Assembly: GCA_017431685.1 (NCBI GenBank)
Contig: JAFRKO010000051.1
Location: 1 to 61,371, forward strand
DNA: 61,371 nucleotides
Direction of reading: 5' to 3'
Source of the DNA: Mogibacterium sp.
GTDB lineage: Bacteria > Bacillota > Clostridia > Peptostreptococcales > Anaerovoracaceae
Position 1 is the first letter of the stretch. Every line of letters begins with the position of its first letter. Below are positions 1 to 61,371 of this stretch, in pieces. The position numbers and the translations under genes were made by a program. The notes under the pieces are model-generated. The model ran no database searches. It was given only the letters and a program-made list of their open reading frames with translations, and had not been told where the DNA came from.

Positions 1-28
1 AATTTGAACATATAAGGAGGTGTCGACA

Positions 29-208
29 GTGGCAGTACCTAAGAGGAAAACATCACAGGCTAAGACCAGCGGCAGAAAGGCTGCTAACATGAAGAAGAGC
101 ATGACCGGACTTTCGATCTGTCCTCAGTGCCATGAGCCAAAGCTTCCACACAGAGTATGTCCTACATGCGGTTATTATGACGGCAAGGACGTCGTTAACG
201 CAGAGTAG
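29..208 (+). CDS. rpmF: 50S ribosomal protein L32 (bL32)
   Basis: Structural protein of the large ribosomal subunit, 59 residues. The start is the GTG at 29: AAGGAGG at 14-20 lies 8 bases upstream, and the product then begins MAVPKRKTS as in other L32 proteins. The in-frame GTG at 20 overlaps the Shine-Dalgarno and is unlikely. A basic N-terminal third is followed by a four-cysteine zinc ribbon (CPQC ... CPTC), so this is the zinc-binding form of L32. The gene is probably the end of an operon that begins before the window, since a terminator follows. Identification is secure. Confidence 0.97.
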
Positions 209-237
209 TGGAAACAAAATCTTAAAAAGATCAGACG

Positions 238-264
238 GAGCCCCTGCGAAGGGGGCTTTTGTTT
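238..264 (+). terminator. Rho-independent terminator after rpmF
   Basis: GCCCC (240-244) pairs with GGGGC (252-256) around a short GCGAA-type loop and is followed directly by TTTTGTTTTG. It separates rpmF from ftsK. Confidence 0.85.
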
Positions 265-277
265 TGTTAAGATTAGT

Positions 278-306
278 ATTACAAAATCAACATGTTGTAG
301 TATAAT
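278..306 (+). promoter_or_regulatory. Probable sigma-A promoter for ftsK
   Basis: TATAAT at 301-306 is a perfect -10. ATTACA at 278-283, 17 bases upstream, matches four of six -35 positions. The site lies between the rpmF terminator and the ftsK start. Confidence 0.45.
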
Positions 307-347
307 TGATTGAATATCTACATTATATATGATATGAGGAATGCATA

Positions 348-3300
348 ATGGCACAGCAGACAAATAACAACGGCACTAAACGCGGTCCGGGAAGACCGCC
401 CGGGAGCAAAAACAAGCAAAAGAGTACTGCTTCGGGTGCTTCATCTAAAAAAACATCATATTCCGGAAATCCTACAAAACAGGAAGTACTTGATGAGATG
501 AAACGCAGAAGTGACCGTGAGAAGAGAAACAACGATGTGATATGGAGCATCACCATGATCGCCATCTCACTGTTTCTGTTTTTCACGGTGGTGATGGACA
601 CGACCGGAAGTTTCGGAATGAAGGTACATGATATCTGCAACGGACTCTTCGGAAAGATGGCATTCGTGCTGCCTTTCCTTGTTTTGGTTTTTGCTCTTCT
701 GCTTTTAGCCGGAAAGCTCAGCCATATAAACACACGCACAGCCATTTTCAGTCTGCTTATATTTATAAACATGTGCGTGCTGAATTCGTACAGATTTATC
801 GATCCTAAAGATATAAGATTCGGCTTCAAAGATATGGTCGATTTCTATATTTACGGTGTAGACGGTAAAAAAGGAGGCGTGCTTGGTATGGAGATAGGTT
901 CCATACTTGCCAAGCTCTTCGGTATGCCGGGCCTCCTTATCATCTCTGTAACTATCCTGATTATTTCAATATTCATGGTCGCTAATTCTCCTATTTCAAG
1001 ACTGGCAGGCAGAATCGGCAGCAAAAGAGAACAGAGCAGGATACTTAAAGAAATCGAGGAAGATGAGAAGAGAAGGCTTACGGATGCTCAGATTAAGGCA
1101 GCGATAGCGGCTGATCCGTCTATTTCAGCAGAAGCCGAGGAGAAGAAACCTTTCTGGAAATCAATCATCAGCGGTATTATACGTGAGGAAGAACCTGATG
1201 AAAATGCAGCACAGTCAGCGGCAGCTGCAACCGCACCGTCAGTGGATGATATACCTAAACCATTCGGTAACAATGCATCTGCCCGTGCTGATATGGATTA
1301 TACTCAGATAATAAATACATCTGCTGCCGCTTCAGAAAAAAAGCTGAGCAGAGGTACATTGTTCAACAGAATGAAAAGTGTTTTCGCCGGAATCGACAGC
1401 GAGACTGGTGAAAACGTAACATCAGAAGCCCTTAAAGGTTCCGAGCCATCAGGCAAGGTTGGGCTGAATGGAGATAAGTCTGCACCAAGGAATGTATACT
1501 CAGACAGCAGAAACTGCGATTCTGATGATGAGAATTTTGGTTATAAAGGGAAAAAGCGCACTGCTGACAAACCGGCAGTAAAGACCGGTATGGGTCTTGG
1601 TGATCCTGATGAGATAGTACATTCCGGTTCTTACGGGCTCGACGGGCACACAAAGTCGGGAAATACGGTAAAGACTACCGGCCTTGACCACTCTGAAGCT
1701 CCAAAAGTTTCAAAAACTTCCGGTGTATCTGCCACAGTCAGCAGCAATTCTGAAGCGAAGCCTAAAGCTTCCGCAGTTAAACCTGCTGCGCCTGCTCCGA
1801 AGCAGGAAGAGCAGGTCACTGATGATGCAGAAATCTCAGCAGGGTTCAACACCATGACTGATGATATGTCATATGAGCTTCCGCCTGTCAGTCTGCTTAA
1901 GAAAGATACCGGATCAAAACAGCTTATGAACGACGCTCAGCTTCAGGCAAGGGCAGAGCTTCTGGAGCAGACCCTTAACGATTTCGGAGTAGATGCCAGA
2001 GTACTTAAGGTGACACAGGGCGCTTCCGTTACAAGATATGAAGTGCAGCCGGCGACCGGTGTAAAGGTTGCAAGCATCACAAGGCTGGCAGATGACATCG
2101 CACTTAATCTGAGAGCAAGGAGCCTGCGTATAGAAGCTCCTATACCGGGCAAAGCTGCAGTAGGTATTGAGGTTGAAAACGATAAACCTGCACCTGTACT
2201 GATCCGGGATCTGATCGATTCGGATGAATTCAGGGAAGCTTCATCAATAGTTGAATTCGTTGTAGGCAAAGACATTTCCGGCAACAACATTGTGGCAGAC
2301 TTAAGTGATATGCCGCACCTGCTTATAGCAGGTGCAACCGGTTCAGGAAAGTCCGTCTGTATCAATTCGATAGTTACAAGCTTCCTTTATAAAGCAAGGC
2401 CTTCTGAACTTAAGCTCATTATGATAGACCCTAAAGTTGTCGAACTCGGCAACTATAATGGCATACCGCATATGCTTACGCCTGTGGTAACAGATCCGCG
2501 CAAGGCAGCGCGTGCTCTCGCCATCGCCGTCGAGGAAATGGACAAGAGATATGAGCTCTTTGCTGAACACAATGTAAAGGATCTTAAATCGTATAATGAA
2601 CTCATGAGAGTCGATCAGAGATATGCGGACTGCAAGCCTCAGATAGTAATTATCATAGATGAGCTTGCTGATCTTATGATGGCGTCACCGTCAGAAGTGG
2701 AGAATTCTATCTGCCGTCTGGCACAGAAGGCAAGAGCTGCAGGTATGCATCTTATCGTAGCTACTCAGAGACCATCTGTCGATGTAGTTACAGGTCTTAT
2801 CAAAGCCAATATTCCTTCAAGGATTGCGTTCAGTGTGGCTTCACAGTTTGACTCGCGCACTATACTTGATATGGCAGGAGCTGAGAAGCTTCTGGGCAAG
2901 GGTGATATGCTCTTTTCTCCGGTTGGTTCAACAAAGCCGTACAGAGTTCAGGGCCCGTACATCTCAGAGAAAGAAATAGATAAGGTCATCAGATTCGTAA
3001 AGAAGGAAGGCGGAAATCCTGACTACGATGAAGAACTCAAGAGTGCTATCGAAAACGCTGACAAAAGATCCAGCAAAGAACCTCAGGATGAACTGACCGA
3101 AGACGCGATAGCATTCATCTTTAAGTCAAAACAGGCCTCCGTATCAATGCTGCAGAGAAGATTCCGTATAGGATACAACAGAGCAGCCAGAATCATTGAT
3201 GAGATAGAAGAAAAGGGTATAATCGGTCCTTCGGATGGCTCCAGACCGCGTCAGCTGCTTATAAGTGAGGAAGAGTATTACGGAGGATATGAATCTGAGC

Positions 3301-3509
3301 AGGAACCTGAATCACCTCAGGTAAGCGAACCTGAGCCGGTATACGTACCGGAAAAGTCAGAAGGATCTGATTATGAGATGGCTCCTGAAGATGACGGAAT
3401 ACGTTCATCTAGCGGTCTCAGTACAACGCAGGCAATGGATTCCTTCAATTCTCTGCCTGAATCAGTACGACGTATGATAATGGATGCAGACAGTGAAAGT
3501 GATTATTGA
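348..3509 (+). CDS. ftsK: DNA translocase FtsK/SpoIIIE family
   Basis: Septum-located, ATP-driven DNA pump that clears chromosome DNA from the closing septum, 1053 residues. In order: a basic N-terminal tail with an AT-hook-like stretch (residues about 11-24, core GPGRPPGSK); four membrane helices (about 65-88, 103-125, 130-150, 192-213); a long low-complexity linker (about 230-530); the RecA-like motor with Walker A GATGSGKS (662-669) and Walker B IVIIIDELADLM (from 766); and a winged-helix gamma domain (about 917-975) that reads oriented DNA sequences. An acidic tail follows. The linker makes it longer than the usual 750-800 residues. The stop abuts rimO, so ftsK-rimO-pgsA-cinA form one transcription unit. 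FtsK and SpoIIIE cannot be told apart from sequence alone. Confidence 0.95.
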   Translation: MAQQTNNNGTKRGPGRPPGSKNKQKSTASGASSKKTSYSGNPTKQEVLDEMKRRSDREKRNNDVIWSITMIAISLFLFFTVVMDTTGSFGMKVHDICNGLFGKMAFVLPFLVLVFALLLLAGKLSHINTRTAIFSLLIFINMCVLNSYRFIDPKDIRFGFKDMVDFYIYGVDGKKGGVLGMEIGSILAKLFGMPGLLIISVTILIISIFMVANSPISRLAGRIGSKREQSRILKEIEEDEKRRLTDAQIKAAIAADPSISAEAEEKKPFWKSIISGIIREEEPDENAAQSAAAATAPSVDDIPKPFGNNASARADMDYTQIINTSAAASEKKLSRGTLFNRMKSVFAGIDSETGENVTSEALKGSEPSGKVGLNGDKSAPRNVYSDSRNCDSDDENFGYKGKKRTADKPAVKTGMGLGDPDEIVHSGSYGLDGHTKSGNTVKTTGLDHSEAPKVSKTSGVSATVSSNSEAKPKASAVKPAAPAPKQEEQVTDDAEISAGFNTMTDDMSYELPPVSLLKKDTGSKQLMNDAQLQARAELLEQTLNDFGVDARVLKVTQGASVTRYEVQPATGVKVASITRLADDIALNLRARSLRIEAPIPGKAAVGIEVENDKPAPVLIRDLIDSDEFREASSIVEFVVGKDISGNNIVADLSDMPHLLIAGATGSGKSVCINSIVTSFLYKARPSELKLIMIDPKVVELGNYNGIPHMLTPVVTDPRKAARALAIAVEEMDKRYELFAEHNVKDLKSYNELMRVDQRYADCKPQIVIIIDELADLMMASPSEVENSICRLAQKARAAGMHLIVATQRPSVDVVTGLIKANIPSRIAFSVASQFDSRTILDMAGAEKLLGKGDMLFSPVGSTKPYRVQGPYISEKEIDKVIRFVKKEGGNPDYDEELKSAIENADKRSSKEPQDELTEDAIAFIFKSKQASVSMLQRRFRIGYNRAARIIDEIEEKGIIGPSDGSRPRQLLISEEEYYGGYESEQEPESPQVSEPEPVYVPEKSEGSDYEMAPEDDGIRSSSGLSTTQAMDSFNSLPESVRRMIMDADSESDY

Positions 3510-3511
3510 TC

Positions 3512-4909
3512 ATGAAAGTTTTTATAGACACATTCGGATGTGCAAAAAATGAATACGATTCTTCAGTTCTTGCAGCCAAGCTCGTAGACAGGGGCTGCAG
3601 CATTGTTTACGATGCCATGGAAGCTGATGTTCTTATATTAAACACATGCGGATTCATTGAAGATGCAAAAAAAGAATCTATTGACAGACTGTTTGAGCTG
3701 ATTGAGCTGCGCGGAGAGAAAAAGAAGCTTATAGTCACAGGCTGCCTCTCTGAGCGTTATCATAAGGAACTTGCCGAGGAAATACCTGAAGTGGACATGT
3801 TCTTCGGGGTCAACGATTACGATGACATACCTGACATTCTGCTTGCGGATTCGGAAAAGGGCAGAGAAAGTTCTGATATGGTAGGCTGTGTACTTGATCC
3901 GCTGCCTTATCGCAGACGCATCTATGATTTCTTTGAAGAAGCTCCTTACTATGGCTATCTTAAAATAGCAGAGGGCTGTTATAATGCTTGCAGTTTCTGT
4001 GCTATACCGTCTATAAGAGGTGCTTTCCGCTCAAAAAAGATAGAAGACTGCATTAAAGAAGCTGAAGATATGGCATCCGAAGGTATCAGAGAGCTTATAC
4101 TGATAGCCCAGGATACATCTCAGTACGGACGTGATCTCTATGGAGAAGTGCGTCTTCCTGAACTTCTGCACAGGCTGTGCAGAGTAGACGGCATAGAATG
4201 GATAAGACTCATGTATGTTTACGATAATGGTATTACTGATGAGCTGATAGACACCATCGCGAACGAGCCGAAAATCTGCAAATATATAGATATGCCGATA
4301 CAGCATATATCAGATCATGTTCTGAATCGTATGAGAAGACAATCTACAGGAGATTCCATCAAATCTATAATAGAAAAATTAAGAGAAAGAATCCCTGATG
4401 TTCATATCAGAACTACTCTGCTTGTCGGATTTCCGGGTGAAACAAAAGAGGATATCGATGAACTCATTGATTTTATTGACACATATAAGATAGACAGGCT
4501 TGGCGCATTCGCGTTCTCAGACGAAGAGGGAACTCCTTCATATACAATGGACGGTAAAATTCCTGAAGAAGAGCGCACCGCAAGACGCAATCTTGTAATG
4601 GAGCATCAGCTTGCAGTAAGCGAGATGCTGAATGAGCGCAAGATCGGCAAAGTGTATGAAATCATCGTTGACAAATGTATTGAAATAGACGCTGAAGACA
4701 TGGTCGAAGATTTCAATGATGTATCCGAAGATGTGCTTGCTCAGCTTGTTAATGTATATTCCGGACGCACACGATATGATGCGCCTGAAATAGATTGTGA
4801 TGTGACGTTCAGGTCAGGCAGGATCGATCTTGCCGCTGGCGACATCGTAAAAGTACGTATAACTGACACATATGAATATGATCTTGAGGGAGAAGAGGTA
4901 GAACAATGA
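3512..4909 (+). CDS. rimO: Ribosomal protein S12 methylthiotransferase RimO
   Basis: Radical-SAM enzyme that adds a methylthio group to a conserved aspartate of ribosomal protein S12. It has an N-terminal MTTase domain with three cluster cysteines (C10 in FGCAKNE, C46 in NTCGF, C78 in TGCLSE). The radical-SAM CxxxCxxC follows at C156, C160 and C163 (CYNACSFC), then a C-terminal TRAM domain. The ATG at 3512 gives the family-typical MKVFIDTFGC; a TTG six bases earlier overlaps the ftsK stop and is less likely. The gene is translationally close to ftsK, and its end overlaps pgsA by four bases (ATGA). RimO is favoured over MiaB by the N-terminal sequence and length. Confidence 0.94.
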   Translation: MKVFIDTFGCAKNEYDSSVLAAKLVDRGCSIVYDAMEADVLILNTCGFIEDAKKESIDRLFELIELRGEKKKLIVTGCLSERYHKELAEEIPEVDMFFGVNDYDDIPDILLADSEKGRESSDMVGCVLDPLPYRRRIYDFFEEAPYYGYLKIAEGCYNACSFCAIPSIRGAFRSKKIEDCIKEAEDMASEGIRELILIAQDTSQYGRDLYGEVRLPELLHRLCRVDGIEWIRLMYVYDNGITDELIDTIANEPKICKYIDMPIQHISDHVLNRMRRQSTGDSIKSIIEKLRERIPDVHIRTTLLVGFPGETKEDIDELIDFIDTYKIDRLGAFAFSDEEGTPSYTMDGKIPEEERTARRNLVMEHQLAVSEMLNERKIGKVYEIIVDKCIEIDAEDMVEDFNDVSEDVLAQLVNVYSGRTRYDAPEIDCDVTFRSGRIDLAAGDIVKVRITDTYEYDLEGEEVEQ

Positions 4910-5442
4910 ATCTTCCAAACAAACTGACAATAGTCCGTATGATAGCAGTTCCTTTCTTTATAGCTGCGTATCTGCTCGGCTACTATCCTGCATCACTTAT
5001 TATTTTTATCTGCGCATCTGTAACCGATTACTTTGACGGCAAGATAGCGCGTTCCCGCAATCTTGTGACAAATTTCGGCAAGATCATGGATCCGCTGGCT
5101 GACAAGATACTTGTTTATTCTGCACTTTGTCTCTTCATAGAATCAGATATTATAAAGGCATGGATGCTTATTCTCATACTTGCGCGTGAATTCATTGTCG
5201 CCGGTATGAGAACTGTAGCTGCTTCGGAGGGTACAGTTCTTGCAGCAGGTATGTCAGGCAAAATCAAAACAGTGCTCCAGATGGTAGCAGTCATAGTGTT
5301 CTTATTCTCGCTGTGTCTTAATGATGACGTACAATCAAAATTTATGATGGCCGGAAACGTTATCTTCTGGGCTTCGCTTGTCATGACTGTTTATTCCGGG
5401 ACTGAATATGTCCTGAAAAACCGCAGCGTTTTCAGCATGTAG
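4906..5442 (+). CDS. pgsA: CDP-diacylglycerol--glycerol-3-phosphate 3-phosphatidyltransferase
   Basis: Membrane enzyme that makes phosphatidylglycerol phosphate, the committed step to phosphatidylglycerol and cardiolipin. The 178-residue product is almost all hydrophobic helices. It carries the CDP-alcohol phosphotransferase signature D-G-x2-A-R-x8-G-x3-D-x3-D, here DGKIAR through DPLADK at residues about 46-69. Its ATG overlaps the rimO stop (ATGA), indicating coupled translation. The order rimO-pgsA-cinA-recA is common in Clostridia. Confidence 0.95.
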   Translation: MNLPNKLTIVRMIAVPFFIAAYLLGYYPASLIIFICASVTDYFDGKIARSRNLVTNFGKIMDPLADKILVYSALCLFIESDIIKAWMLILILAREFIVAGMRTVAASEGTVLAAGMSGKIKTVLQMVAVIVFLFSLCLNDDVQSKFMMAGNVIFWASLVMTVYSGTEYVLKNRSVFSM

Positions 5443-5455
5443 AAAGGGGCAGCTT

Positions 5456-6685
5456 TTGAAGACTTCCATACTAGCCGTCGGTACCGAACTTCTTTTCGGA
5501 CAGACGGTCAACACAAATGCAGCGTTTCTGTCAGACAAGCTCAATCACATGGGTTTTGATGTCATGTATCATTTTGTAGTAGGAGATAACCCCGCCAGGC
5601 TCAAGGAAAAACTTGCTGAGGCTTTCAGTGATACAGACCTTGTAATTCTTACAGGCGGACTGGGACCAACACAGGATGATCTTACAAAGGAAATGGTTGC
5701 TGAATACATGGGAAGAAACATGTATCTTGATGAAGAAGTCATTGAGCAGCTCAAAGGATTTTTTGAAAAGCGCGGGAGAAAAATGACTGAAAACAATGTC
5801 AAACAGGCATATCTTCCTGAAGGATGCACGCCTTTCTATAATGCATCAGGCACTGCGCCCGGATTTGCTCTGAGTGTAGACGGCAAAACAGCTATATGCC
5901 TTCCGGGACCGCCTCGTGAAATGATGTGGCTCTGGGATAACGGAGTTAGGGCATATCTTGAGCAGTTCATGGACAAAAAGATGTTCTATCGTGTCATACG
6001 CACAATAGGCATCGGTGAATCGGATCTTGAAACCATCCTTATGCCTGTTATAGACGGACAGACAGATCCTACAGTTGCTACATATGCAAAGGAAGGGGAA
6101 TGCACTCTCAGGGTCGCTTCACAGAGAGATACTATCGAAGAAGCAGAAGCGGCAGTTCGTGAAATGACTGAGCGTATTGACGCGCTGGTCGGTGATTATA
6201 TTTACAGCTATGACGACGAAGATCTTAAAGACGTGGTCGTAAGGATACTTAAAGAAAAAGGTCTCAGAATCACTTCCGCAGAATCATGCACAGGAGGTCT
6301 GTTCCCAGCATCGATCACCGATGTGGCAGGAGCTTCTGACGTACTGTCCTCAGCTTATGTAACATATTCTAATGAAAGTAAGATCAAAGAACTGAATGTT
6401 CCTGCTGAGATCATTGACAGATACGGAGTTGTAAGCCCTCAGGTCGCAAAGGCCATGGCTGAAGGCGCCAGAGTCCGCGCAGGAGCAGATATAGCAGTTT
6501 CGGTCACGGGTTACGCCGGGCCGGAGGCTGATCCCGGGCATGAAGCCGGAGAAGCTTATATCGGGTATGCTATGGGAGATAATATAGGCTTCTATGAAGT
6601 CCGTACATCAAGGAACGAACGGAAATGGAACCGCAACTACATACTGCTCAGGATGCTGAGGGCTGTATATCTTCTTATTAAGTAA
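5456..6685 (+). CDS. cinA: CinA: competence/damage-inducible protein, NMN amidohydrolase family
   Basis: Two-domain protein of 409 residues. The N-terminal MoaB/MogA-like domain contains TGGLGPTQDD (about 62-71) and GTAPGF. The C-terminal CinA amidase domain deamidates nicotinamide mononucleotide for pyridine-nucleotide salvage and carries ESCTGG (about 276-281) and SVTGYAGP. The start is a TTG at 5456, supported by AAAGGGG 7 bases upstream at 5443-5449 and by the family-typical N-terminus MKTSILAVGTELL. The gene follows pgsA by 13 bases and precedes recA, a pairing widely conserved in Firmicutes, but a separate promoter lies before recA here. Confidence 0.93.
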   Translation: MKTSILAVGTELLFGQTVNTNAAFLSDKLNHMGFDVMYHFVVGDNPARLKEKLAEAFSDTDLVILTGGLGPTQDDLTKEMVAEYMGRNMYLDEEVIEQLKGFFEKRGRKMTENNVKQAYLPEGCTPFYNASGTAPGFALSVDGKTAICLPGPPREMMWLWDNGVRAYLEQFMDKKMFYRVIRTIGIGESDLETILMPVIDGQTDPTVATYAKEGECTLRVASQRDTIEEAEAAVREMTERIDALVGDYIYSYDDEDLKDVVVRILKEKGLRITSAESCTGGLFPASITDVAGASDVLSSAYVTYSNESKIKELNVPAEIIDRYGVVSPQVAKAMAEGARVRAGADIAVSVTGYAGPEADPGHEAGEAYIGYAMGDNIGFYEVRTSRNERKWNRNYILLRMLRAVYLLIK

Positions 6686-6728
6686 GTTCAGGTCCGGTAC
6701 AATAAAAAGTGCTGTGTACATTAAAAAG

Positions 6729-6777
6729 GTCTTCAGATGTCGAATAAAGGGCATTGAGCGTTCGACAAACTGAAGAC
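6729..6777. repeat. Long imperfect inverted repeat upstream of recA
   Basis: GTCTTCAG (6729-6736) pairs with CTGAAGAC (6770-6777), and after a small asymmetric internal loop GTCGAA (6739-6744) pairs with TTCGAC (6761-6766); the loop is 16 bases. No T run follows on either strand, so it is a poor intrinsic terminator. It could be a processing stem at the end of the cinA transcript or a protein-binding dyad. Confidence 0.6.
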
Positions 6778-6792
6778 TATGAAAATATAATA

Positions 6793-6821
6793 TTGACAGC
6801 AGAAAACTATAGCAGTAATAT
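6793..6821 (+). promoter_or_regulatory. recA promoter
   Basis: TTGACA at 6793-6798 and TAATAT at 6816-6821 with exactly 17 bases between them. The LexA box follows directly, so repressor would cover the start site. Confidence 0.85.
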
Positions 6822-6826
6822 AAACA

Positions 6827-6840
6827 AGAACACACGTTCT
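6827..6840. promoter_or_regulatory. LexA (Cheo/DinR) SOS box of recA
   Basis: AGAACACACGTTCT has the core GAAC-N4-GTTC at 6828-6839 and fits the Firmicute consensus CGAACRNRYGTTYC except at the outermost bases. It sits 6 bases after the -10, a normal repressor position. LexA itself is not in the window. Confidence 0.88.
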
Positions 6841-6863
6841 ATTTTAAAATTAACGGAGGATAT

Positions 6864-7925
6864 ATGGCTACACAGAATGCAGGCAATGCGGATAGATCCG
6901 CAAAAGAAAAAGCATTACAGCAGGCATTGGATCAGATACAGAAGCAGTACGGAAAAGGATCGATCATGAGACTCGGAGAGTCCGGCCCTGTAAGCAATAT
7001 AGATGTTATTTCCACCGGTTCAGTAAGCCTTGATTTTGCAACGGGAGTGGGTGGCTACCCGAAGGGAAGGATCATCGAGATATACGGGCCTGAATCTTCA
7101 GGTAAAACAACACTTACACTTCATGCCATTGCTGAAGCTCAGCGTAACGGCGGTCAGGCCGCGTTCATAGATGCGGAGCACGCGCTTGATCCTGTATATG
7201 CAAGAAACCTTGGTGTAAATGTAGATGAGCTTCTGGTATCACAGCCTGATACCGGAGAGCAGGCTCTTGAGATCTGCGAGCTGCTCACAAGAAGCGGAGC
7301 TGTAGATATAATAGTTATTGACTCAGTTGCAGCTCTGGTACCTAAAGCAGAGATACAGGGTGAAATGGGGGATTCTCATGTAGGCCTTCAGGCCAGACTT
7401 ATGTCACAGGCGCTTCGTAAGATAGCAGGTGCTATCAACAGATCGAGCACTTGCGTCATATTCATCAACCAGCTCAGAGAAAAAATCGGTGTTATGTTCG
7501 GAAATCCTGAAACTACTACCGGAGGCCGCGCACTCAAGTTCTATGCGTCGATGAGACTCGATGTCAGAAAGATAGATACCATAAAGAAGGGCGAAGATGT
7601 TCTCGGTAACCGTACCAGGGTAAAAATTGTAAAGAACAAAGTGGCGCCGCCTTTCAGAAAAGCAGAATTTGACATCATGTACGGCACCGGAATTTCGCTT
7701 TCGGGAGACATACTTGATCTTGCATCTGATGTTGGCATAATCGATAAATCCGGATCCTGGTACAGTTATAAAAATGAAAGAATCGGTCAGGGAAGAGAGA
7801 ACGTAAAGGCATATCTGGAAGCAAACCCTGAGGTTCTTGAAGAGATCCGCGGAAAACTCATGCAGCATCTTATGGGCAAAGATGACGGACTGAATGTTGA
7901 TGAAGACGGAGTAGTGATTGAATAA
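6864..7925 (+). CDS. recA: Recombinase RecA
   Basis: Strand-exchange protein for homologous recombination and co-protease for LexA self-cleavage; 353 residues, normal length. Walker A GPESSGKT is at 75-82. Further family blocks include EHALDPVYA, the Walker B region [10 protein letters not shown] and the L2 region with [10 protein letters not shown]. The start follows ACGGAGGA at a good distance, 24 bases past the SOS box, so the gene is its own damage-inducible unit. The C-terminal acidic tail is short. recX, a frequent partner, is not adjacent; an editing deacylase follows instead. Confidence 0.98.
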
Positions 7926-8469
7926 TATGGAACTATTCACCGGCAGACCAACAGATGTATCGGACAGAACCGATAAAGAGATCAAAGTATATGACTTTCT
8001 GGATGAGCTGGGTATCTGTTACTGGAGACTTGATCACGCACCGGCATTCGGATCTGAAGAAGAACTTTGCCGTGATATAGAAGAATCTCTCGGAGCAAAG
8101 ATATGTAAAAATCTTTTTCTCGCAAACCGTCAGCGCACCAGGTTCTATATGCTTATGATACCGGATCATAAAGTGTTCCGAAGCAGCGACATATCAAAGC
8201 AGGCAGGAAGCTCCAGACTTCACTTTGCTGAATCAGAATATATGGAGGAACTTATAGACTGTTCTCCGGGTTCTGCAAGTGTGATGGGGCTTATGAATGA
8301 CACGGACCACAAAGTACAGCTGCTTGTCGACGATGATGTGATAAATGCGGAGTATGTAGGATGTCATCCGTGTATCAATACATCGAGTTTAAGAATAAAG
8401 TCCTCAGACATCTTCGATAAGTTTGTAAAAGCAATCGGTCACGATTTTATAGTCGTGCATGCTGAATAA
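7918..8469 (+). CDS. Prolyl-tRNA editing deacylase, ProX/PrdX type
   Basis: Free-standing editing domain of the YbaK/ProX superfamily that hydrolyses alanine mischarged on tRNA-Pro in the cytoplasm. The 183-residue product carries the family blocks [27 protein letters not shown] and [11 protein letters not shown]. The frame overlaps the recA end. The TTG at 7918 has CGGAG six bases upstream; the ATG at 7927 is the alternative, but its distance from that site is long, so the exact start is uncertain by three codons. It is probably co-transcribed with recA. A second, different editing protein (YbaK) is encoded at 24846-25331. Confidence 0.88.
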
Positions 8470-8493
8470 AATTGAAATTTTAAAAATTCCTTC

Positions 8494-8522
8494 TTGACCT
8501 TGCAATCGCAATGTAGTATCAT
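8494..8522 (+). promoter_or_regulatory. Promoter of the rplU-rpmA unit
   Basis: TTGACC at 8494-8499 and TATCAT at 8517-8522, 17 bases apart, just upstream of the structured L21 leader. Confidence 0.7.
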
Positions 8523-8527
8523 TTTCA

Positions 8528-8593
8528 GCGGTTAACCGCACGGAGCGGGTTTTAAAGCGTAGCACCCAAACTCCGGCGAGTCTGGTTTAAGGA
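8528..8593 (+). promoter_or_regulatory. Probable L21 leader (ribosomal protein autoregulatory RNA)
   Basis: The 5' leader between the promoter and the rplU ribosome binding site contains the self-complementary GCGGTTAACCGC (8528-8539) and a small hairpin ACTC-CGGC-GAGT (8570-8581) just before AAGGAGG. Position and compact structured nature fit the L21 leader family of Firmicutes, which binds its own product to repress translation. I assign it from location and visible pairing, not from a covariance model. Confidence 0.65.
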
Positions 8594-8606
8594 GGAATTT
8601 GATATT

Positions 8607-9089
8607 ATGTATGCTATCATCAAAACAGGTGGCAAGCAGTACAGAGTACAGCAGGGAGACGAGCTCAGAGTTGAGAAACTCGTTGCTAACGTAGGCGACA
8701 AGGTAGTATTTGACGAAGTCGTAGCTGTAGGCGGTGACAAGCTTGTAGTAGGTACACCATTCGTAGAAGGATATGCTGTTGAAGCTGAGGTTCTCGAGCA
8801 GGGCAAGGCTGACAAGGTAATCATCTACAAGTACAAGGCTAAGAAGGATTACAGACGTAAAAACGGTCACAGACAGCCATATACGCTGGTAAAGGTAACC
8901 GGTATCGGCGCTTCCGCAGAGAAGGCCGCTAAGGCTGATGAGCCTGAAAAAGAAGACGATAAGGCTGCACCAAAGGTCAGCGCTTCGATGAAGAAAGACG
9001 AGCTTCTGGCAGTTGCAAAAGATATGGGAGTTGATGTAGACGCTAAAGCTACAAAGGCTGACATCATCGCTGCTATCGAGGCTAAGTAG
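8607..9089 (+). CDS. rplU: 50S ribosomal protein L21 with extra C-terminal HeH/Rho-N-like domain
   Basis: Large-subunit protein bL21. Residues 1-102 are a normal L21 ([14 protein letters not shown] at the start, [13 protein letters not shown] at the end). The usual length is about 103, but this one has 160: a charged linker at 103-127 and then residues 128-160, starting [15 protein letters not shown], with the pattern of a helix-extension-helix or Rho-N/SAP-like fold. The reading frame is clean and stops just before the rpmA Shine-Dalgarno, so the tail is real coding sequence. AAGGAGG precedes the start. Confidence 0.96.
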
Positions 9090-9107
9090 TTTAGAGGAGG
9101 AAGCAAG

Positions 9108-9368
9108 ATGTCAAGTAAAAAAGGAGTAGGAAGTTCCAAGAACGGCAGAGACTCCGAGGCGAAGAGACTTGGACTCAAGGTAGGTGCCGGTGAATATGTG
9201 AGCGCAGGAAGCATCCTCATGAGACAGAGAGGAACAAAGTTCCATCCTGGCAACAATGTTGGCAAGGGCGGAGATGACACTCTGTTTGCAAAGATCGACG
9301 GAACTGTAAAGTTCGAGAGATACGACAAGAAGAGAAAGCAGATCAGCGTTTACAGCAAAGAAGCATAA
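9108..9368 (+). CDS. rpmA: 50S ribosomal protein L27 (no N-terminal pro-sequence)
   Basis: Large-subunit protein bL27 whose N-terminus reaches the peptidyl-transferase centre; 86 residues. It begins [16 protein letters not shown], the mature form. Most Firmicutes encode a short leader ending NLQxFA that the Prp protease removes, and Prp is encoded between rplU and rpmA. Here the two genes are only 18 bases apart (GAGGAGG in between), with no Prp gene and no leader. The terminator after the gene closes the unit. Confidence 0.97.
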
Positions 9369-9374
9369 GGCTTA

Positions 9375-9410
9375 TGGCTCCTTCACATGATGTAGGAGCC
9401 AATTTTTATT
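9375..9410 (+). terminator. Rho-independent terminator between rpmA and obg
   Basis: GGCTCCT (9376-9382) pairs with AGGAGCC (9394-9400), followed by AATTTTTATTT. It is only 13 bases before the obg start, so it may act as a partial terminator that lowers obg expression. Confidence 0.85.
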
Positions 9411-9422
9411 TATTAAGGAAAA

Positions 9423-10706
9423 ATGTTTGTCGACAGAGCAGAAATAACAATAGTATCAGGAAAAGGCGGTAACGGTGCTGTTACTTTCCGAAGAGATCCA
9501 TATGTTCCGGATGGCGGTCCGGATGGCGGAGATGGAGGAAACGGCGGCAGCGTGATTTTCATTGCTGATAAAAATCTCAGGACCCTGATGGATCTTAAGT
9601 ACAAAAGGAAATATCAGGCAGAAAACGGTCAGCCGGGAATGAAGAGAAACCGCTTTGGCAAGAAAGGGCAGGATCTTTACATCAAGGTGCCTGTAGGAAC
9701 CATGATCATAGATAAAGAGACCGGGCATCTTATGAAGGACCTTGTCAGCGACGGAGATTCAGTAGTTGCTGCCAAAGGCGGACGCGGAGGCAGAGGTAAT
9801 GTGCATTATAAAAGCAGCATTCGACAGGCCCCTAATTTCGCAGAAGCCGGCGGTCCTGCAAAAACAAGAGAGGTCGTACTTGAACTCAAACTGATTGCAG
9901 ATGTAGGCCTTCTCGGTTTTCCGAACGTCGGAAAGTCCACGCTTCTTTCGGTATGCACTAATTCCAAACCTAAGATCGCCGGATATCACTTCACCACGAT
10001 AGACCCTAATCTTGGAGTCGTTTATCTGCACGATACCAGTTTCGTGATGGCGGATATTGCAGGTATTATTGAAGGCGCATCTCATGGAGCCGGTCTCGGT
10101 TTCAAATTTCTTAAGCACATTGAACGGACCAAGGTCCTTATTCATGTGGTCGATGTATCCGGTTCAGAGGGCAGAGACCCTATTGAAGATTATAAAAAGA
10201 TAAATGCAGAGCTTAGAGAATTTGATTCCCGCCTTGCTGATAAACCTCAGATCGTTGCAGCAAACAAGACAGATCTGGTAACTGATCATGATAAATATCA
10301 GGAGTTCATGGATTTTATGGCTGAGGAAGGACGCGAAGTATACCCTATAAGCGCGGCTGCCAGAATAGGTATTGAAGACCTTATGAATGCTGCACTTCGC
10401 GGAGTGGAGAATTACGTTGAGCCTGATTATGAACCGATGGTTATGTTCGACTTCGAAGCTGATGAGAATGAAGCCGACTATAGAACGGTAAGCGCTTACA
10501 AAGCAGAAGACGGAGCTTTTGTTCTCGAAGGCAAACAGCTTCTTAAGATTTTCCGCTCTACGAATTTCACTGACAGCGGATCAATAAGATACCTGTATAA
10601 TTATATTGAAAAACAGGGCGGTATCACATTGCTGAGAGAACTGGGAATGAAAGAAGGAGATACCGTCAGGATAGAAGACTTTGAGTTTGAATTCACAGAG
10701 GATTAA
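9423..10706 (+). CDS. obg: GTPase Obg (CgtA)
   Basis: Essential ribosome-associated GTPase involved in 50S assembly and stress signalling, 427 residues. The glycine-rich Obg fold occupies about 1-157 (GKGGNGAVTF, PDGGDGG, GGRGGRGN). The G domain follows with G1 GFPNVGKST (165-173), switch DIAGIIEGA and NKTD, and the C-terminal OCT domain covers about 345-427. The start follows TAAGGAAAA. It lies downstream of rplU-rpmA as in most Firmicutes, and a terminator follows. Confidence 0.97.
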   Translation: MFVDRAEITIVSGKGGNGAVTFRRDPYVPDGGPDGGDGGNGGSVIFIADKNLRTLMDLKYKRKYQAENGQPGMKRNRFGKKGQDLYIKVPVGTMIIDKETGHLMKDLVSDGDSVVAAKGGRGGRGNVHYKSSIRQAPNFAEAGGPAKTREVVLELKLIADVGLLGFPNVGKSTLLSVCTNSKPKIAGYHFTTIDPNLGVVYLHDTSFVMADIAGIIEGASHGAGLGFKFLKHIERTKVLIHVVDVSGSEGRDPIEDYKKINAELREFDSRLADKPQIVAANKTDLVTDHDKYQEFMDFMAEEGREVYPISAAARIGIEDLMNAALRGVENYVEPDYEPMVMFDFEADENEADYRTVSAYKAEDGAFVLEGKQLLKIFRSTNFTDSGSIRYLYNYIEKQGGITLLRELGMKEGDTVRIEDFEFEFTED

Positions 10707-10755
10707 ATCCGGCATTTTCAGCACTTTTTTAAACAGAATTACAATACGCTAAACA

Positions 10756-10786
10756 GGAATGACCGTAAAAACGGTCATTTTTTGTT
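10756..10786 (+). terminator. Rho-independent terminator after obg
   Basis: AATGACCGT (10758-10766) and ACGGTCATT (10771-10779) form a perfect 9-base stem with an AAAA loop, then TTTTTGTTGTT. Confidence 0.9.
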
Positions 10787-10841
10787 GTTGTGCGGGCGAT
10801 TTATGTTTTAAATCATTCAAATAATGATTATTTATGAATGT

Positions 10842-10870
10842 TTGTGCCGTAAGAGAACTATTCTTATACT
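10842..10870 (+). promoter_or_regulatory. Probable promoter of comEA
   Basis: TTGTGC at 10842-10847 and TATACT at 10865-10870, 17 bases apart, downstream of the obg terminator and 31 bases before the comEA start. Confidence 0.55.
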
Positions 10871-10901
10871 GACAGCATTAGATGAAATGAGGTGAAATCT
10901 T

Positions 10902-11549
10902 ATGGCAGATAGTGTTGTTGACAAGTTAAAGGATGCTTTAGAAGGTGTATTTGACGATAAAAAAACTCTTATCAGGATCATTTCAGTTGTGATCATTCTG
11001 CTTATTGCTCTGATACTGAGGATTCATGATGAGAATAAGGCGGATATAACCATTGAGACAGCAGAGACGCCTGATGAAATCGAGTATAACGAAGAAAGCA
11101 GTGTTTCATCTACATCTCAGGTAATATTCGTGGATATCAGCGGAGCAGTAGAAAAGCCTGGCGTATACGAGGTATCAAAAGATACCAGGCTGTTCCAGGT
11201 TATAGAACTGGCCGGGGGTCTTTCCGAGGATGCTGATCCCGACAGTGTTAACAGGGCATCGTTTGTAGAAGACGGACAGAAAATTATTATACCCGTGAAA
11301 GGAGGTGATAATGCAGGCGAATTGCCTATATTATCAGCCGCACCGGAAGCTTCCGGCAGCGGACTGGTCAACATCAACACAGCTACTGCTGATGAACTGA
11401 AGACCTTAAATGGAATAGGCGATGTTATGGCTGAGAGGATCATAGAGTTCAGATCATCAGAAACCTTCAAAAGCAAAGAAGACATTATGTCGGTCGATGG
11501 TATAGGTAGCAGAACTTACGAAAAGATCAAAGACCGGATAACAGTTTAA
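10902..11549 (+). CDS. comEA: ComEA-family DNA-binding competence protein
   Basis: Membrane-anchored DNA receptor of natural transformation, 215 residues. There is a single membrane helix at about 22-40, an SLBB domain at about 74-130 (VDISGAVEKPGVYEV), and a C-terminal double helix-hairpin-helix at about 155-215 (LVNINTATADELKTLNGIG) that binds double-stranded DNA outside the cell. The ribosome binding site is GAGGTG. The usual partners comEB and comEC do not follow; the next gene is a Spo0A-C-like protein, so any uptake channel must be encoded elsewhere. Confidence 0.92.
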   Translation: MADSVVDKLKDALEGVFDDKKTLIRIISVVIILLIALILRIHDENKADITIETAETPDEIEYNEESSVSSTSQVIFVDISGAVEKPGVYEVSKDTRLFQVIELAGGLSEDADPDSVNRASFVEDGQKIIIPVKGGDNAGELPILSAAPEASGSGLVNINTATADELKTLNGIGDVMAERIIEFRSSETFKSKEDIMSVDGIGSRTYEKIKDRITV

Positions 11550-11571
11550 AAGTTAAAGGAGATTTATAAAA

Positions 11572-12111
11572 ATGTACGGAATCACACCATCTGAGACGAA
11601 GATCATGAAAGATCTTGTCAAAGAACTTAATGAATTCAACAGTTATGTAAAAGCCGGAGTCAGTCCGTTCGGACGGGAATACATGAAAGGCAATTACTTT
11701 TATGCATTCAACCCTGCAGAAACAACAGATAATGATACGTTCAAAAGGAATATAAAGCTTTTGAGTACGATAACAGAATTGCTTGATGAAAACTGCATCA
11801 ATATCAAGAGTCTGGGCTATACATATCTGAAGGATGCTTTGTGTATAATTACAGACAGAAAACGTCTTGATTTATGTATGGTAAAGGAAGTATATCCGTA
11901 TATAGCTGAAAAACACAGTGTAAAGAAAGTATCCAAAATAGAGCACAGCATAAGAAACGCCCTCGAAGCTGCATACAGAAGGTGCAAAAGTAAGTATCCG
12001 GAAAGGGATTGCATAATGAACTGCTTCGAAGAAAAGCCTACAAATAAGATGTTCCTTCTCAGAGCCGTTCAGGAAGTCAGCAGCAGACTTCTGAAAGAGA
12101 TAAGTGCGTGA
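11572..12111 (+). CDS. Stand-alone Spo0A C-terminal-domain-like DNA-binding protein
   Basis: The 179-residue product has no receiver domain, but residues about 60-175 follow the Spo0A effector domain. Matching stretches are ITELLDENCINIKSLGYTYL (67-86), then KDAL and YPYIAEKHSV with KIEHSIRNALEAAYRR, which correspond to the Spo0A helix-turn-helix and recognition helix. KPTNKMF (155-161) corresponds to the KPTNSEF block near the Spo0A C-terminus. The first 55 residues are unlike Spo0A. A good AAAGGAG lies upstream, 22 bases after comEA, so the two are probably co-transcribed. It is presumably a transcription factor recognising 0A-box-like sites without phosphorylation control; the targets are unknown. 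Confidence 0.82.
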   Translation: MYGITPSETKIMKDLVKELNEFNSYVKAGVSPFGREYMKGNYFYAFNPAETTDNDTFKRNIKLLSTITELLDENCINIKSLGYTYLKDALCIITDRKRLDLCMVKEVYPYIAEKHSVKKVSKIEHSIRNALEAAYRRCKSKYPERDCIMNCFEEKPTNKMFLLRAVQEVSSRLLKEISA

Positions 12112-12177
12112 TTGAAACACAGGCCGTTTTCTGTTAGAGTTTAGTCTGAATTGATTATATGAAAGGCTGAGCAGACA

Positions 12178-12378
12178 ATGGAAAAAGAAAAGATCAACAG
12201 GATAAACGAACTTGCCCACAAGTCTAAAAAAGAGGGTCTGACTGATATTGAAAAAGAGGAGCAGAGATTGCTGAGACAGGAATTCCTTGCTGAAATAAGA
12301 GCTGACCTGAAAGCTTCGCTCGAATCCATTGAATTTATTGAAGATTCAACGCAAAGAAGTGATGAATTTACTAGCTGA
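12178..12378 (+). CDS. DUF896 (YnzC-family) small protein
   Basis: A 66-residue, highly charged helical protein with the DUF896 pattern: INRINELAHKSKKEGLTDIE at 6-25, then KEEQRLLRQEFLAEIR. In Bacillus the relative YnzC is a small cytoplasmic protein of unknown biochemical role encoded with the SOS gene yneA. No LexA box is visible before this copy. An AAAGG lies about 12 bases upstream of the ATG, a loose spacing. The end of the gene contains the probable alaS promoter. Confidence 0.88.
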   Translation: MEKEKINRINELAHKSKKEGLTDIEKEEQRLLRQEFLAEIRADLKASLESIEFIEDSTQRSDEFTS

Positions 12379-12381
12379 AAA

Positions 12382-12390
12382 TGATATAAT
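12382..12390 (+). promoter_or_regulatory. Extended -10 promoter of alaS
   Basis: TGATATAAT at 12382-12390 is a TGn-extended consensus -10. It lies just after the stop of the upstream small gene and leaves only about 25 bases of leader, so no T-box riboswitch fits. Confidence 0.55.
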
Positions 12391-12421
12391 TAATGGAAAT
12401 TTTGCGGACAAGGAGACATAT

Positions 12422-15037
12422 ATGAAAAACCTCGGAGTAAATGAAGTCAGAGATATGTTCAGGGATTTCTTCGTAAGCAAGGACCACTATCCGGGCGGTT
12501 CTTCTTCGCTGATCCCGCGTAATGACAAGAGCCTTCTGATCATCAATTCGGGCATGGCGCCTCTCAAGCCTTATTTTGCAGGCACAGAGACTCCTCCAAA
12601 AAAGAGGATGACCACATGCCAGAAGTGCATCAGAACAAATGATATAGAAAATGTAGGCAAAACAGCACGTCATGGTACTTTCTTTGAAATGCTGGGTAAC
12701 TTCAGTTTCGGAGATTATTTCAAGAAGGAATCTCTTCAGTGGGGATGGGAATTCTGCACAGAGTGGCTCGAGATGCCAAAGGACAAACTCTGGGCTACTA
12801 TCTATGAAAATGACGATGAAGCATTCGAGATCTGGCGTGATATTATCGGAATGCCTGAAGATAAAATCGTACGTCTTGGCAAAGACGACAACTTCTGGGA
12901 AATCGGACTCGGTCCTTGCGGACCTTGCTCAGAAATATATTACGACAGAGGACCGGAATGGGGCTGCGGAAAACCGGACTGCAAGCCGGGATGTGATTGT
13001 GACAGATATCTTGAGTTCTGGAACCACGTTTTCACACAGTTTGACAGGCAGGAAGACGGTTCATATCCGAGACTGGCTCATCCGAACATCGATACAGGAA
13101 TGGGCCTTGAGAGACTCGCCTGCATTCTCCAGGGAGTAGATTCCATCTTTGATGTTGATACCGTTAAGTTCATAAGAGATGCTGTGTGCGATATGGCCGG
13201 AGTAGACTACATGGCCGGCAATCACAAGGTCGATGTCAGTGTCAGAATCATTACAGACCATCTGAGATCGATGACTTTCATGATCGGAGACGGTATTCTT
13301 CCAAGCAACGAAGGAAGAGGCTATATTCTTAAGAGAATCATCAGAAGGGCTGCAAGACACTGCAAGCTTCTGGGAATAACACAGGCAAATCCTCTTGTTG
13401 AACTCGCTGAGAGCGTAGTCAAGACATCAGGCGGCGCATATCCTGAGCTCGTAGAGAACCATGATTACATCATGAAGATCATCAAGATAGAAGAGGATAA
13501 CTTCGCAAAGACCCTCGACAGAGGTATGGAAATCCTTGATGGTTACATGGATGAAATGGATGCGGCAGGTTCTTCCGTTCTTGATGGTGAGCTTGCATTC
13601 AAGCTTTACGACACATATGGATTCCCGCTTGAAGTGACTCAGGAGATCCTCGAAGAAAAGGGAAAGGCCGTAGATGTAGATGGATTCACCGAAAAAATGA
13701 ATGCGCAGAAGGAACTCGCCAGAGCAAATCAGAGAGATACTGAAGGCGATGCATGGAGAGACGCTTCTGAATACAGCCACTTCGAGCCAACTGTATTCCT
13801 CGGATATACTGAAGAAAAGACTGATTCGAAAGTGCTGTATGTTGGTGATTACGATGAGAACCGCAAGTTCATCATATTCGAGTCCACACCTTTCTATGCT
13901 ACAAGCGGTGGTCAGATATTTGATACAGGTATAGTAAAGCACGGAGATAACAAACTCAGCGTCGTTGATGTTGTCAAGGAGAACGGAATTTATCTCCACG
14001 TTATCGATCCTCAGGATACCGGATTCGCAATGCGCATCAAACCTGGTGATGAAGTAAGCCTTGAGATCGATTCCATCAGAAGACACCAGATCGCAAGAGG
14101 CCACTCTGCAACACATCTGATGCAGCAGGCTTTAAGAGACGTTCTCGGCGATCACGTCATGCAGGCAGGTTCATATGTTGATGACAACTATCTTAGGTTC
14201 GACTTCAACCACTTCCAGCCGATGACCGCTGAGGAGATCCGCAAGGTAGAAGAGATCGTCAATGAGAAGGTTGATGAGTATCTCCCTATCAGGATGGAAG
14301 AAATGCCTATCAACGAGGCTAAAAAGCTCGGAGCTATGGCTATTTTCGGAGAGAAGTACGGCGATATCGTAAGAGTTGTCAGCATGGGGGACTACAGCAT
14401 CGAATTCTGCGGTGGTACTCATATTGACAACACAGGTAAGGTCGGCGGATTCAAGATTATCAGCGAGGGAGGAATAGCAGCAGGCGTCAGACGTATTGAA
14501 GCTATTACCGGTTCCAAGGTTATCAGCTATCTCGAAAACAAGGAAGCTACTCTCAGCACAGTCGCTGCAGCACTGAAATCAAGTGAATCCGATCTCACAA
14601 GAAAGGCAGCACAGGTTATGGCAGATATCAAGGCTCTTGAATCTACCATTAAATCTATTAAGTCTGACAAGATCAGCAGCTCTGTTGATGATATAATAGC
14701 ATCAGCAAAAGACGTCAACGGCGTAAAGCTTATCACAATGAAGTTTGATGATGCTGATATCGAACAGCTGAGGAACATATCAGATGCCGTCAAGGCAAAG
14801 GCTGACAACGTCATTATGGTACTTGCGGCTGTAAATGGCGGTAAAGTTACATTCATCGTATCGGTCAGCGAAGATCTTATCGGTAAGGGCTGGCATGCCG
14901 GCAAACTTATCAAGGAAGTAGCAGCTGCAGCAGGAGGCGGAGGCGGCGGAAAGGCCAACATGGCCCAGGCCGGCGCAAAGGATCCTTCAAAGGTAGACGC
15001 TGCATTCGCCAAAGCAGAAGAACTAATCGCAGGCTAG
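12422..15037 (+). CDS. alaS: Alanyl-tRNA synthetase
   Basis: Class II synthetase charging tRNA-Ala, 871 residues. The start at 12422 is set by AAGGAG at 12410-12415 and by the family N-terminus MKNLGVNEVRDMFRDFF; the frame is open further upstream but without support. The catalytic domain (1 to about 240) includes KRMTTCQKCIR and the Zn-like CDCDRY insert. The editing domain has HxxxH in GHSATHL (about 560) and CGGTH (about 662), which clears mischarged serine and glycine. The C-terminal oligomerisation domain ends in a GGGGGGKA stretch. It lies upstream of ireB-ruvX as in other Firmicutes. Confidence 0.98.
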   Translation: MKNLGVNEVRDMFRDFFVSKDHYPGGSSSLIPRNDKSLLIINSGMAPLKPYFAGTETPPKKRMTTCQKCIRTNDIENVGKTARHGTFFEMLGNFSFGDYFKKESLQWGWEFCTEWLEMPKDKLWATIYENDDEAFEIWRDIIGMPEDKIVRLGKDDNFWEIGLGPCGPCSEIYYDRGPEWGCGKPDCKPGCDCDRYLEFWNHVFTQFDRQEDGSYPRLAHPNIDTGMGLERLACILQGVDSIFDVDTVKFIRDAVCDMAGVDYMAGNHKVDVSVRIITDHLRSMTFMIGDGILPSNEGRGYILKRIIRRAARHCKLLGITQANPLVELAESVVKTSGGAYPELVENHDYIMKIIKIEEDNFAKTLDRGMEILDGYMDEMDAAGSSVLDGELAFKLYDTYGFPLEVTQEILEEKGKAVDVDGFTEKMNAQKELARANQRDTEGDAWRDASEYSHFEPTVFLGYTEEKTDSKVLYVGDYDENRKFIIFESTPFYATSGGQIFDTGIVKHGDNKLSVVDVVKENGIYLHVIDPQDTGFAMRIKPGDEVSLEIDSIRRHQIARGHSATHLMQQALRDVLGDHVMQAGSYVDDNYLRFDFNHFQPMTAEEIRKVEEIVNEKVDEYLPIRMEEMPINEAKKLGAMAIFGEKYGDIVRVVSMGDYSIEFCGGTHIDNTGKVGGFKIISEGGIAAGVRRIEAITGSKVISYLENKEATLSTVAAALKSSESDLTRKAAQVMADIKALESTIKSIKSDKISSSVDDIIASAKDVNGVKLITMKFDDADIEQLRNISDAVKAKADNVIMVLAAVNGGKVTFIVSVSEDLIGKGWHAGKLIKEVAAAAGGGGGGKANMAQAGAKDPSKVDAAFAKAEELIAG

Positions 15038-15055
15038 AGTATAAGGAGGCATACA

Positions 15056-15310
15056 ATGAGCAAAAACACTATCATGTTCGAAGGATTCAAGGACAGCCAG
15101 CTCAATAAGAAGGAAGCTCTTGTTGAGATCTACTCAGCTCTTACAGATCGCGGATACAATGCCATCGACCAGATCGTAGGTTATCTTACATCCGGAGATC
15201 CTTCATATATAACAAGTCATAACAACGCAAGAAATCTCATTCTCAAGATCGACAGAGATGAGCTCCTCGAGGAGATACTCATCAACTATCTCGATTTGGG
15301 CAAAAAATAA
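15056..15310 (+). CDS. ireB: IreB-family regulatory protein (UPF0297, YrzL)
   Basis: An 84-residue protein of the family whose Enterococcus member IreB is phosphorylated by the Ser/Thr kinase IreK and affects cephalosporin resistance. Recognisable blocks are TIMFEGF, YNAIDQIVGYLTSGDPSYIT and the acidic C-terminus. ATAAGGAGG lies upstream. The stop overlaps the ruvX ATG (TAATG), giving the standard alaS-ireB-ruvX arrangement. The kinase is not in the window. Confidence 0.92.
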   Translation: MSKNTIMFEGFKDSQLNKKEALVEIYSALTDRGYNAIDQIVGYLTSGDPSYITSHNNARNLILKIDRDELLEEILINYLDLGKK

Positions 15311-15762
15311 TGAGAATACTTGGACTTGATGTAGGTAGTAAAACAGTGGGGGTCGCGGTAAGCGACCCTCTTGGCGTTATCGCGACAGGTGTCACTACCA
15401 TAGAAAGAGTAGGTATCAGAAAAGATACCGGTAAAGTCATCGATTTTATCAAAGAGTATGGATGTGATACTGTCGTTATCGGACTTCCTCTTAGCTTAGA
15501 TGGTGAGGATTCTGTTCAGACTCAGAAAGTAAGGGATTTCAGGACTATGCTTGAAAACAAGCTGAGAAGTTCCGGACCGCTTTCCAAAGTGAAGATAGAG
15601 TGGCAGGATGAAAGGTATTCAACAGTCGAAGCGGAAGAAGTCCTTATCGAAGCCAATATGAGCCGGGAAGACAGGAAAAAGATAATCGACCGCCAGGCTG
15701 CTATAGTCATACTTCAGAGATATCTTGACAGGATGCCGAAAGAGGAGAAAACTCATGAATGA
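15310..15762 (+). CDS. ruvX: Holliday junction resolvase-like / pre-16S rRNA nuclease YqgF
   Basis: RNase H-fold nuclease (RuvX/YqgF/YrrK) implicated in 16S rRNA 5' maturation, 150 residues. Family motifs are ILGLDVGSKTVGVAVSDP at the N-terminus, VIGLPLSLDG in the middle, and DERYSTVEAE and DRQAAIVILQRYL at the C-terminus. It is translationally coupled to ireB. Its last eight bases overlap the start of a LysR-type regulator, which is not the usual next gene (a DUF1292 gene is common there). Confidence 0.95.
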   Translation: MRILGLDVGSKTVGVAVSDPLGVIATGVTTIERVGIRKDTGKVIDFIKEYGCDTVVIGLPLSLDGEDSVQTQKVRDFRTMLENKLRSSGPLSKVKIEWQDERYSTVEAEEVLIEANMSREDRKKIIDRQAAIVILQRYLDRMPKEEKTHE

Positions 15763-16654
15763 TCTTCAGATTGATTATTTTATGGCTGTAGCCACAAATC
15801 TAAGCTTTACAAAGACATCCGAGGAACTCTTCGTATCACAGCCTGCAATATCCAGACAGATATCCCAGCTTGAAAAAGAGCTTGGCTGCAAATTGTTCAA
15901 ACGCAACAATCAGGGAACCGAGCTGACAGAAGAGGGGCGTCTTTACTTCGACCTTTTCAGCAAATATAAAGCTGAGTTTATCAACACAAAACTTAAGGCT
16001 GAACGCATCTCCGGTAAAAACAAGGCTGTCATGAGGGTCGGATTTCTGGAAGGCTGGGATCTCTTTAACATTATCCCTCCTATGATGGAAAGATATAAAG
16101 CCGAATTCCCTGACTCCGAAGTAGTGATCAACTGCTGCGGTGTTAAGGAACTCGCTACTGGACTGCTTACAGATACACTGGACTTAGTAGTTACCATGAA
16201 GAACAGCGTAAAACTGTACAATGAATTCGAATGTACTGATGCTGCCAATATAGGTAAGATCCTTATTTATGCATCCAGCCACCCCTTAGCTCATAAGGAT
16301 ATCGGAGAACTTACGCTTAAAGATTTCAGCAATGACCTCTTCATCGCTCCATGGGAAATAGTTGATAAGATGATCATAGACGCCATTTCAAACTACACCA
16401 GACCCTATGGATTCGTTCCAAAGCTGAGATTCGTTAAAAACCATGAATCAACTATTACCTGCGTAAGAAACAATATGGGTGTAACGATAGGAGATGACTG
16501 GGTATGGGCAAAAAATGCCGATGATCTGAAATGGATACCGTTCAAAGCAAAGGATACTATTTCAGTTGCAAGACTGAAGATCAGGGAAAGCGATGATGTG
16601 CTGGCAATGGAGGATATTCTGCTCAGTATTCTGAAAAACCACAAAAGCTCATAA
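15755..16654 (+). CDS. LysR-family transcriptional regulator
   Basis: A 299-residue one-component regulator. The winged helix-turn-helix occupies about 1-60, including LSFTKTSEELFVSQPAISRQ, and the rest is a periplasmic-binding-protein-like effector domain (about 90-295). The start at 15755 is supported by AGAGGAGAA at 15741-15749 and a normal LysR N-terminus MNDLQIDYFMAVA. It overlaps ruvX by eight bases and stands at the head of the reductase/isomerase/propeller genes on the same strand, with a 26-base palindrome 33 bases after its stop. It is therefore the likely regulator of that block. The ligand is unknown; a flavonoid would parallel NodD, but that is inference. Confidence 0.93.
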   Translation: MNDLQIDYFMAVATNLSFTKTSEELFVSQPAISRQISQLEKELGCKLFKRNNQGTELTEEGRLYFDLFSKYKAEFINTKLKAERISGKNKAVMRVGFLEGWDLFNIIPPMMERYKAEFPDSEVVINCCGVKELATGLLTDTLDLVVTMKNSVKLYNEFECTDAANIGKILIYASSHPLAHKDIGELTLKDFSNDLFIAPWEIVDKMIIDAISNYTRPYGFVPKLRFVKNHESTITCVRNNMGVTIGDDWVWAKNADDLKWIPFKAKDTISVARLKIRESDDVLAMEDILLSILKNHKSS

Positions 16655-16686
16655 TGAATGTAAACGCTGAAACATCTGAAAATTCA

Positions 16687-16712
16687 TGTTTATAACCATA
16701 TGGTTATAAACA
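16687..16712. promoter_or_regulatory. 26-base perfect palindrome, candidate operator
   Basis: The left arm TGTTTATAACCAT and the right arm ATGGTTATAAACA are perfect reverse complements with no loop. The site is in the 162-base space between the LysR gene and the membrane-protein gene, 105 bases before the latter's start. No T run follows, so it is not a terminator. Perfect symmetry over 26 bases is typical of a strong dimer-binding site. Confidence 0.75.
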
Positions 16713-16762
16713 AAAACTGTATTCGCAATTATACAAAACAGGTATACGCTTGTAAAATATTT

Positions 16763-16779
16763 AACAAGATATACTTGTT
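16763..16779. promoter_or_regulatory. Second dyad in the same regulatory region
   Basis: AACAAG (16763-16768) and CTTGTT (16774-16779) flank ATATA and are followed by TTTTTAAT. It could be an operator overlapping a promoter or a weak terminator-like stem in the leader; the sequence does not decide. Confidence 0.4.
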
Positions 16780-16816
16780 TTTTAATGACTATCACATTGT
16801 ATGGAGGGGGAAAATC

Positions 16817-17317
16817 ATGCAGAAAAGCGCTAAATTAACCGCAGTATACGCACTTATCATGGACCTGCCGCTGAGCCTGGTCATCACACTCGTTGCACTC
16901 GCATTATCAAATCTTGACGCGCCTGGCAGCCTGAACGGACCTAATTACATCAGAATGGCATGCCTGGCTTATGTTGTTACTTTCTTTGTAAACTTCATCC
17001 ACGCTGAGAGATGGGGATTCGCATTCGCAGCAAAGCATTCCCAGCCTGGAACTCTTAAGTTCGGAATCCTTCTGAACGTTGTAGTTGCAGCTGTATTCTG
17101 TGTCATTCTCGATCTTATTATGACAGCAGTCGGCATGCTCGCAGGCGGAGCTTTCTCATTCGGACCATACATCGCAGCCTGCCTTAAGGGATTCATACCA
17201 TGCTATATCCCGACGCTGATCATTGCTTTCTTCTGGAACAATTTTGCTGACAAGTGGAGCAGAGCGATCTGCAATGAGCCGGCACCACAGATGCCTGGAG
17301 CACCGGATCACAGGTAA
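16817..17317 (+). CDS. Four-helix integral membrane protein of unknown function
   Basis: A 166-residue protein that I do not recognise with confidence. The start at 16817 is set by the strong GGAGGGGG at 16804-16810; the frame is open further upstream but without a site. Hydrophobic helices lie at about 8-31 (AVYALIMDLPLSLVITLVAL), 43-62, 84-112 and 121-146. The C-terminal tail is soluble and ends in a proline-rich PAPQMPGAPDHR. The topology loosely recalls DUF2798-type small membrane proteins. As first gene of the putative flavonoid block it might handle substrate entry or product export, but nothing in the sequence shows transport directly. Confidence 0.75.
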   Translation: MQKSAKLTAVYALIMDLPLSLVITLVALALSNLDAPGSLNGPNYIRMACLAYVVTFFVNFIHAERWGFAFAAKHSQPGTLKFGILLNVVVAAVFCVILDLIMTAVGMLAGGAFSFGPYIAACLKGFIPCYIPTLIIAFFWNNFADKWSRAICNEPAPQMPGAPDHR

Positions 17318-17355
17318 TAAAATCACAAAACCTTTAAAAAGCAACGGTTTAGGGT

Positions 17356-17364
17356 TGCTATAAT
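17356..17364 (+). promoter_or_regulatory. Extended -10 promoter before the reductase gene
   Basis: TGCTATAAT at 17356-17364 is a consensus TGn-extended -10, immediately after a small GCAAC/GTTGC stem (17341-17345 with 17354-17358). No good -35 is present. It would start a transcript about 65 bases upstream of the reductase. Confidence 0.5.
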
Positions 17365-17371
17365 TATAAAG

Positions 17372-17409
17372 CTACAAAGGTGAAACAAACCTTAGATAAT
17401 TGATTGTAG
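17372..17409 (+). promoter_or_regulatory. Structured 5' leader of the reductase gene
   Basis: CTACAA (17372-17377) pairs with TTGTAG (17404-17409), and AAGGT (17377-17381) pairs with ACCTT (17389-17393) inside it. The AGGAGGG ribosome binding site (17422-17428) follows 12 bases later. It could be a stabilising 5' stem or a small regulatory element. Confidence 0.4.
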
Positions 17410-17436
17410 AACACATATTGCAGGAGGGAACACAAT

Positions 17437-18414
17437 ATGAAGATTCTGGGAATTTCTTTCGGAACAAAAAACGGCAACAACGACACAATGTGCAGAGTAG
17501 CACTCGAAGAGTGCCAGAAGCTCGGAGCTGAGATCGAATTCATCCATGCATTCGACTGGGATCTCCAGACATGCACAGGATGCGTAGCATGCTCAAGAGG
17601 CCTTGTAATGGGCAAGGGCATGATCTGCACAAGAAAAGATGATTTTGCAGCTCTCTATGAGAAAATGGTAGAGGCAGACGGTGTATTCATTGTAGATCCT
17701 ATCTATGAATCCGGCGGATCCGGACTTTTCCATATCTGCTGCGACAGAATGGGTCCTGGACATGATACAGGAATGCTCTTCGGACTTAATGAAAAACTGA
17801 TCGAGCAGGGCAAGGAACCTCTGAGTGAGAGATACTTCATGCAGAAGGCAATCTCTTTCCTCGCAATCGGCGGTTCGGACTGGGCTGTCAGATGTGAGAC
17901 TGACCACGCAATGATCGCTATGAGCCCTGGCTGGAAGGTTATCGATAATGATTACTTCTCGTGGTGCAAGGACGTTATCATGCAGGATGACAAGATCGAG
18001 AGAACAAAAGAGATGGCTCGCAACCTCGTTGAGGCAGCTCAGTACATCATCGACAACCATCTCATGATCCCAGGTTCTGAGAAAGTTGACCTCTGGAAGG
18101 GCAAGAAGGGTGCATGCCCGCACTGCCACGGCAACAACTTCTACATCTTCCCTGGCACAACTCAGGCTGAGTGCGAACTCTGCGGACTCCGCGGTGAGCT
18201 CGTTGTTGAGGACGGAGCTATGGTATTCAAGTTTGATCCTGCTACAGAGCATCACGCTCATGATATCCTCTCCGGCAAGGCACTGCACGGACAGGACATC
18301 TTCCAGAATGAAGGCAGACTCATGAACCTCTTTAAGGATCCTGAGTTCAAGGCCCGCAAGGAGCACTATACAAACGTTATTGCTCCTACACCGTCCCCAT
18401 CAAAGGCAAAGTAA
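17437..18414 (+). CDS. Flavodoxin-fold NAD(P)H:FMN ene-reductase with zinc-ribbon-like tail, candidate flavone reductase
   Basis: A 325-residue cytoplasmic flavoprotein. Residues 1 to about 205 fit the NADPH-dependent FMN reductase/flavodoxin fold: ILGISFGTKNGNN (FMN phosphate loop, 3-15), the cysteine-rich TCTGCVACSRG with C46, C49, C52 and a further C64, and DGVFIVDPIYESG (81-93). The tail adds a four-cysteine treble-clef-like module, CPHC (227-230) and CELCG (246-250). It lies 63 bases before a chalcone-isomerase relative. Gut-bacterial flavone reductase (FLR of Flavonifractor plautii, which reduces the C2-C3 double bond of flavones) belongs, as I recall it, to this fold class, so FLR-like activity is the leading hypothesis. 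The flavoprotein family is sure; the substrate is inference. Confidence 0.8.
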   Translation: MKILGISFGTKNGNNDTMCRVALEECQKLGAEIEFIHAFDWDLQTCTGCVACSRGLVMGKGMICTRKDDFAALYEKMVEADGVFIVDPIYESGGSGLFHICCDRMGPGHDTGMLFGLNEKLIEQGKEPLSERYFMQKAISFLAIGGSDWAVRCETDHAMIAMSPGWKVIDNDYFSWCKDVIMQDDKIERTKEMARNLVEAAQYIIDNHLMIPGSEKVDLWKGKKGACPHCHGNNFYIFPGTTQAECELCGLRGELVVEDGAMVFKFDPATEHHAHDILSGKALHGQDIFQNEGRLMNLFKDPEFKARKEHYTNVIAPTPSPSKAK

Positions 18415-18427
18415 GCACGCTAAAAAC

Positions 18428-18449
18428 GGAGCCGCTTTAATGCGGCTCC
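18428..18449 (+). terminator. Intercistronic hairpin between reductase and isomerase
   Basis: GGAGCCGC (18428-18435) pairs perfectly with GCGGCTCC (18442-18449) around TTTAAT. It is followed by ATATTTATAAA, a weak T tract, so partial termination or protection of the upstream mRNA end is more likely than full termination. Confidence 0.6.
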
Positions 18450-18477
18450 ATATTTATAAAGAAAGGAGTTTCTTCTA

Positions 18478-19353
18478 ATGAACAGACCTGAATTTTATCC
18501 TGTAAGAAGCATCATCCTTGTAGATCTCGCTCATGAGGATTACAGGATCAAACTCGAGAACTGGCTTTACAGATATCATGTGCCAGACAGCATTTCGCAG
18601 TTCGGACCTTATGTAAGCAAATATGCTTTCTATCCTGCACTTCCTACACCTCCGGGCGGAGCCAGGTTTGGAACAGTAAGGATGCAGATGACAGAGCATT
18701 ACTGGCTCGCAAACCCTAACGACCTCGGTTTTGCTAAAGACCATCATAAAGTTCTTACAGAGTACTTCCCGACAGATGTTCTCGTATGGCAGAACAACAT
18801 TCCTGATATGGGTCATTCCCACGGCATCGACAAGTCCGAAGAAGTAAACCTTGAAGGAGATGACGCACGTGCCACAAAGGGTGATGAGGCTGCAGGAACA
18901 GTTCCGTTCATCTTCGCTTTCGTACCTGTATGGTGGGAAGAAGACTTCAAAGGCGAAGGACGCACTGTTGAGGACGGTCCTAACTACAGATGGATGTTTA
19001 TGATAAAATATCCGGAGGGAGTAAGTGCTGAGGAAGGTGACAAGTGGCTCAAAGAAGAGTTCATTCCTGCATGGACATCACACGAAGGATGCACGCGCTG
19101 CGTTTCCAGCAAAATTAAGAAAGAAGTAAATGGCTGTGACTTTGACCGCATTGTTGAGATGTGGTTCGAATGCCAGAGTGCATGGTGCGATGCAGCAGCT
19201 GCAGCAGCTGAAAAGTGCGCTAAACCTGCATGGGCTGAGACAGAGGACTTCCCGTACTTCAAGAAGTCTTACGGCATCAGCGGAATCTTCCTGTCAGACT
19301 ACGCCAGAAGCGATAATCTGACCCAGTACCGCGGTTACATCACAATGAGGTAA
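18478..19353 (+). CDS. Bacterial chalcone isomerase (Eubacterium ramulus type)
   Basis: A 291-residue enzyme expected to interconvert flavanones such as naringenin and their chalcones, the C-ring opening step of anaerobic flavonoid breakdown. The match, from memory of the E. ramulus enzyme, is extensive: RxWxYxxHxPDSISQF (the His is residue 34 here), KYAFYPALPTPP, RMQMTEHYWL, DVLVWQ (Gln105), PFIFAFVPVWWE and the final YRGYITMR. The fold is two fused ferredoxin-like (chlorite-dismutase-like) halves, unrelated to plant chalcone isomerase. The E. ramulus catalytic His33 and the active-site Gln both appear conserved. AAAGGAG precedes the start. It lies between the reductase and the propeller gene in the same unit. 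Activity on flavanonols or C-glycosides rather than simple flavanones is possible. Confidence 0.88.
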   Translation: MNRPEFYPVRSIILVDLAHEDYRIKLENWLYRYHVPDSISQFGPYVSKYAFYPALPTPPGGARFGTVRMQMTEHYWLANPNDLGFAKDHHKVLTEYFPTDVLVWQNNIPDMGHSHGIDKSEEVNLEGDDARATKGDEAAGTVPFIFAFVPVWWEEDFKGEGRTVEDGPNYRWMFMIKYPEGVSAEEGDKWLKEEFIPAWTSHEGCTRCVSSKIKKEVNGCDFDRIVEMWFECQSAWCDAAAAAAEKCAKPAWAETEDFPYFKKSYGISGIFLSDYARSDNLTQYRGYITMR

Positions 19354-19377
19354 CTTACCTATAAAAGGAGAAAACCA

Positions 19378-20769
19378 ATGTCAGAAGGCAAATATTTCTA
19401 TTCAAAAGGCGAGGGGAACGACGGCTATATTAAGAACCTCGAAGTTCTCTCGTACTGCGACATGGACGGCACATGCGGAATGTTCCAGATGGCCCTTTAC
19501 AGGACTGAAGCCGGAAGATATCTGCTCTACGGCGCATGCTTCGCAGCAGGCCCTGCCGGAGTAGGCATCATGATAAGCGATGTCACTGATCCGAGGAACC
19601 CTGTATTCATCAAGAAGTGGCTGCCGTTCGATATCGACGAATATCCGACGACTTCCATTCCTAAACTCCAGATCGCTGATGACAAACTGATTTTCGCTCT
19701 GACTTCAGGCTCCGGCCCGAGCGTGCTCGTAGGAGACCGCGCAAAGATGAAGAGCCTGCAGGGTATCATGATCTATGATCTGAAGAATGATCCGGAAAAT
19801 CCTGAGTACCTCGGATACTGGGACTGCGGAGTTCCTTATTCGATGGGTGTACACAGATTCATGTACAACGGCGGCAATTATGTTCATCTGTCATCGGAAG
19901 CAGATGAATTCGAAGGTCTCATTTATAGAATCGTCAGTATTGCCGATCCGGCAAATCCTGTCGAAGTAGGCCGCTGGTGGGCACCTCATCAGTACATTTA
20001 CGGCGTTCCGGGAAGAGAAGTGGATCATTCAGCTCCTCATAATCCGGACTTCATGGATAAAGGCTGGCTGCACGGCCCTCCGTTCGTAGTAGGGGACAAG
20101 GTTTACTGCGGTTACTGCGGAGACGGACTTTATGTTCTGGATATCTCCGATATTCATCATCCTAAGGCTCTGGGCAATCTGAAGTTCATGCCGGCATTCT
20201 CGAGCAGACTTGCAGGAGCAAGAACACATACAGCTCTTCCGCTCGTTGGCAGAGATCTCGTTGTAGTAACAAACGAGGGCGAGAGATTCGGCTTCATAAA
20301 GGACGGAGTTGTTAAACAGGCTCAGGCTATGAACAATCTTCATATGGTCGATGTAAGTGATCCGACAAATCCTGTTCTTATTGCGGAATTTCCTTATCCG
20401 GAAGTTCCTGAGGATTTCCCTGCGCCGAACTTCAATACATACATGCTTGCGGAAGGTTCAAAGGGCGGACCGTTCGGTCCACACAATGTTCATGAGCCTA
20501 TGAGCAATAAACCATGGCTCGAGCAGAGAACAGACGTCGTTTATGACTGCTATTTCGCTGCAGGACTCAGAGTATATGATGTATCCGATCCTTTCTATAT
20601 CAAGGAAAAGGCTTACTTCATACCTCCGAATCCTACAAAGAAGTGCTTCCCGTTCCCTGGACCTATGATGGCAATGACCGAAGACGTAGTTGTAGATGAC
20701 AGAGGAAACATCATTATTGATGCAAACAGCGATGGATTCTACATTCTTCGCAAAACTTACGAGGATTAA
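19378..20769 (+). CDS. Cytoplasmic LVIVD-repeat beta-propeller protein of the flavonoid block
   Basis: A 463-residue protein with at least six LVIVD-type repeats, each ending D(V/I)SDPxNPV: IMISDVTDPRNPVFI (64-78), GIMIYDLKNDPENPEYLG, RIVSIADPANPVEVG, GLYVLDISDIHHPKALG, LHMVDVSDPTNPVLI and GLRVYDVSDPFYI. Such repeats form a beta-propeller. There is no signal peptide, unlike many LVIVD proteins, so it acts in the cytoplasm. Histidines cluster in loops between blades (159, 170, 204, 217, 221, 232, 284, 369, 372), an arrangement recalling metal-centred propellers such as the SBP56/methanethiol oxidase group. AAAGGAG lies upstream, 24 bases after the isomerase. Its step is not known; an enzyme acting on the chalcone or C-ring intermediate, or a scaffold, are the options. 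Confidence 0.82.
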   Translation: MSEGKYFYSKGEGNDGYIKNLEVLSYCDMDGTCGMFQMALYRTEAGRYLLYGACFAAGPAGVGIMISDVTDPRNPVFIKKWLPFDIDEYPTTSIPKLQIADDKLIFALTSGSGPSVLVGDRAKMKSLQGIMIYDLKNDPENPEYLGYWDCGVPYSMGVHRFMYNGGNYVHLSSEADEFEGLIYRIVSIADPANPVEVGRWWAPHQYIYGVPGREVDHSAPHNPDFMDKGWLHGPPFVVGDKVYCGYCGDGLYVLDISDIHHPKALGNLKFMPAFSSRLAGARTHTALPLVGRDLVVVTNEGERFGFIKDGVVKQAQAMNNLHMVDVSDPTNPVLIAEFPYPEVPEDFPAPNFNTYMLAEGSKGGPFGPHNVHEPMSNKPWLEQRTDVVYDCYFAAGLRVYDVSDPFYIKEKAYFIPPNPTKKCFPFPGPMMAMTEDVVVDDRGNIIIDANSDGFYILRKTYED

Positions 20770-20784
20770 TTGCTTATAAGAAAG

Positions 20785-20823
20785 ATACACAGCCTGTTTT
20801 CAGAGACGGGCTGTGTATTTTGT
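20785..20823 (+). terminator. Rho-independent terminator closing the flavonoid block
   Basis: ATACACAGCC (20785-20794) pairs with GGCTGTGTAT (20809-20818), a perfect 10-base stem, followed by TTTTGTTGAATTTTT. Confidence 0.92.
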
Positions 20824-20829
20824 TGAATT

Positions 20830-20858
20830 TTTAACAATTTTGACTTACGTTGTATAAT
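20830..20858 (+). promoter_or_regulatory. Probable promoter for the small membrane protein gene at 20942
   Basis: TATAAT at 20853-20858 is a consensus -10. TTTAAC at 20830-20835 is a weak -35 at 17 bases. It lies directly after the terminator. Confidence 0.45.
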
Positions 20859-20941
20859 TAATATGCAGCATGCGTATATATAAACGATAACTATTTATGG
20901 TAAATTATCTTTATAAATCGTATGTCTGGAAGAAGGTATAA

Positions 20942-21427
20942 ATGAAGAATAAAGAAATCTTAACTTTAGCGCTGCTTATAGCTGTTATGCCGCCTGCATG
21001 GGCTGTACTGAGTCCTTATATGGGCATTTCTGTAGGGCCTATAGCTCTTATATGTGCCGGTATTTATGCAACTAACGGAAACAAGTTCAGAAATGCACAT
21101 AAAATAGCTCTAGGATATCTTGCAGGAGACATATGGGCACTTATAGCTTTCGAAATAATGGCTCATACGCCGTTAAATCCCGATCTTACGCTATTTCTGA
21201 CACTAGCCGTATTCGGATTCATTCTGGTTATCATTTCCGACAGATTCAAAAATATCATCCATATGCCATCATGGCTGACCGGATGGGCAATAGGTATGCT
21301 GACAATGAACCTGGATACAACAACTCCTGTCCTCAGTCTGACAGTTCAGATCGGGGTAGCCATGCTTGCAGGAGTTTATTACGTCGGAGCATTGCTCGAT
21401 AAAGTACACAGGATGCTGAACAGATGA
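20942..21427 (+). CDS. DUF1097-like small integral membrane protein
   Basis: A 161-residue protein made of about five hydrophobic helices (about 5-25, 30-45, 54-75, 80-100, 106-150). The pattern of short helices with conserved Trp, Pro and Gly (PPAWAVLSPYMGI, LGYLAGDIWAL, WLTGWAIGM) resembles the DUF1097/YcdZ inner-membrane family, whose function is not established. GAAGG lies about six bases upstream. The stop overlaps the ATG of the next gene (ATGA), so the two are translationally coupled and may work together at the membrane. Confidence 0.65.
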   Translation: MKNKEILTLALLIAVMPPAWAVLSPYMGISVGPIALICAGIYATNGNKFRNAHKIALGYLAGDIWALIAFEIMAHTPLNPDLTLFLTLAVFGFILVIISDRFKNIIHMPSWLTGWAIGMLTMNLDTTTPVLSLTVQIGVAMLAGVYYVGALLDKVHRMLNR

Positions 21428-21990
21428 ACTCATTCAGAAAACGATTCAAAGCGAAAACCTATAATACAGCTCTTGTTTTCATCATTGTGATTATGCTGCT
21501 TATAAATGCCAACCTGACAGTATTTATTGGCCGGTCTCATTTTGATGCTATTAAGGCTGAAATACTCCGTTTTACTTCTTTGAAATCGCTTACAACAGCA
21601 TTTGCCGATCATACGACAAAGTTTTTCACTGAAGATGTTGCCGATTTTGCCGAAAATGCCATCACATATTTCAGGGATCACATTTGGGTAGGTCCAAGAT
21701 TGACTAAGGGCAGGGGAACTATACAGGGACCTTCAGGCAAAGAGACTTATTATAATCTGAATATGAGTGGTGTGGTAAGCATAATGCAGAGAATGGGATA
21801 CGATTATGAATACTGGGTCAGAGATGACGGTGTAAAAATGTATGGCAATTATGTCATGGTTGCAGCAAATCTTAACTTAAGGCCAAGGGGTTCACTCGTA
21901 CAGACGTCACTGGGAATGGGTATGGTATGTGATACCGGTACATTTGCTAAAAGGAATCCTACACAGATTGATATAGCAACAGCCTGGTAA
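21424..21990 (+). CDS. Membrane-anchored extracellular protein with C-terminal 3D-like domain
   Basis: A 188-residue protein with an N-terminal membrane anchor (about 12-34, YNTALVFIIVIMLLINANLT). An exported region ends in PRGSLVQTSLGMGMVCDTG and then IDIATAW (last residues), matching the end of the 3D (three-Asp) domain. In other wall proteins that domain is a double-psi barrel related to lytic transglycosylases (RpfB, YabE, YuiC). A wall-related role is therefore possible, but only the last third fits; the middle is not recognised. It overlaps the DUF1097-like gene by four bases. Confidence 0.68.
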   Translation: MNSFRKRFKAKTYNTALVFIIVIMLLINANLTVFIGRSHFDAIKAEILRFTSLKSLTTAFADHTTKFFTEDVADFAENAITYFRDHIWVGPRLTKGRGTIQGPSGKETYYNLNMSGVVSIMQRMGYDYEYWVRDDGVKMYGNYVMVAANLNLRPRGSLVQTSLGMGMVCDTGTFAKRNPTQIDIATAW

Positions 21991-22063
21991 AAAACTATTC
22001 AATAATAATGGCAGTAATTTGGGTTTTGGGACATTTCATCATATTTAGTCATAGGAGGAAAGC

Positions 22064-22798
22064 ATGAATGATTTAAAACTCAGATGTATATCACTGTTGA
22101 TTGCGATATTTGTTGCGTTTGGCATGGTGACAGCAGTCACAGGGGAGGTAAACGCAGCGTCGGGAAAGATCACAGTGACTGTCTACAGTCAGGCCGGTGA
22201 AAACAAGGTTTATGCAGGTGAAAGAGGAAGCATCGATGTCTCTTACGAAAAAGGTAACGAGATAAACAGCCTTCCAATAAAGTCTGTAAAAATAATAAGC
22301 GGTAAAACTAAAGCTAAAGTCAAAAAGGCTACTGTAACAGGAGAATACGGTGAAAAACAAAAGGTTTATTATGTCGTCGGAAAAAAAGCCGGCAAAGTAA
22401 AAATAAGTGTTAAATATAAACTTAAGGGCAAAGTAAAAACCAAGCTAAAAACAATCACTGTAAAACCTTGTCCAAATGCAGTAGAGAGCCTTGAAATCAA
22501 CGGCAGCAAAAAGGTTCTGACCGGAGAAAAGAAGTTTGTATACAATGCAGAATGCAAGAAAACAAAAGTAAACGTGAAAATCACGCCTGCAGAGGGCTGG
22601 GAAATTACCGATGCCTATGGTTATAAAGGCTATATGAAAAACAAAGAAGAAAAAACTGTATGGATTGACGAAGCAGACAGTAAGGTCAAGGATGGTACAG
22701 CTATTTCATTCAAAAGCAAATACACTCATATACTTCTAAGCGTAGATCTTGAAAAAGACGGGAAGGTCATTAATTACCAGATTGATCTGCACAGATAA
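22064..22798 (+). CDS. Secreted lysine-rich beta-sandwich-like protein, unknown function
   Basis: A 244-residue exported protein. The signal peptide is at about 1-31 (LRCISLLIAIFVAFGMVTAV, cleavage after VNAAS). The mature part has alternating beta-strand patterns (SVKIISGKTKAKVKKATVTG, GKVKISVKYKLKGKVKTKLK) like bacterial Ig-like or Big_2 domains, with many lysines. No sortase motif, wall-binding repeat or catalytic motif is seen. AGGAGG lies upstream of the start, and the gene is followed by its own terminator. Lys-rich composition and lack of housekeeping context mark it as accessory; function not recognised. Confidence 0.72.
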   Translation: MNDLKLRCISLLIAIFVAFGMVTAVTGEVNAASGKITVTVYSQAGENKVYAGERGSIDVSYEKGNEINSLPIKSVKIISGKTKAKVKKATVTGEYGEKQKVYYVVGKKAGKVKISVKYKLKGKVKTKLKTITVKPCPNAVESLEINGSKKVLTGEKKFVYNAECKKTKVNVKITPAEGWEITDAYGYKGYMKNKEEKTVWIDEADSKVKDGTAISFKSKYTHILLSVDLEKDGKVINYQIDLHR

Positions 22799-22837
22799 AA
22801 TATCTGCATTACAGCTCATAGAAGGACCTGAAATAAG

Positions 22838-22870
22838 GGTCGGAGTTAATACCAAACTCCGATCTTTTAT
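22838..22870 (+). terminator. Rho-independent terminator after the secreted protein gene
   Basis: TCGGAGTT (22840-22847) pairs with AACTCCGA (22855-22862), followed by TCTTTTAT. Confidence 0.8.
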
Positions 22871-22925
22871 ATCATGATAATTTTATATGAAAAGAGTATC
22901 AGTATTTATTAGGAGGAACACGAAT

Positions 22926-23705
22926 ATGAAGAAAAGGTTATTATCGCTTATCACGATCATGGCTTTAACAATGACTTTTGTTATGTCCTTTGCCATGTCA
23001 TACGGCAGTACTTACGCAGCCAGCGCAAAGAAGTATTACCTGCCTAACGAGGTATTGATCACATATTATGGCGATGACGAAGGGACCAGGTTTTATTCAG
23101 AAATAAAATACGACAAACATGACAACATGAAATCAATGTTGTGTGCAGAGATGATCCCTATAAGTGTCACGACCAAGTATAAAAACAACAAAGGTAAAAT
23201 ATCCAGTGTTTCTCTTACTGATACTGAGGAAGTAATAAAAAAGACTTTTAACGATAAAGGCCGTCTTACAAAAGTAAAAATGGGTAAGGACATATATAAA
23301 GTCACATCAGATAAAAACGGTATTATCAATAAAGTCACTCTTAACGGAAAAAAGTATTACAAGGTCAAGAGCATCAAATTCCATAAGAACGGATTCGTTT
23401 CAAAGGTCGTGTACACTAATGGCAATAAGAATTATTACAATGAAGACGGTCTCATGACTTCTGCAGTATTGAAGAACGGAAAGAAGTATACATATAAGTA
23501 CACAGTAAAAAACGGCAAAGTCACTAAAGTCATCGTCAGATTTGACGGGAAAAAGGTAAGAAAAATTGAATACAAATATAGTAAAAAAAGCACTAAGGAT
23601 GTATGGCAGTATTCATGCACAATGTGCTACTTAAGTGGCACAAGCAACGCGTGTGAATTATATGCAAAGAGTCCGCTCGGCGTATATAATGACTTCGGCT
23701 GGTAA
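22926..23705 (+). CDS. Secreted protein with YD/YwqK-like beta repeats
   Basis: A 259-residue exported protein starting at 22926, after AGGAGG at 22911-22916; the frame is open further upstream but without a site. The signal peptide is at about 1-32 (LLSLITIMALTMTFVMSFAM, then SYGSTYAAS). The mature part holds repeats of about 18-22 residues built on (F/Y)NxxGxxxKVxxxxKxY, such as FNDKGRLTKVKMG, KNGIINKVTLNGKKY, KNGFVSKVVYTNGNK, EDGLMTSAVLKNGKK and KNGKVTKVIVRFDGKK. These recall RHS/YD or YwqK (MORN-like) antitoxin repeats. No toxin domain is present. It is the last + strand gene before the strand switch. Function unknown. Confidence 0.72.
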   Translation: MKKRLLSLITIMALTMTFVMSFAMSYGSTYAASAKKYYLPNEVLITYYGDDEGTRFYSEIKYDKHDNMKSMLCAEMIPISVTTKYKNNKGKISSVSLTDTEEVIKKTFNDKGRLTKVKMGKDIYKVTSDKNGIINKVTLNGKKYYKVKSIKFHKNGFVSKVVYTNGNKNYYNEDGLMTSAVLKNGKKYTYKYTVKNGKVTKVIVRFDGKKVRKIEYKYSKKSTKDVWQYSCTMCYLSGTSNACELYAKSPLGVYNDFGW

Positions 23706-23730
23706 CTGATAGATAACAAACAGGGGGGTG

Positions 23731-23791
23731 TTGGTAGAAAAGTGATTTATTTCTGCCAACTATTCCTAAAATCATAATTTTGGGAATAGTT
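23731..23791. repeat. Pair of adjacent stem-loops at the convergence point
   Basis: Stem 1: TTGGTAGAAA (23731-23740) with TTTCTGCCAA (23750-23759), one G-U pair. Stem 2: AACTATTCC (23758-23766) with GGAATAGTT (23783-23791), extended inward by AAAAT/ATTTT (23768-23772 with 23777-23781). No clear T run follows either, so they may be mRNA 3' ends protected by structure or a small mobile or regulatory element. Confidence 0.55.
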
Positions 23792-24341
23792 GTATACTGG
23801 GGACAGCTGGATCTCACAATACGCTGTATATATTGCAATTCCAGCTACAAGAACCCCTCTTAATATTTTTATGACATTTAATTATTCTTATTATTTAAAA
23901 TTACCGGAATAGTGCTGTGATATGCTCTCCTGTTTATTACATTTATTATTTCTCATTATCAGGCTGTTTATATTTTCAGCAGCAGCGACTTCGTATTTCA
24001 TCGTTTCATATGCGCCGATTATATGATCCATTCATACTTATGCTCTGTTTTATAGGATCAGCCAGGTACATCTGCAACGCTTAAGGTATCTGTAAAATTG
24101 TATTGAAAAAGGCCGAAAAAACGAGCCGTTTATTTTCGATTTAAGCGATTTTTTTATGCCCTTTGGATAAGCAGTACCTTGTGTTTTTTCGTTGATTTCA
24201 TCACTTTAGATCGTTTTGCAGAATCTGCGCTAATGAAGATCCGAAGCATGACCGCCGGGATACAAATGCCGTCAATACTTCGGATCTGTCAATAAAACAC
24301 ACTTCTAGACATACGTCGGAGTGACATATGGTACTAGCTAT
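23792..24341. other. Non-coding region between convergent gene blocks
   Basis: About 550 bases, AT-rich, with no open frame having a start site or recognisable product on either strand. It contains AGCTGGA/TCCAGCT (23805-23811 with 23840-23846). It also has an imperfect AT-rich hairpin around 24112-24140 (CGAAAAAACG with CGTTTATTTTCG) ahead of a T run, and a 10-base perfect inverted repeat at 24237-24287. No dif site, tRNA or known RNA motif was recognised. Confidence 0.6.
24237..24287. repeat. 10-base inverted repeat with 31-base loop
   Basis: AGATCCGAAG (24237-24246) is the exact complement of CTTCGGATCT (24278-24287); TGAC/GTCA inside can add further pairing. It lies downstream of the - strand LysM gene and could be the 3' structure of its transcript. 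Confidence 0.5.
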
Positions 24342-24656
24342 TTAATATACCGGAACAAAAATCTTGTCTCCTGGCTGGATATCAGCTGCATCGATATCGT
24401 TGATCTCATATACATCGTATATGGCGCTCTGTACATCGATATAGGCATCCTTATTAACTCTTTCAACAATACTCCAAAGATTGTCGCCTTCATCAATCGT
24501 AACCTGGACATAAGACCTTGCAGCAGCAGCTTCGGCATTGCCGGCACCGATTACAGTATATCCGGCAAATATGATGATCATAATGCTGATAACAACAAAC
24601 AGGAAGAACCTGAACGGCTTTACTACTTTATAATGATGTTTTCTGTTCTCTTTCAT
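24342..24656 (-). CDS. TM-LysM protein under SOS control, YneA-like cell-division inhibitor
   Basis: A 104-residue protein with an N-terminal membrane helix (about 17-37, FRFFLFVVISIMIIIFAGYT). A short extracellular linker follows, then one LysM domain (about 48-104, VTIDEGDNLWSIVERVNKDA ... IQPGDKIFVPVY). This is the layout of Bacillus YneA, the SOS-induced inhibitor that halts septation during DNA damage. The ATG at 24656 is preferred because GGTGA lies just upstream; an in-frame ATG at 24674 lacks a site. The promoter carries three LexA boxes, which supports the YneA role more than the modest sequence similarity does. It stands alone rather than beside lexA. A general LysM wall protein is the alternative. 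Confidence 0.82.
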   Translation of the reverse strand: MKENRKHHYKVVKPFRFFLFVVISIMIIIFAGYTVIGAGNAEAAAARSYVQVTIDEGDNLWSIVERVNKDAYIDVQSAIYDVYEINDIDAADIQPGDKIFVPVY

Positions 24657-24692
24657 ATCTTTCACCATTTTCATATATAAATAAAATAATTT

Positions 24693-24705
24693 AAACGCTT
24701 GTTCG
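24693..24705. promoter_or_regulatory. LexA box 1 (downstream of -10)
   Basis: On the - strand CGAAC-AAGC-GTTT, fitting CGAACRNRYGTTY at every position shown. It lies just past the -10 of the LysM-gene promoter. Confidence 0.75.
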
Positions 24706-24715
24706 GTATATTAGA

Positions 24716-24744
24716 ATTATAAACATGTGTTCGTTTTGTGTCAA
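24716..24744 (-). promoter_or_regulatory. Consensus promoter of the SOS-controlled LysM gene
   Basis: On the - strand, TTGACA (24744-24739) and TATAAT (24721-24716), both perfect, are exactly 17 bases apart. A LexA box occupies most of the spacer. Confidence 0.92.
24721..24733. promoter_or_regulatory. LexA box 2 (in the promoter spacer)
   Basis: On the - strand CGAAC-ACAT-GTTT, fitting CGAACRNRYGTTY at every position shown, between the -35 and -10. Confidence 0.8.
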
Positions 24745-24752
24745 TACTTTTA

Positions 24753-24766
24753 CGAACAAAAGTTCT
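24753..24766. promoter_or_regulatory. LexA box 3 (upstream of -35)
   Basis: CGAAC-AAAA-GTTCT has the perfectly symmetric core GAAC-N4-GTTC at 24754-24765, nine bases upstream of the -35. Confidence 0.82.
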
Positions 24767-24781
24767 AAATTATTTTCAGAT

Positions 24782-24812
24782 AAAAAAAGCCTTCCGCAAA
24801 CTGCGAAAAGCC
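24782..24812 (-). terminator. Rho-independent terminator after ybaK
   Basis: On the - strand GCTTTTCGC (24811-24803) pairs with GCGGAAGGC (24797-24789), allowing G-U pairs, and is followed by TTTTTTTATC. It insulates the SOS promoter from the upstream operon. Confidence 0.82.
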
Positions 24813-24845
24813 TTGAAATCAAAGGGTTACGGTATTGTTCAGATT

Positions 24846-25331
24846 TTATTTTGTAAGATCGCAGAACTCAGCATTGCTTACTTCGGCAAGCACTTCAGGC
24901 TCCAGGATTATCTGTACTCCCCTCTTCCCTGCTGAAAAATATATCTTTTCACTCAGGATCGCTGTCTCGTCTATGAAAGTCGGATAAGCCTTTTTCATGC
25001 CTATAGGCGAGCATCCTCCGCGGATGTATCCGGTGATATCAAGTATCTCCTTTACATGGATCATCTCAATGCTTTTGTTGCCGGATGCCTTAGCAGCCTT
25101 CTTGAGGTCGAGGGATTCGGCAACCGGTATGACGAATACGAAGATGGCATTTCCGTCTCCTCTGGTAACAAGTGTTTTGAATACGATGTCTTCCGACACG
25201 CCAAGCTCCTGTGCGGCATGGACTCCGGAAAGATCTGATTCATCGTATTCATAGCTTGCCATTGAATAGTTTATACCGGCTGAGTCGAGCAGCCTCATGG
25301 CATTTGTTTTCTGTATTTTTTCTTTAGCCAT
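24846..25331 (-). CDS. ybaK: Cys-tRNA(Pro)/Cys-tRNA(Cys) deacylase YbaK
   Basis: Free-standing editing enzyme that removes cysteine wrongly attached to tRNA-Pro, 161 residues. Family marks are KTNAMRLLDSAGI near the start, the catalytic-pocket lysine in VFKTLV (K52), GGCSPIGMKK and FSAGKRGVQIILEP. It is the last gene of the mutS-to-ybaK operon and its start overlaps the end of the VTT-domain gene by eight bases. With the ProX-type protein at 7918-8469, the cell has two separate proline-tRNA proofreading activities. Confidence 0.93.
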   Translation of the reverse strand: MAKEKIQKTNAMRLLDSAGINYSMASYEYDESDLSGVHAAQELGVSEDIVFKTLVTRGDGNAIFVFVIPVAESLDLKKAAKASGNKSIEMIHVKEILDITGYIRGGCSPIGMKKAYPTFIDETAILSEKIYFSAGKRGVQIILEPEVLAEVSNAEFCDLTK

Positions 25332-26058
25332 TTTGTTTTTCCTCTAATTCCGCATCCTTCATTTCGACCATGTCGAGAAATGCTATGAGTTTGTCACGCT
25401 TTATAAAACTAACAAGCAGTAAAACCGTAATGATAACTGTAAGTATAATTATAGCTGTATAATTCTGTTTTACAAAGAAATGGCCGACAAGAAGACTTCC
25501 CAGCATAGCCGGAGACCTGCCTATAGTTGCTGCCAGAAGGAACGGTCTGAACCGCATCTCTGAGATACCTGCTGCATATGATACGAGATCTTTCGGCACT
25601 CCGGGTATCAGATAGATAAGGAACGTGAGCAGAAGTCCCCTGCCTGAATTCAGCCTGCGCTGGTACTCCTTTATCTTCTCTTCGCCGAAGAAAAGATGCA
25701 TTGCTTCACTTCCCAGAGCTTTTGCAAGGCAGAACGATATAGTTGTGCCTATGACGGCTCCGATAACAGAGAGCAGATATCCCCTGCCCACTCCAAACAT
25801 ATAGCTCGCTGCAAACTGTATAGGCTGACCCGGGAGTACACAGACAACGACCTGAATTATCTGCAGACCTATTATGAGCAGAAATGCTATGCTGCGGTTA
25901 TGCCGGAGATAATCGATCATGCTGCTTGCTGTATCCTTGCTGAATACACCGCTGCCGTATCTCAGATAAAGAAAAGCCGGTATGCCCGCAATGATAAGAA
26001 CGAGCAATATCAGCTTGAGTATAGCGATTACCTTTTTACCTGAGGATTCATTGCTCAT
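25324..26058 (-). CDS. TVP38/TMEM64 (VTT/DedA-like) family membrane protein
   Basis: A 244-residue integral membrane protein with a membrane helix near 10-30 and the VTT core at about 55-220. Typical blocks are VVCVLPGQPIQFAASYMFG, GAVIGTTISFCLAKALG and the LTFLIYLIPGVPKDLVSY segment with conserved prolines. Relatives (YdjX/YdjZ, DedA superfamily) are linked to lipid or membrane-potential homeostasis and some are lipid scramblases or flippases; substrate unknown here. It overlaps the neighbouring genes at both ends (four and eight bases), so it is translated as part of the operon. Confidence 0.9.
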   Translation of the reverse strand: MSNESSGKKVIAILKLILLVLIIAGIPAFLYLRYGSGVFSKDTASSMIDYLRHNRSIAFLLIIGLQIIQVVVCVLPGQPIQFAASYMFGVGRGYLLSVIGAVIGTTISFCLAKALGSEAMHLFFGEEKIKEYQRRLNSGRGLLLTFLIYLIPGVPKDLVSYAAGISEMRFRPFLLAATIGRSPAMLGSLLVGHFFVKQNYTAIIILTVIITVLLLVSFIKRDKLIAFLDMVEMKDAELEEKQNG

Positions 26059-27389
26059 AAAATGATGAGTCCTTTTTTGTAAAGCGCGTCAAGGCTCTTT
26101 ATGACGCCGAATCTGGAGTGCCAGTATGACAGTCCTCCCTGGAAGTAAGCTATATAAGGCTCTCTGAGCGGTGCATCCGCGCTCAGCTCTATGGATGAGC
26201 CCTGAACGAATGCTCCGGCAGCCATGACTACCTGATCTTCATAGCCGGGCATGTCCCAAGGCATCGGCAGTACATACGAGTCTATAGGAGAAGCAGACTG
26301 TATCGCCTGACAAAATGCTACAGTACGCTCAGCAGTAAGGAATTTAATAGCCTGTATAATGTCACTCCTTCTGGCATCTGCCGCAGGAATAACATCAAAA
26401 CCGAGCCTATCGTATACTGTTCCGGCAAGAACGGCGCCTTTTAAAGCAGCGTTGACAACCTGCGGAGCCATGAAGAGTCCCTGCAGAACATTACGGTTCT
26501 GACCGAATGTAAGTCCGCATTCAGCACCTATGCCGGGGCATGTAAGCCTGTATGAAATCTGTTCTATGAGATCTTCTCTGCCGACGATATATCCGCCAGA
26601 AAGAGCCAGACCTCCTCCCGGATTCTTGATAAGAGAGCCGGCCATGACATCTACACCAAATTCAGTCGGTTCAACTGCATCAACAAACTCTCCATAGCAG
26701 TTGTCTAGCATGACTATTATTGAAGGATCTATGCCATGCACCAGTTCTGTAACAGCCTTGAGGCTTTCAAGAGATATTGCAGGCCTCCAGTCATATCCGG
26801 TAGAGCGCTGCATTGCCACGACTCTGGTTTTAGGCGTTACGGCCTTGCTTATAGCTTCAAGATCAACGTCCATATTGTCGGCAAGGGCGACTTCTCTATA
26901 AACTATACCATAATCTTTTATTGTACCCTTAAAGTCTGAAGGGCCAAGCAGACTGCCGTCTCCCCTTTTCTTTGTACTTCCGTCTTCTCTTCCTATAACA
27001 GTCTGAAGTGTATCGTACGGTTTTCCGGTGACTTCTATAAGTTCATCTCCCGGACGCAGCATTCCAAGCAAAGCAGATGCTATAGCATGTGTTCCGTTCA
27101 CTATATTAGGCCTTACAAGAGCTGCTTCGGTACAGAAAACTGAAGCATATACTCTTTCAACAGCATCTCTTCCGGCATCATCATAGCCGTACCCTGTGCT
27201 CCAGTCAAAATGAGTCGCGTTGATATGATTTTCCTGAAATGCCTTGAGTACCTTCATCTGGCAAATAGCCGTGATGTCATCGATACCTGCAAAGCGTTCT
27301 GCAAGAGCATTTTCAGCTTCATCTACCAGCGCGAGCACCTTATCGTCTATATTGAATTGTTCTTTTAAATATTCGTTGTATTTATCCAT
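26055..27389 (-). CDS. PLP-dependent methionine gamma-lyase family protein (aluminium resistance/YnbB type)
   Basis: A 444-residue fold-type I PLP enzyme of the Cys/Met metabolism superfamily, subgroup YnbB, often annotated as aluminium resistance protein. The pyridoxal-binding lysine is in GSLIKNPGGGLALSGGYIVG, and NGTHAIASALLGMLRPGDEL and MLDNCYGEFVD are further family blocks. The true reaction is not well established. The ATG at 27389 follows the recombinase stop by two bases; a TTG two codons earlier is possible. In Firmicutes this gene commonly travels with miaA or glnR, as it does here. Confidence 0.88.
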   Translation of the reverse strand: MDKYNEYLKEQFNIDDKVLALVDEAENALAERFAGIDDITAICQMKVLKAFQENHINATHFDWSTGYGYDDAGRDAVERVYASVFCTEAALVRPNIVNGTHAIASALLGMLRPGDELIEVTGKPYDTLQTVIGREDGSTKKRGDGSLLGPSDFKGTIKDYGIVYREVALADNMDVDLEAISKAVTPKTRVVAMQRSTGYDWRPAISLESLKAVTELVHGIDPSIIVMLDNCYGEFVDAVEPTEFGVDVMAGSLIKNPGGGLALSGGYIVGREDLIEQISYRLTCPGIGAECGLTFGQNRNVLQGLFMAPQVVNAALKGAVLAGTVYDRLGFDVIPAADARRSDIIQAIKFLTAERTVAFCQAIQSASPIDSYVLPMPWDMPGYEDQVVMAAGAFVQGSSIELSADAPLREPYIAYFQGGLSYWHSRFGVIKSLDALYKKGLIIL

Positions 27390-27391
27390 TA

Positions 27392-28537
27392 TCAATCATC
27401 ATCAGTTCTTTCAAGTTCCCATTCCATGTCACTCACAAGATCCCTCTTCACATTCATCTTGTGCCTGGCATATAACTGGGTAGTCGTTACCTGCTCGTGA
27501 TCGAGCAGCGCAGCAACATCATAAATGGAATTGCCTCTTCCAATCAGAGACGTAGCAGCTGTAGCCCTTAGCTTATGAGGACTGTATCCCGCACGTCTGC
27601 TTGTATTGAGCGCAATAGATGTATATTTTTTTACAAGCTCTCTGATTGCCCTTTCAGTGATCCTTTTTCCCTGAAGGGACAGAAAGAGAGCGTCTTCTGC
27701 GGTTGAATTTTCAGGTATGACAGTATTTCTCTCGCTGTTTATGTAATCATTCAGAACCATCTCTACCGAACGGTTGAGAGGCATAATGGATTCCTTGCCT
27801 CTTTTACGGTATATCTTGAATTCGCCTCTCGAGAAGTTGAATGAGGACAGGTTAAGCTGCTGAAGCTCGCTCAGTCTGAGTCCGTAAGTAACGAACATAA
27901 CCAGTATGGCTTTGTCACGAAGTTTTGTTTTCTCCCAGTAGGTGCGTTCGTGATTCGTGAGACCGGTACCGTTGGTGACAGCATCGAGCATTATCATTAC
28001 CTCGTCATCCTGAAGTGCTTTGATCTCACGCTCACCTGGTTTTTCGACCCTTATAGGATCGAAGCCGTCAGTTATGTTTTTTTCAGTTATGCCGTCTCTG
28101 TACAGCTGCTTGAAAAGCACAGAAACAGATGATTTCTTACGGGCAAGAGATTTATTGCTGTTCTCAAAAACCGTTACCGTGTCTCCATCGTCCACCATGT
28201 ACTTACGGCAGTAGTCAATATACAGATTGATATCTGCCGCAACTATATTATTGAGTTCTTCAGATCTGATTTCTTTAGGAACTGACGCTTTGGTCAGATC
28301 AGTCTCCTTGATCAGATAATTCATGAAGAACCTTACGTCGTGCAGATATGCCAGTCTGGTCATTGGAAGGACATTTCCCTTCAGATAAGCAAAATACGGG
28401 CGCAGAAAATTCGGAAGCTCTTTCTGTATGGCTTCACACTCCATGTAGATATCGTTCTCTTTTTTAACGATATTATCAGGCTTACTGCTTTTGTTATGCG
28501 ATCTGAATTCCTTGCTGTCGTAAGTGGTTTTCGCCAT
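27392..28537 (-). CDS. Tyrosine recombinase (XerC/XerS-like)
   Basis: A 381-residue site-specific recombinase. The N-terminal SAM-like core-binding domain is at about 38-165 (ELPNFLRPYFAYL, TRLAYLHDVRFFMNYL) and the catalytic domain at about 175-370. The catalytic set is visible: R221 (YGLRLSEL), a lysine near 245-248 (RKRGKES), H321 and R324 (HKLRATAAT), H347 (LDHEQV) and nucleophile Y356 (TTQLYARH). The N-terminal pattern is that of chromosomal single-recombinase (XerS-like) proteins rather than phage integrases, and the position inside a mutS-mutL-miaA operon supports a housekeeping role such as dimer resolution. No ribosome binding site stands before the first ATG; Met32 (28444) is an alternative start. 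Confidence 0.88.
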   Translation of the reverse strand: MAKTTYDSKEFRSHNKSSKPDNIVKKENDIYMECEAIQKELPNFLRPYFAYLKGNVLPMTRLAYLHDVRFFMNYLIKETDLTKASVPKEIRSEELNNIVAADINLYIDYCRKYMVDDGDTVTVFENSNKSLARKKSSVSVLFKQLYRDGITEKNITDGFDPIRVEKPGEREIKALQDDEVMIMLDAVTNGTGLTNHERTYWEKTKLRDKAILVMFVTYGLRLSELQQLNLSSFNFSRGEFKIYRKRGKESIMPLNRSVEMVLNDYINSERNTVIPENSTAEDALFLSLQGKRITERAIRELVKKYTSIALNTSRRAGYSPHKLRATAATSLIGRGNSIYDVAALLDHEQVTTTQLYARHKMNVKRDLVSDMEWELERTDDD

Positions 28538-28546
28538 TGTGCTGAT

Positions 28547-29479
28547 TTACATATATTCGTCTTTGTGATCTTCTCCCAGTATACGGTCTACTATCTCACC
28601 TACGGTATCACCTTTCTTTATCTCAAGCCATTCGACGAAATCATATCTTTTAAGCCAGGTATACTGTCTCTTTGCGTAATGCCTGGTGTTTTTCATTATG
28701 AGTTCTTTAGCATCAAAGAGATCATATTCACCGTTGAGAAAACCGATGATTTCCTTGTATCCGATTGCTTTCATCGACGGAAGATCTTCAGTATATCCTC
28801 TGTCGAGAAGGCCGCTGACTTCATCGACAAGACCTTCGGAGATCAGCCTGGATACTCTGCGGTTGATTCTCTCATAAAGCCATTCTCTTTCCATTGTAAG
28901 AGCATAGAATCTGAAGTCGTAATCTGGATTTATTTCGCATTCTGACAGATCCTTTATTCCCTTACCGTGCTCATATGCTTCGATCGCACGGATTATTTTG
29001 CGTGTATTGTTAGGATGTATCCTGGAAGCAGCTTCCGGATCGAGCCCCTGGAGATATGCATGCATGTACATAGCGCCGCGTTCAGATGCGAGCTCCTCAA
29101 GCTCCTGCCTGCGCTCTTCATCATCTGGTGCCGCACCGAAATCCATGTCGTAAAGTATGGCATTAAGATACAGTCCGGTGCCGCCGCAGACTATCGGAGT
29201 TTTGCCGCGTGCCAATATATCGTCTATGGCTGCTATCGCAAGCTTCCTGTAATCAGCAACGGTCATGTTGACCGAAGGATCTTCAATCGAATAAAGGTGA
29301 TGCTTTATCTCGGTCATCGCCTTTTCGGAAGGCTTGGCACTTCCTATGTCCATGTATTTATAAAGCTGGATCGAGTCGCAGTTGACAACTTCACCGTTTA
29401 TACGCTTGGCGAGGTAGTACGCTATCAGACTTTTGCCTGACGCAGTAGGACCCGAAATTATATATACTGTGTTTTTCAT
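28547..29479 (-). CDS. miaA: tRNA dimethylallyltransferase MiaA
   Basis: Adds a dimethylallyl group to A37 of tRNAs reading U-initial codons; 310 residues. The P-loop GPTASGKS is at 10-17, DSIQLYKYMDIGSAKPS is the substrate-binding block, GGTGLY and the C-terminal RHYAKRQYTWLKR (tRNA binding) are typical. It follows mutL as in most Firmicutes, with a short stem-loop CGGAGG/CCTCCG (29509-29527) in the gap that may modulate expression of the distal genes. Confidence 0.97.
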   Translation of the reverse strand: MKNTVYIISGPTASGKSLIAYYLAKRINGEVVNCDSIQLYKYMDIGSAKPSEKAMTEIKHHLYSIEDPSVNMTVADYRKLAIAAIDDILARGKTPIVCGGTGLYLNAILYDMDFGAAPDDEERRQELEELASERGAMYMHAYLQGLDPEAASRIHPNNTRKIIRAIEAYEHGKGIKDLSECEINPDYDFRFYALTMEREWLYERINRRVSRLISEGLVDEVSGLLDRGYTEDLPSMKAIGYKEIIGFLNGEYDLFDAKELIMKNTRHYAKRQYTWLKRYDFVEWLEIKKGDTVGEIVDRILGEDHKDEYM

Positions 29480-29532
29480 TTTGTTCTGTTTTTCTCCGAA
29501 ATCCTTAACGGAGGAGCATAGCCTCCGCAGAT

Positions 29533-31329
29533 CTATTTTCGCCTGAACGATCTTTCGATGTCATAACTGCTGATCCTTATGAATGTCGGACGTCCGTGAG
29601 GACATGAGTAAGGATTATCGCACTTTGCAAGTTCTGACATCAGGTCGTTTATTTCATGTTCTGAAAGCACGTCATGTGCCTTTACGGCAGACTTGCACGA
29701 TCTTGTGATAAGCTTATCGATGACTACTTTGTTGGAGCCTCCTGCCTCCCCTGTCGCTTCAGCATAGCCTCTCGCAAATCCTTCGGCTTCGCCTGCGCTC
29801 ATGTACGGCGGGATCCCTCTTACTATAAACGTACAGTCTCCGAAATCTTCTATATCATAGCCCATGCGAATAAGATCGCCGAGCCATTCTCCGCTCATTG
29901 AGTATACATCATTGCTCACCGTGATTGTGAAGCTTGTGAGAACAGGCTGTGGTGAGTGTGCGGAATTATTATATCCCCGCATGAACTTCTCATAAAAGAC
30001 GCGTTCATGCGCGGCATGCTGGTCAAAAATGTACAGATCATCTTTGCTCTGCATAATGATGTAAGTATTGAATACATAACCCTTGAAAACAAGGTCTGCG
30101 AAGTCGAACGGCGCAGGCTTATGTATCACTTCAGGCTCAGCTTCTGCAGGTGAAGAAACCGGAACATACATTGTTTCCGTTACTTCAGCTGCTGCAGATG
30201 TCTCAACGGTCTCAGGCATCTCATAAGGATCATGTCTGTCGAGGTTTTTCAGGAATTCCCTTATCGATGTCTGTTCCGTTTCATCCTTTTGCTGAGCAGG
30301 AATATTTAACTGTTTTTCAAGTGTTTTTTCAATACTTCTGACAAAACCTTTTGGAATACCAGAGCCCGACATCACAGCTGTACTGACTGCTTCTGATATG
30401 TCTTTTTTTACTTCATCCTGTCTGAGAAACCTTATCTCCTGCTTGCCGGGATGTATGTTTACATCAATATCGCACGGCTCTGCTTCAATGAAGAGGACTG
30501 CTGCCGGAAAACCACTGAATATCCTGCCATGATAACCTTCCTCAAGACCTTTTTCTATAACAGTACTTGAGACAAGTCTTCCGTTAACAAAGAAAAGCTG
30601 ACCTTTTCTTGTATTCATGGTGCTTCCCGGATCAGATACATATCCTTTTACATGTTCATTTTCAACATGAAGCAAGCCATGCTTAGCTATGGTTGGATAC
30701 AGCATTCTGATGACATTATATGGGTCGCCGTCACCGTCTGTCGTAAACAGCGTAATACCATTATTGATCATCATAAAACGGATCCCTGCATAGCATACTG
30801 CATACTGCTGTATAAGTTCTATTACAGATGATGCTTCACGCGCATCGGTCTTCATGAACTTGCGTCTTGCAGGAGTATTGTAAAAAAGATCTTCTGCAAT
30901 CACAGTCGTTCCCTTGTTGCAGCCTGTGCGGTCTTTTGAAACAACTCTGCCCCCGTGCAGAACGATCTTTACTCCGGACATATCTTCGGCTCTCCTGGTC
31001 ACCATAGTAAGCCTGGAAACAGCAGAAATGCTCGCAAGAGCCTCCCCTCTGAATCCAAGAGAAACTATATTATCGAGATCGGTTATGCCGCTGATCTTGC
31101 TTGTTGCATGTCTGAGAAAAGCGGTTTCGGCCTCATCAAAAGAGATACCGCATCCGTCATCAGTGACACGGATATATGACTTGCCTCCGTTGCGGATCTC
31201 CACTATGATGGATCCCGCACCTGCATCTATTGAGTTTTCAACGAGTTCTTTTACCGCAGAAACAGGCCTTTCTATAACTTCACCGGCTGCTATCTTATCT
31301 GCGACAAAGCTGTCCAGTACTTTGATCAT
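29533..31329 (-). CDS. mutL: DNA mismatch repair protein MutL
   Basis: ATPase and nicking endonuclease of mismatch repair, 598 residues. The N-terminal GHKL ATPase has ELVENSIDAGA, DDGCGI and GFRGEALASI. The C-terminal half has the metal-dependent endonuclease motif DQHAAHERVFYE (DQHA-x2-E-x4-E) and the CPHGRPTFI zinc motif, so the nicking activity of species lacking MutH should be present. The central linker (about 340-400) is acidic and variable. It starts one base after the mutS stop. Confidence 0.97.
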   Translation of the reverse strand: MIKVLDSFVADKIAAGEVIERPVSAVKELVENSIDAGAGSIIVEIRNGGKSYIRVTDDGCGISFDEAETAFLRHATSKISGITDLDNIVSLGFRGEALASISAVSRLTMVTRRAEDMSGVKIVLHGGRVVSKDRTGCNKGTTVIAEDLFYNTPARRKFMKTDAREASSVIELIQQYAVCYAGIRFMMINNGITLFTTDGDGDPYNVIRMLYPTIAKHGLLHVENEHVKGYVSDPGSTMNTRKGQLFFVNGRLVSSTVIEKGLEEGYHGRIFSGFPAAVLFIEAEPCDIDVNIHPGKQEIRFLRQDEVKKDISEAVSTAVMSGSGIPKGFVRSIEKTLEKQLNIPAQQKDETEQTSIREFLKNLDRHDPYEMPETVETSAAAEVTETMYVPVSSPAEAEPEVIHKPAPFDFADLVFKGYVFNTYIIMQSKDDLYIFDQHAAHERVFYEKFMRGYNNSAHSPQPVLTSFTITVSNDVYSMSGEWLGDLIRMGYDIEDFGDCTFIVRGIPPYMSAGEAEGFARGYAEATGEAGGSNKVVIDKLITRSCKSAVKAHDVLSEHEINDLMSELAKCDNPYSCPHGRPTFIRISSYDIERSFRRK

Positions 31330-31330
31330 A

Positions 31331-33982
31331 TTATCTGTCGCTGAATTCTTCGATTATCTCCTGCAGCTTGACAAGAGCTGAAACAGGTGTCATCGTGTTT
31401 ATATCTATTTCACCTATCTTTGATGCAAGATGTCTGTACTTGGCAGCATCTGCACTGATACCTTCTTCTGCAAGTTCATCTGACATGAACGAAATCTGTT
31501 CTGTTCTGCCGGCGCTGTCACCGCGTACTTCGGCAGATAAAGCCTCGAGCTCATTCAGCTTATGTCTTGCGTCCCGCCTTATGACTTCAGGAATACCCGC
31601 GATCCGTGCTACATGTATACCATAACTCTTGCTTGCAGGACCTTCTATAATATTGTGAAGGAAAACAACGTCATTTCCGTCTTCTGCTGCAGCAACAGAC
31701 AGATTATGTATGCCCTCCTTCTCTTCTTCGAGATCGGTAAGCTCATGGTAGTGCGTTGCGAACATAGTCCTTACCCTGTGCGAAGGATCTGCCAGATATG
31801 AAGCTGTTGCCCATGCGATCGACAGTCCGTCGAAGGTGCTTGTACCACGGCCTATTTCATCAAGGATTATAAGGCTTTTTGAGGTAGCGTTTCTTAGAAT
31901 TCCAGCCAGCTCGCTCATTTCTATATAAAATGTCGACTGTCCGTAAGACAGATTGTCAGAAGCTCCTATTCTGGTAAAAATGCGGTCAGTAACACCTATT
32001 ACCGCGCTGTCTGCAGGTACGAAGCATCCGATCTGAGCCATCAGAACTATGATGGCTGTCTGTCTCATGTATGTCGACTTACCTGACATGTTAGGGCCTG
32101 TGATGATGAGCATGCTGCGCTCACTCAAATCAATATAAGTATCATTTGAAACAAACATACCTGCGCCGAGGAGCTGTTCCACAGCCGGATGTCTTCCGCG
32201 CTTTATATCGATCACATCACCGTCATTTACTTCAGGTTTCACGTAGCCGTTGGAAGAAGCTGTCTTCGCGAACGAGATCAGAACGTCGAGTGCCGCAACA
32301 GCAGCTGAAGCGTTCTGCAGTCTTGTGATATATGGTTCTATCGCAGTTCTTATCCTGCGGAATTCTTCGTATTCGATTTTGTTGATCCTGGTCTCAGCAG
32401 AGAGGACAAGATCTTCTTTTTCCTTTAATTCAGGAGTAATATACCTCTCGTTGTTAACGAGAGTCTGTTTTCTGATGTAATAGTCAGGTACTTTATCGAT
32501 CATGCCTTTGCTGACATCGATATAGTAACCGAAGACTTTGTTGAATCCGACTCTTAAAGTCTTGATACCGGTTCTTTCCTTTTCGGTATTCTCAAGATTT
32601 GCAATCCATTCCTTCGCACCGGAAATGGATTCCTTGAGTTTGTCGAGGTCCCTGGAATAACCGGATTTGATAATTCCTCCTTCAGTGATGCCCATAGGAG
32701 GTTCTTCACATACAGATCTGTCGATCAGTCTGTAAAGTTCATCGAAGTCTTCAATCGACCCGTTAAGATTTTTAAGCAAAGACGCCGATGATTCAGCCAG
32801 CTCATACTTTATATCAGGAAGCTGAGCCAGAGTCTTCTTCAGCGCTATAAGATCGCGTGCATCGGCGCGTCCGGTAGCAACTCTGGCAGTCAGTCTCTGA
32901 AAATCGTAGATATATTTGAGGCTGTTGGAAATATTATTTGATTTTATAGGATCGTTCCTGAGTTCCTCAACCGCATCGAGCCTCTTCCGTATCTCTGCGA
33001 CATCAGTCAGAGGTTCCCTCAGCCAGGCTCTGAGAAGCCTTCCGCCCATTGCGGTCCTTGTCTTGCCTATTACTCCGAGCAAAGATCCTTTGACGTCTCC
33101 GTCATATATCGTTTCAAGGAGTTCGAGGTTGCGGAGTGTCGATCTGTCGAGGTGCATCACTCCGTTATGCTGTTTAATAATAATATCCTTGAACTGGTCG
33201 AGATCACCTTTCTGCGTATCCCTCAGATACATCAGGAGAGCGCCGATCGCAGAAGTCATCTCCTCTCTGCCTTCAAGATCAAGAGGAATAAGTGATGAAA
33301 CAGAAAACTGATCCATCAGGACGTCTCTGGCTGTCTGATATCTGTAATATGAATCATCTATGCGGTCGAGATAAACGTTGAGCATGTGCTCAGAAAGCGA
33401 TATTTCGACTTCTGAGGCGATCTCTTCGCTTATCACGAGTTCTTTTACATCGAGTATGGAAATGTCGTTCAGAAGCCGTTCATATGAAAACTTCTTTCCG
33501 TCTTTTTCAGTCTCATACTCATAAGCGCTGAGCTCACCTGTGCTTATATCCGCCAGCGCAACAGCAGTAATCTCGTCAGATAAGCAGGCTGAAGCAATGA
33601 ACACATTGCTTTCGCCTCTCGCAGCATCGCTGATATCGAGCGTACCCGGCGTGTATATGCGGGTGATCTCGCGTCTGACTATCCCTTTAGCCTCTGCAGG
33701 ATCTTCCACCTGCTCGCAGATCGCAACTTTATGACCGTTGCTTACAAGTCTTACGATATACTGATCAACCGAGTGATAAGGAACCCCGCACATAGGGGCT
33801 CTCTCTTCCAGTCCGCAGTTGCGTCCGGTAAGTGTGAGCTCAAGCTCCCTCGATACAAGAATGGCATCGTCAAAGAACATCTCGTAGAAATCTCCGAGAC
33901 GGTACATAAGGATGGCGTCTTTGTAGTCATCCTTGATTGCCATATATTGCTGCATCATTGGGGATAATTTTGCTTCTGCCAT
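31331..33982 (-). CDS. mutS: DNA mismatch recognition protein MutS
   Basis: Mismatch sensor, 883 residues, normal length. The mismatch-reading Phe-x-Glu motif is in LGDFYEMFFDDA (about 30-41). The connector, core and clamp domains follow. The ABC-type ATPase carries Walker A GPNMSGKST, the signature region and DEIGRGTSTFDG, with ATHYHEL after it. No clear Shine-Dalgarno precedes the ATG, which is unusual in this window. It heads the mutS-mutL-miaA-xer-PLP enzyme-VTT-ybaK unit. Confidence 0.98.
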   Translation of the reverse strand: MAEAKLSPMMQQYMAIKDDYKDAILMYRLGDFYEMFFDDAILVSRELELTLTGRNCGLEERAPMCGVPYHSVDQYIVRLVSNGHKVAICEQVEDPAEAKGIVRREITRIYTPGTLDISDAARGESNVFIASACLSDEITAVALADISTGELSAYEYETEKDGKKFSYERLLNDISILDVKELVISEEIASEVEISLSEHMLNVYLDRIDDSYYRYQTARDVLMDQFSVSSLIPLDLEGREEMTSAIGALLMYLRDTQKGDLDQFKDIIIKQHNGVMHLDRSTLRNLELLETIYDGDVKGSLLGVIGKTRTAMGGRLLRAWLREPLTDVAEIRKRLDAVEELRNDPIKSNNISNSLKYIYDFQRLTARVATGRADARDLIALKKTLAQLPDIKYELAESSASLLKNLNGSIEDFDELYRLIDRSVCEEPPMGITEGGIIKSGYSRDLDKLKESISGAKEWIANLENTEKERTGIKTLRVGFNKVFGYYIDVSKGMIDKVPDYYIRKQTLVNNERYITPELKEKEDLVLSAETRINKIEYEEFRRIRTAIEPYITRLQNASAAVAALDVLISFAKTASSNGYVKPEVNDGDVIDIKRGRHPAVEQLLGAGMFVSNDTYIDLSERSMLIITGPNMSGKSTYMRQTAIIVLMAQIGCFVPADSAVIGVTDRIFTRIGASDNLSYGQSTFYIEMSELAGILRNATSKSLIILDEIGRGTSTFDGLSIAWATASYLADPSHRVRTMFATHYHELTDLEEEKEGIHNLSVAAAEDGNDVVFLHNIIEGPASKSYGIHVARIAGIPEVIRRDARHKLNELEALSAEVRGDSAGRTEQISFMSDELAEEGISADAAKYRHLASKIGEIDINTMTPVSALVKLQEIIEEFSDR

Positions 33983-33999
33983 TTGATTTTAATAAAGTT

Positions 34000-34025
34000 G
34001 TAGGGGGAACCGAAATTCCCCCTAC
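34000..34025 (-). terminator. Hairpin between aminotransferase and mutS
   Basis: GTAGGGGGAA and TTCCCCCTAC form a perfect 10-base stem. On the - strand it is followed by AACTTTATTAAAA, a broken T tract, so termination after the aminotransferase is probable but may be incomplete. Confidence 0.65.
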
Positions 34026-34056
34026 CGCCAGTTCAAGTGAATTGTTCGGTGCTATA

Positions 34057-35253
34057 CTACTTTGCGTTGTAAGCGGCAACACCCATCTTGATGAGTTCGC
34101 AAGCTCTTCTCATCTTATCAGGTGACAGAACGTATGCGATACGCATCTCATTTCCGCCGAGACCCTTTGTTGCATAGAATCCAGGAGCAGGTGCGAACAT
34201 TGCTGTTTCACCATTGTCGTCAAATTCCTTGAGCATGAACATAAGGAAGGACTCGATGTCGTCAACAGGCAGTTTGCATGTCATGTAGAATGCGCCTGCA
34301 GGCTTCTGGCAAACTACTCCAGGGATCTTCGAGATCTCTTCATAAGCAGCATCTCTTCTTGCTTCGTACTCAGCCTTAGCCTCATCATAGTAGCTCTTGT
34401 CCATTCTGTAGAGAGCTGCAGCACCGACCTGCTCGAGTGTAGGTACGCAGAGTCTGCCCTGAGCGAGCTTGAGGAGCGCGCTCATGAACTCTTCGTTCTT
34501 GGAGATTGCAGCACCGATTCTTGCTCCGCATGCAGACCATCTCTTTGAAACTGAGTCAACGATTACTACTCTGTCAGCTATGTCATCAAGCTGTCCGAAT
34601 GAGTGAGCTTCAGCTCCGTCATATACGAACTCTCTGTATACCTCGTCGGAGATGATCCAGAGGTCGTGCTCCTTTGCGATGTCGCCGATGAGTCTCATGT
34701 CTTCAAGTGTGAGAACTCTTCCGGTTGGGTTGCCAGGCGAGAGGCAGCAGATGGCCTTTGTCTTAGGTGTGATAGCGGCTTCGATGAGGTCTCTCTTTGC
34801 CCAATTGTAGCCGTCCTCTGCGGAAGTTGTCAGCGGTACGAGAACGCCGGAAACCTCGTTGCAGAATGTGTTGTAGTTTGTGTAGAAAGGTTCTGCGATC
34901 AGAGCTTCATCTCCAGGATTGAGAAGTGCTGTGAAAGCGAGGATAAGAGCCTCAGAACCACCGTTTGTGATGAGGATGTCCTTTCTTTCATACTCCATGT
35001 CGAAGTCTCTCTTCATGTAGTAGATCATTGCGTCGCGCAGTTCATCGATACCCTGGGACTCAGCATATGCGATTACCTTCTTATCGAATGCTCTTATTGC
35101 TTCCATGAAGCAAGGAGGTGTCTCGATATCAGGCTGACCGATGTTAAGACGATAGACTTTTTTGCCGTGTTCTCTCTCGGCTTCAAAAGCAAATACGTTG
35201 AATCTTCTGATCGGTGAGAACTGCATAGCTGCACATCTTTTTGAAACTTCCAT
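34057..35253 (-). CDS. Class I/II pyridoxal-phosphate aminotransferase
   Basis: A 398-residue fold-type I aminotransferase, most like aspartate/aromatic or alanine aminotransferases of Clostridia. The Schiff-base lysine is in VDSVSKRWSACGARIG. NGGSEALILAF, SPGNPTGRV and the C-terminal arginine region MRIAYVLS (substrate carboxylate binding) are present. TAAGGAG precedes the start. It is a single-gene unit between tlyA and mutS. Codons ending in C or T are strongly selected, suggesting high expression. Substrate cannot be fixed from sequence. Confidence 0.9.
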   Translation of the reverse strand: MEVSKRCAAMQFSPIRRFNVFAFEAEREHGKKVYRLNIGQPDIETPPCFMEAIRAFDKKVIAYAESQGIDELRDAMIYYMKRDFDMEYERKDILITNGGSEALILAFTALLNPGDEALIAEPFYTNYNTFCNEVSGVLVPLTTSAEDGYNWAKRDLIEAAITPKTKAICCLSPGNPTGRVLTLEDMRLIGDIAKEHDLWIISDEVYREFVYDGAEAHSFGQLDDIADRVVIVDSVSKRWSACGARIGAAISKNEEFMSALLKLAQGRLCVPTLEQVGAAALYRMDKSYYDEAKAEYEARRDAAYEEISKIPGVVCQKPAGAFYMTCKLPVDDIESFLMFMLKEFDDNGETAMFAPAPGFYATKGLGGNEMRIAYVLSPDKMRRACELIKMGVAAYNAK

Positions 35254-35311
35254 TTGAATCTCCTTACATTGATTTTGGTGATAGCTTTAGGGTTAATTAA
35301 AAATTAAATTA

Positions 35312-36106
35312 TTATTTATTTAAGCCGGTATGAGACTCTTTTACAACTTCGCCCACACCTAGTTTATTATCGCACTTTTTACGTGAAAGTAAAAGCAAAT
35401 ATTCTATATTTCCCTTTGTTCCTTTTATAGGAGAATATGACAGTTCCTGAGCATACAGGCCGTTTTCGGATGCGTATCCTATGACGTTGTTTATTACTTC
35501 TTCATGCACCGCAGGTTCCCTTACGATACCGCCCTTTCCGACCTGTTCTCTACCGGCCTCAAACTGCGGTTTTACAAGACATAGTATGAGACCATCGTCT
35601 GACAGGACCTGCGCTGCTACAGGAAACATATGCTTAACGGAAATGAAACTGACGTCTATCGATATGAGATCAACAGGTTCCTCAATAAGAGATGTGTCAA
35701 GATAGCGGATATTGGTCTTCTCCATATTCACTACACGTCCATCCGTCCGCAGTCTGTAATCAAGCTGACCATATCCTACATCTATTGCATACACCTTACG
35801 TGCACCATGCTGTAACATACAGTCAGTGAACCCGCCTGTTGACGCGCCCATGTCAATACATACAGCATTTTCGCAGGAGACACCCCATTCGTTTATTGCT
35901 TTCTCAAGCTTGAGACCTCCCCTGCTTACATAAGGACATTCCTGACCTTTGACCTGTACATCAGAGTCGATATCAAAACGCGTTCCGGGTTTGTCTTCGA
36001 GTCTGCCGTTAACAGTTACAAGACCTGCCATTATGGTACGTTTGGCCTTCTCACGGGTTTCTGCAAGGCCGTTGTTTACAAGAAGTACATCCAGTCGTTC
36101 TTTCAT
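35312..36106 (-). CDS. TlyA-family rRNA 2'-O-methyltransferase (S4 + FtsJ domains)
   Basis: A 264-residue protein with an N-terminal S4 RNA-binding domain (about 1-62, RLDVLLVNNGLAETREKAKR) and a Rossmann methyltransferase domain. The latter has CIDMGASTGGFTDCML (SAM loop), VYAIDVGYGQL, ISIDVSFIS and LVKPQFEAGREQVGKGG. Homologues methylate ribose in 16S and 23S rRNA (capreomycin sensitivity) or are called haemolysin A. It is the last gene of the xseA-xseB-ispA-tlyA cluster and starts five bases after ispA. Confidence 0.93.
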   Translation of the reverse strand: MKERLDVLLVNNGLAETREKAKRTIMAGLVTVNGRLEDKPGTRFDIDSDVQVKGQECPYVSRGGLKLEKAINEWGVSCENAVCIDMGASTGGFTDCMLQHGARKVYAIDVGYGQLDYRLRTDGRVVNMEKTNIRYLDTSLIEEPVDLISIDVSFISVKHMFPVAAQVLSDDGLILCLVKPQFEAGREQVGKGGIVREPAVHEEVINNVIGYASENGLYAQELSYSPIKGTKGNIEYLLLLSRKKCDNKLGVGEVVKESHTGLNK

Positions 36107-36111
36107 TTTTA

Positions 36112-37002
36112 TCAGTATTTTCTTATCTCAAGTGAATCGGCCAGAGCCGTAAAGAATACCGCGTTTTGCCCATAAGGATCAAGAGAGTTCTTCGCTTCAG
36201 ATGTCAGTCTGTGGAGCTCTTCTTTTGCAGCGTCAAGGCCGTGTACAAATGCGTAATTGCACTTGCCCTGTTCTGCATCCTTGCCGAGTGTTTTTCCAAG
36301 AAGAGTCTGATCTCCCTCAATGTCGAGGATATCATCAAGTATCTGGAATGCCACTCCTATGTCTCTTGCATATAGTGTAAATCTATCAAGAGTCTCATCA
36401 TCAGACCCGGCAAGCATAAGTCCGGCTCTGACAGGTGCAGTTATAAGATCGGCTGTTTTATGGAGTTCTATGAACCTGATAAGCTCTGCTGTCGGTTCAA
36501 GCTTTTCTCCTTTAATATCTGCTGTCTGCCCGGCTATCATGCCCCTTGCTCCGGCGCGTGACATTATCTCATGTGCGGCTCTGACATGATTCCTTATTTT
36601 TTCAGGATCGTTACAGTAATGAAGAGGACAGCCCGTAACAATCTCAGCAGCGGTTGAAAGCAGTCCGTCGCCCGCAAGTATTGCCATTGCTTCTCCAAAG
36701 ACCTTGTGATTTGTCGGCTGGCCTCTTCTCAGATCATCATTGTCCATTGCAGGAAGATCGTCATGAATAAGCGAATACGTGTGTATGTATTCGAGAGCAA
36801 GGGCGTAAGGAAGCGCCTCCTCAATGCTGCCGCCGGCAAATTCACAGGCTGCAAGCAAAAGGGCCGGTCTGAGTCTTTTTCCTCCGACCTCCAGGCTGTA
36901 CTTCATCGCATCTGCGAGCTCAGTTGCCTCATCACCCGGATCGGCGATAAAATCCGTCAGATGTGAGTTGATTATCTCTCTGTATTCATCAAAGCTGTGC
37001 AT
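36112..37002 (-). CDS. ispA: Short/medium-chain polyprenyl diphosphate synthase (farnesyl diphosphate synthase type)
   Basis: Condenses isopentenyl diphosphate with allylic diphosphates for quinone and undecaprenol precursors; 296 residues. The first aspartate-rich motif is HDDLPAMDNDDLRRGQPTNH, the second QILDDILDIEGD, and GGKRLRP binds diphosphate. The gene overlaps xseB by 14 bases, consistent with coupled expression. Chain length (C15 or C20) is not certain. Confidence 0.94.
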   Translation of the reverse strand: MHSFDEYREIINSHLTDFIADPGDEATELADAMKYSLEVGGKRLRPALLLAACEFAGGSIEEALPYALALEYIHTYSLIHDDLPAMDNDDLRRGQPTNHKVFGEAMAILAGDGLLSTAAEIVTGCPLHYCNDPEKIRNHVRAAHEIMSRAGARGMIAGQTADIKGEKLEPTAELIRFIELHKTADLITAPVRAGLMLAGSDDETLDRFTLYARDIGVAFQILDDILDIEGDQTLLGKTLGKDAEQGKCNYAFVHGLDAAKEELHRLTSEAKNSLDPYGQNAVFFTALADSLEIRKY

Positions 37003-37195
37003 CTTTCAGTTCTCCATTCTCATAGAGCTGTATCTTCTGTTCAGCACTTTCAAGTATACTTCTGCAGTAATCGGCTTCTTTCATTCCTTCATCGAACAGT
37101 TTCAGGGAATCCTCGAGGGACGTAGCCTGTCTTCCGATTTCAGCAGCTGCATTCTGCAGATTCTTCAATGCTTCGGTAAATGTTTTTTCTGCCAT
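36989..37195 (-). CDS. xseB: Exodeoxyribonuclease VII small subunit
   Basis: A 68-residue helical protein that coats the XseA large subunit of the single-strand-specific nuclease. The family pattern TFTEALKNLQNAAAEIGRQA and SLEDSLKLFDEGM is clear, with the acidic C-terminal part normal for length. It lies between xseA and ispA, the standard order. Confidence 0.94.
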   Translation of the reverse strand: MAEKTFTEALKNLQNAAAEIGRQATSLEDSLKLFDEGMKEADYCRSILESAEQKIQLYENGELKDAQL

Positions 37196-37209
37196 GACTG
37201 ACCTTTCCG

Positions 37210-38352
37210 TTAATTGAGTTCAACATTTGTGACTTTTGCGCTGAAGCTTCCGTCACTCATAATAATATCGTATTCTTCTCCTGGCATGATCTCTGCAGCA
37301 AGAGGAACTATTTTACCGTTTTTGTCTGTTACTGCTGCATATCCTTTTGAAAACACCCGTCGCGGATCGTTTTCCCTGAGTATTATAACTGCCTTTTCAA
37401 CAGCTCCTGAGGCTTCCGCCAGCTTAGATCGTATGTTAGCTTTCAGAAGCGCTGATGCGCTTTCGAGTACTCTTTTCTCAGAAGCTATCTTCTGGTCCGT
37501 TGATGCAAGAAGCAGCTTTATGCTTCGCTCAATATCTTCTCTGAGCTCGTAAGTATTCATTACAGCCATGTCTGCTGCTGCGGTAGGAGTTTCTGCCCTT
37601 GCGTCAGCAACAAAATCACTGATCGAAAAATCAATTTCGTGTCCGACAGCGCTTATGACAGGTATCTCTGATGCAAAAATTGCTCTTGCGACCTCTTCGT
37701 CGTTGAAAGCTGCAAGATCTTCAGGAGATCCTCCTCCCCTTCCTACAATAAGTGTATCTATCCTGATACCGTTCCTGCTCAGGCTGTTTGCGGCTCTGAT
37801 GTTTTCGCATATGCTATTAACAGCCCCTATTCCCTGAACAGTTGCCGGAAAAATGAGAATATCTGTAAAGTCATTCTTTGCAGTAATGATCTTGCGGATA
37901 TCCTCAATGGCTGCTCCTGTGGCAGAAGTGACGACACCTACTCTGTAAGGAAATACCGGAATAGGTTTCTTATACTTTTTGTCAAATAAGCCTTCTTTTT
38001 CGAGTTTTTCCCTGACACGCCTGAATTCAGCGGCAAGATCGCCTTCGCCGATAGCTTCAACATATCTTATGCTGAGTGAGTACGTTCCGTTTCTCGGATA
38101 AGGACTGATATCGCATACCGCAACTATCTTTTTTCCGTTTTCAACAAGAGACATATCGATTCTGGATGCATTCTGCCCCCATATGGCACAGCGTATCTGG
38201 CTGGATGCATCCTTGAGAGTCAGATAATAATGCTGTCCGCTCCTGCTGAAGCCTGAAACTTCTCCTTCAACAGCAAGACCGCGCAGATTAAGATCATCGC
38301 GCAGTTTTTTTGCAATATATTCATTTACCTGAGTTACTGTTACCGGTTTCAT
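37210..38352 (-). CDS. xseA: Exodeoxyribonuclease VII large subunit
   Basis: Catalytic subunit of exonuclease VII, 380 residues. An N-terminal OB fold (KPVTVTQVNEYIAKKL, GEVSGFSRSGQHYYLTLKD) is followed by the catalytic core with VGVVTSATGAAIEDI, IVGRGGGSPEDLAAFND and SAVGHEIDFSISDFVADARA. The start at 38352 gives the usual N-terminus and has AAAGGG upstream. The C-terminal coiled coil is shorter than in larger family members. The gene begins inside the end of the TsaD-like gene (32-base overlap). Confidence 0.94.
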   Translation of the reverse strand: MKPVTVTQVNEYIAKKLRDDLNLRGLAVEGEVSGFSRSGQHYYLTLKDASSQIRCAIWGQNASRIDMSLVENGKKIVAVCDISPYPRNGTYSLSIRYVEAIGEGDLAAEFRRVREKLEKEGLFDKKYKKPIPVFPYRVGVVTSATGAAIEDIRKIITAKNDFTDILIFPATVQGIGAVNSICENIRAANSLSRNGIRIDTLIVGRGGGSPEDLAAFNDEEVARAIFASEIPVISAVGHEIDFSISDFVADARAETPTAAADMAVMNTYELREDIERSIKLLLASTDQKIASEKRVLESASALLKANIRSKLAEASGAVEKAVIILRENDPRRVFSKGYAAVTDKNGKIVPLAAEIMPGEEYDIIMSDGSFSAKVTNVELN

Positions 38353-39322
38353 ATACCCTTTTCGCAAGAAGTGCGGCACCGACTGCGTTGTCTCCTGAAA
38401 GATCGGGATCGCCGAATTGTATATTTATAGAGCTGCTCTTTTGAACAATGACACGGAATGTACGGCTTGAAGCCACACCGCCGGCCATATATATGTTTTC
38501 TGCAAAATACTTTTCGCTGAGATATTGTGCATCTTTTATGAGCAATTCGGATACTGATGCAAAGAGCTCAGCTGTAACATCTTCAGCTGATGCAGTTCCA
38601 TGAGTATCAATATATCTCATAAGTCTCGTTTCAGCACCTGAAAGATTAAAGTACCCGTCATCGATCCTGATTGCAGGAATTGCACCGGATCTTTCAATAT
38701 TCTTTGCTTTGAAATCTGCTCTTTCAAGTACCCGGAATGCTATATCATCAAGATACTTGCCTGACGGAAAAGGCATACCGATTGCAACTCCGAACCTGTC
38801 GATCAGCTGACCTGCGGAAATATCGCGGGTACCGCCGACTATCTCCATGCTGTATCCTTTATCGTCCGGAATGCATATCAATGCCTCTGTAGTACCTCCG
38901 CTCAGATGAAAAAACAATGTGCGTGATGCAGCTGTCTTTCCATCGCTTTCCATTACTGCCGCTGCATGCCCTTCCTGATGTGAAAAACAGAATACCGGGA
39001 CTTTAAGAGCTGCAGCAATCTCTCTGGATGCATTGATCCCTGCAAGAAAACAAGGCATGTAAGAGCCTTCTGTCCTTCGTGGTCTTTCCGAGACACCTAC
39101 AGCCTTGATACATGCCGGATCCAATGATCCGAATAATTCTTCTATGTATCCCGGAAGCCTGTTGCTGTGCATAAAGAACGCGTCGGACTGCCTGAGGCCT
39201 CTTTTTCCGGCAGGTACATCGAGCAGCACGGCCTTCTGCGAAAGTATCTTACCGTCTGAGTCGACAACTGCTGCTGACGTCCTGTAATTTGAAGTGTCAA
39301 TTCCGAGATACATTTCTTTCAT
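38321..39322 (-). CDS. Kae1/TsaD-family paralogue (peptidase M22-like)
   Basis: A 333-residue protein of the ASKHA fold related to TsaD, which makes the t6A tRNA base. Visible are LGIDTSNYRTSAAVVDSDG (phosphate-1), the metal-binding H-x3-H as HQEGH (about 116-120), FHLSGGTTEALI (phosphate-2) and a C-terminal SGDNAVGAALLA. Several TsaD-specific stretches are changed, and a true tsaD would normally lie with tsaB and tsaE, which are absent here. In Clostridia such paralogues sit beside nusB-xseA, as here. Function of the paralogue is not known to me. Confidence 0.8.
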   Translation of the reverse strand: MKEMYLGIDTSNYRTSAAVVDSDGKILSQKAVLLDVPAGKRGLRQSDAFFMHSNRLPGYIEELFGSLDPACIKAVGVSERPRRTEGSYMPCFLAGINASREIAAALKVPVFCFSHQEGHAAAVMESDGKTAASRTLFFHLSGGTTEALICIPDDKGYSMEIVGGTRDISAGQLIDRFGVAIGMPFPSGKYLDDIAFRVLERADFKAKNIERSGAIPAIRIDDGYFNLSGAETRLMRYIDTHGTASAEDVTAELFASVSELLIKDAQYLSEKYFAENIYMAGGVASSRTFRVIVQKSSSINIQFGDPDLSGDNAVGAALLAKRVYETGNSNSGK

Positions 39323-39326
39323 ACTT

Positions 39327-39719
39327 TTAAATACTGCGCGATATTTTGCCGAGTACTGAATTTATAAAAGCGTATGATCTTTCATCGCCGTACTTTTTTG
39401 CAAGATTAACAGCTTCGTTTATTGAAACACTTACGGGTATGCTGTCAACATAAAGCATCTCTGCAACTGCAGTTCTGAGAATGGCAAGATCGGTCTTTGC
39501 TATTCTTTCGATCGACCACTTGTCAAGGTTTTCGCTGATAACAGCGTCAATTTCATCGTGATGATCCTGAACTGCAACAAGAGTTTCAACAGCCTGCTTT
39601 TTGCCTGCGGCCTTTACATTCTCGTCAACAACGGAAAGATCGGCAACTTTGAAGTCTTCCGTCATATCCATCTGGTATACGAGCTGCATTGTTATTTCTC
39701 TTATATCTTCTCTTTTCAA
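39327..39719 (-). CDS. nusB: Transcription antitermination factor NusB
   Basis: All-helical RNA-binding protein that with S10 (NusE) promotes rRNA antitermination; 130 residues. Blocks MQLVYQMDMTED, TDLAILRTAVAEMLYVDSIP, INEAVNLAKKYGDERSYAFI and NSVLGKI are canonical. The ATG overlaps the end of the Asp23-family gene by four bases. Confidence 0.96.
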   Translation of the reverse strand: MKREDIREITMQLVYQMDMTEDFKVADLSVVDENVKAAGKKQAVETLVAVQDHHDEIDAVISENLDKWSIERIAKTDLAILRTAVAEMLYVDSIPVSVSINEAVNLAKKYGDERSYAFINSVLGKISRSI

Positions 39720-40042
39720 TTTTTCTCCTTTTTGTCCAGACCTTCAACACGTATGTTTACCGCTTTTACCGTAAAGTCTGTCTTCTCTTCGATATCTCTT
39801 TTGACTTTTGACTGTATATCATAGCAAAGCTGAGGTATGTTAACCCCGAAAAACACTATTATCTCGCAGTTGATAGTGAGTGCACCGTCATCTTCACTTA
39901 TTTTTATCCCCGGGTTCTGAATGTCCATTCCGATAGCTTTCTGGATGTTTTCGCTTAAACTGAATCCGGGGAATCTGCTGACACCGTCGAATGCGATGAT
40001 ATCTTTTTCGATAAGATCTATCAGATTAATATCATCATTCAT
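39716..40042 (-). CDS. Asp23/Gls24-family envelope stress protein
   Basis: A 108-residue protein with the Asp23 core (GALTINCEIIVFFGVNIPQL, then VKRDIEEKTDFTVKAVNIRV). Family members are membrane-associated or cytosolic proteins of the alkaline-shock or cell-envelope response. In Clostridia a copy commonly precedes nusB, as here. It overlaps its upstream neighbour by eight bases. The N-terminal segment with IIAFDGVSRFPGFSL is typical of the YqhY subgroup. Confidence 0.88.
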   Translation of the reverse strand: MNDDINLIDLIEKDIIAFDGVSRFPGFSLSENIQKAIGMDIQNPGIKISEDDGALTINCEIIVFFGVNIPQLCYDIQSKVKRDIEEKTDFTVKAVNIRVEGLDKKEKN

Positions 40043-41384
40043 CGGATATATCCTCTCTCTCCACTTTTTCTATACGTATCTTTTCTATTCTTCTGTCTTT
40101 GACGGACAGTATCGTGAAGTCGTAATCTTCAAAAGGTATCGGTTTGTATCTGACATTTTCTCTTGGAATCTCACCCATAAGGTCGATAATAAAGCCTCCT
40201 ACTGTCTCACTTGTTTCGGATTCGAGCTCTACACCGGTCTCATCTTCGAGGTCGTCGAGATAAACATTTCCGTCAACGATAAAAGTGGTATCGTTAACTT
40301 TCTCAATTATTCGATCTTCCTCGTCAAATTCATCATCAATATCGCCAACTATCTGCTCAATGATATCTTCTACGGATACGATACCGCTGAATCCTCCGTA
40401 TTCATCAATCAGAATAGCCAGATGCTGCTTTTCTATCTGCAGTTCCCGGAAAAGATTGTCAATATTTTTTGTCTCAGGAACGAAATATGCAGGTCTCAGC
40501 AGCTTCTTTATATCAACATTGTCGAAACCTTTCTTTGTGGCGTTGTAAAGATAATCCTTTATATGCAGTATACCTACTATATTGTCAGGATCGCCCTTAT
40601 ATACAGGTATTCTTGAATGAGTGAGTTCCATGAGCTCCTCAAAGTATTCGCTTCTGTCATCATCAAGATCAAACATGAAGACATCAGTACGCGGAGTCAT
40701 GATTTCGTATGCAAGGAGGTCGTCAAACTCGAAGATCGAGTCTATCATCTTGCGGCCTTCTTCCTTGATCTCACCTGATTCCTGCCCTCTGTCGAGCATG
40801 GACATGACTTTGTCTTCCGAGAAGTATGAGTCGTCCACATCGACATTTTTACCCATGATACGGAGAATCAGATTTGCAACTGTCTTACAGATCCAGACAA
40901 GCGGTAATGTGATGATATATATAAATTTCTGGAATCCGATAAGACATACACCTACAGCCTCGCTTGACTGTGCAGCAAGCTTCTTAGGGAGTATATCTGA
41001 AAGAGCTGTATAAACTATGTAAAAACCCAGGTTGCATAATAACAGCACCAGCAATCCCAGGCCGTCTTTGTAAAAACCGAAGCCGTCAGATTCAGCATTT
41101 GAAAGATCGATTATAAGCATCAGAATATTGAATAAAAAGAAGGATAATACGATGCTTATAAAACTTGCCGCGTGATCGGCATAATGGTATCTGGAAGGTT
41201 TTGCAAGAAAAGCCGTAACTGTCTGCAGTTTTTTGTTTTCAGGCTCGTCTTCCAGCATCTCTTTTATGACATTGCGGTCTATGTAGTCGAGCGCTCGTTT
41301 GCACGCTACTACAAGCCCGTTGAATATCATAATCAGAATTATCAGTATCAGAAACAAATAAGAGGGTAAACTGCCGTCTTCCAT
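40035..41384 (-). CDS. Haemolysin C/CorC-type membrane protein (DUF21-CBS-CorC_HlyC)
   Basis: A 449-residue protein with a DUF21/CNNM membrane domain of about four helices (about 1-170). A CBS pair is at about 195-320 (YEIMTPRTDVFMFDLDDD, IVGILHIKDYL, LAILIDEYGGFSGIVSVEDI), and a C-terminal CorC_HlyC domain at about 335-420. Relatives are linked to magnesium efflux or homeostasis. The start at 41384 is chosen because TAAGGAG lies just upstream; the frame is open for 19 more codons without support. Transported ion not shown by sequence. Confidence 0.9.
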   Translation of the reverse strand: MEDGSLPSYLFLILIILIMIFNGLVVACKRALDYIDRNVIKEMLEDEPENKKLQTVTAFLAKPSRYHYADHAASFISIVLSFFLFNILMLIIDLSNAESDGFGFYKDGLGLLVLLLCNLGFYIVYTALSDILPKKLAAQSSEAVGVCLIGFQKFIYIITLPLVWICKTVANLILRIMGKNVDVDDSYFSEDKVMSMLDRGQESGEIKEEGRKMIDSIFEFDDLLAYEIMTPRTDVFMFDLDDDRSEYFEELMELTHSRIPVYKGDPDNIVGILHIKDYLYNATKKGFDNVDIKKLLRPAYFVPETKNIDNLFRELQIEKQHLAILIDEYGGFSGIVSVEDIIEQIVGDIDDEFDEEDRIIEKVNDTTFIVDGNVYLDDLEDETGVELESETSETVGGFIIDLMGEIPRENVRYKPIPFEDYDFTILSVKDRRIEKIRIEKVEREDISDE

Positions 41385-41394
41385 TTTTTTCTCC

Positions 41395-42636
41395 TTACTT
41401 TTTTTTGCGCAGTATGAAACCTTCTTCAGGTACTCGTTCAAATCTTATATGCAGTATTTGCTGTGGATGAGGCGCACTCTGGATCGCGTTGCCCTCATCG
41501 TCATACATTTCGCGGATCGTTTCTTCATAATATGGTGTATACGGTCCGAATACTTCAACGGTATCTCCTACAGAGAACTTGTTTCTTTGCTCTACCGTTG
41601 TAAGGCCCGTAGCTTCATCCGTTTCTCTGACAAGACCTATAAAAGAATAGTCCCTTGTGTAATCACTGGTTATATAATTCTGGTCTTTGTCAGTAGGTTT
41701 ATTGTAGTAAAATCCGTGAGTGAATTCCCTGTGGCTTGCCTTGCAGAGCTCGTTGTAATACTTATTGTCGAACACGTAATTCTCAGGATCACTCAGATAC
41801 GCATCGATGGCAGCCCTGTAAGCAGTTACTACTGTAGCCACATAGTACATCGATTTCATGCGTCCCTCTATCTTGAGCGAGTAAACACCTGCTTCGGCGA
41901 GATCCGGAATGCGGTCAATCATGCAGAGATCACGTGAATTCAGAATGTAGCTGCCGTACTGATCCTCCTCGATCGGGTAGTACTGGCCCGGTCTCTGCTC
42001 TTCTACGAGCGCGTACTTCCATCTGCATGGATGAGTGCATGCTCCGCGGTTCGCATCCCTGCCTGCCATGAAATTGCTGAGCAGACATCTTCCTGAATAT
42101 GAAATGCACATGGCTCCGTGAACGAACGATTCTATCTCGATGTCTTCAGGGAGCTCATTTCTCATTATCCTGATCTCTTCGAGGCTCATTTCGCGGGCGC
42201 AAACTATCCTCTTGACCCCCTGTGAAGCCCAGAAGCGCGCTGTAAGATAATTTGTTGTGTTAGCCTGTGTGGACAGGTGAATCTCAGCATCAGGGATCTG
42301 CTCCCTTATCAGACCCATAACGCCCGGATCTGACACCAGAAACGCATCAACGGGAATATGTTTTATTTTACCGATATAATCCTGCAGAGGCGAAATATCG
42401 CCGTTATGCGGGTATATGTTAATAGTCATGTAGCCCTTGGCATTATTGGCATGCAGCCAGTCCATCGCCTCTTCGATCTCGGGCACTGTAAAATTGCCGG
42501 CTCCGGCTCTGAGGCTGAACATTTCACCGCCGAAATAGACAGCATCAGCTCCGAACCTGACCGCGGTTTTCAGTTTTTCCATGTCGCCTGCAGGTGCAAG
42601 CAACTCAAGTTTTGGTTTGTTATCGTTGGTTTTCAT
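41395..42636 (-). CDS. trhP: Peptidase U32-family tRNA hydroxylation protein (TrhP/YrrO-like)
   Basis: A 413-residue U32 protein. In this family TrhP uses prephenate-derived chemistry to form 5-hydroxyuridine at tRNA position 34. Marks are ELLAPAGDMEKLKTAVRFGA, the conserved cysteine region SYSGRCLLSNFMAGRDANRG with ACTHPCRWKY, and LKIEGRMKSMYYVA. The cysteines fit an iron-sulphur site. It overlaps trmR, whose product methylates ho5U to mo5U in Bacillus, so the two genes make a complete wobble-modification pair. Bacillus has two U32 genes (yrrN and yrrO); only one is here. Confidence 0.87.
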   Translation of the reverse strand: MKTNDNKPKLELLAPAGDMEKLKTAVRFGADAVYFGGEMFSLRAGAGNFTVPEIEEAMDWLHANNAKGYMTINIYPHNGDISPLQDYIGKIKHIPVDAFLVSDPGVMGLIREQIPDAEIHLSTQANTTNYLTARFWASQGVKRIVCAREMSLEEIRIMRNELPEDIEIESFVHGAMCISYSGRCLLSNFMAGRDANRGACTHPCRWKYALVEEQRPGQYYPIEEDQYGSYILNSRDLCMIDRIPDLAEAGVYSLKIEGRMKSMYYVATVVTAYRAAIDAYLSDPENYVFDNKYYNELCKASHREFTHGFYYNKPTDKDQNYITSDYTRDYSFIGLVRETDEATGLTTVEQRNKFSVGDTVEVFGPYTPYYEETIREMYDDEGNAIQSAPHPQQILHIRFERVPEEGFILRKKK

Positions 42637-43306
42637 TTATAAATCTTATTATTGCCAGACCGTCTGCTCCGGTAAGTATAGTAACCTCCAGATCATCACG
42701 ATTATGGAGGTATTCAAGAAACATCTTCATGTATTTGATGCTCGTTCTGTGACGTTTTGCGTCTTTTCCTTCAGCTTCTACTATCCATCCTTTAAGAAGA
42801 ATATTGTCACATACTACGAGTGCGTCTTTTGTGCATATCTTTTCAGCAGCTTCAAAGAATTCCCTATAGTGACTTTTCGCTGCGTCTATGAATACAAAAT
42901 CGAACTTTTCGGATTCATCCGCACCTGAGAGTTTACATACAAGTTCTTCAAGTATCTCAGATGCATCTCCGATCCGGAAGTCAATGCGTTCCCTTTCCTT
43001 TCTGGAAGCGAATTCAGCATGGGCGGCTTCTGCCATAACCGGATTCCGTTCAATTGTTGTAATGTGAGCATCAGGCAGCTTTCTGGCGAAAAAAAGCGCA
43101 GAATAGCCATGTGCAGTTCCTATCTCAAGTATTCTGACTGGATGTGTAAGGCTGATCAGAAGGCTCAGCATCTCCTCTGTTTCAGTAAAAATAAGAGGAA
43201 CGCTTTTTTCTTCATTAGAACGTCTGAGTTCCGCAAGATCATCATCTACAGCCCTGTGATAGCTGTCGACAAATTCTTTGAAAAGAATGTCTCTAACGTA
43301 CTTCAT
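42620..43306 (-). CDS. trmR: tRNA 5-hydroxyuridine O-methyltransferase TrmR (YrrM)
   Basis: A 228-residue class I SAM methyltransferase of the catechol-O-methyltransferase family. RILEIGTAHGYSALFFARKL is the SAM loop, TTIERNPVMA ends strand 2, FDFVFIDAAKSHYREFFEAA holds the metal-binding Asp, and VVCDNILLKGWI follows. Its place between mltG and the U32 gene is the same as Bacillus yrrM, shown to convert ho5U34 to mo5U34. It starts with a one-base stop/start overlap (TGATG) with mltG. Confidence 0.9.
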   Translation of the reverse strand: MKYVRDILFKEFVDSYHRAVDDDLAELRRSNEEKSVPLIFTETEEMLSLLISLTHPVRILEIGTAHGYSALFFARKLPDAHITTIERNPVMAEAAHAEFASRKERERIDFRIGDASEILEELVCKLSGADESEKFDFVFIDAAKSHYREFFEAAEKICTKDALVVCDNILLKGWIVEAEGKDAKRHRTSIKYMKMFLEYLHNRDDLEVTILTGADGLAIIRFINENQR

Positions 43307-44322
43307 CAGCTCTCGCTTTCACTTTCGTCTGCTGCTTCTTCAGAATCTTTATCTTCTTCCGGCTCTGCAGCTTCTTTAACAGCATCTTCATACTCGTCGA
43401 GCCATTCTTTGTACTCGTCCTCGTTATCCGTAAACTTATGTGTTCCATCAAGCGTACTGTTAAGAACATAGTACGTGTATTCATGTTCTTCAGGATACAG
43501 AGCTGCCATAATGGATTCTCTGCCCGGTGAACACAGAGGCTTTTCAGGAAGCTCATCTATGCTGATAAGCTCCATGTTGATCTGATTATGGATGACACCT
43601 GATATTGCTGCTCTCTCTTTGTCGACAGCAGTTTCCTTTTCTATCATAGAAGCCATAATCAATAGCTGTCTGGTGGTAATACCAAGCTCATCCGCTCTCG
43701 CGCTGCAATCTTCGTTATAAAAGTTGCTGAATGCGTCAAGCATCATGATTATCATCATAGTCTCATCAGCATCAGCAGAGAGTGTGTATTCTCCAGGGAG
43801 CAGAAATCCTTCTATCAGATCCGCACCTTTCAGCTTTTCTTTGTTTTCGCCAAGCACTTCAAGCTGTGCCAGATCCGGTGAAGCCGCAGCTTCAAGGAAC
43901 CGGTCCTTGTCGGCCAGTCCGTCACGATCCAGCGCTGTTGCAAGCTGTCTGATAGTATAACCTGCAGGAACTGTAAATCCTTTCGAAGTAGTCAGTCCGC
44001 TCTGAAGTGTTCGCAGTATGCTCAGCGAATCCATTGATGGAGACAGATAATATGTACCTGGTTTGAAGTCTTTTGCCAGTGTGAGTTTTCCAAGAGTCTC
44101 AAAACGCGAGGAGCTCTTTATAAATTTCATTTCATCCAGACGTTCAGCAATTGTATCCAGTCCGTCATCTTCTTCTACGACAAAATCCGCGTAGGTCGTA
44201 CGCGTTCTGTCGTAAGGCTTGGACATCATGTAAACATACCAGAGGACCAGTGCAGCCAGAATAATAAGAACAGCAATGATCCTCAGCGGTCTGCGAAAAC
44301 GCTTGATGCTTTTTTCTTCCAA
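43306..44322 (-). CDS. mltG: Endolytic murein transglycosylase MltG-like, lacking a conserved segment
   Basis: A 338-residue membrane-bound YceG/MltG protein that cuts nascent glycan strands. One membrane helix lies at about 12-32. A LysM-like subdomain (about 45-115) is followed by the catalytic domain with GFLLPGEYTL and MASMIEKETAVDKERAAI (catalytic Glu in the IEKET motif, about 227-231). After HNQINMELIS the segment that normally reads LQTDPTVxY and contains YNTY is missing, and the chain passes directly to PLCSPGRESIMAALYPEEH and YYVLNSTLDGTHKFTDN. A very acidic tail (about 310-338) follows. The start is a TTG at 44322 with AGGAG six bases before it. Activity may be altered. Confidence 0.88.
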   Translation of the reverse strand: MEEKSIKRFRRPLRIIAVLIILAALVLWYVYMMSKPYDRTRTTYADFVVEEDDGLDTIAERLDEMKFIKSSSRFETLGKLTLAKDFKPGTYYLSPSMDSLSILRTLQSGLTTSKGFTVPAGYTIRQLATALDRDGLADKDRFLEAAASPDLAQLEVLGENKEKLKGADLIEGFLLPGEYTLSADADETMMIIMMLDAFSNFYNEDCSARADELGITTRQLLIMASMIEKETAVDKERAAISGVIHNQINMELISIDELPEKPLCSPGRESIMAALYPEEHEYTYYVLNSTLDGTHKFTDNEDEYKEWLDEYEDAVKEAAEPEEDKDSEEAADESESES

Positions 44323-44331
44323 ATGAGTCTC

Positions 44332-44892
44332 CTACTTGGATCTTCCGAGATACTCACCTGATCTTGTATCGATCTGGATCCTCTCGCCTTCATTGATGAA
44401 GATAGGAACCTGGATTACTGCACCGGTCTCAACTGTAGCAGCCTTTGTTACGTTAGTTGCTGTGTCGCCCTTTACACCCGGCTCTGTCTCTACGACTTCG
44501 AGATCTACGAAGTTCGGAGCTTCAACGGTGAATGCATTGTCCTTATAGAATTTGACTGTAGCGACATCATTCTCACGGATATACTTGATGGCATCTTCAA
44601 CCAGCTCATATGTCAGAGGAACCTGATCATAAGTCTCCTGATCCATGAAGTAGTAAAGCTCTCCATCGTTGTAGAGATACTGCATCTGCTTTGTCTCGAT
44701 ATGTGCCTTTGGGAACTTGTCGTTAGGGTTGAAAGCTTCCTCGCGGGTAGCACCTGTAAGGATGTTTCTGTACTTTGTTCTTACGAAAGCAGCTCCCTTG
44801 CCCGGCTTAACATGCTGGAAATCGAGCACTACATGAGGTTCGCCGTTCATCTCAAAAGTAATACCTTTTCTGAAGTCACTTGCATAAATCAT
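44332..44892 (-). CDS. efp: Elongation factor P
   Basis: Relieves ribosome stalling at polyproline; 186 residues, three beta-barrel domains. [20 protein letters not shown] starts domain I, and the tip loop [11 protein letters not shown] holds Lys32, the modified residue in Bacillus. The C-terminus [16 protein letters not shown] is typical. AAGGAG lies upstream. The 82-base gap before it contains ATTAAGA/TCTTAAT and an AT-rich stretch, so efp may have its own promoter. Confidence 0.97.
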
Positions 44893-44974
44893 TGGTGTTT
44901 CTCCTTAAAATTGAATATGTAAAAATAATAATAAACTAACTGATTAAGATCGGTATTGATCGTCTTAATGTATT

Positions 44975-45304
44975 TTACTTATCTGCTATTGCTTCTCCTA
45001 CAATGCTGAACACATCATTCATCATTGTACCAATTGCCATCTGAGCCTGCATATACTGAGCTGCAAGCGGCTTTGTCATTACCATAGTGCTGAGGCTCTG
45101 GAAACGCGCAAACAGATCCTTGTCAGGCTGCTGACCGGTAAGCTGTAATGTCTGGAGCTGCATCTGGAGTTCTGTGAGCTCTTTAAGCATTTCAGCACAT
45201 TCCTTATCGTTATCAACTTCTTTTCTTATCCTGTCAAATTCTTTGAATTCGTTGGATTCTTTTATTGCTCTTGCAAGGCTGTGGGCCTCGTCATATACAT
45301 TCAT
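44975..45304 (-). CDS. YlbF/YmcA (YheA)-family protein
   Basis: A 109-residue all-helical protein of the family that includes YlbF, YmcA and YheA. In Bacillus YlbF-YmcA-YaaT forms the Y-complex that directs RNase Y and affects competence and sporulation. The pattern AHSLARAIKESNEFKEFDRI and ELQMQLQTLQLTGQQPDKDL fits. It lies directly downstream of RNase J, so an RNA-processing link is plausible. It cannot be assigned to a particular paralogue. Confidence 0.85.
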   Translation of the reverse strand: MNVYDEAHSLARAIKESNEFKEFDRIRKEVDNDKECAEMLKELTELQMQLQTLQLTGQQPDKDLFARFQSLSTMVMTKPLAAQYMQAQMAIGTMMNDVFSIVGEAIADK

Positions 45305-45319
45305 TATCTGCTACCTCCT

Positions 45320-47053
45320 TTATACGTAAAGAATTACAGGTATGATCATCGGACTCTTCTTTGTCGTATTATATATGAAAGTCTTCATGTCGGATTTTAT
45401 TGCCTTTGAAAGAGATGCCTCATCAAGAGCCCCTTTTGAAGTACTCTTTCCTATCGTATTGTACACGACGTTTATAGCTTCCCTGATAAGTTCCATATGC
45501 TCTTCTACGAATATAAATCCCTTTGTTTTGAGGATAGGTTCCGCCATGAGAGCTCCGGTCGCAGAATCGAGCGCGACCGATATGGTGATAAGCCCTGCCT
45601 GTGAAAGCTTCTTTCTGTCCTTGAGAACAACGCTGCCTACGTCACCTATTCCGTATCCGTCTACCATCACATCTTCACCGGACGTGAATCCCTTTATAGG
45701 CCGCGTTTCCTTGCCATCGACCTCAAGCGCGTCGCCGTTTCCGAGTATGAAGATATTTGTCTTCGGCTGACCAAGAGCCTGAGCGAGTTTCGCATGCTCT
45801 GCGAGGTGTCTGTATTCGCCGTGAGCAGGTATGAAATATTTCGGTCTGATGAGCGTATGTATGAGCTTGAGTTCTTCAGATGAAGCATGCCCTGATACAT
45901 GTACGTCCATTGCAGACGCGAGCACAACGTCCACCTCTTTCTCGTAAAGCCTGTTGACTATCTGTGAGATCACCTTTTCATTGCCCGGGATAGGCGACGA
46001 TGAAAATACGACCACGTCGTTTTTCTTGAGCCTGACCGATTTGTGGTTGTCGTAAGCCATACGTGTCAGAGCACTCATCGGCTCTCCCTGGCTTCCTGTA
46101 GTGATTATGGTGATCTTGTTGTCAGCGATATTTCTGGCTTCACTTACATCTACAAATACGGAATCAGGAATGTCATCAAGATATCCGAGATTTCTGGACA
46201 GGGTCAGCAGGTTTTCCATCGATCTTCCCGATACAGCTATCCTTCTGTGATGCTTCATGGAAGCTTCGATAAAATACTTGATCCTGTGAACGTTCGACGC
46301 GAATGTAGCGATGATTATTCTTCTGTCAGTATTGTCAAAGATCTCGTCAATAGAGCGCCTGACTACTGCTTCGGAAGGAGTATAACCCTTGCGGAGCACA
46401 TTCGTGCTGTCACATAGAAGAACGTCTACACCCTGATCACCGAGCTGAGAGAATCTGTTCAGATCGATCACCTTGCCATCGAGCGGTGAATAGTCGATCT
46501 TGAAGTCTCCGGTATGTACAACATGGCCTCCCGGGAATTTGATCGAATATGCCAGCGAATCTGCTATGCTGTGATTTGTCTGTATCGCTTCAACAGTAAA
46601 GCATCCGATATTGAATCTGTCTCCGGATCTGATGACATGTCCCTCACAGCTCAGATAATTCTCTTCGAGCTTATGCTCTATCATGCCCATAGCAAGAGGC
46701 GAAGCATATACAGGAACACCCATTTCCTGAAGCAGATACGGGATACCGCCTATATGATCCTCATGTCCGTGAGTTATTATCAGACCCTTTACCTTTTCTA
46801 TGTTTTCCTTGAGATATGTGAAATCCGGTATTACGATGTCTATTCCGAACATCTCGTACTCAGGAAAAGCAAAACCGCAGTCAATAATGAGTATCTCATC
46901 ATTGCACTCGATGAGTGTACAGTTTTTTCCTATTTCTTTCATGCCGCCCAACGGGATTATCCTGAAAGGCGGCCTGACCTTTTCTTTATTCTTTTGTATC
47001 GCTTTAGCGGGGGCTTTCGCCCTCCTCTTATTATTATTCCTATATCTTGTCAT
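45320..47053 (-). CDS. rnj: Ribonuclease J
   Basis: Metallo-beta-lactamase/beta-CASP ribonuclease with 5' exonuclease and endonuclease activity, 577 residues. Following a basic N-terminal tail, PLGGMKEIGKNCTLIE and the metal site HGHEDHIGGIPYLL appear, then HTGDFKIDYSPLDG, the beta-CASP motif blocks (GSQGEPMSALTRMA, VHVSGHASSEELKL, PAHGEYRHLAEHAKLA) and a C-terminal domain. The ATG at 47053 comes 14 bases after the leuS stop; a TTG three codons upstream is possible. Confidence 0.95.
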   Translation of the reverse strand: MTRYRNNNKRRAKAPAKAIQKNKEKVRPPFRIIPLGGMKEIGKNCTLIECNDEILIIDCGFAFPEYEMFGIDIVIPDFTYLKENIEKVKGLIITHGHEDHIGGIPYLLQEMGVPVYASPLAMGMIEHKLEENYLSCEGHVIRSGDRFNIGCFTVEAIQTNHSIADSLAYSIKFPGGHVVHTGDFKIDYSPLDGKVIDLNRFSQLGDQGVDVLLCDSTNVLRKGYTPSEAVVRRSIDEIFDNTDRRIIIATFASNVHRIKYFIEASMKHHRRIAVSGRSMENLLTLSRNLGYLDDIPDSVFVDVSEARNIADNKITIITTGSQGEPMSALTRMAYDNHKSVRLKKNDVVVFSSSPIPGNEKVISQIVNRLYEKEVDVVLASAMDVHVSGHASSEELKLIHTLIRPKYFIPAHGEYRHLAEHAKLAQALGQPKTNIFILGNGDALEVDGKETRPIKGFTSGEDVMVDGYGIGDVGSVVLKDRKKLSQAGLITISVALDSATGALMAEPILKTKGFIFVEEHMELIREAINVVYNTIGKSTSKGALDEASLSKAIKSDMKTFIYNTTKKSPMIIPVILYV

Positions 47054-47067
47054 AAATTGCAAAGCCG

Positions 47068-49548
47068 CTATTTAACAACGAAGTTGATGATCTTGTTAGG
47101 AACATAGATCACTTTGATGACTTCGCGTCCTTCTGTAGCCTCTTTGAATCTTTCCGAAGCTCTTGCGGCTCCTTCGACTACCTCCTTTTCTGAATTGTTC
47201 GGCAGCATGAGTTTATCTTTGAGTTTGCCGTTTATCTGCAGGATGATCTGTATCTCATCTTTAACGAGAGCCGATTCATCACATACAGGCCATGCTCTGT
47301 TATAAAGTCTGTCCTCATGGCCGAGCTGACTCCAGAGTTCTTCCGTGATATGCGGAGAGAACGGATTGAGAAGCGTCAGCAGCGTCTCAATCGCCTTATT
47401 GAACAACGGCAGGTTGATGTCACCGTTCTTGTATTTGTACATCTCATTTACGAGCTCCATGATGGATGCAATAGCAGTATTGAAATTGAATCTTCCGCCT
47501 GCATCTTCAGTTACCTTCTTGATAGAGGTGTTCATCATGAAATCCAGGGATTTATCAGCCGCGTTCGCAGACTTGTATTCTGCGGGAACCTCAGCATCTC
47601 CCCTTATATCATTTATATATTCATATACCAGTCTGTATACACGGTTGAGGAATCTGTAGCTGCCCTCAACACCTTCATCAGACCAGTCAAGTTCTTTTTC
47701 CGGCGGTGCTGCAAAGAGAATAAACAGTCTTGCAGTATCCGAGCCGTATTTCGCCTGGATCTCAGCCGGGCTGACAACGTTGCCGAGAGATTTGCTCATC
47801 TTGGCTCCGTCTTTGATGACCATTCCCTGTGTAAGCAGATTTCTGAACGGTTCTTCTTCCTTGCAGAGTCCAATGTCGTGCATGAACATCTGGAAGAATC
47901 TTGCATACATGAGGTGAAGGATCGCGTGTTCTACTCCTCCGATATACTGGTCGACGTTCATCCAGTAATCTGCTTTTTCCCTGCTGAAAGGTACCTTGTC
48001 GTTGTGTGGATCGCAGTATCTGAGGAAGTACCACGAAGAGTCCACGAACGTATCCATCGTGTCTACTTCTCTTCTGGCAGGTCTGCCGCAGCACGGGCAT
48101 ACAGTGTCTACGAAAGACTTGCTTGTTGTGATAGGAGACTCGCCCTTGCCTGTGAATTCAACGTCTGTTGGCAGCAGTACCGGCAGGTTCTCGTCCTTCT
48201 CAGGTACCCATCCGCACTCATCGCACCAGATCATAGGGATAGGAGCCCCCCAGTATCTCTGCCTCGATATGAGCCAGTCTCTTAGTCTGAAGTTTACGGT
48301 TTTATCACCTATGCCCTTTTCATTGAGCCATTCAATCATTGCCGGAATGGCTTCCTTATTATTCATTCCGTCAAACTGTCCGGAATTTATCATCTTTCCT
48401 TCAGCAACAAAAGCTTCCCTTAGATCATAGAGGTCGATCGAAGGATCTTCAGGGTCAACAACCGGAATGATATCCAGACCGAAAGCCTTTGCGAAATCGA
48501 AGTCCCTCTGGTCATGTGCAGGAACGGCCATGATGGCTCCTGTACCGTATCCCATGAGTACATAATCGGAGATATAAATAGGTATCTCCTTGCCATTAAC
48601 AGGATTGATCGCGTATCTTCCGATAAAGACACCAGTCTTTTCATTGCTTGTGGATGTCCTCTCAATGTCGCTCATGCGGCGTGCTTTCTCCTGATAAGCC
48701 TCAACTTCAGCTTCTTCAGGACGGCCTGCAACAAGCTCATTGACAAAAGGATGCTCCGGTGACATTACCATATAGGTTGCACCGAAAAGTGTATCTGCTC
48801 TTGTGGTGAATACTTCAAGAGTCTTGTCAGAATCCTTGATCTCGAAATTTATGTTTGCGCCGTAGCTCTTACCGATCCAGTTACGCTGCATGGTCTTGAC
48901 CTTATCTGGCCAGCCTTCAAGTTTATCTAGGTTATCGAGAAGCCTGTCAGCATAATCGGTGATCTTAAGATACCACTGAGACAGATTCTTTTTTGTGACT
49001 TCAGTTTTGCATCTTTCGCACTTTCCATCCACTACCTGCTCATTGGCAAGTACTGTCTGGCAGCTCGGGCACCAGTTGACCGGATTGTCCTTCTTATATG
49101 CGAGCCCTTTCTTATAGAACTGGATGAAAAGCCACTGTGTCCATCTGTAATATTCAGGCGTGCATGTGGCTACCTTGCGGTCCCAGTCATAGGAAAGTCC
49201 CATGCTTGCCAGCTGCCTGTCCATTTCGTCCATATTGTCGAATGTCCATTTTGCAGGCTCGGCATTATGCTGGATCGCAGCATTTTCTGCAGGAAGGCCG
49301 AACGAATCATAACCCATTGGATGGAGCACATTGTACCCTGCCATCTTTTTATATCTGGCTATTACATCTCCGATTGAATAGTTCCTTACATGACCCATAT
49401 GAAGCTTGCCCGAAGGATATGGGAACATCTCAAGTACGTAATACTTTTCTTTTGAATCATCTTCGACCGTTCTAAAAGCGTCTTCTTCGGCCCAGATTTT
49501 TTGCCACTTTGCCTCTATTTCAGTGAAATCATATCTGTCGTTGCGCAT
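47068..49548 (-). CDS. leuS: Leucyl-tRNA synthetase
   Basis: Class Ia synthetase, 826 residues. The HIGH motif is HMGH (50-53, within [15 protein letters not shown]), a zinc-knuckle region [10 protein letters not shown] and CERCK follows, and the CP1 editing domain contains [11 protein letters not shown] and the conserved [14 protein letters not shown]. The KMSKS motif is KMSKSLGN, and the anticodon-binding domain ends [10 protein letters not shown]. No T-box is seen, as it is inside the rsfS-to-rnj operon. Two tRNA-Leu genes lie at the window end. Confidence 0.98.
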
Positions 49549-49564
49549 TATATAAACTCCTTGA

Positions 49565-49906
49565 TCAGTCTACCAGTATGGATTCGCAGTCGCTCCAGAT
49601 CTTTTCGAGCGTATACTTGTCTCTGGTTTCGTTTGTGAATATATTTACAATAACATCTCCTCCGTCAACAAGAATCCATCCGGTATCCGGTCTGCCGTCC
49701 TTGCTCTTTGGTTCGATGCCGAGTTCAGCGAATTTATCTTCTACTTCATCTGCAAGGGCGCCAAGCTGTCTGTCGGATGTACCCGTTGCAATAACAAAGA
49801 AATCTGCAAATGATGATTTCTCAGCTATATCTATCATTACTACGTCTTTAGCTTTTTTTGCGCTCATCAGCTCTGCTATTGTCTGAGCGATTTCCTTACT
49901 TTCCAT
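49565..49906 (-). CDS. rsfS: Ribosomal silencing factor RsfS
   Basis: A 113-residue protein that binds L14 and blocks subunit joining under starvation. Blocks [35 protein letters not shown] and [17 protein letters not shown] are family-typical. It overlaps yqeK by 11 bases; the nadD-yqeK-rsfS order is the usual one in Firmicutes. Confidence 0.96.
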
Positions 49907-50489
49907 TCTCTATCTCCTTTATTTTGTTTAAGACCCAATCCCTTGCTTCGAGCGTGTCTATATCAATCACCATTCCTCTGGTTGTAAGACTCCCTATTGT
50001 ATATTCAAGTATCTCGAGACACGCCTTGTCGAGGTCCGTGTATGCAAGATTCTGATAATACTCAAGGTCGCTATATGTTCTGTTGTCTTCTACCACATCT
50101 GCCACGAATATGAGTTCTTCGAGAATAGTCATATCCTTGCACGCGGTTGTGTGGTAACGCACCGCATCAAGAATTTCACGGTCAGAGACCCCGAACTCGT
50201 GCTCAAGTATCTCCGCTCCTACCTTTGAATGAGCCAGCGCATTGTTGCCTATCAGCTTTTCGGGAAGGCCATATTTTCTGACATATGAATCCATTGTCTC
50301 TGTGTCGAAGTTCTTTGCGATATCATGATATCTTCCGGCGAAAGCAGCTTTTTCCTCATCTGCTCCATGAAGACGTGCCAGTCTGACAGCCATCTCTTCT
50401 ACACCCTGGGAATGCCTGTATCGGCTTTCCTTGAGATTTGTCCTGAGGAAGTCATCAAGTGCCTCTCTATTTGTACAGTTTATGCTCAA
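49896..50489 (-). CDS. yqeK: YqeK: HD-domain Ap4A hydrolase
   Basis: A 197-residue HD-superfamily metal phosphohydrolase that splits diadenosine tetraphosphate symmetrically. Metal ligands are visible as H in RYRHSQGVEEMA, HD in AGRYHDIAKNF, H in LAHSKVGAEI and the downstream VRYHTTACKDM and IFVADVVEDNR. It overlaps nadD by 23 bases and rsfS by 11, so all three are translationally coupled. Confidence 0.93.
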   Translation of the reverse strand: MSINCTNREALDDFLRTNLKESRYRHSQGVEEMAVRLARLHGADEEKAAFAGRYHDIAKNFDTETMDSYVRKYGLPEKLIGNNALAHSKVGAEILEHEFGVSDREILDAVRYHTTACKDMTILEELIFVADVVEDNRTYSDLEYYQNLAYTDLDKACLEILEYTIGSLTTRGMVIDIDTLEARDWVLNKIKEIENGK

Positions 50490-51075
50490 TTATATATTCC
50501 TCTACTCCCGGCGGCACAAGTCCCGCTACGGATTTGCCTTCCTTTATCAGGTTTCTTATCTTTGTCGATGAAGCATCGACCGGCGGCATATTCATAACAG
50601 TAATACTTGCTCCATACTTTTTGCGGAAAGAATCCAGAATCTGCAGTCCTTTCTCGTAATCCGTATCCGGGCGTCTGGCTGTGATCAGATGGTAATCTGT
50701 AAGGATTTCTTCTCCCTTGTACCATGTGTCTACCTGTACTGCTGAATCGAAGCCCAGTAAGAAGTACAGCTCTCCGTCGAGCAGTTTTTTCCAGTGCCTC
50801 AGCGTTTCGACAGTATATGAAGTTCCTTTTCTGTTAAGTTCATATCTCGATAAGCAGAATGCACTGTTGGACTTCAAAGCAGCTTCGATCATTCCGCATC
50901 TGTCATGGCCGTCAGTTACCTGTCTGTCCTGTTTAAACGGAGAGATATATGTTGGCATGAAAATCAGCTTATCAAGTCCGCATTCTCTGACTGCACTGTC
51001 AGCGAGGGCGACATGTCCTATATGTATGGGATCAAAACTTCCGCCATATATACCGTACTTTTTTCGTTTTTCCAT
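50467..51075 (-). CDS. nadD: Nicotinate-nucleotide adenylyltransferase
   Basis: NAD synthesis enzyme that adenylates nicotinate mononucleotide; 202 residues. The nucleotidyltransferase motif is YGGSFDPIHIGHVALAD (10-26), with FLLGFDSAVQVDTWYKGEEI and SSTKIRNLIKEGKSV (ISSTxIR motif) further on. It starts one base after the aspS stop. Confidence 0.96.
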   Translation of the reverse strand: MEKRKKYGIYGGSFDPIHIGHVALADSAVRECGLDKLIFMPTYISPFKQDRQVTDGHDRCGMIEAALKSNSAFCLSRYELNRKGTSYTVETLRHWKKLLDGELYFLLGFDSAVQVDTWYKGEEILTDYHLITARRPDTDYEKGLQILDSFRKKYGASITVMNMPPVDASSTKIRNLIKEGKSVAGLVPPGVEEYIIEHKLYK

Positions 51076-52836
51076 CTATTCCTCAATGAGCTCGATACCG
51101 AGTTCTTCAAGCTGACCGGTTCCTGCAGGAGCAGGTGCTTCGCAGACAGGGCACTCGGCGTTCTGGTTCTTAGGGAATGCGATGACTTCTCTTATGCTCT
51201 TTTCTCCAAGGAGAAGCATTACCAGTCTGTCGAGTCCATATGCAAGTCCTGCATGAGGTGGCGCTCCGTATTTGAACGCTTCGATCAGGAAGCCAAACTT
51301 CTCCTGGCATTCTTCATCTGTAAGGCCAAGAGCCTTGAACATGCGTGCCTGAAGGTCTTTATCATGTATTCTTACGCTTCCGCCTCCGAGCTCAACGCCA
51401 TTGAGTACGATGTCGTATGCGTTTGCCTTGAGTCCGAGAATGTCTGTATCGAGCTTGTCGAGTTCCTCAAGTTTAGGCTGTGTGAACGGATGATGCATTG
51501 CTTTGAGGTTGCCCTCTTCGTCCTGTTCGAACATCGGGAAGTCAACGACCCAGAGGAAGTTGAACTGATTATCATCGAGCATTCCCAGAATTCCTGCTAT
51601 CCTGCGTCTGAGGAATCCGAGCGAATCATATGTTACTTTCGGTGTACCGCTTACTATGAATACAACATCGCCGCTTCCGGCTCCGCACTTTTCAAGGATC
51701 GCTTTCAGCTCATCTTCGCTGAAGTACTTGCCTATCGATGAAGTAATTGCTGATCCGTCATTCTTTATCCATACGAGTCCGTGCGCACCATAATGCTTTA
51801 CTTCGTTAGTAAGTTTGTCGATCTTTTTACGCGAAAACTCAGCTGCTCCGCCTGGTACGCAGATGCCTCTGATATCTCCGCCTGCTGCGAGATTGTCAGT
51901 GAACATCTCGAATCCGCATCCTTCAAAAGCATCATTGAGTTTGATAAGCTCGATACCGAATCTTGTGTCAGGCTTATCTGAACCGTATCTCTCCATTGCT
52001 TCATCATAAGTCAGCCTTGGGAACGGAGTTTCAACATCTACACCCTTGACCTCCTTCATTACCCTCTTTATGAAACCTTCCTGGACTTCTATTACATCGT
52101 CGACGCCTGCGAAAGACATCTCGAGGTCAATCTGGGTAAATTCAGGCTGTCTGTCAGCTCTGAGGTCCTCATCTCTGAAGCACTTTGCGATCTGTATATA
52201 TCTGTCAGTACCTCCTACCATCAGAAGCTGCTTAAACATCTGAGGTGACTGAGGCAGAGCATAGAAGTATCCATTATGGACTCTGCTCGGAACTATATAG
52301 TCTCTTGCACCTTCCGGTGTAGGCTTGATGAGAACAGGAGTCTCAACTTCGGTGAATCCCTGCTCATCGAAATAGTCTCTTGTGCATTTTACGATCTTAT
52401 GTCTGAATGTCAGATTTCTCTGCATCTTGTTTTTTCTGAGATCAAGATACCTGTACTTCAGTCTCAGATCATCATTTACATTGTCATCGTCCTTGATATA
52501 AATCGGAGGAGTCTCCGATGTTGAATAAACCGTCAGGTCACTTGCGAAGACCTCGATGTCTCCTGTAGGAATATTGGAGTTCTTGGAGCTTCTTTCTTTT
52601 ACAACTCCTTTTACTCCGATGCAGTATTCACGGCTGAGTCCTTTTGCAGCTTCCAGCACTTCTGTAGGAGCATCCTCATTGAATGTGATCTGAGTGATAC
52701 CTGTCTTGTCTCTGATATCAACAAAAACCAGTCCGCCTAGGCTCCTTGCCTTAGCAACCCATCCATTAAGCACTACGTTTTTTCCTTCGTCGGCAAGTCT
52801 GAGCTCACCGCACATATGAGTTCTCTTATAAAGCAT
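51076..52836 (-). CDS. aspS: Aspartyl-tRNA synthetase
   Basis: Class IIb synthetase of bacterial type, 586 residues. An N-terminal OB fold (RTHMCGELRLADEGKNVVLNG) reads the anticodon, then the catalytic core with motif 2 (RDEDLRADRQPEFTQIDLEM), the bacterial GAD insertion (about 280-410) and motif 3 (GLAYGLDRLVMLLLG). The start at 52836 follows GAGGAT and lies within the end of hisS, a normal hisS-aspS coupling. Confidence 0.97.
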   Translation of the reverse strand: MLYKRTHMCGELRLADEGKNVVLNGWVAKARSLGGLVFVDIRDKTGITQITFNEDAPTEVLEAAKGLSREYCIGVKGVVKERSSKNSNIPTGDIEVFASDLTVYSTSETPPIYIKDDDNVNDDLRLKYRYLDLRKNKMQRNLTFRHKIVKCTRDYFDEQGFTEVETPVLIKPTPEGARDYIVPSRVHNGYFYALPQSPQMFKQLLMVGGTDRYIQIAKCFRDEDLRADRQPEFTQIDLEMSFAGVDDVIEVQEGFIKRVMKEVKGVDVETPFPRLTYDEAMERYGSDKPDTRFGIELIKLNDAFEGCGFEMFTDNLAAGGDIRGICVPGGAAEFSRKKIDKLTNEVKHYGAHGLVWIKNDGSAITSSIGKYFSEDELKAILEKCGAGSGDVVFIVSGTPKVTYDSLGFLRRRIAGILGMLDDNQFNFLWVVDFPMFEQDEEGNLKAMHHPFTQPKLEELDKLDTDILGLKANAYDIVLNGVELGGGSVRIHDKDLQARMFKALGLTDEECQEKFGFLIEAFKYGAPPHAGLAYGLDRLVMLLLGEKSIREVIAFPKNQNAECPVCEAPAPAGTGQLEELGIELIEE

Positions 52837-54073
52837 TTGCAAGATCCTCCCGTCTGACTTTCGTTTGTTCTGATGTAGACATGTTTTTAAGAGTTATCTC
52901 TCCGCTTGCAACCTCATCGCCTCCAATGACAGCTGTATACTCAGCTCCAAGCTTATTGGCGTATTTCATCTGGCCTTTGAGATTGCGCTCTCTTGTATCC
53001 ATATCCGCTCTTATGCCCTTTCCTCTTAGTTCGTGCAGGAGCTTAAGAGCATATAATTTAGCATCATCGCCTATCCATGCAAGGAATATCTGCGGTGCAG
53101 GAGCAGCTCCGAAGTCGTAACCGCATGCCTCCATGAGCAACAGCAGCCTTTCCTTACCGAGTCCAAATCCAACACCAGGCATGTCAGGTCCGCCTACTTC
53201 TTCGATGAGGTGATCATATCTGCCGCCTCCGCAGACAGTACCCTGAGCGCCGATTTTTGTTGTTATGAACTCGAATGCAGTTTTTGTGTAATAATCCAGG
53301 CCTCTTACTATCGAAGGATCCTCTATATATTTGATGCCCATAGCATCAAGATATGCTTTGAGATCCTCGAAGTCCTTGCGGCAGTCCTCACAGAGATAAT
53401 CGAGCATCATAGGAGCATCCTTGACAGCTTCCTTATCCTCAGGAGACTTGCAATCGAGTATCCTCATAGGATTCTTGTCAAATCTCGATTTGCATGTCTC
53501 GCACAGACAGTCATATTTCGGCCTGAGGAAATCCTGAAGCACCTTTCTGTAGACCGGCCTGCACTTTCTGCATCCGACGCTGGAGATGTGAAGTTCTATA
53601 TCCTCGATTCCCATGCGTGTAAGGAAATCATATCCTAAGGCTATTATCTCAGCATCTGCCATCATCGATGGCGTACCGAAGTTTTCGATTCCGAACTGAT
53701 GGAATTCCCTGAGCCTTCCGGCCTGCGGTTTTTCATATCTGTAGCATGCAGTGTCATAAAAGATTTTAGTCGGCTGTGTTTCAGCGTAGAGATTGCTCTC
53801 TATAAAAGCTCTTACAGCAGGAGAAGTTCCTTCCGGTTTGAGCGTAATACTGCGTCCGCCCATGTCCTCGAACGTGTACATCTCTTTCTGAACAATGTCT
53901 GTAGTGTCTCCTACTCCTCTGTTGAAGAGGTCTGTAGATTCGAACACCGGAGTTCTTATCTCCCTGAATCCGTATTCAGAGCATATCTTTGCCCACTCTT
54001 CTTCTATGTACTGCCACTTATATGCATCCTGCGGCAGCATATCTTTAGTGCCCTTAGGCGCTTTCATTGCCAT
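52826..54073 (-). CDS. hisS: Histidyl-tRNA synthetase
   Basis: Class IIa synthetase, 415 residues. MAMKAPKGTKDMLPQDAYKW is the usual start and has GAAAGGA a few bases upstream; the open frame upstream lacks a site. Motif 2 is RYEKPQAGRLREFHQFGIEN, the histidine-A motif RGLDYYTKTAFEF is present, and GFGLGKERLLLL is motif 3. The insertion with two CxxC pairs (CRKC ... CETC) is typical of many clostridial enzymes. The end overlaps aspS. Confidence 0.97.
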   Translation of the reverse strand: MAMKAPKGTKDMLPQDAYKWQYIEEEWAKICSEYGFREIRTPVFESTDLFNRGVGDTTDIVQKEMYTFEDMGGRSITLKPEGTSPAVRAFIESNLYAETQPTKIFYDTACYRYEKPQAGRLREFHQFGIENFGTPSMMADAEIIALGYDFLTRMGIEDIELHISSVGCRKCRPVYRKVLQDFLRPKYDCLCETCKSRFDKNPMRILDCKSPEDKEAVKDAPMMLDYLCEDCRKDFEDLKAYLDAMGIKYIEDPSIVRGLDYYTKTAFEFITTKIGAQGTVCGGGRYDHLIEEVGGPDMPGVGFGLGKERLLLLMEACGYDFGAAPAPQIFLAWIGDDAKLYALKLLHELRGKGIRADMDTRERNLKGQMKYANKLGAEYTAVIGGDEVASGEITLKNMSTSEQTKVRREDLANAL

Positions 54074-54092
54074 CTTTACGTCCTTTCGTGGA

Positions 54093-55466
54093 TCATTTAT
54101 AGTATTCATCTTTGCGGGAGATCATTTCGTCAAATCTCTCGCTGTATATTTTGTAATTACTGACGTTTGCTATGCGCTCGAGCCTGTCTTCTCCCGGATG
54201 GTATACCTTCCCGACTGCTCCCGCGCCAAGACCTATTACGGTCTGCTTGTCTTCCATTATCCGAATGTTGTATATAGAGTGCTTCCCAGGCAGGCACCAG
54301 CCTACGTTTTCGAGAGCCCCTATCTGATGCTTCTGTCTGTATATGTAGTAAGGCCTGTATCCCGCTGAGCTGAGCATTTCTCTTGACAGATCAAGCATTG
54401 TACTTACTGTTTCGGTGTTATGTCTGAAGTAAGCAGGATCGCTCTCCCTGAGTCTGGATCCTCTCTTTACAGAAAGCGTATGTATTGTGATGTTTTCTGC
54501 ACCCAGATATATTATCTCTCTGAGGCTGCTCTCAAAATCATCAGCATCTTCTTCAGGAAGTCCCGCAATAAGGTCGGCGTTTATTACTTCAAAACCTGTT
54601 TCACGGGCTATGTGGAATCCTTTACGTATGTCATCCGCTTTGTGATCACGTCCTATAAGTTTCAGTGTCTTATCTTTCATGGACTGCGGATTGATGCTGA
54701 TCCGCGTTATGCCAAGCCTTTTGAGAGTTTCCAGTTTTTCTTTTGTTATGGTGTCAGGCCTGCCTGCTTCTACTGTAAACTCGAGACTGTATGGGTCGAT
54801 TCCGAAAGCACCTGAAACTCTGTTAATTAACATCTCCAGCTGTAAGCTGTCTAAAGTAGTCGGTGTACCTCCGCCTATGTAAATGCTTTCGAGCTGTGTA
54901 CCGTTCTCACCGGCAAGCCTGCCTGCGTAAGAAACTTCCTTCAGGAGATTTTCCAGATAGATGCCATGCTCTTCAGCCGGAGCAACATTAGAAGCGAAAC
55001 TGCAGTAAGCGCATCTGGTCGGACAGAACGGAATACCGATATACATTGAAGCTTTTTCCCACGGGATTCCTGTTACATGACTGAGCTGATAGTCAGCGAT
55101 GTCAGCAAGCAGCGAAGCTTTGCGGCTGCTCATAAGATACCGCTCTGTCATGATACGCTCCATATCGGAAACAGAGCTTTCTTTGCATATCTCCAGAGCC
55201 GGTTTTAAAGGTCTCACTCCCGTGAGAGTACCCCATGGAGGTCTCATGCCGGTTATGCCGGAAAGAAGTTCATAAAATTCTCTCTTTACTTCTTCCCTGT
55301 CATTACTGCCCTTTTCATTTACAAAATAACTGTCAGTACCAAGAAGATGAGCAACCGGCTTGCCACTGTATGCTATGGTCTCAAAGCCATCATCCGGCAG
55401 AAACACCCTGGCGAGCTCCATGAAGTGATAATCATCATCAATGTTATTTATATAGAACCTATACAA
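54093..55466 (-). CDS. hemZ: HemZ-like coproporphyrinogen dehydrogenase (radical SAM)
   Basis: A 457-residue HemN-superfamily protein. The radical-SAM cluster motif is CPTRCAYCSF, followed by YIGGGTPTTLD, EAGRPDTITKEKLETLKRLG and RISINPQSM. A 145-residue N-terminal extension beginning MYRFYINNIDDDYHFMELAR is the HemZ mark. Some members act in anaerobic haem synthesis, but no other haem gene is nearby and strict anaerobes often keep hemZ without the pathway, so the true substrate is open. It overlaps the MBL gene by eight bases. Confidence 0.88.
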   Translation of the reverse strand: MYRFYINNIDDDYHFMELARVFLPDDGFETIAYSGKPVAHLLGTDSYFVNEKGSNDREEVKREFYELLSGITGMRPPWGTLTGVRPLKPALEICKESSVSDMERIMTERYLMSSRKASLLADIADYQLSHVTGIPWEKASMYIGIPFCPTRCAYCSFASNVAPAEEHGIYLENLLKEVSYAGRLAGENGTQLESIYIGGGTPTTLDSLQLEMLINRVSGAFGIDPYSLEFTVEAGRPDTITKEKLETLKRLGITRISINPQSMKDKTLKLIGRDHKADDIRKGFHIARETGFEVINADLIAGLPEEDADDFESSLREIIYLGAENITIHTLSVKRGSRLRESDPAYFRHNTETVSTMLDLSREMLSSAGYRPYYIYRQKHQIGALENVGWCLPGKHSIYNIRIMEDKQTVIGLGAGAVGKVYHPGEDRLERIANVSNYKIYSERFDEMISRKDEYYK

Positions 55467-56052
55467 ACGGATTTGCCCTCTTTTCGTAGCCTATTGTTGT
55501 AGGTAGACCGTGGCCCGGAAAAACTGCCAGATCCTCATCAAGCGTATAAAGCTTCTCTGTAATCGAATGAAGAAGTGTGTCCCAGTCTCCGGTAGGAAGG
55601 TCAGTCCTTCCTACACTGAGTTTAAACAGTGTATCTCCGGAGAACAGTTCTTTGTCAGTCAGAAAGCATATGCCGCCTCCGGTATGTCCCGGTGTCTCTA
55701 TCACGCGCAGCTCTGTTTCTCCCAGAGTTATGATATCCCCCTCCTTCAGGAGGACATCCGGCTCCGGACAGTTGTACGGCTCGGACTTTATAAGTTCCGC
55801 ATCACCCTGTGGTACCGCAAATGTCAGATTTTTATATTCATCGAGATATTGCTGCGCGGCAAGAAAATGATCATGATGCCCGTGCGTGAGAAGCATATAT
55901 TTCAGATTGTCACCTGCAGGAATGTCTTTTCTGACATCATTACCGAAATATCCAGGATCGATAACAGCCTGTAAACCTGTAGCTTTGTCGGTTATCAGAT
56001 ATGTGATCTCATAATACATACCCTTCATGTAATACTTTATATCGAGACTCAT
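55459..56052 (-). CDS. MBL-fold hydrolase (glyoxalase II-like)
   Basis: A 197-residue metallo-beta-lactamase-fold protein. The metal motif is THGHHDHFLAAQ, with TPGHTGGGICFL, FSGDTLFKLSVGRTDLP and FPGHGLPTTIGYEKRANPFV supplying the remaining ligands. Such short proteins are called hydroxyacylglutathione hydrolase-like, though Clostridia usually lack glutathione, so the thioester substrate is uncertain. The rel-MBL-hemZ-hisS order is common in Clostridia. Confidence 0.9.
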   Translation of the reverse strand: MSLDIKYYMKGMYYEITYLITDKATGLQAVIDPGYFGNDVRKDIPAGDNLKYMLLTHGHHDHFLAAQQYLDEYKNLTFAVPQGDAELIKSEPYNCPEPDVLLKEGDIITLGETELRVIETPGHTGGGICFLTDKELFSGDTLFKLSVGRTDLPTGDWDTLLHSITEKLYTLDEDLAVFPGHGLPTTIGYEKRANPFV

Positions 56053-56084
56053 GATATCCTCCGGATCGCTGATATTGATCAGAC

Positions 56085-58289
56085 CTATCTTGGCCTGAAA
56101 ACTTTGATAACTCCGTCAACCTGTCTGAGAGCTGTCAGCAGCCTTTGTATCTGGTGCATATCAGTGATCTCAACGGTCAGGAGCGTGTTTGTGGTTCCGG
56201 GCTCTCCCGGTGTGAGGTTCAGTCCGACTACTTCAAGATCATAGTCATCGCAAACCTTTGATATATCTTTAAACAGACCTTTTCGTTCTTCTGAAACTAC
56301 CTGTATGTCTGCATAGTATTTTCTGTTTTCATTCGGCGAATCCCAGTTCACCTCTATAAGTCTTCCGCGGTCTTCTTCTCTGATGTTGCGGATATTTGCG
56401 CAGTCAGTTCTGTGTACGGTGATACCCTTTCCCTTGGATATGTATCCGATTATTGGATCTCCCGGTACAGGATTGCAGCATGTAGCTCTGCGTATCAGAA
56501 GATTGTCTGCACCTTTTACAACAATTCCGTTTTCCGAATGATCGGACGCCCTTGTGACCGTCTTCTTTTTTACTTCGATCTGCTGCTCAGGCTCTTTTTC
56601 TTTGATCTGATTGTCTGCTTCGTAATATTCGATAAGCTTCTGGCCGAGTCTGGATACAGTACTTCCGCCTCTGGATATCTGAAGAAAAAGTTCATTTACG
56701 TTGCTGCAGTTGAAGTCCTTTACGGCCTTTAGAATATAAGCATTCTTTGTTACAAGCGCAGGATCATATCCCTTCTTTTTTATGTAATTGTTGATATTTG
56801 TGCGGCCTTTGCTTACATCAGAATCTTTGTCAGCCTTACGGAGCCAGTTGCGGATCTTGTTTTTAGCACCGGATGTCTTGCACTTTTTGAGCCATTCAAT
56901 ACTCGGACCGGATGAGTTCGCTGATGTAACGATCTCTACGATATCTCCGTTCTGCAGAGGGTGGTCGATAGTGACCATCTTTCCGTTTACTTTTGCTCCG
57001 ACGCATCTGATACCCACATCCGTATGTATCTTGAACGCAAAATCAAGAGGAGTGCTCTCTGCAGGAAGTTCCATTACATCGCCGCCCGGAGTGAATACAA
57101 ATACCTGATTGTCGAACAGATCGACTTTGACAGTATTCAAGAACTCCACGGAATCGTCGGCTTCTTTCTGCCACTCAAGAGCCTGTCTCAGCCATGCGAG
57201 TTTTTGCTCGCTGTCGTCGACAGATCCGGACACCTTGCCTTCTTTGTACTTCCAGTGAGCTGCGATACCGTACTCGGCAATGCGATGCATCTCGTACGTT
57301 CTTATCTGGATCTCAAAAGGCTCTCCGTTGTCGCCAAGCACCGTCGTATGTATCGACTGATACATGTTTGGTTTTGGCATAGCTATATAGTCTTTAAATC
57401 TGCCCGGAATAGGCTTCCATCTGTTATGAACAAGGCCGAGTGCCGCGTAGCAGTCCTTAACGCTTGATACAAGAATTCTGACAGCGAGGATATCGAAGAT
57501 CTCATCTATCTGCTTCTGCTGAACGATCATCTTGCGGTAGATGCTGTAAAGATGTTTTGATCTTCCCTTTACATCGTGCTGTATACCTGCTTCATCAAGT
57601 ATGTTTGAGATTGTTCCTGTAAGGACTTTAAGATTTCTGGCGTATTCGGACTTTCTGCGGTCTACTGCAGCCACAAGTTTCTTGTATTCGAGCGGATGCA
57701 GGTACTTAAGAGCAAGATCCTCGAGTTCAAACTTAATGCTGAAAATACCGAGTCTTCCGGCAAGAGGAGCATATATCTCAAGGGTCTCCATCGCCTTTGT
57801 TATGCGTTTCTCTGTTGGCATATACTCGAGAGTACGCATGTTGTGAAGTCTGTCCGCCAACTTTACAATAAGAACTCTTATGTCTTTTGACATAGCAAGG
57901 AACATCTTGCGGAAGTTCTCTGCCTGTGCAGCTTCAGTTGAATCATAACTGATATTTGTGAGCTTGGTTACACCTTCTACCAGATCTGCAATCTTATCAT
58001 CAAAGTCTTCTGCCAGCTGATCTCTGGTATAACCCGTGTCTTCAATTGAATCATGCAGCAATCCAGCGACGACAGTTTCATTATCCATGCCAAACTGAGC
58101 CAGTATCTTTGCTACAGCTACCGGATGAATAATATAAGGTTCTCCGCTCTTACGAAATTGCCCGTCATGTAATTTACGGGCAATTTCGTATGCTTTGATA
58201 ATGACAGAATCATCGTATTTCGGATTGATCTCAGTCATATCCCTTATGAACTTTTCAGTTGACAGATCAATTACTTTCGGTGCAGCCAT
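56085..58289 (-). CDS. relA: Bifunctional (p)ppGpp synthetase/hydrolase Rel
   Basis: Long RSH protein, 734 residues. The N-terminal HD hydrolase domain contains GLLHDSIEDTGY (H79, D80) and is intact. The synthetase domain follows (DEIFDILAVRILV, RFKDYIAMPKPNMYQSIHTT), then TGS (VFTPGGDVMELPAESTPLDF), a helical/zinc-finger region (RRATCCNPVPGDPIIGYIS, with HRTDC) and a C-terminal ACT domain. Both alarmone synthesis and breakdown are expected. Start after GGAGACGG. The usual apt and recJ upstream are replaced by secDF. Confidence 0.97.
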   Translation of the reverse strand: MAAPKVIDLSTEKFIRDMTEINPKYDDSVIIKAYEIARKLHDGQFRKSGEPYIIHPVAVAKILAQFGMDNETVVAGLLHDSIEDTGYTRDQLAEDFDDKIADLVEGVTKLTNISYDSTEAAQAENFRKMFLAMSKDIRVLIVKLADRLHNMRTLEYMPTEKRITKAMETLEIYAPLAGRLGIFSIKFELEDLALKYLHPLEYKKLVAAVDRRKSEYARNLKVLTGTISNILDEAGIQHDVKGRSKHLYSIYRKMIVQQKQIDEIFDILAVRILVSSVKDCYAALGLVHNRWKPIPGRFKDYIAMPKPNMYQSIHTTVLGDNGEPFEIQIRTYEMHRIAEYGIAAHWKYKEGKVSGSVDDSEQKLAWLRQALEWQKEADDSVEFLNTVKVDLFDNQVFVFTPGGDVMELPAESTPLDFAFKIHTDVGIRCVGAKVNGKMVTIDHPLQNGDIVEIVTSANSSGPSIEWLKKCKTSGAKNKIRNWLRKADKDSDVSKGRTNINNYIKKKGYDPALVTKNAYILKAVKDFNCSNVNELFLQISRGGSTVSRLGQKLIEYYEADNQIKEKEPEQQIEVKKKTVTRASDHSENGIVVKGADNLLIRRATCCNPVPGDPIIGYISKGKGITVHRTDCANIRNIREEDRGRLIEVNWDSPNENRKYYADIQVVSEERKGLFKDISKVCDDYDLEVVGLNLTPGEPGTTNTLLTVEITDMHQIQRLLTALRQVDGVIKVFRPR

Positions 58290-58317
58290 TCCGTCTCCTG
58301 ATATGCGATATTGGGAT

Positions 58318-60600
58318 CTAGAGTCTTATTCCCTCATCGTCTTTTCTGTTGGCTGATTTCTTTCTTTGTCTGTCAGCCTTTGCTTTATTATCTTCGTACT
58401 TGGATATTCCCTCTTTCTTTGTCAGCTCATAGAATACCGGGCTGCAGAGGAATATTGATGAATAAGTACCTGTGAACACACCGATCATCAGCGGGATAAG
58501 GAACGATCTGAGTTCCGATGATGCCATGATGAACAGCGGTATCATAACGAGCAGTGTTGTAAGTGATGTCATGAGCGATCTGGACAGAGTCTGGTTGATA
58601 CTCGTATCGATGAGCTGTACACCCTGTTTACGCTTGAAGAACTTGGAGTTCTCTCTTATACGGTCGAAAACAACGATGGTGTCGTTGATCGAGTAACCTA
58701 CAACTGTGAGGATACCTGCGATGAACGGGTTGTTGATGGTTATGCGGAATATAGCGTAAAACGATAATGCAACGAGTACGTCATGTGCAAGACCTGCTAC
58801 AGCTGCAAGACCATACTGCCAGTTCTTAAATCTGAATCTGATATAGATGAGCATGCACAGTGCTGCAAGCAGTATGGACTTTGTGGCATTCGATCTCAGA
58901 TCCTTTCCGACTGTAGGTCCGAATTCTTCAGATGCGAGTACGTCAGAATCTTCAAATCCGTACTTATCCTGAAGCGTTTTTACTACAGTCATACGGTCAT
59001 CAGCCTTGAGGTCTTTAATAGTTCTGATGATGATCTGTGAATTGTTTCCGGAAGCATATACGATAGTCGGATTGAGATCATATTCAGCCAGAGTATCCTT
59101 GACCTCATTGATATCAACCTCCTGGCCCAGCTCGATCTGCATCATTGTACCGCCGGTGAAATCAATACCGTAGTTGAAGCCTTTGAACGCAAATGCTGCA
59201 ACACCAATGAGGATAACAGCAAGGCTAAGTGCATAGAACTTCTTTCTGTTCTCGATGAACTTGATATTGAAGTTCCAGCTGAACTTAGGTGTGCCGTCTT
59301 CCTTGATGCCGAACATCGAAGGTGTTCCGAACTTTTCGCTCTCAGCAAGGAGATTTACGAAGAGCTGTGTGATGAATACAGCCGTAATGACAGAAACTAC
59401 AGTACCGATCATCAGTGTAAGTGCGAATCCCTTGACGGATGTAGTACCGAACATGTAGAGCACGAAGGCAGCTACAAGCGTCGTGGTCTGTGAGTCAACA
59501 ACTGTCGAAAGTGCTGCGCGGTAACCCATGTCTACAGCAACTCTTACAGACTTGCCTTTCTGTATCTCTTCTCTGATTCTGGTGAAGATGATTACGTTAG
59601 AGTCAACAGCCATACCTATGGACAGAATGATACCTGCGATTCCAGGGAGAGTAAGTACAGATCCCATACCTACCATGATCCAAAGTACAAACTGTATATA
59701 GAGAAGGAGTGCAAGGTCTGCAATAACGCCGAGCATTCCATATGCTATTACCATCAGTATAAGCACGAGGGCAAGTCCGATAGCTCCTGCCTTTACAGAA
59801 AGCTGGAGTGCGTTTGCTCCGATAGTAGCAGTCTGGACAGACGAGTTGATTTCTGTCAGATTAGCCGGAAGAGCACCGCCCCTGATAAGTGCGGAGAGCT
59901 GTGATGCTTCCGTTTCGCTGAATCCGCCGGCCCTGGTTATCTCGCATGTTCTTGAATTTATCTTTTCATGTACGAGCGGTGCAGATATGACTTCATCATC
60001 AAGTGCAATGACGATAGCCGTTCTGTCAACGAGATTGCCTTCTTCATCTGTCATCTTAGGTTCAACTCCACCCTGATATGCTTTTTCAGTAGCATCGGCA
60101 AAGAGATTGCTTCCCTCTGAAGTGAAGTCTATTGTAATCTTATATCCTCCGTTCTCAGTGTCATTTGCCATCTGAGAATCGCTTATACCTTCACCGGTAA
60201 GTGCGAGAGTTCCGTCTGCGAGGAAGAACTGCAGCTGTGCAGTACGGCCGATCTGTTCGATTGCTTCCTGTGCATTCTCTACACCCGGCATCTCAACTCT
60301 GATGCGGTTGGTACCCTCAATTGATACCTGAGCTTCACTGATACCCATGGCGTTGACACGGTTCTCGAGTACGCTCTTTGTCTGGTTCATGATACCTGCA
60401 AGTTCGGTTCCTGTCTCCGGGGTATCAGCTTCGAGCAATACATAAACACCTCCGTTGATATCGAGGCCGTATTTAAGCTGTTTGCCGAGATTACCGAAAT
60501 TGCTTCCAAGACCGAAAAATGATATCAGCCAGGAAGCTACGAGCAGTACGACTATCAATACCGCAAATACTTTTCTTCTACCTGTTTTCTTTGATTTCAT
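58318..60600 (-). CDS. secDF: Fused protein-export membrane protein SecDF
   Basis: A 760-residue fusion of SecD and SecF, which use the proton gradient to complete Sec export. SecD part (1 to about 435): a first helix, the P1 domain with GLDINGGVYVLLEADTPE and ENRVNAMGISEAQVSIEGTN, and five more helices with ISIGMAVDSNVIIFTRIREE. SecF part (about 445-735): FNYGIDFTGGTMMQIEL and VVGYSINDTIVVFDRIREN. The basic tail reaches 760. Fused SecDF is known in Bacillus and many Clostridia. TAAGGAG lies upstream. A terminator separates it from yajC. Confidence 0.97.
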   Translation of the reverse strand: MKSKKTGRRKVFAVLIVVLLVASWLISFFGLGSNFGNLGKQLKYGLDINGGVYVLLEADTPETGTELAGIMNQTKSVLENRVNAMGISEAQVSIEGTNRIRVEMPGVENAQEAIEQIGRTAQLQFFLADGTLALTGEGISDSQMANDTENGGYKITIDFTSEGSNLFADATEKAYQGGVEPKMTDEEGNLVDRTAIVIALDDEVISAPLVHEKINSRTCEITRAGGFSETEASQLSALIRGGALPANLTEINSSVQTATIGANALQLSVKAGAIGLALVLILMVIAYGMLGVIADLALLLYIQFVLWIMVGMGSVLTLPGIAGIILSIGMAVDSNVIIFTRIREEIQKGKSVRVAVDMGYRAALSTVVDSQTTTLVAAFVLYMFGTTSVKGFALTLMIGTVVSVITAVFITQLFVNLLAESEKFGTPSMFGIKEDGTPKFSWNFNIKFIENRKKFYALSLAVILIGVAAFAFKGFNYGIDFTGGTMMQIELGQEVDINEVKDTLAEYDLNPTIVYASGNNSQIIIRTIKDLKADDRMTVVKTLQDKYGFEDSDVLASEEFGPTVGKDLRSNATKSILLAALCMLIYIRFRFKNWQYGLAAVAGLAHDVLVALSFYAIFRITINNPFIAGILTVVGYSINDTIVVFDRIRENSKFFKRKQGVQLIDTSINQTLSRSLMTSLTTLLVMIPLFIMASSELRSFLIPLMIGVFTGTYSSIFLCSPVFYELTKKEGISKYEDNKAKADRQRKKSANRKDDEGIRL

Positions 60601-60707
60601 AACTCCTTAATACCTTTCAATTATTAGCCGCATTTTCAAAAAAGCGCAAAATACGACATTAAATAATTATTCAATCTATTGTACTCGTTTAAGCTTTATT
60701 TTTCAAT

Positions 60708-60740
60708 GAAAAAAGCACATCCGGAAAGCTTTCGGATGTA
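60708..60740 (-). terminator. Rho-independent terminator after yajC
   Basis: On the - strand ACATCCG (60739-60733) pairs with CGGATGT (60723-60717), followed by GCTTTTTTC. Confidence 0.85.
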
Positions 60741-60767
60741 CTTATTTCAATGCTTTTTTGACTTGTT

Positions 60768-61163
60768 TTATTCAGCGTCGTCGGATTTTCTGCTGAGTTT
60801 CTTAGGAGTGACCTTTTTATCTCTTGAAGGTGCCTTTTCCTCATCTTCTTCTTTTGCAGCTTCCTTAGCAGCCTTAGCAGCAGCATTAGGATCTTTCGAG
60901 CTGACACTTGCGATTGCGGACTTAAGGAACTCGATTTTGTTCTTGCCGGCAGATGTTGAGATGATGATGGATTTATCGTTGATTTTCTCTACCTTGCCGA
61001 TAATTCCGCCGATAGTGATGACCTCATCTCCTACTCTGAGAGCGTCTCTCATCTCTTTGTCAGCTTTTTCTTTCTTCTTCTGAGGTCTGATCATCATGAA
61101 ATATATCATAGCGATCAGAAGTACCATCAACACTAAACTGAATGCAGGACTGCTTGGATTCAT
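60768..61163 (-). CDS. yajC: Preprotein translocase subunit YajC
   Basis: A 131-residue single-pass protein of the SecDF-YajC complex. One membrane helix lies at about 6-23 (AFSLVLMVLLIAMIYFMMIR), then PQKKKEKADKEMRDALRVGD and VITIGGIIGKVEKIND form the conserved small beta domain. The charged tail (about 85-131, rich in Ala, Lys and Glu) is longer than in many members. AGGAGGG precedes the start. It lies upstream of secDF and downstream of two tRNA-Leu genes. Confidence 0.95.
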   Translation of the reverse strand: MNPSSPAFSLVLMVLLIAMIYFMMIRPQKKKEKADKEMRDALRVGDEVITIGGIIGKVEKINDKSIIISTSAGKNKIEFLKSAIASVSSKDPNAAAKAAKEAAKEEDEEKAPSRDKKVTPKKLSRKSDDAE

Positions 61164-61193
61164 AATACCCTCCTAATGATTGATCTGGAAAAA

Positions 61194-61280
61194 TGGTGCC
61201 GGCGGTGGGGGTCGAACCCACACGATATCGCTATCACGGGATTTTGAATCCCGCGCGTCTGCCAATTCCGCCACGCCGGC
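61194..61280 (-). tRNA. tRNA-Leu (anticodon CAA), CCA encoded
   Basis: An 87-base class II tRNA. The acceptor starts GCCGGCG and its 3' strand ends CGCCGGCACCA, so CCA is encoded. The D arm has GGCGGAATTGGCAGACG. The anticodon stem CGGGA/TCCCG encloses loop TTCAAAA, giving anticodon CAA. A long variable arm and the T loop GGTTCGACCCC follow. It decodes UUG. Confidence 0.96.
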
Positions 61281-61304
61281 ACATGGCAATTTTGGCTAAA
61301 AAAA

Positions 61305-61371
61305 TGGTGTGGATGACTGGACTCGAACCAGCACGGTTTAACCCACATGGCCCTCAACCATGCGCGTCTAC
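61305..61371 (-). tRNA. tRNA-Leu (anticodon GAG), 5' end cut by window edge
   Basis: A class II tRNA lacking its first bases. The anticodon stem CATGG/CCATG encloses TTGAGGG, giving anticodon GAG (CUC/CUU codons). The variable arm GTGGGTTAAACCGTG, the T arm CTGGTTCGAGTCCAG and the encoded 3' CCA (61305-61307) are present. It lies 24 bases upstream of the tRNA-Leu(CAA), so the two form a cluster. Confidence 0.93.

Follow-up and report, generated by a model that had tools for sequence, protein, structure and literature searches.

The window, a 61,371-nucleotide stretch of Mogibacterium sp. DNA, contains a gene cluster that very probably serves flavonoid catabolism, judging from homology, and in which an LVIVD β-propeller protein is the constant partner of a flavone/flavonol reductase homologue (FLR) and a bacterial chalcone isomerase (CHI). 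This partnership is new here, and we regard the LVIVD protein as a candidate enzyme that likely acts on the CHI product. The complete explanation, a LysR-controlled flavonol-degradation operon in which the LVIVD protein would carry out the cleavage, is evenly balanced in our judgment. A flavonoid locus had been proposed in an earlier sequence-only reading of the same DNA, and the homology of FLR and CHI supports it, with activities predicted from sequence.

Organization of the gene cluster

Gene calling recovered the five plus-strand genes of that reading, which encode LysR, a membrane protein, an FMN-reductase-family protein, CHI and LVIVD. The LysR-type gene (15755..16654, +; Pfam HTH_1 75.8 bits and LysR_substrate 39.5 bits), whose ATG overlaps the end of ruvX, presumably encodes the regulator of the operon. 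Related loci were collected with two strict LVIVD motifs, a scan that reaches close relatives only, and a gene was counted as present when tblastn matched more than 40% of the query length. The resulting 34 loci comprise 31 from the genus or close to it (identity of at least 78%, by our own reading) and three clearly outside, namely Baileyella, an Enterococcaceae MAG and Aminicella. LysR is matched in 26 of the 34, with at least 45% identity in 24 and 22‒25% in two (L073 and L075).

The next gene (16817..17317, +), for which we chose the ATG after GGAGGGGG as the start, encodes a 166-residue membrane protein that matches no Pfam family at E 0.001 (top weak match, E 0.088). It was found in 27/34 loci, and in the Enterococcaceae MAG the FLR and CHI genes flank one for a small protein with 25% identity to it; it may be an uptake or membrane partner. 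FLR (17437..18414, +), CHI (18478..19353, +) and LVIVD (19378..20769, +) follow. The LVIVD gene is under purifying selection, with dN/dS of 0.015‒0.078 against five relatives.

The unit had been drawn from 15755 to 20823. While its five genes stand, its end is slightly short, and a unit of five genes only was rejected: a DUF1097 membrane protein (20942..21427, +; PF06496, 65.1 bits) belongs to it as well, since the DUF1097 gene lies between CHI and LVIVD in seven of the 34 related loci. DUF1097 is present in 27 of these loci and also adjoins FLR in genome G179. The gene overlapping its end (21424..21990, +) encodes a 188-residue protein of no Pfam family, a frequent neighbour that directly follows DUF1097 in some relatives and is apart or missing in others; its membership in the operon is doubtful.

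A recurrent palindrome upstream of the membrane protein gene

A 26-bp perfect palindrome, TGTTTATAACCATATGGTTATAAACA, at 16687..16712 (strand-neutral) has the core ATAAC-N6-GTTAT and is probably the LysR operator. The core occurs once in the whole window against 0.07 expected, and 21 of the 23 distinct stretches that separate LysR from the membrane protein gene (window and relatives) contain it; in the two scored as misses (L027 and L033), the site spans the LysR stop codon. The palindromic operator candidate of the earlier reading is thus borne out as a 26-mer, the core of which recurs in the relatives. The core is also located between the genes for a phloretin-hydrolase-like (PhyS-like) protein and LysR in G219, before FLR in G281, and both before LVIVD and upstream of DUF1097‒CHI in G715. 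It is not universal: no site was found in the clusters L073, L075, L084 and L099, and the lineages whose clusters lack it are G179, G633, Aminicella and the Enterococcaceae MAG. In other loci, some of the sites sit inside genes, as in IorA of L021. A wider operator regulon in the window's genome was rejected, since eight copies of the core compare with six of the reversed control pattern, near chance; the full palindrome is present there only at the operon.

A strong hairpin between FLR and CHI (18428..18449, +; GGAGCCGC-TTTAAT-GCGGCTCC) is possibly a processing or attenuation site. The closing terminator claimed earlier is present after LVIVD as a hairpin with an 18-pair stem and a T-rich tail (20782..20821, +), but it is weak evidence because the scanned region holds six terminator-like sites against 4.8 in shuffled sequences, near chance. 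A promoter scan (six sites against 10.7 in shuffles) was uninformative.

FLR and CHI resemble characterized flavonoid enzymes

FLR (FMN_red in Pfam) aligns with the FLR of F. plautii (PDB 7d38) with a phmmer E of 6.7e-77, residues 1‒318 matching residues 1‒305 of 310. The alignment runs the full length of the protein and takes in the C-terminal extension that WrbA lacks, and 7d38 was the sole match at E 0.001 in a PDB search, which agrees with the earlier assignment to the gut-bacterial flavone reductase type. The residues critical to the activity of the F. plautii enzyme, G106, W149, H271 and I275 (PMC7862272), are all kept, as G106, W149, H284 and I288. Some FMN contacts differ, M10, S14, W72, K92 and K282 of F. 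plautii being T, N, A, S and L here. NAD(P)H does not serve the published FLR as a direct electron donor, and the natural donor was left open (PMC7862272). Because of this, a reductase assay with NADH or NADPH but no flavin reductase could give a false negative.

CHI (Chalcone_N, 164.8 bits) had been considered close to the chalcone isomerase of E. ramulus, and the homology extends over the full length (PDB 4d06; phmmer E 9.6e-92, residues 5‒291 to 5‒283). The catalytic His33 and its active-site partners Asp36 and His73 (PMC9694015; the literature numbering is one lower) are all retained, as His34, Asp37 and His74. The mobile lid region (residues 106‒130) is present, with gaps in the alignment.

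The LVIVD propeller as a candidate enzyme

The LVIVD protein reaches 35.8 bits in total for PF08309 against a cut-off of 20.2, with no single repeat passing by itself. Its AlphaFold model (pTM 0.84) predicts a propeller, for which Foldseek gave as the top match the Sphingobium TCM1 phosphotriesterase 5hrm, a metal-dependent hydrolase. The sequence similarity to 5hrm is weak (profile E 7.5e-6), and in a second structure comparison WD40 proteins score as high as 5hrm, so the fold by itself is not specific. A PDB sequence search gave nothing better than E 0.057. His159, His232, His284, His369, Glu300 and Asp436 are invariant in all 12 aligned sequences, and the invariant histidines suggest an enzyme. 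They do not specify the substrate, because LVIVD proteins of another subfamily carry the same four histidines in the absence of CHI. We consider a metal-dependent C‒C hydrolase acting on an auronol or its α-diketone form a tentative assignment, falling just short of an even balance. In the portions of the literature covered by our search, chalcone isomerase and LVIVD did not appear together, and flavonoid and LVIVD did so in one paper, on cardamom in rats.

LVIVD and CHI co-occur across lineages

FLR and CHI are present in all 34 loci, which had been found by the LVIVD motifs alone. This recurrence answers a co-occurrence check put forward with the earlier reading and excludes that the genes never occur together elsewhere. 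Within the genus, LVIVD is present in 25 of 25 CHI-positive genomes and in 2 of 11 CHI-negative ones, and in both of the latter the contig breaks off in the direction in which CHI would be expected. Among 398 genomes of the phylum, LVIVD above 700 bits and CHI were found in the same three (G000, G633 and G715); with the window's own genome left out, an exact match of two in 397 has a chance of ~1.3e-5 when the genomes are treated as unrelated, their kinship being ignored.

CHI occurs in ten lineages, the genus counted as one (the genus, Baileyella, Aminicella, the Enterococcaceae MAG, G179, G633, G715, G044, G219 and G281). Seven of them have LVIVD, four have a strong PhyS-like protein, one has both and none has neither; all three without LVIVD carry the PhyS-like protein, which is short; a PDB search with one such protein returned nothing better than E 0.58. 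At E 0.001, no PhyS-like protein was found in G179, G633, G715, Baileyella or the Enterococcaceae MAG. Strict mutual exclusion of the two proteins was rejected, since Aminicella has LVIVD as well as a 48% PhyS-like protein, whose gene is beside those for IOR, Ptb and Buk. A distant PhyS-like protein is also encoded in 11 of the 36 genus genomes, the window's own not among them; in the single genome that was mapped, its gene and the operon are on separate contigs. A phloretin hydrolase and a PhyS-like protein occur in G055, which lacks CHI. A simple gene caller missed genes in crowded frames (LVIVD in L060 and PhyS in L118); the counts therefore derive from tblastn, and PhyS in L118 from a protein search.

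Downstream modules linked to CHI and FLR

The earlier reading had placed the later steps elsewhere or had them differ. The lack of phloretin hydrolase in the cluster holds across the genus, PF18089 being matched in 0 of 36 genomes, the window's own included, and this step may have a substitute instead of simply being encoded elsewhere. This search can miss diverged members; because it missed the PhyS-like protein of G044, which was found by protein search, the zero count is stronger evidence against true phloretin hydrolases than against diverged ones. Five OYE-family matches were found in the window's genome, none of them on the window's contig (C16); two lie in open frames of 691 and 705 residues.

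Genes linked to CHI and FLR elsewhere point to a flavonol‒auronol‒arylpyruvate branch and not to the flavone‒chalcone‒dihydrochalcone one. In five lineages (G044, G219, G179, G633 and the Enterococcaceae MAG), a 2-oxoacid:ferredoxin oxidoreductase, Ptb and Buk are encoded near CHI or FLR. A trio of this type, which converts arylpyruvate to arylacetate with formation of ATP, has been demonstrated biochemically with hydroxyphenylpyruvate (PMC13285125). In G044 and G633, IOR and Buk are above the NCBIfam cut-offs and Ptb is below; IorA of Aminicella is just below (630.7 against 650.9), and no third subunit was identified for the KOR of G179. Ptb and Buk lie near LVIVD in one of the 34 loci, that of the Enterococcaceae MAG. 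The trio was not found within flanks of up to 10 kb in the genus or Baileyella; it is elsewhere in the genome in Aminicella, and the contigs end too soon in G281 and G715. The window's genome encodes an IOR on contig C59 and a VOR/KOR-type enzyme on C13. G044 and G219 have, within ~20 kb, genes of all four families known from the phloroglucinol pathway (PMC10470551), which were assigned by family type and not by comparison with the C. scatologenes proteins. HpdBCA is also encoded nearby in G179.

Proposed pathway and alternative explanations

CHI is known to convert flavanonols to an auronol, the open form of which is an α-diketone. In the pathway that we propose, FLR would reduce the C2‒C3 double bond, which turns a flavone into a flavanone or quercetin into taxifolin, and CHI would open the C ring or convert the flavanonol to the ring-contracted auronol alphitonin; the reduction and the ring opening are well supported by homology. 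The LVIVD protein, presumably metal-dependent, may then cut the auronol, in its open α-diketone form, at the bond linking A ring and carbonyl, yielding phloroglucinol and an arylpyruvate. Dihydroxyphenylpyruvate has been proposed as a hypothetical cleavage product of alphitonin (PMC11170127), and the alphitonin-splitting enzyme is called unknown in PMC12203004. As the linkage in other lineages suggests, the 2-oxoacid:ferredoxin oxidoreductase would convert the arylpyruvate to arylacetyl-CoA and reduced ferredoxin, which could balance the two electrons spent by FLR, and Ptb and Buk would yield arylacetate and one ATP. In the Mogibacterium host, the oxidoreductase would be the enzyme encoded outside the operon on C59 or C13, and the membrane proteins may serve uptake or export. 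The full proposal, with the four-histidine LVIVD protein as the auronol cleaver, a new class of C‒C hydrolase unrelated to phloretin hydrolase, in a redox-neutral and ATP-yielding quercetin pathway via dihydroxyphenylpyruvate, is slightly more tentative than the hydrolase assignment itself.

The trio clusters of G044 and G219, which have no LVIVD, and Aminicella, which retains LVIVD beside a PhyS-like protein, would also fit an LVIVD protein that assists CHI without cleaving the skeleton, either by inverting a stereocentre or by opening the auronol to the α-diketone, while another enzyme cuts, namely the PhyS-like protein where present. Stereochemistry is important in the pathway (PMC11868195). 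We consider this role unlikely, though a serious contender, as each of the five lineages without a PhyS-like match at E 0.001 would need yet another cutter. A more remote reading is a Stickland-like coupling, in which the trio oxidizes arylpyruvates derived from amino acids and passes the electrons to FLR, the flavonoid being a sink that stops at the chalcone or auronol and LVIVD having a side role. The proven trio serves tyrosine beside HpdBCA in C. scatologenes (PMC13285125), HpdBCA is likewise near in G179, and the open question of the FLR electron donor would suit such a coupling; we nevertheless judge it improbable, as the phloroglucinol-type genes of G044 and G219 suggest that the cells free the A ring and make use of it, and the constant LVIVD or PhyS-like partner is left unexplained.

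An Fcr enzyme is of a size that the 691- and 705-residue OYE-family frames could fit, so that an ordinary reductive route could be imagined, with an Fcr-type enzyme elsewhere reducing the chalcone, an unrecognised phloretin hydrolase cleaving the product and LVIVD as a scaffold. The zero count of phloretin hydrolase in the genus, the position of all OYE matches outside the window's contig and the invariant LVIVD histidines, which suggest an enzyme, make this route very unlikely. LVIVD-dependent cleavage of the auronol is the reading that we prefer.

Relation to known systems

Clustering of FLR with CHI, at first a candidate novelty, was rejected as such, since it has been published for F. plautii (A4U99_05915/05920; PMC7862272). 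Both key genes are common to the two organisms, whereas the Mogibacterium-type loci usually add the LysR gene, two membrane proteins and LVIVD; LVIVD is not mentioned in the main text of PMC7862272, and phloretin hydrolase was not found in this genus. CHI shares full-length homology and catalytic residues with the E. ramulus enzyme (PDB 4d06 and 3zph), in a different host. In the C. butyricum flr‒fcr‒phy operon (PMC11868195), a flavone reductase heads a degradation cluster as it does here, but Fcr and Phy accompany it and CHI is not used, whereas the present cluster has CHI and LVIVD and neither Fcr nor Phy. The C. scatologenes Hpd pathway (HpdDEFG, HpdJ and HpdK; PMC13285125) has the same type of trio as found near CHI or FLR in the five other lineages; it is described for tyrosine, and the main text contains no word that begins with 'flavon'. 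According to the title of its structure paper (cited in PMC11656708), the phosphotriesterase 5hrm is a propeller of seven blades with a binuclear metal centre. A propeller fold is also predicted for LVIVD, and 5hrm acts on a different substrate class.

Quercetin-type flavonols are common plant polyphenols, from which some gut bacteria yield 3,4-dihydroxyphenylacetate; E. ramulus and Catenibacillus decagia are both reported to break down quercetin by way of alphitonin. Our analysis names two candidates for the alphitonin-splitting step, LVIVD and the short phloretin-hydrolase-like protein, and a candidate module from arylpyruvate to arylacetate that would yield ATP and reduced ferredoxin; the latter suggests an electron donor for FLR. 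Cultured strains exist for two of the CHI lineages, Baileyella intestinalis and Aminicella lysinilytica. Otherwise the conserved gene set is carried by uncultured gut bacteria that are known for the most part from ruminants, and the genomes with RUG names are presumably rumen genomes.

Gene order and identity of the flavonoid operon

Downstream of alaS-ireB-ruvX in the window, five + strand genes (15755..20823 with the terminator-like hairpin that follows them) encode in turn a LysR regulator, a membrane protein of small size, a member of the FMN-reductase family, a chalcone isomerase of the bacterial type (CHI) and an LVIVD propeller protein. A perfect palindrome of 26 bp lies after the LysR gene, and DUF1097 comes 3' of the hairpin. 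The rest of the window, judged by eye from the starts of its proteins, is mostly housekeeping in appearance. Among named records, the nearest are MAGs that bear the label Clostridiales bacterium or Mogibacterium sp.; the titles of many indicate goat or sheep gut. CHI is carried by 25 of the 36 genomes of the genus.

The sole PDB match of the third protein at E 0.001 is the Flavonifractor plautii flavone reductase (FLR) 7d38 (E 6.7e-77; residues 1-318). G106, W149, H271 and I275, whose change harms the F. plautii enzyme most (PMC7862272), are retained; M10, S14, W72, K92 and K282 are not. Apigenin was converted by all 11 further FLR homologues in that published work (PMC7862272). The fourth protein matches E. 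ramulus CHI at 9.6e-92 and retains its catalytic-site His33, Asp36 and His73. Homology thus bears out the sequence-only reading, which had placed the third protein in the fold class associated with gut-bacterial flavone reductase and found the fourth to resemble E. ramulus chalcone isomerase closely. By homology and context, it is close to certain that the operon serves flavonoid catabolism. The FLR-CHI adjacency itself is not new, since FLR was discovered through CHI-associated genes (PMC7862272).

A strong G+C-rich hairpin (18428-18449) separates FLR and CHI within the operon. The C-terminal part of FLR (18098-18210) contains a CPHC...CELC motif, similar to one in F. plautii FLR and possibly a zinc- or iron-binding site involved in electron delivery. 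In a sub-clade of five loci (L037, L038, L068, L069 and L070), CHI is just 48% identical to that of the window and FLR and LVIVD are 77-80% identical, which suggests that a CHI of foreign origin has taken the place of the original one there.

LVIVD as a partner of CHI

A scan of an 84,980-species collection with two strict LVIVD motifs, which reach close relatives only, returned 34 loci: 31 from the genus or near it, and one each from Baileyella intestinalis, Aminicella lysinilytica and an Enterococcaceae MAG. FLR and CHI are present in all 34, the membrane protein and DUF1097 in 27 each, and a LysR match in 26, two of these being merely 22-25% identical. DUF1097 separates CHI from LVIVD in 7 of the 34 loci and therefore belongs to the unit. 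Within the genus, LVIVD occurs in 25/25 CHI-positive and 2/11 CHI-negative genomes, and in both of the latter a contig edge removes the CHI side. In a 398-genome phylum sample, LVIVD exceeds 700 bits in the window's genome (G000), G633 and G715, exactly the genomes with CHI; four more have distant matches only (<=178.4 bits). Among 291 genomes sampled from the class, G000 and G179 have both LVIVD and CHI, and G219 and G281 have CHI without LVIVD.

LVIVD proteins bearing the same four histidines as that of the window also occur without CHI. Loci L132, L133 and L134, from genomes without CHI, encode a second subfamily (~372 aa) with these histidines, beside genes read by eye as FAD-protein, aldehyde-ferredoxin-oxidoreductase-like or carboxylate-transport-like. 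Across loci L042-L075, FLR, LVIVD and membrane-gene versions form high- and low-identity classes that are combined differently from locus to locus, a pattern suggestive of piecewise exchange through recombination.

A second candidate for auronol cleavage

LVIVD was not found in the sampled genomes G044 and G219, which instead encode a 206-aa relative of DAPG/phloretin hydrolase (PhyS-like). Such short proteins lie in the CHI clusters without LVIVD of G044 (L021:4068-4688), G219 (L094:5747-6367) and G281 (L095:8302-8979), and in G055, a genome without CHI (L119:8937-9557). The PhyS-like protein is a second candidate for the auronol-cutting enzyme. Phloretin hydrolase (PF18089) was found in 0/36 genus genomes, a result that speaks mainly to true phloretin hydrolases because the diverged G044 protein, at 22.6 bits against a Pfam cut-off of 22.7, went unreported in the same search. 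A distant PhyS-like protein is present in 11 of the 36, the window's genome not among them. Both kinds of cutter can coexist, since Aminicella has LVIVD beside FLR-CHI and a PhyS-like protein (48%) elsewhere, adjoining IOR-Ptb-Buk.

Of 23 distinct regions between LysR and the membrane gene, 21 contain the palindrome core, ATAAC-N6-GTTAT; in the remaining two, the site spans the LysR stop codon. The core also precedes FLR in G281, separates PhyS from LysR in G219, and in G715 lies both ahead of LVIVD and upstream of DUF1097-CHI. These positions link both candidate cutters to one kind of regulation. No copy of the core turned up in the Enterococcaceae MAG, Aminicella, G179 or G633 clusters. A wider regulon in the host genome was rejected, since its eight core sites are close in number to the six of the control pattern.

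Proposed flavonol pathway and linked genes

Catenibacillus decagia is reported to convert quercetin, taxifolin and alphitonin to dihydroxyphenylacetate, and that study puts forward dihydroxyphenylpyruvate as what alphitonin cleavage would hypothetically yield (PMC11170127); the cleaving enzyme has been termed unknown (PMC12203004). In C. scatologenes, Ptb/Buk homologues and a 2-oxoacid:ferredoxin oxidoreductase are described as converting hydroxyphenylpyruvate to hydroxyphenylacetate, ATP and reduced ferredoxin (PMC13285125). The available text of a wetland study notes IOR expression that could convert phenylpyruvates to phenylacetates, and makes no tie there to CHI products (PMC8084988). We propose that FLR would spend two electrons, CHI would form an auronol, and a hydrolase would cleave it, presumably by hydrolysis, to phloroglucinol and an arylpyruvate; from the expected electron balance, the oxidoreductase would return two electrons, and Ptb/Buk would produce ATP. 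What makes the locus interesting is LVIVD, as a specific and testable candidate for the missing enzyme, together with the oxidoreductase-Ptb-Buk gene module through which the pathway would be completed.

In several other lineages this module is linked to CHI, in the place of phloretin hydrolase. The G633 cluster reads FLR-CHI-LVIVD-membrane-IorA-IorB-Ptb-Buk-transporter (IOR and Buk pass their NCBIfam cut-offs and Ptb falls short), that of G179 (L084) LVIVD-CHI-FLR-DUF1097-regulator-Ptb-ATPase-KorA-KorB-Buk, and that of the Enterococcaceae MAG FLR-membrane-CHI-ATPase-ferredoxin-three oxidoreductase subunits-Ptb-Buk-LVIVD-transporter. G044 and G219 have the PhyS-like protein with Ptb-IorA-IorB-Buk, and SDR, dehydrogenase, cyclase and cleavage-enzyme genes of phloroglucinol-pathway types within about 20 kb. 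The G281 cluster, FLR-CHI-PhyS, stops at a contig end. In the window's genus, the oxidoreductase-Ptb-Buk trio was not found near the operon in the 34-locus comparison; the window's genome encodes an IOR scoring 703 bits and a set of VOR/KOR type away from it. This distance, the coexistence of both cutters in Aminicella, the distant PhyS-like proteins in the genus and the LVIVD proteins from genomes without CHI count against the proposed reading.

Upstream of LVIVD-CHI-FLR, G179 carries 4-hydroxyphenylacetate decarboxylase genes (L084:13861-17812; all three above NCBIfam cut-offs), which could link kaempferol to p-cresol or merely serve tyrosine. On another contig of the window's genome (L086, C49), two oppositely oriented OYE-family genes (~937 aa) next to SDR-like genes (names by eye) are possible ene-reductases.
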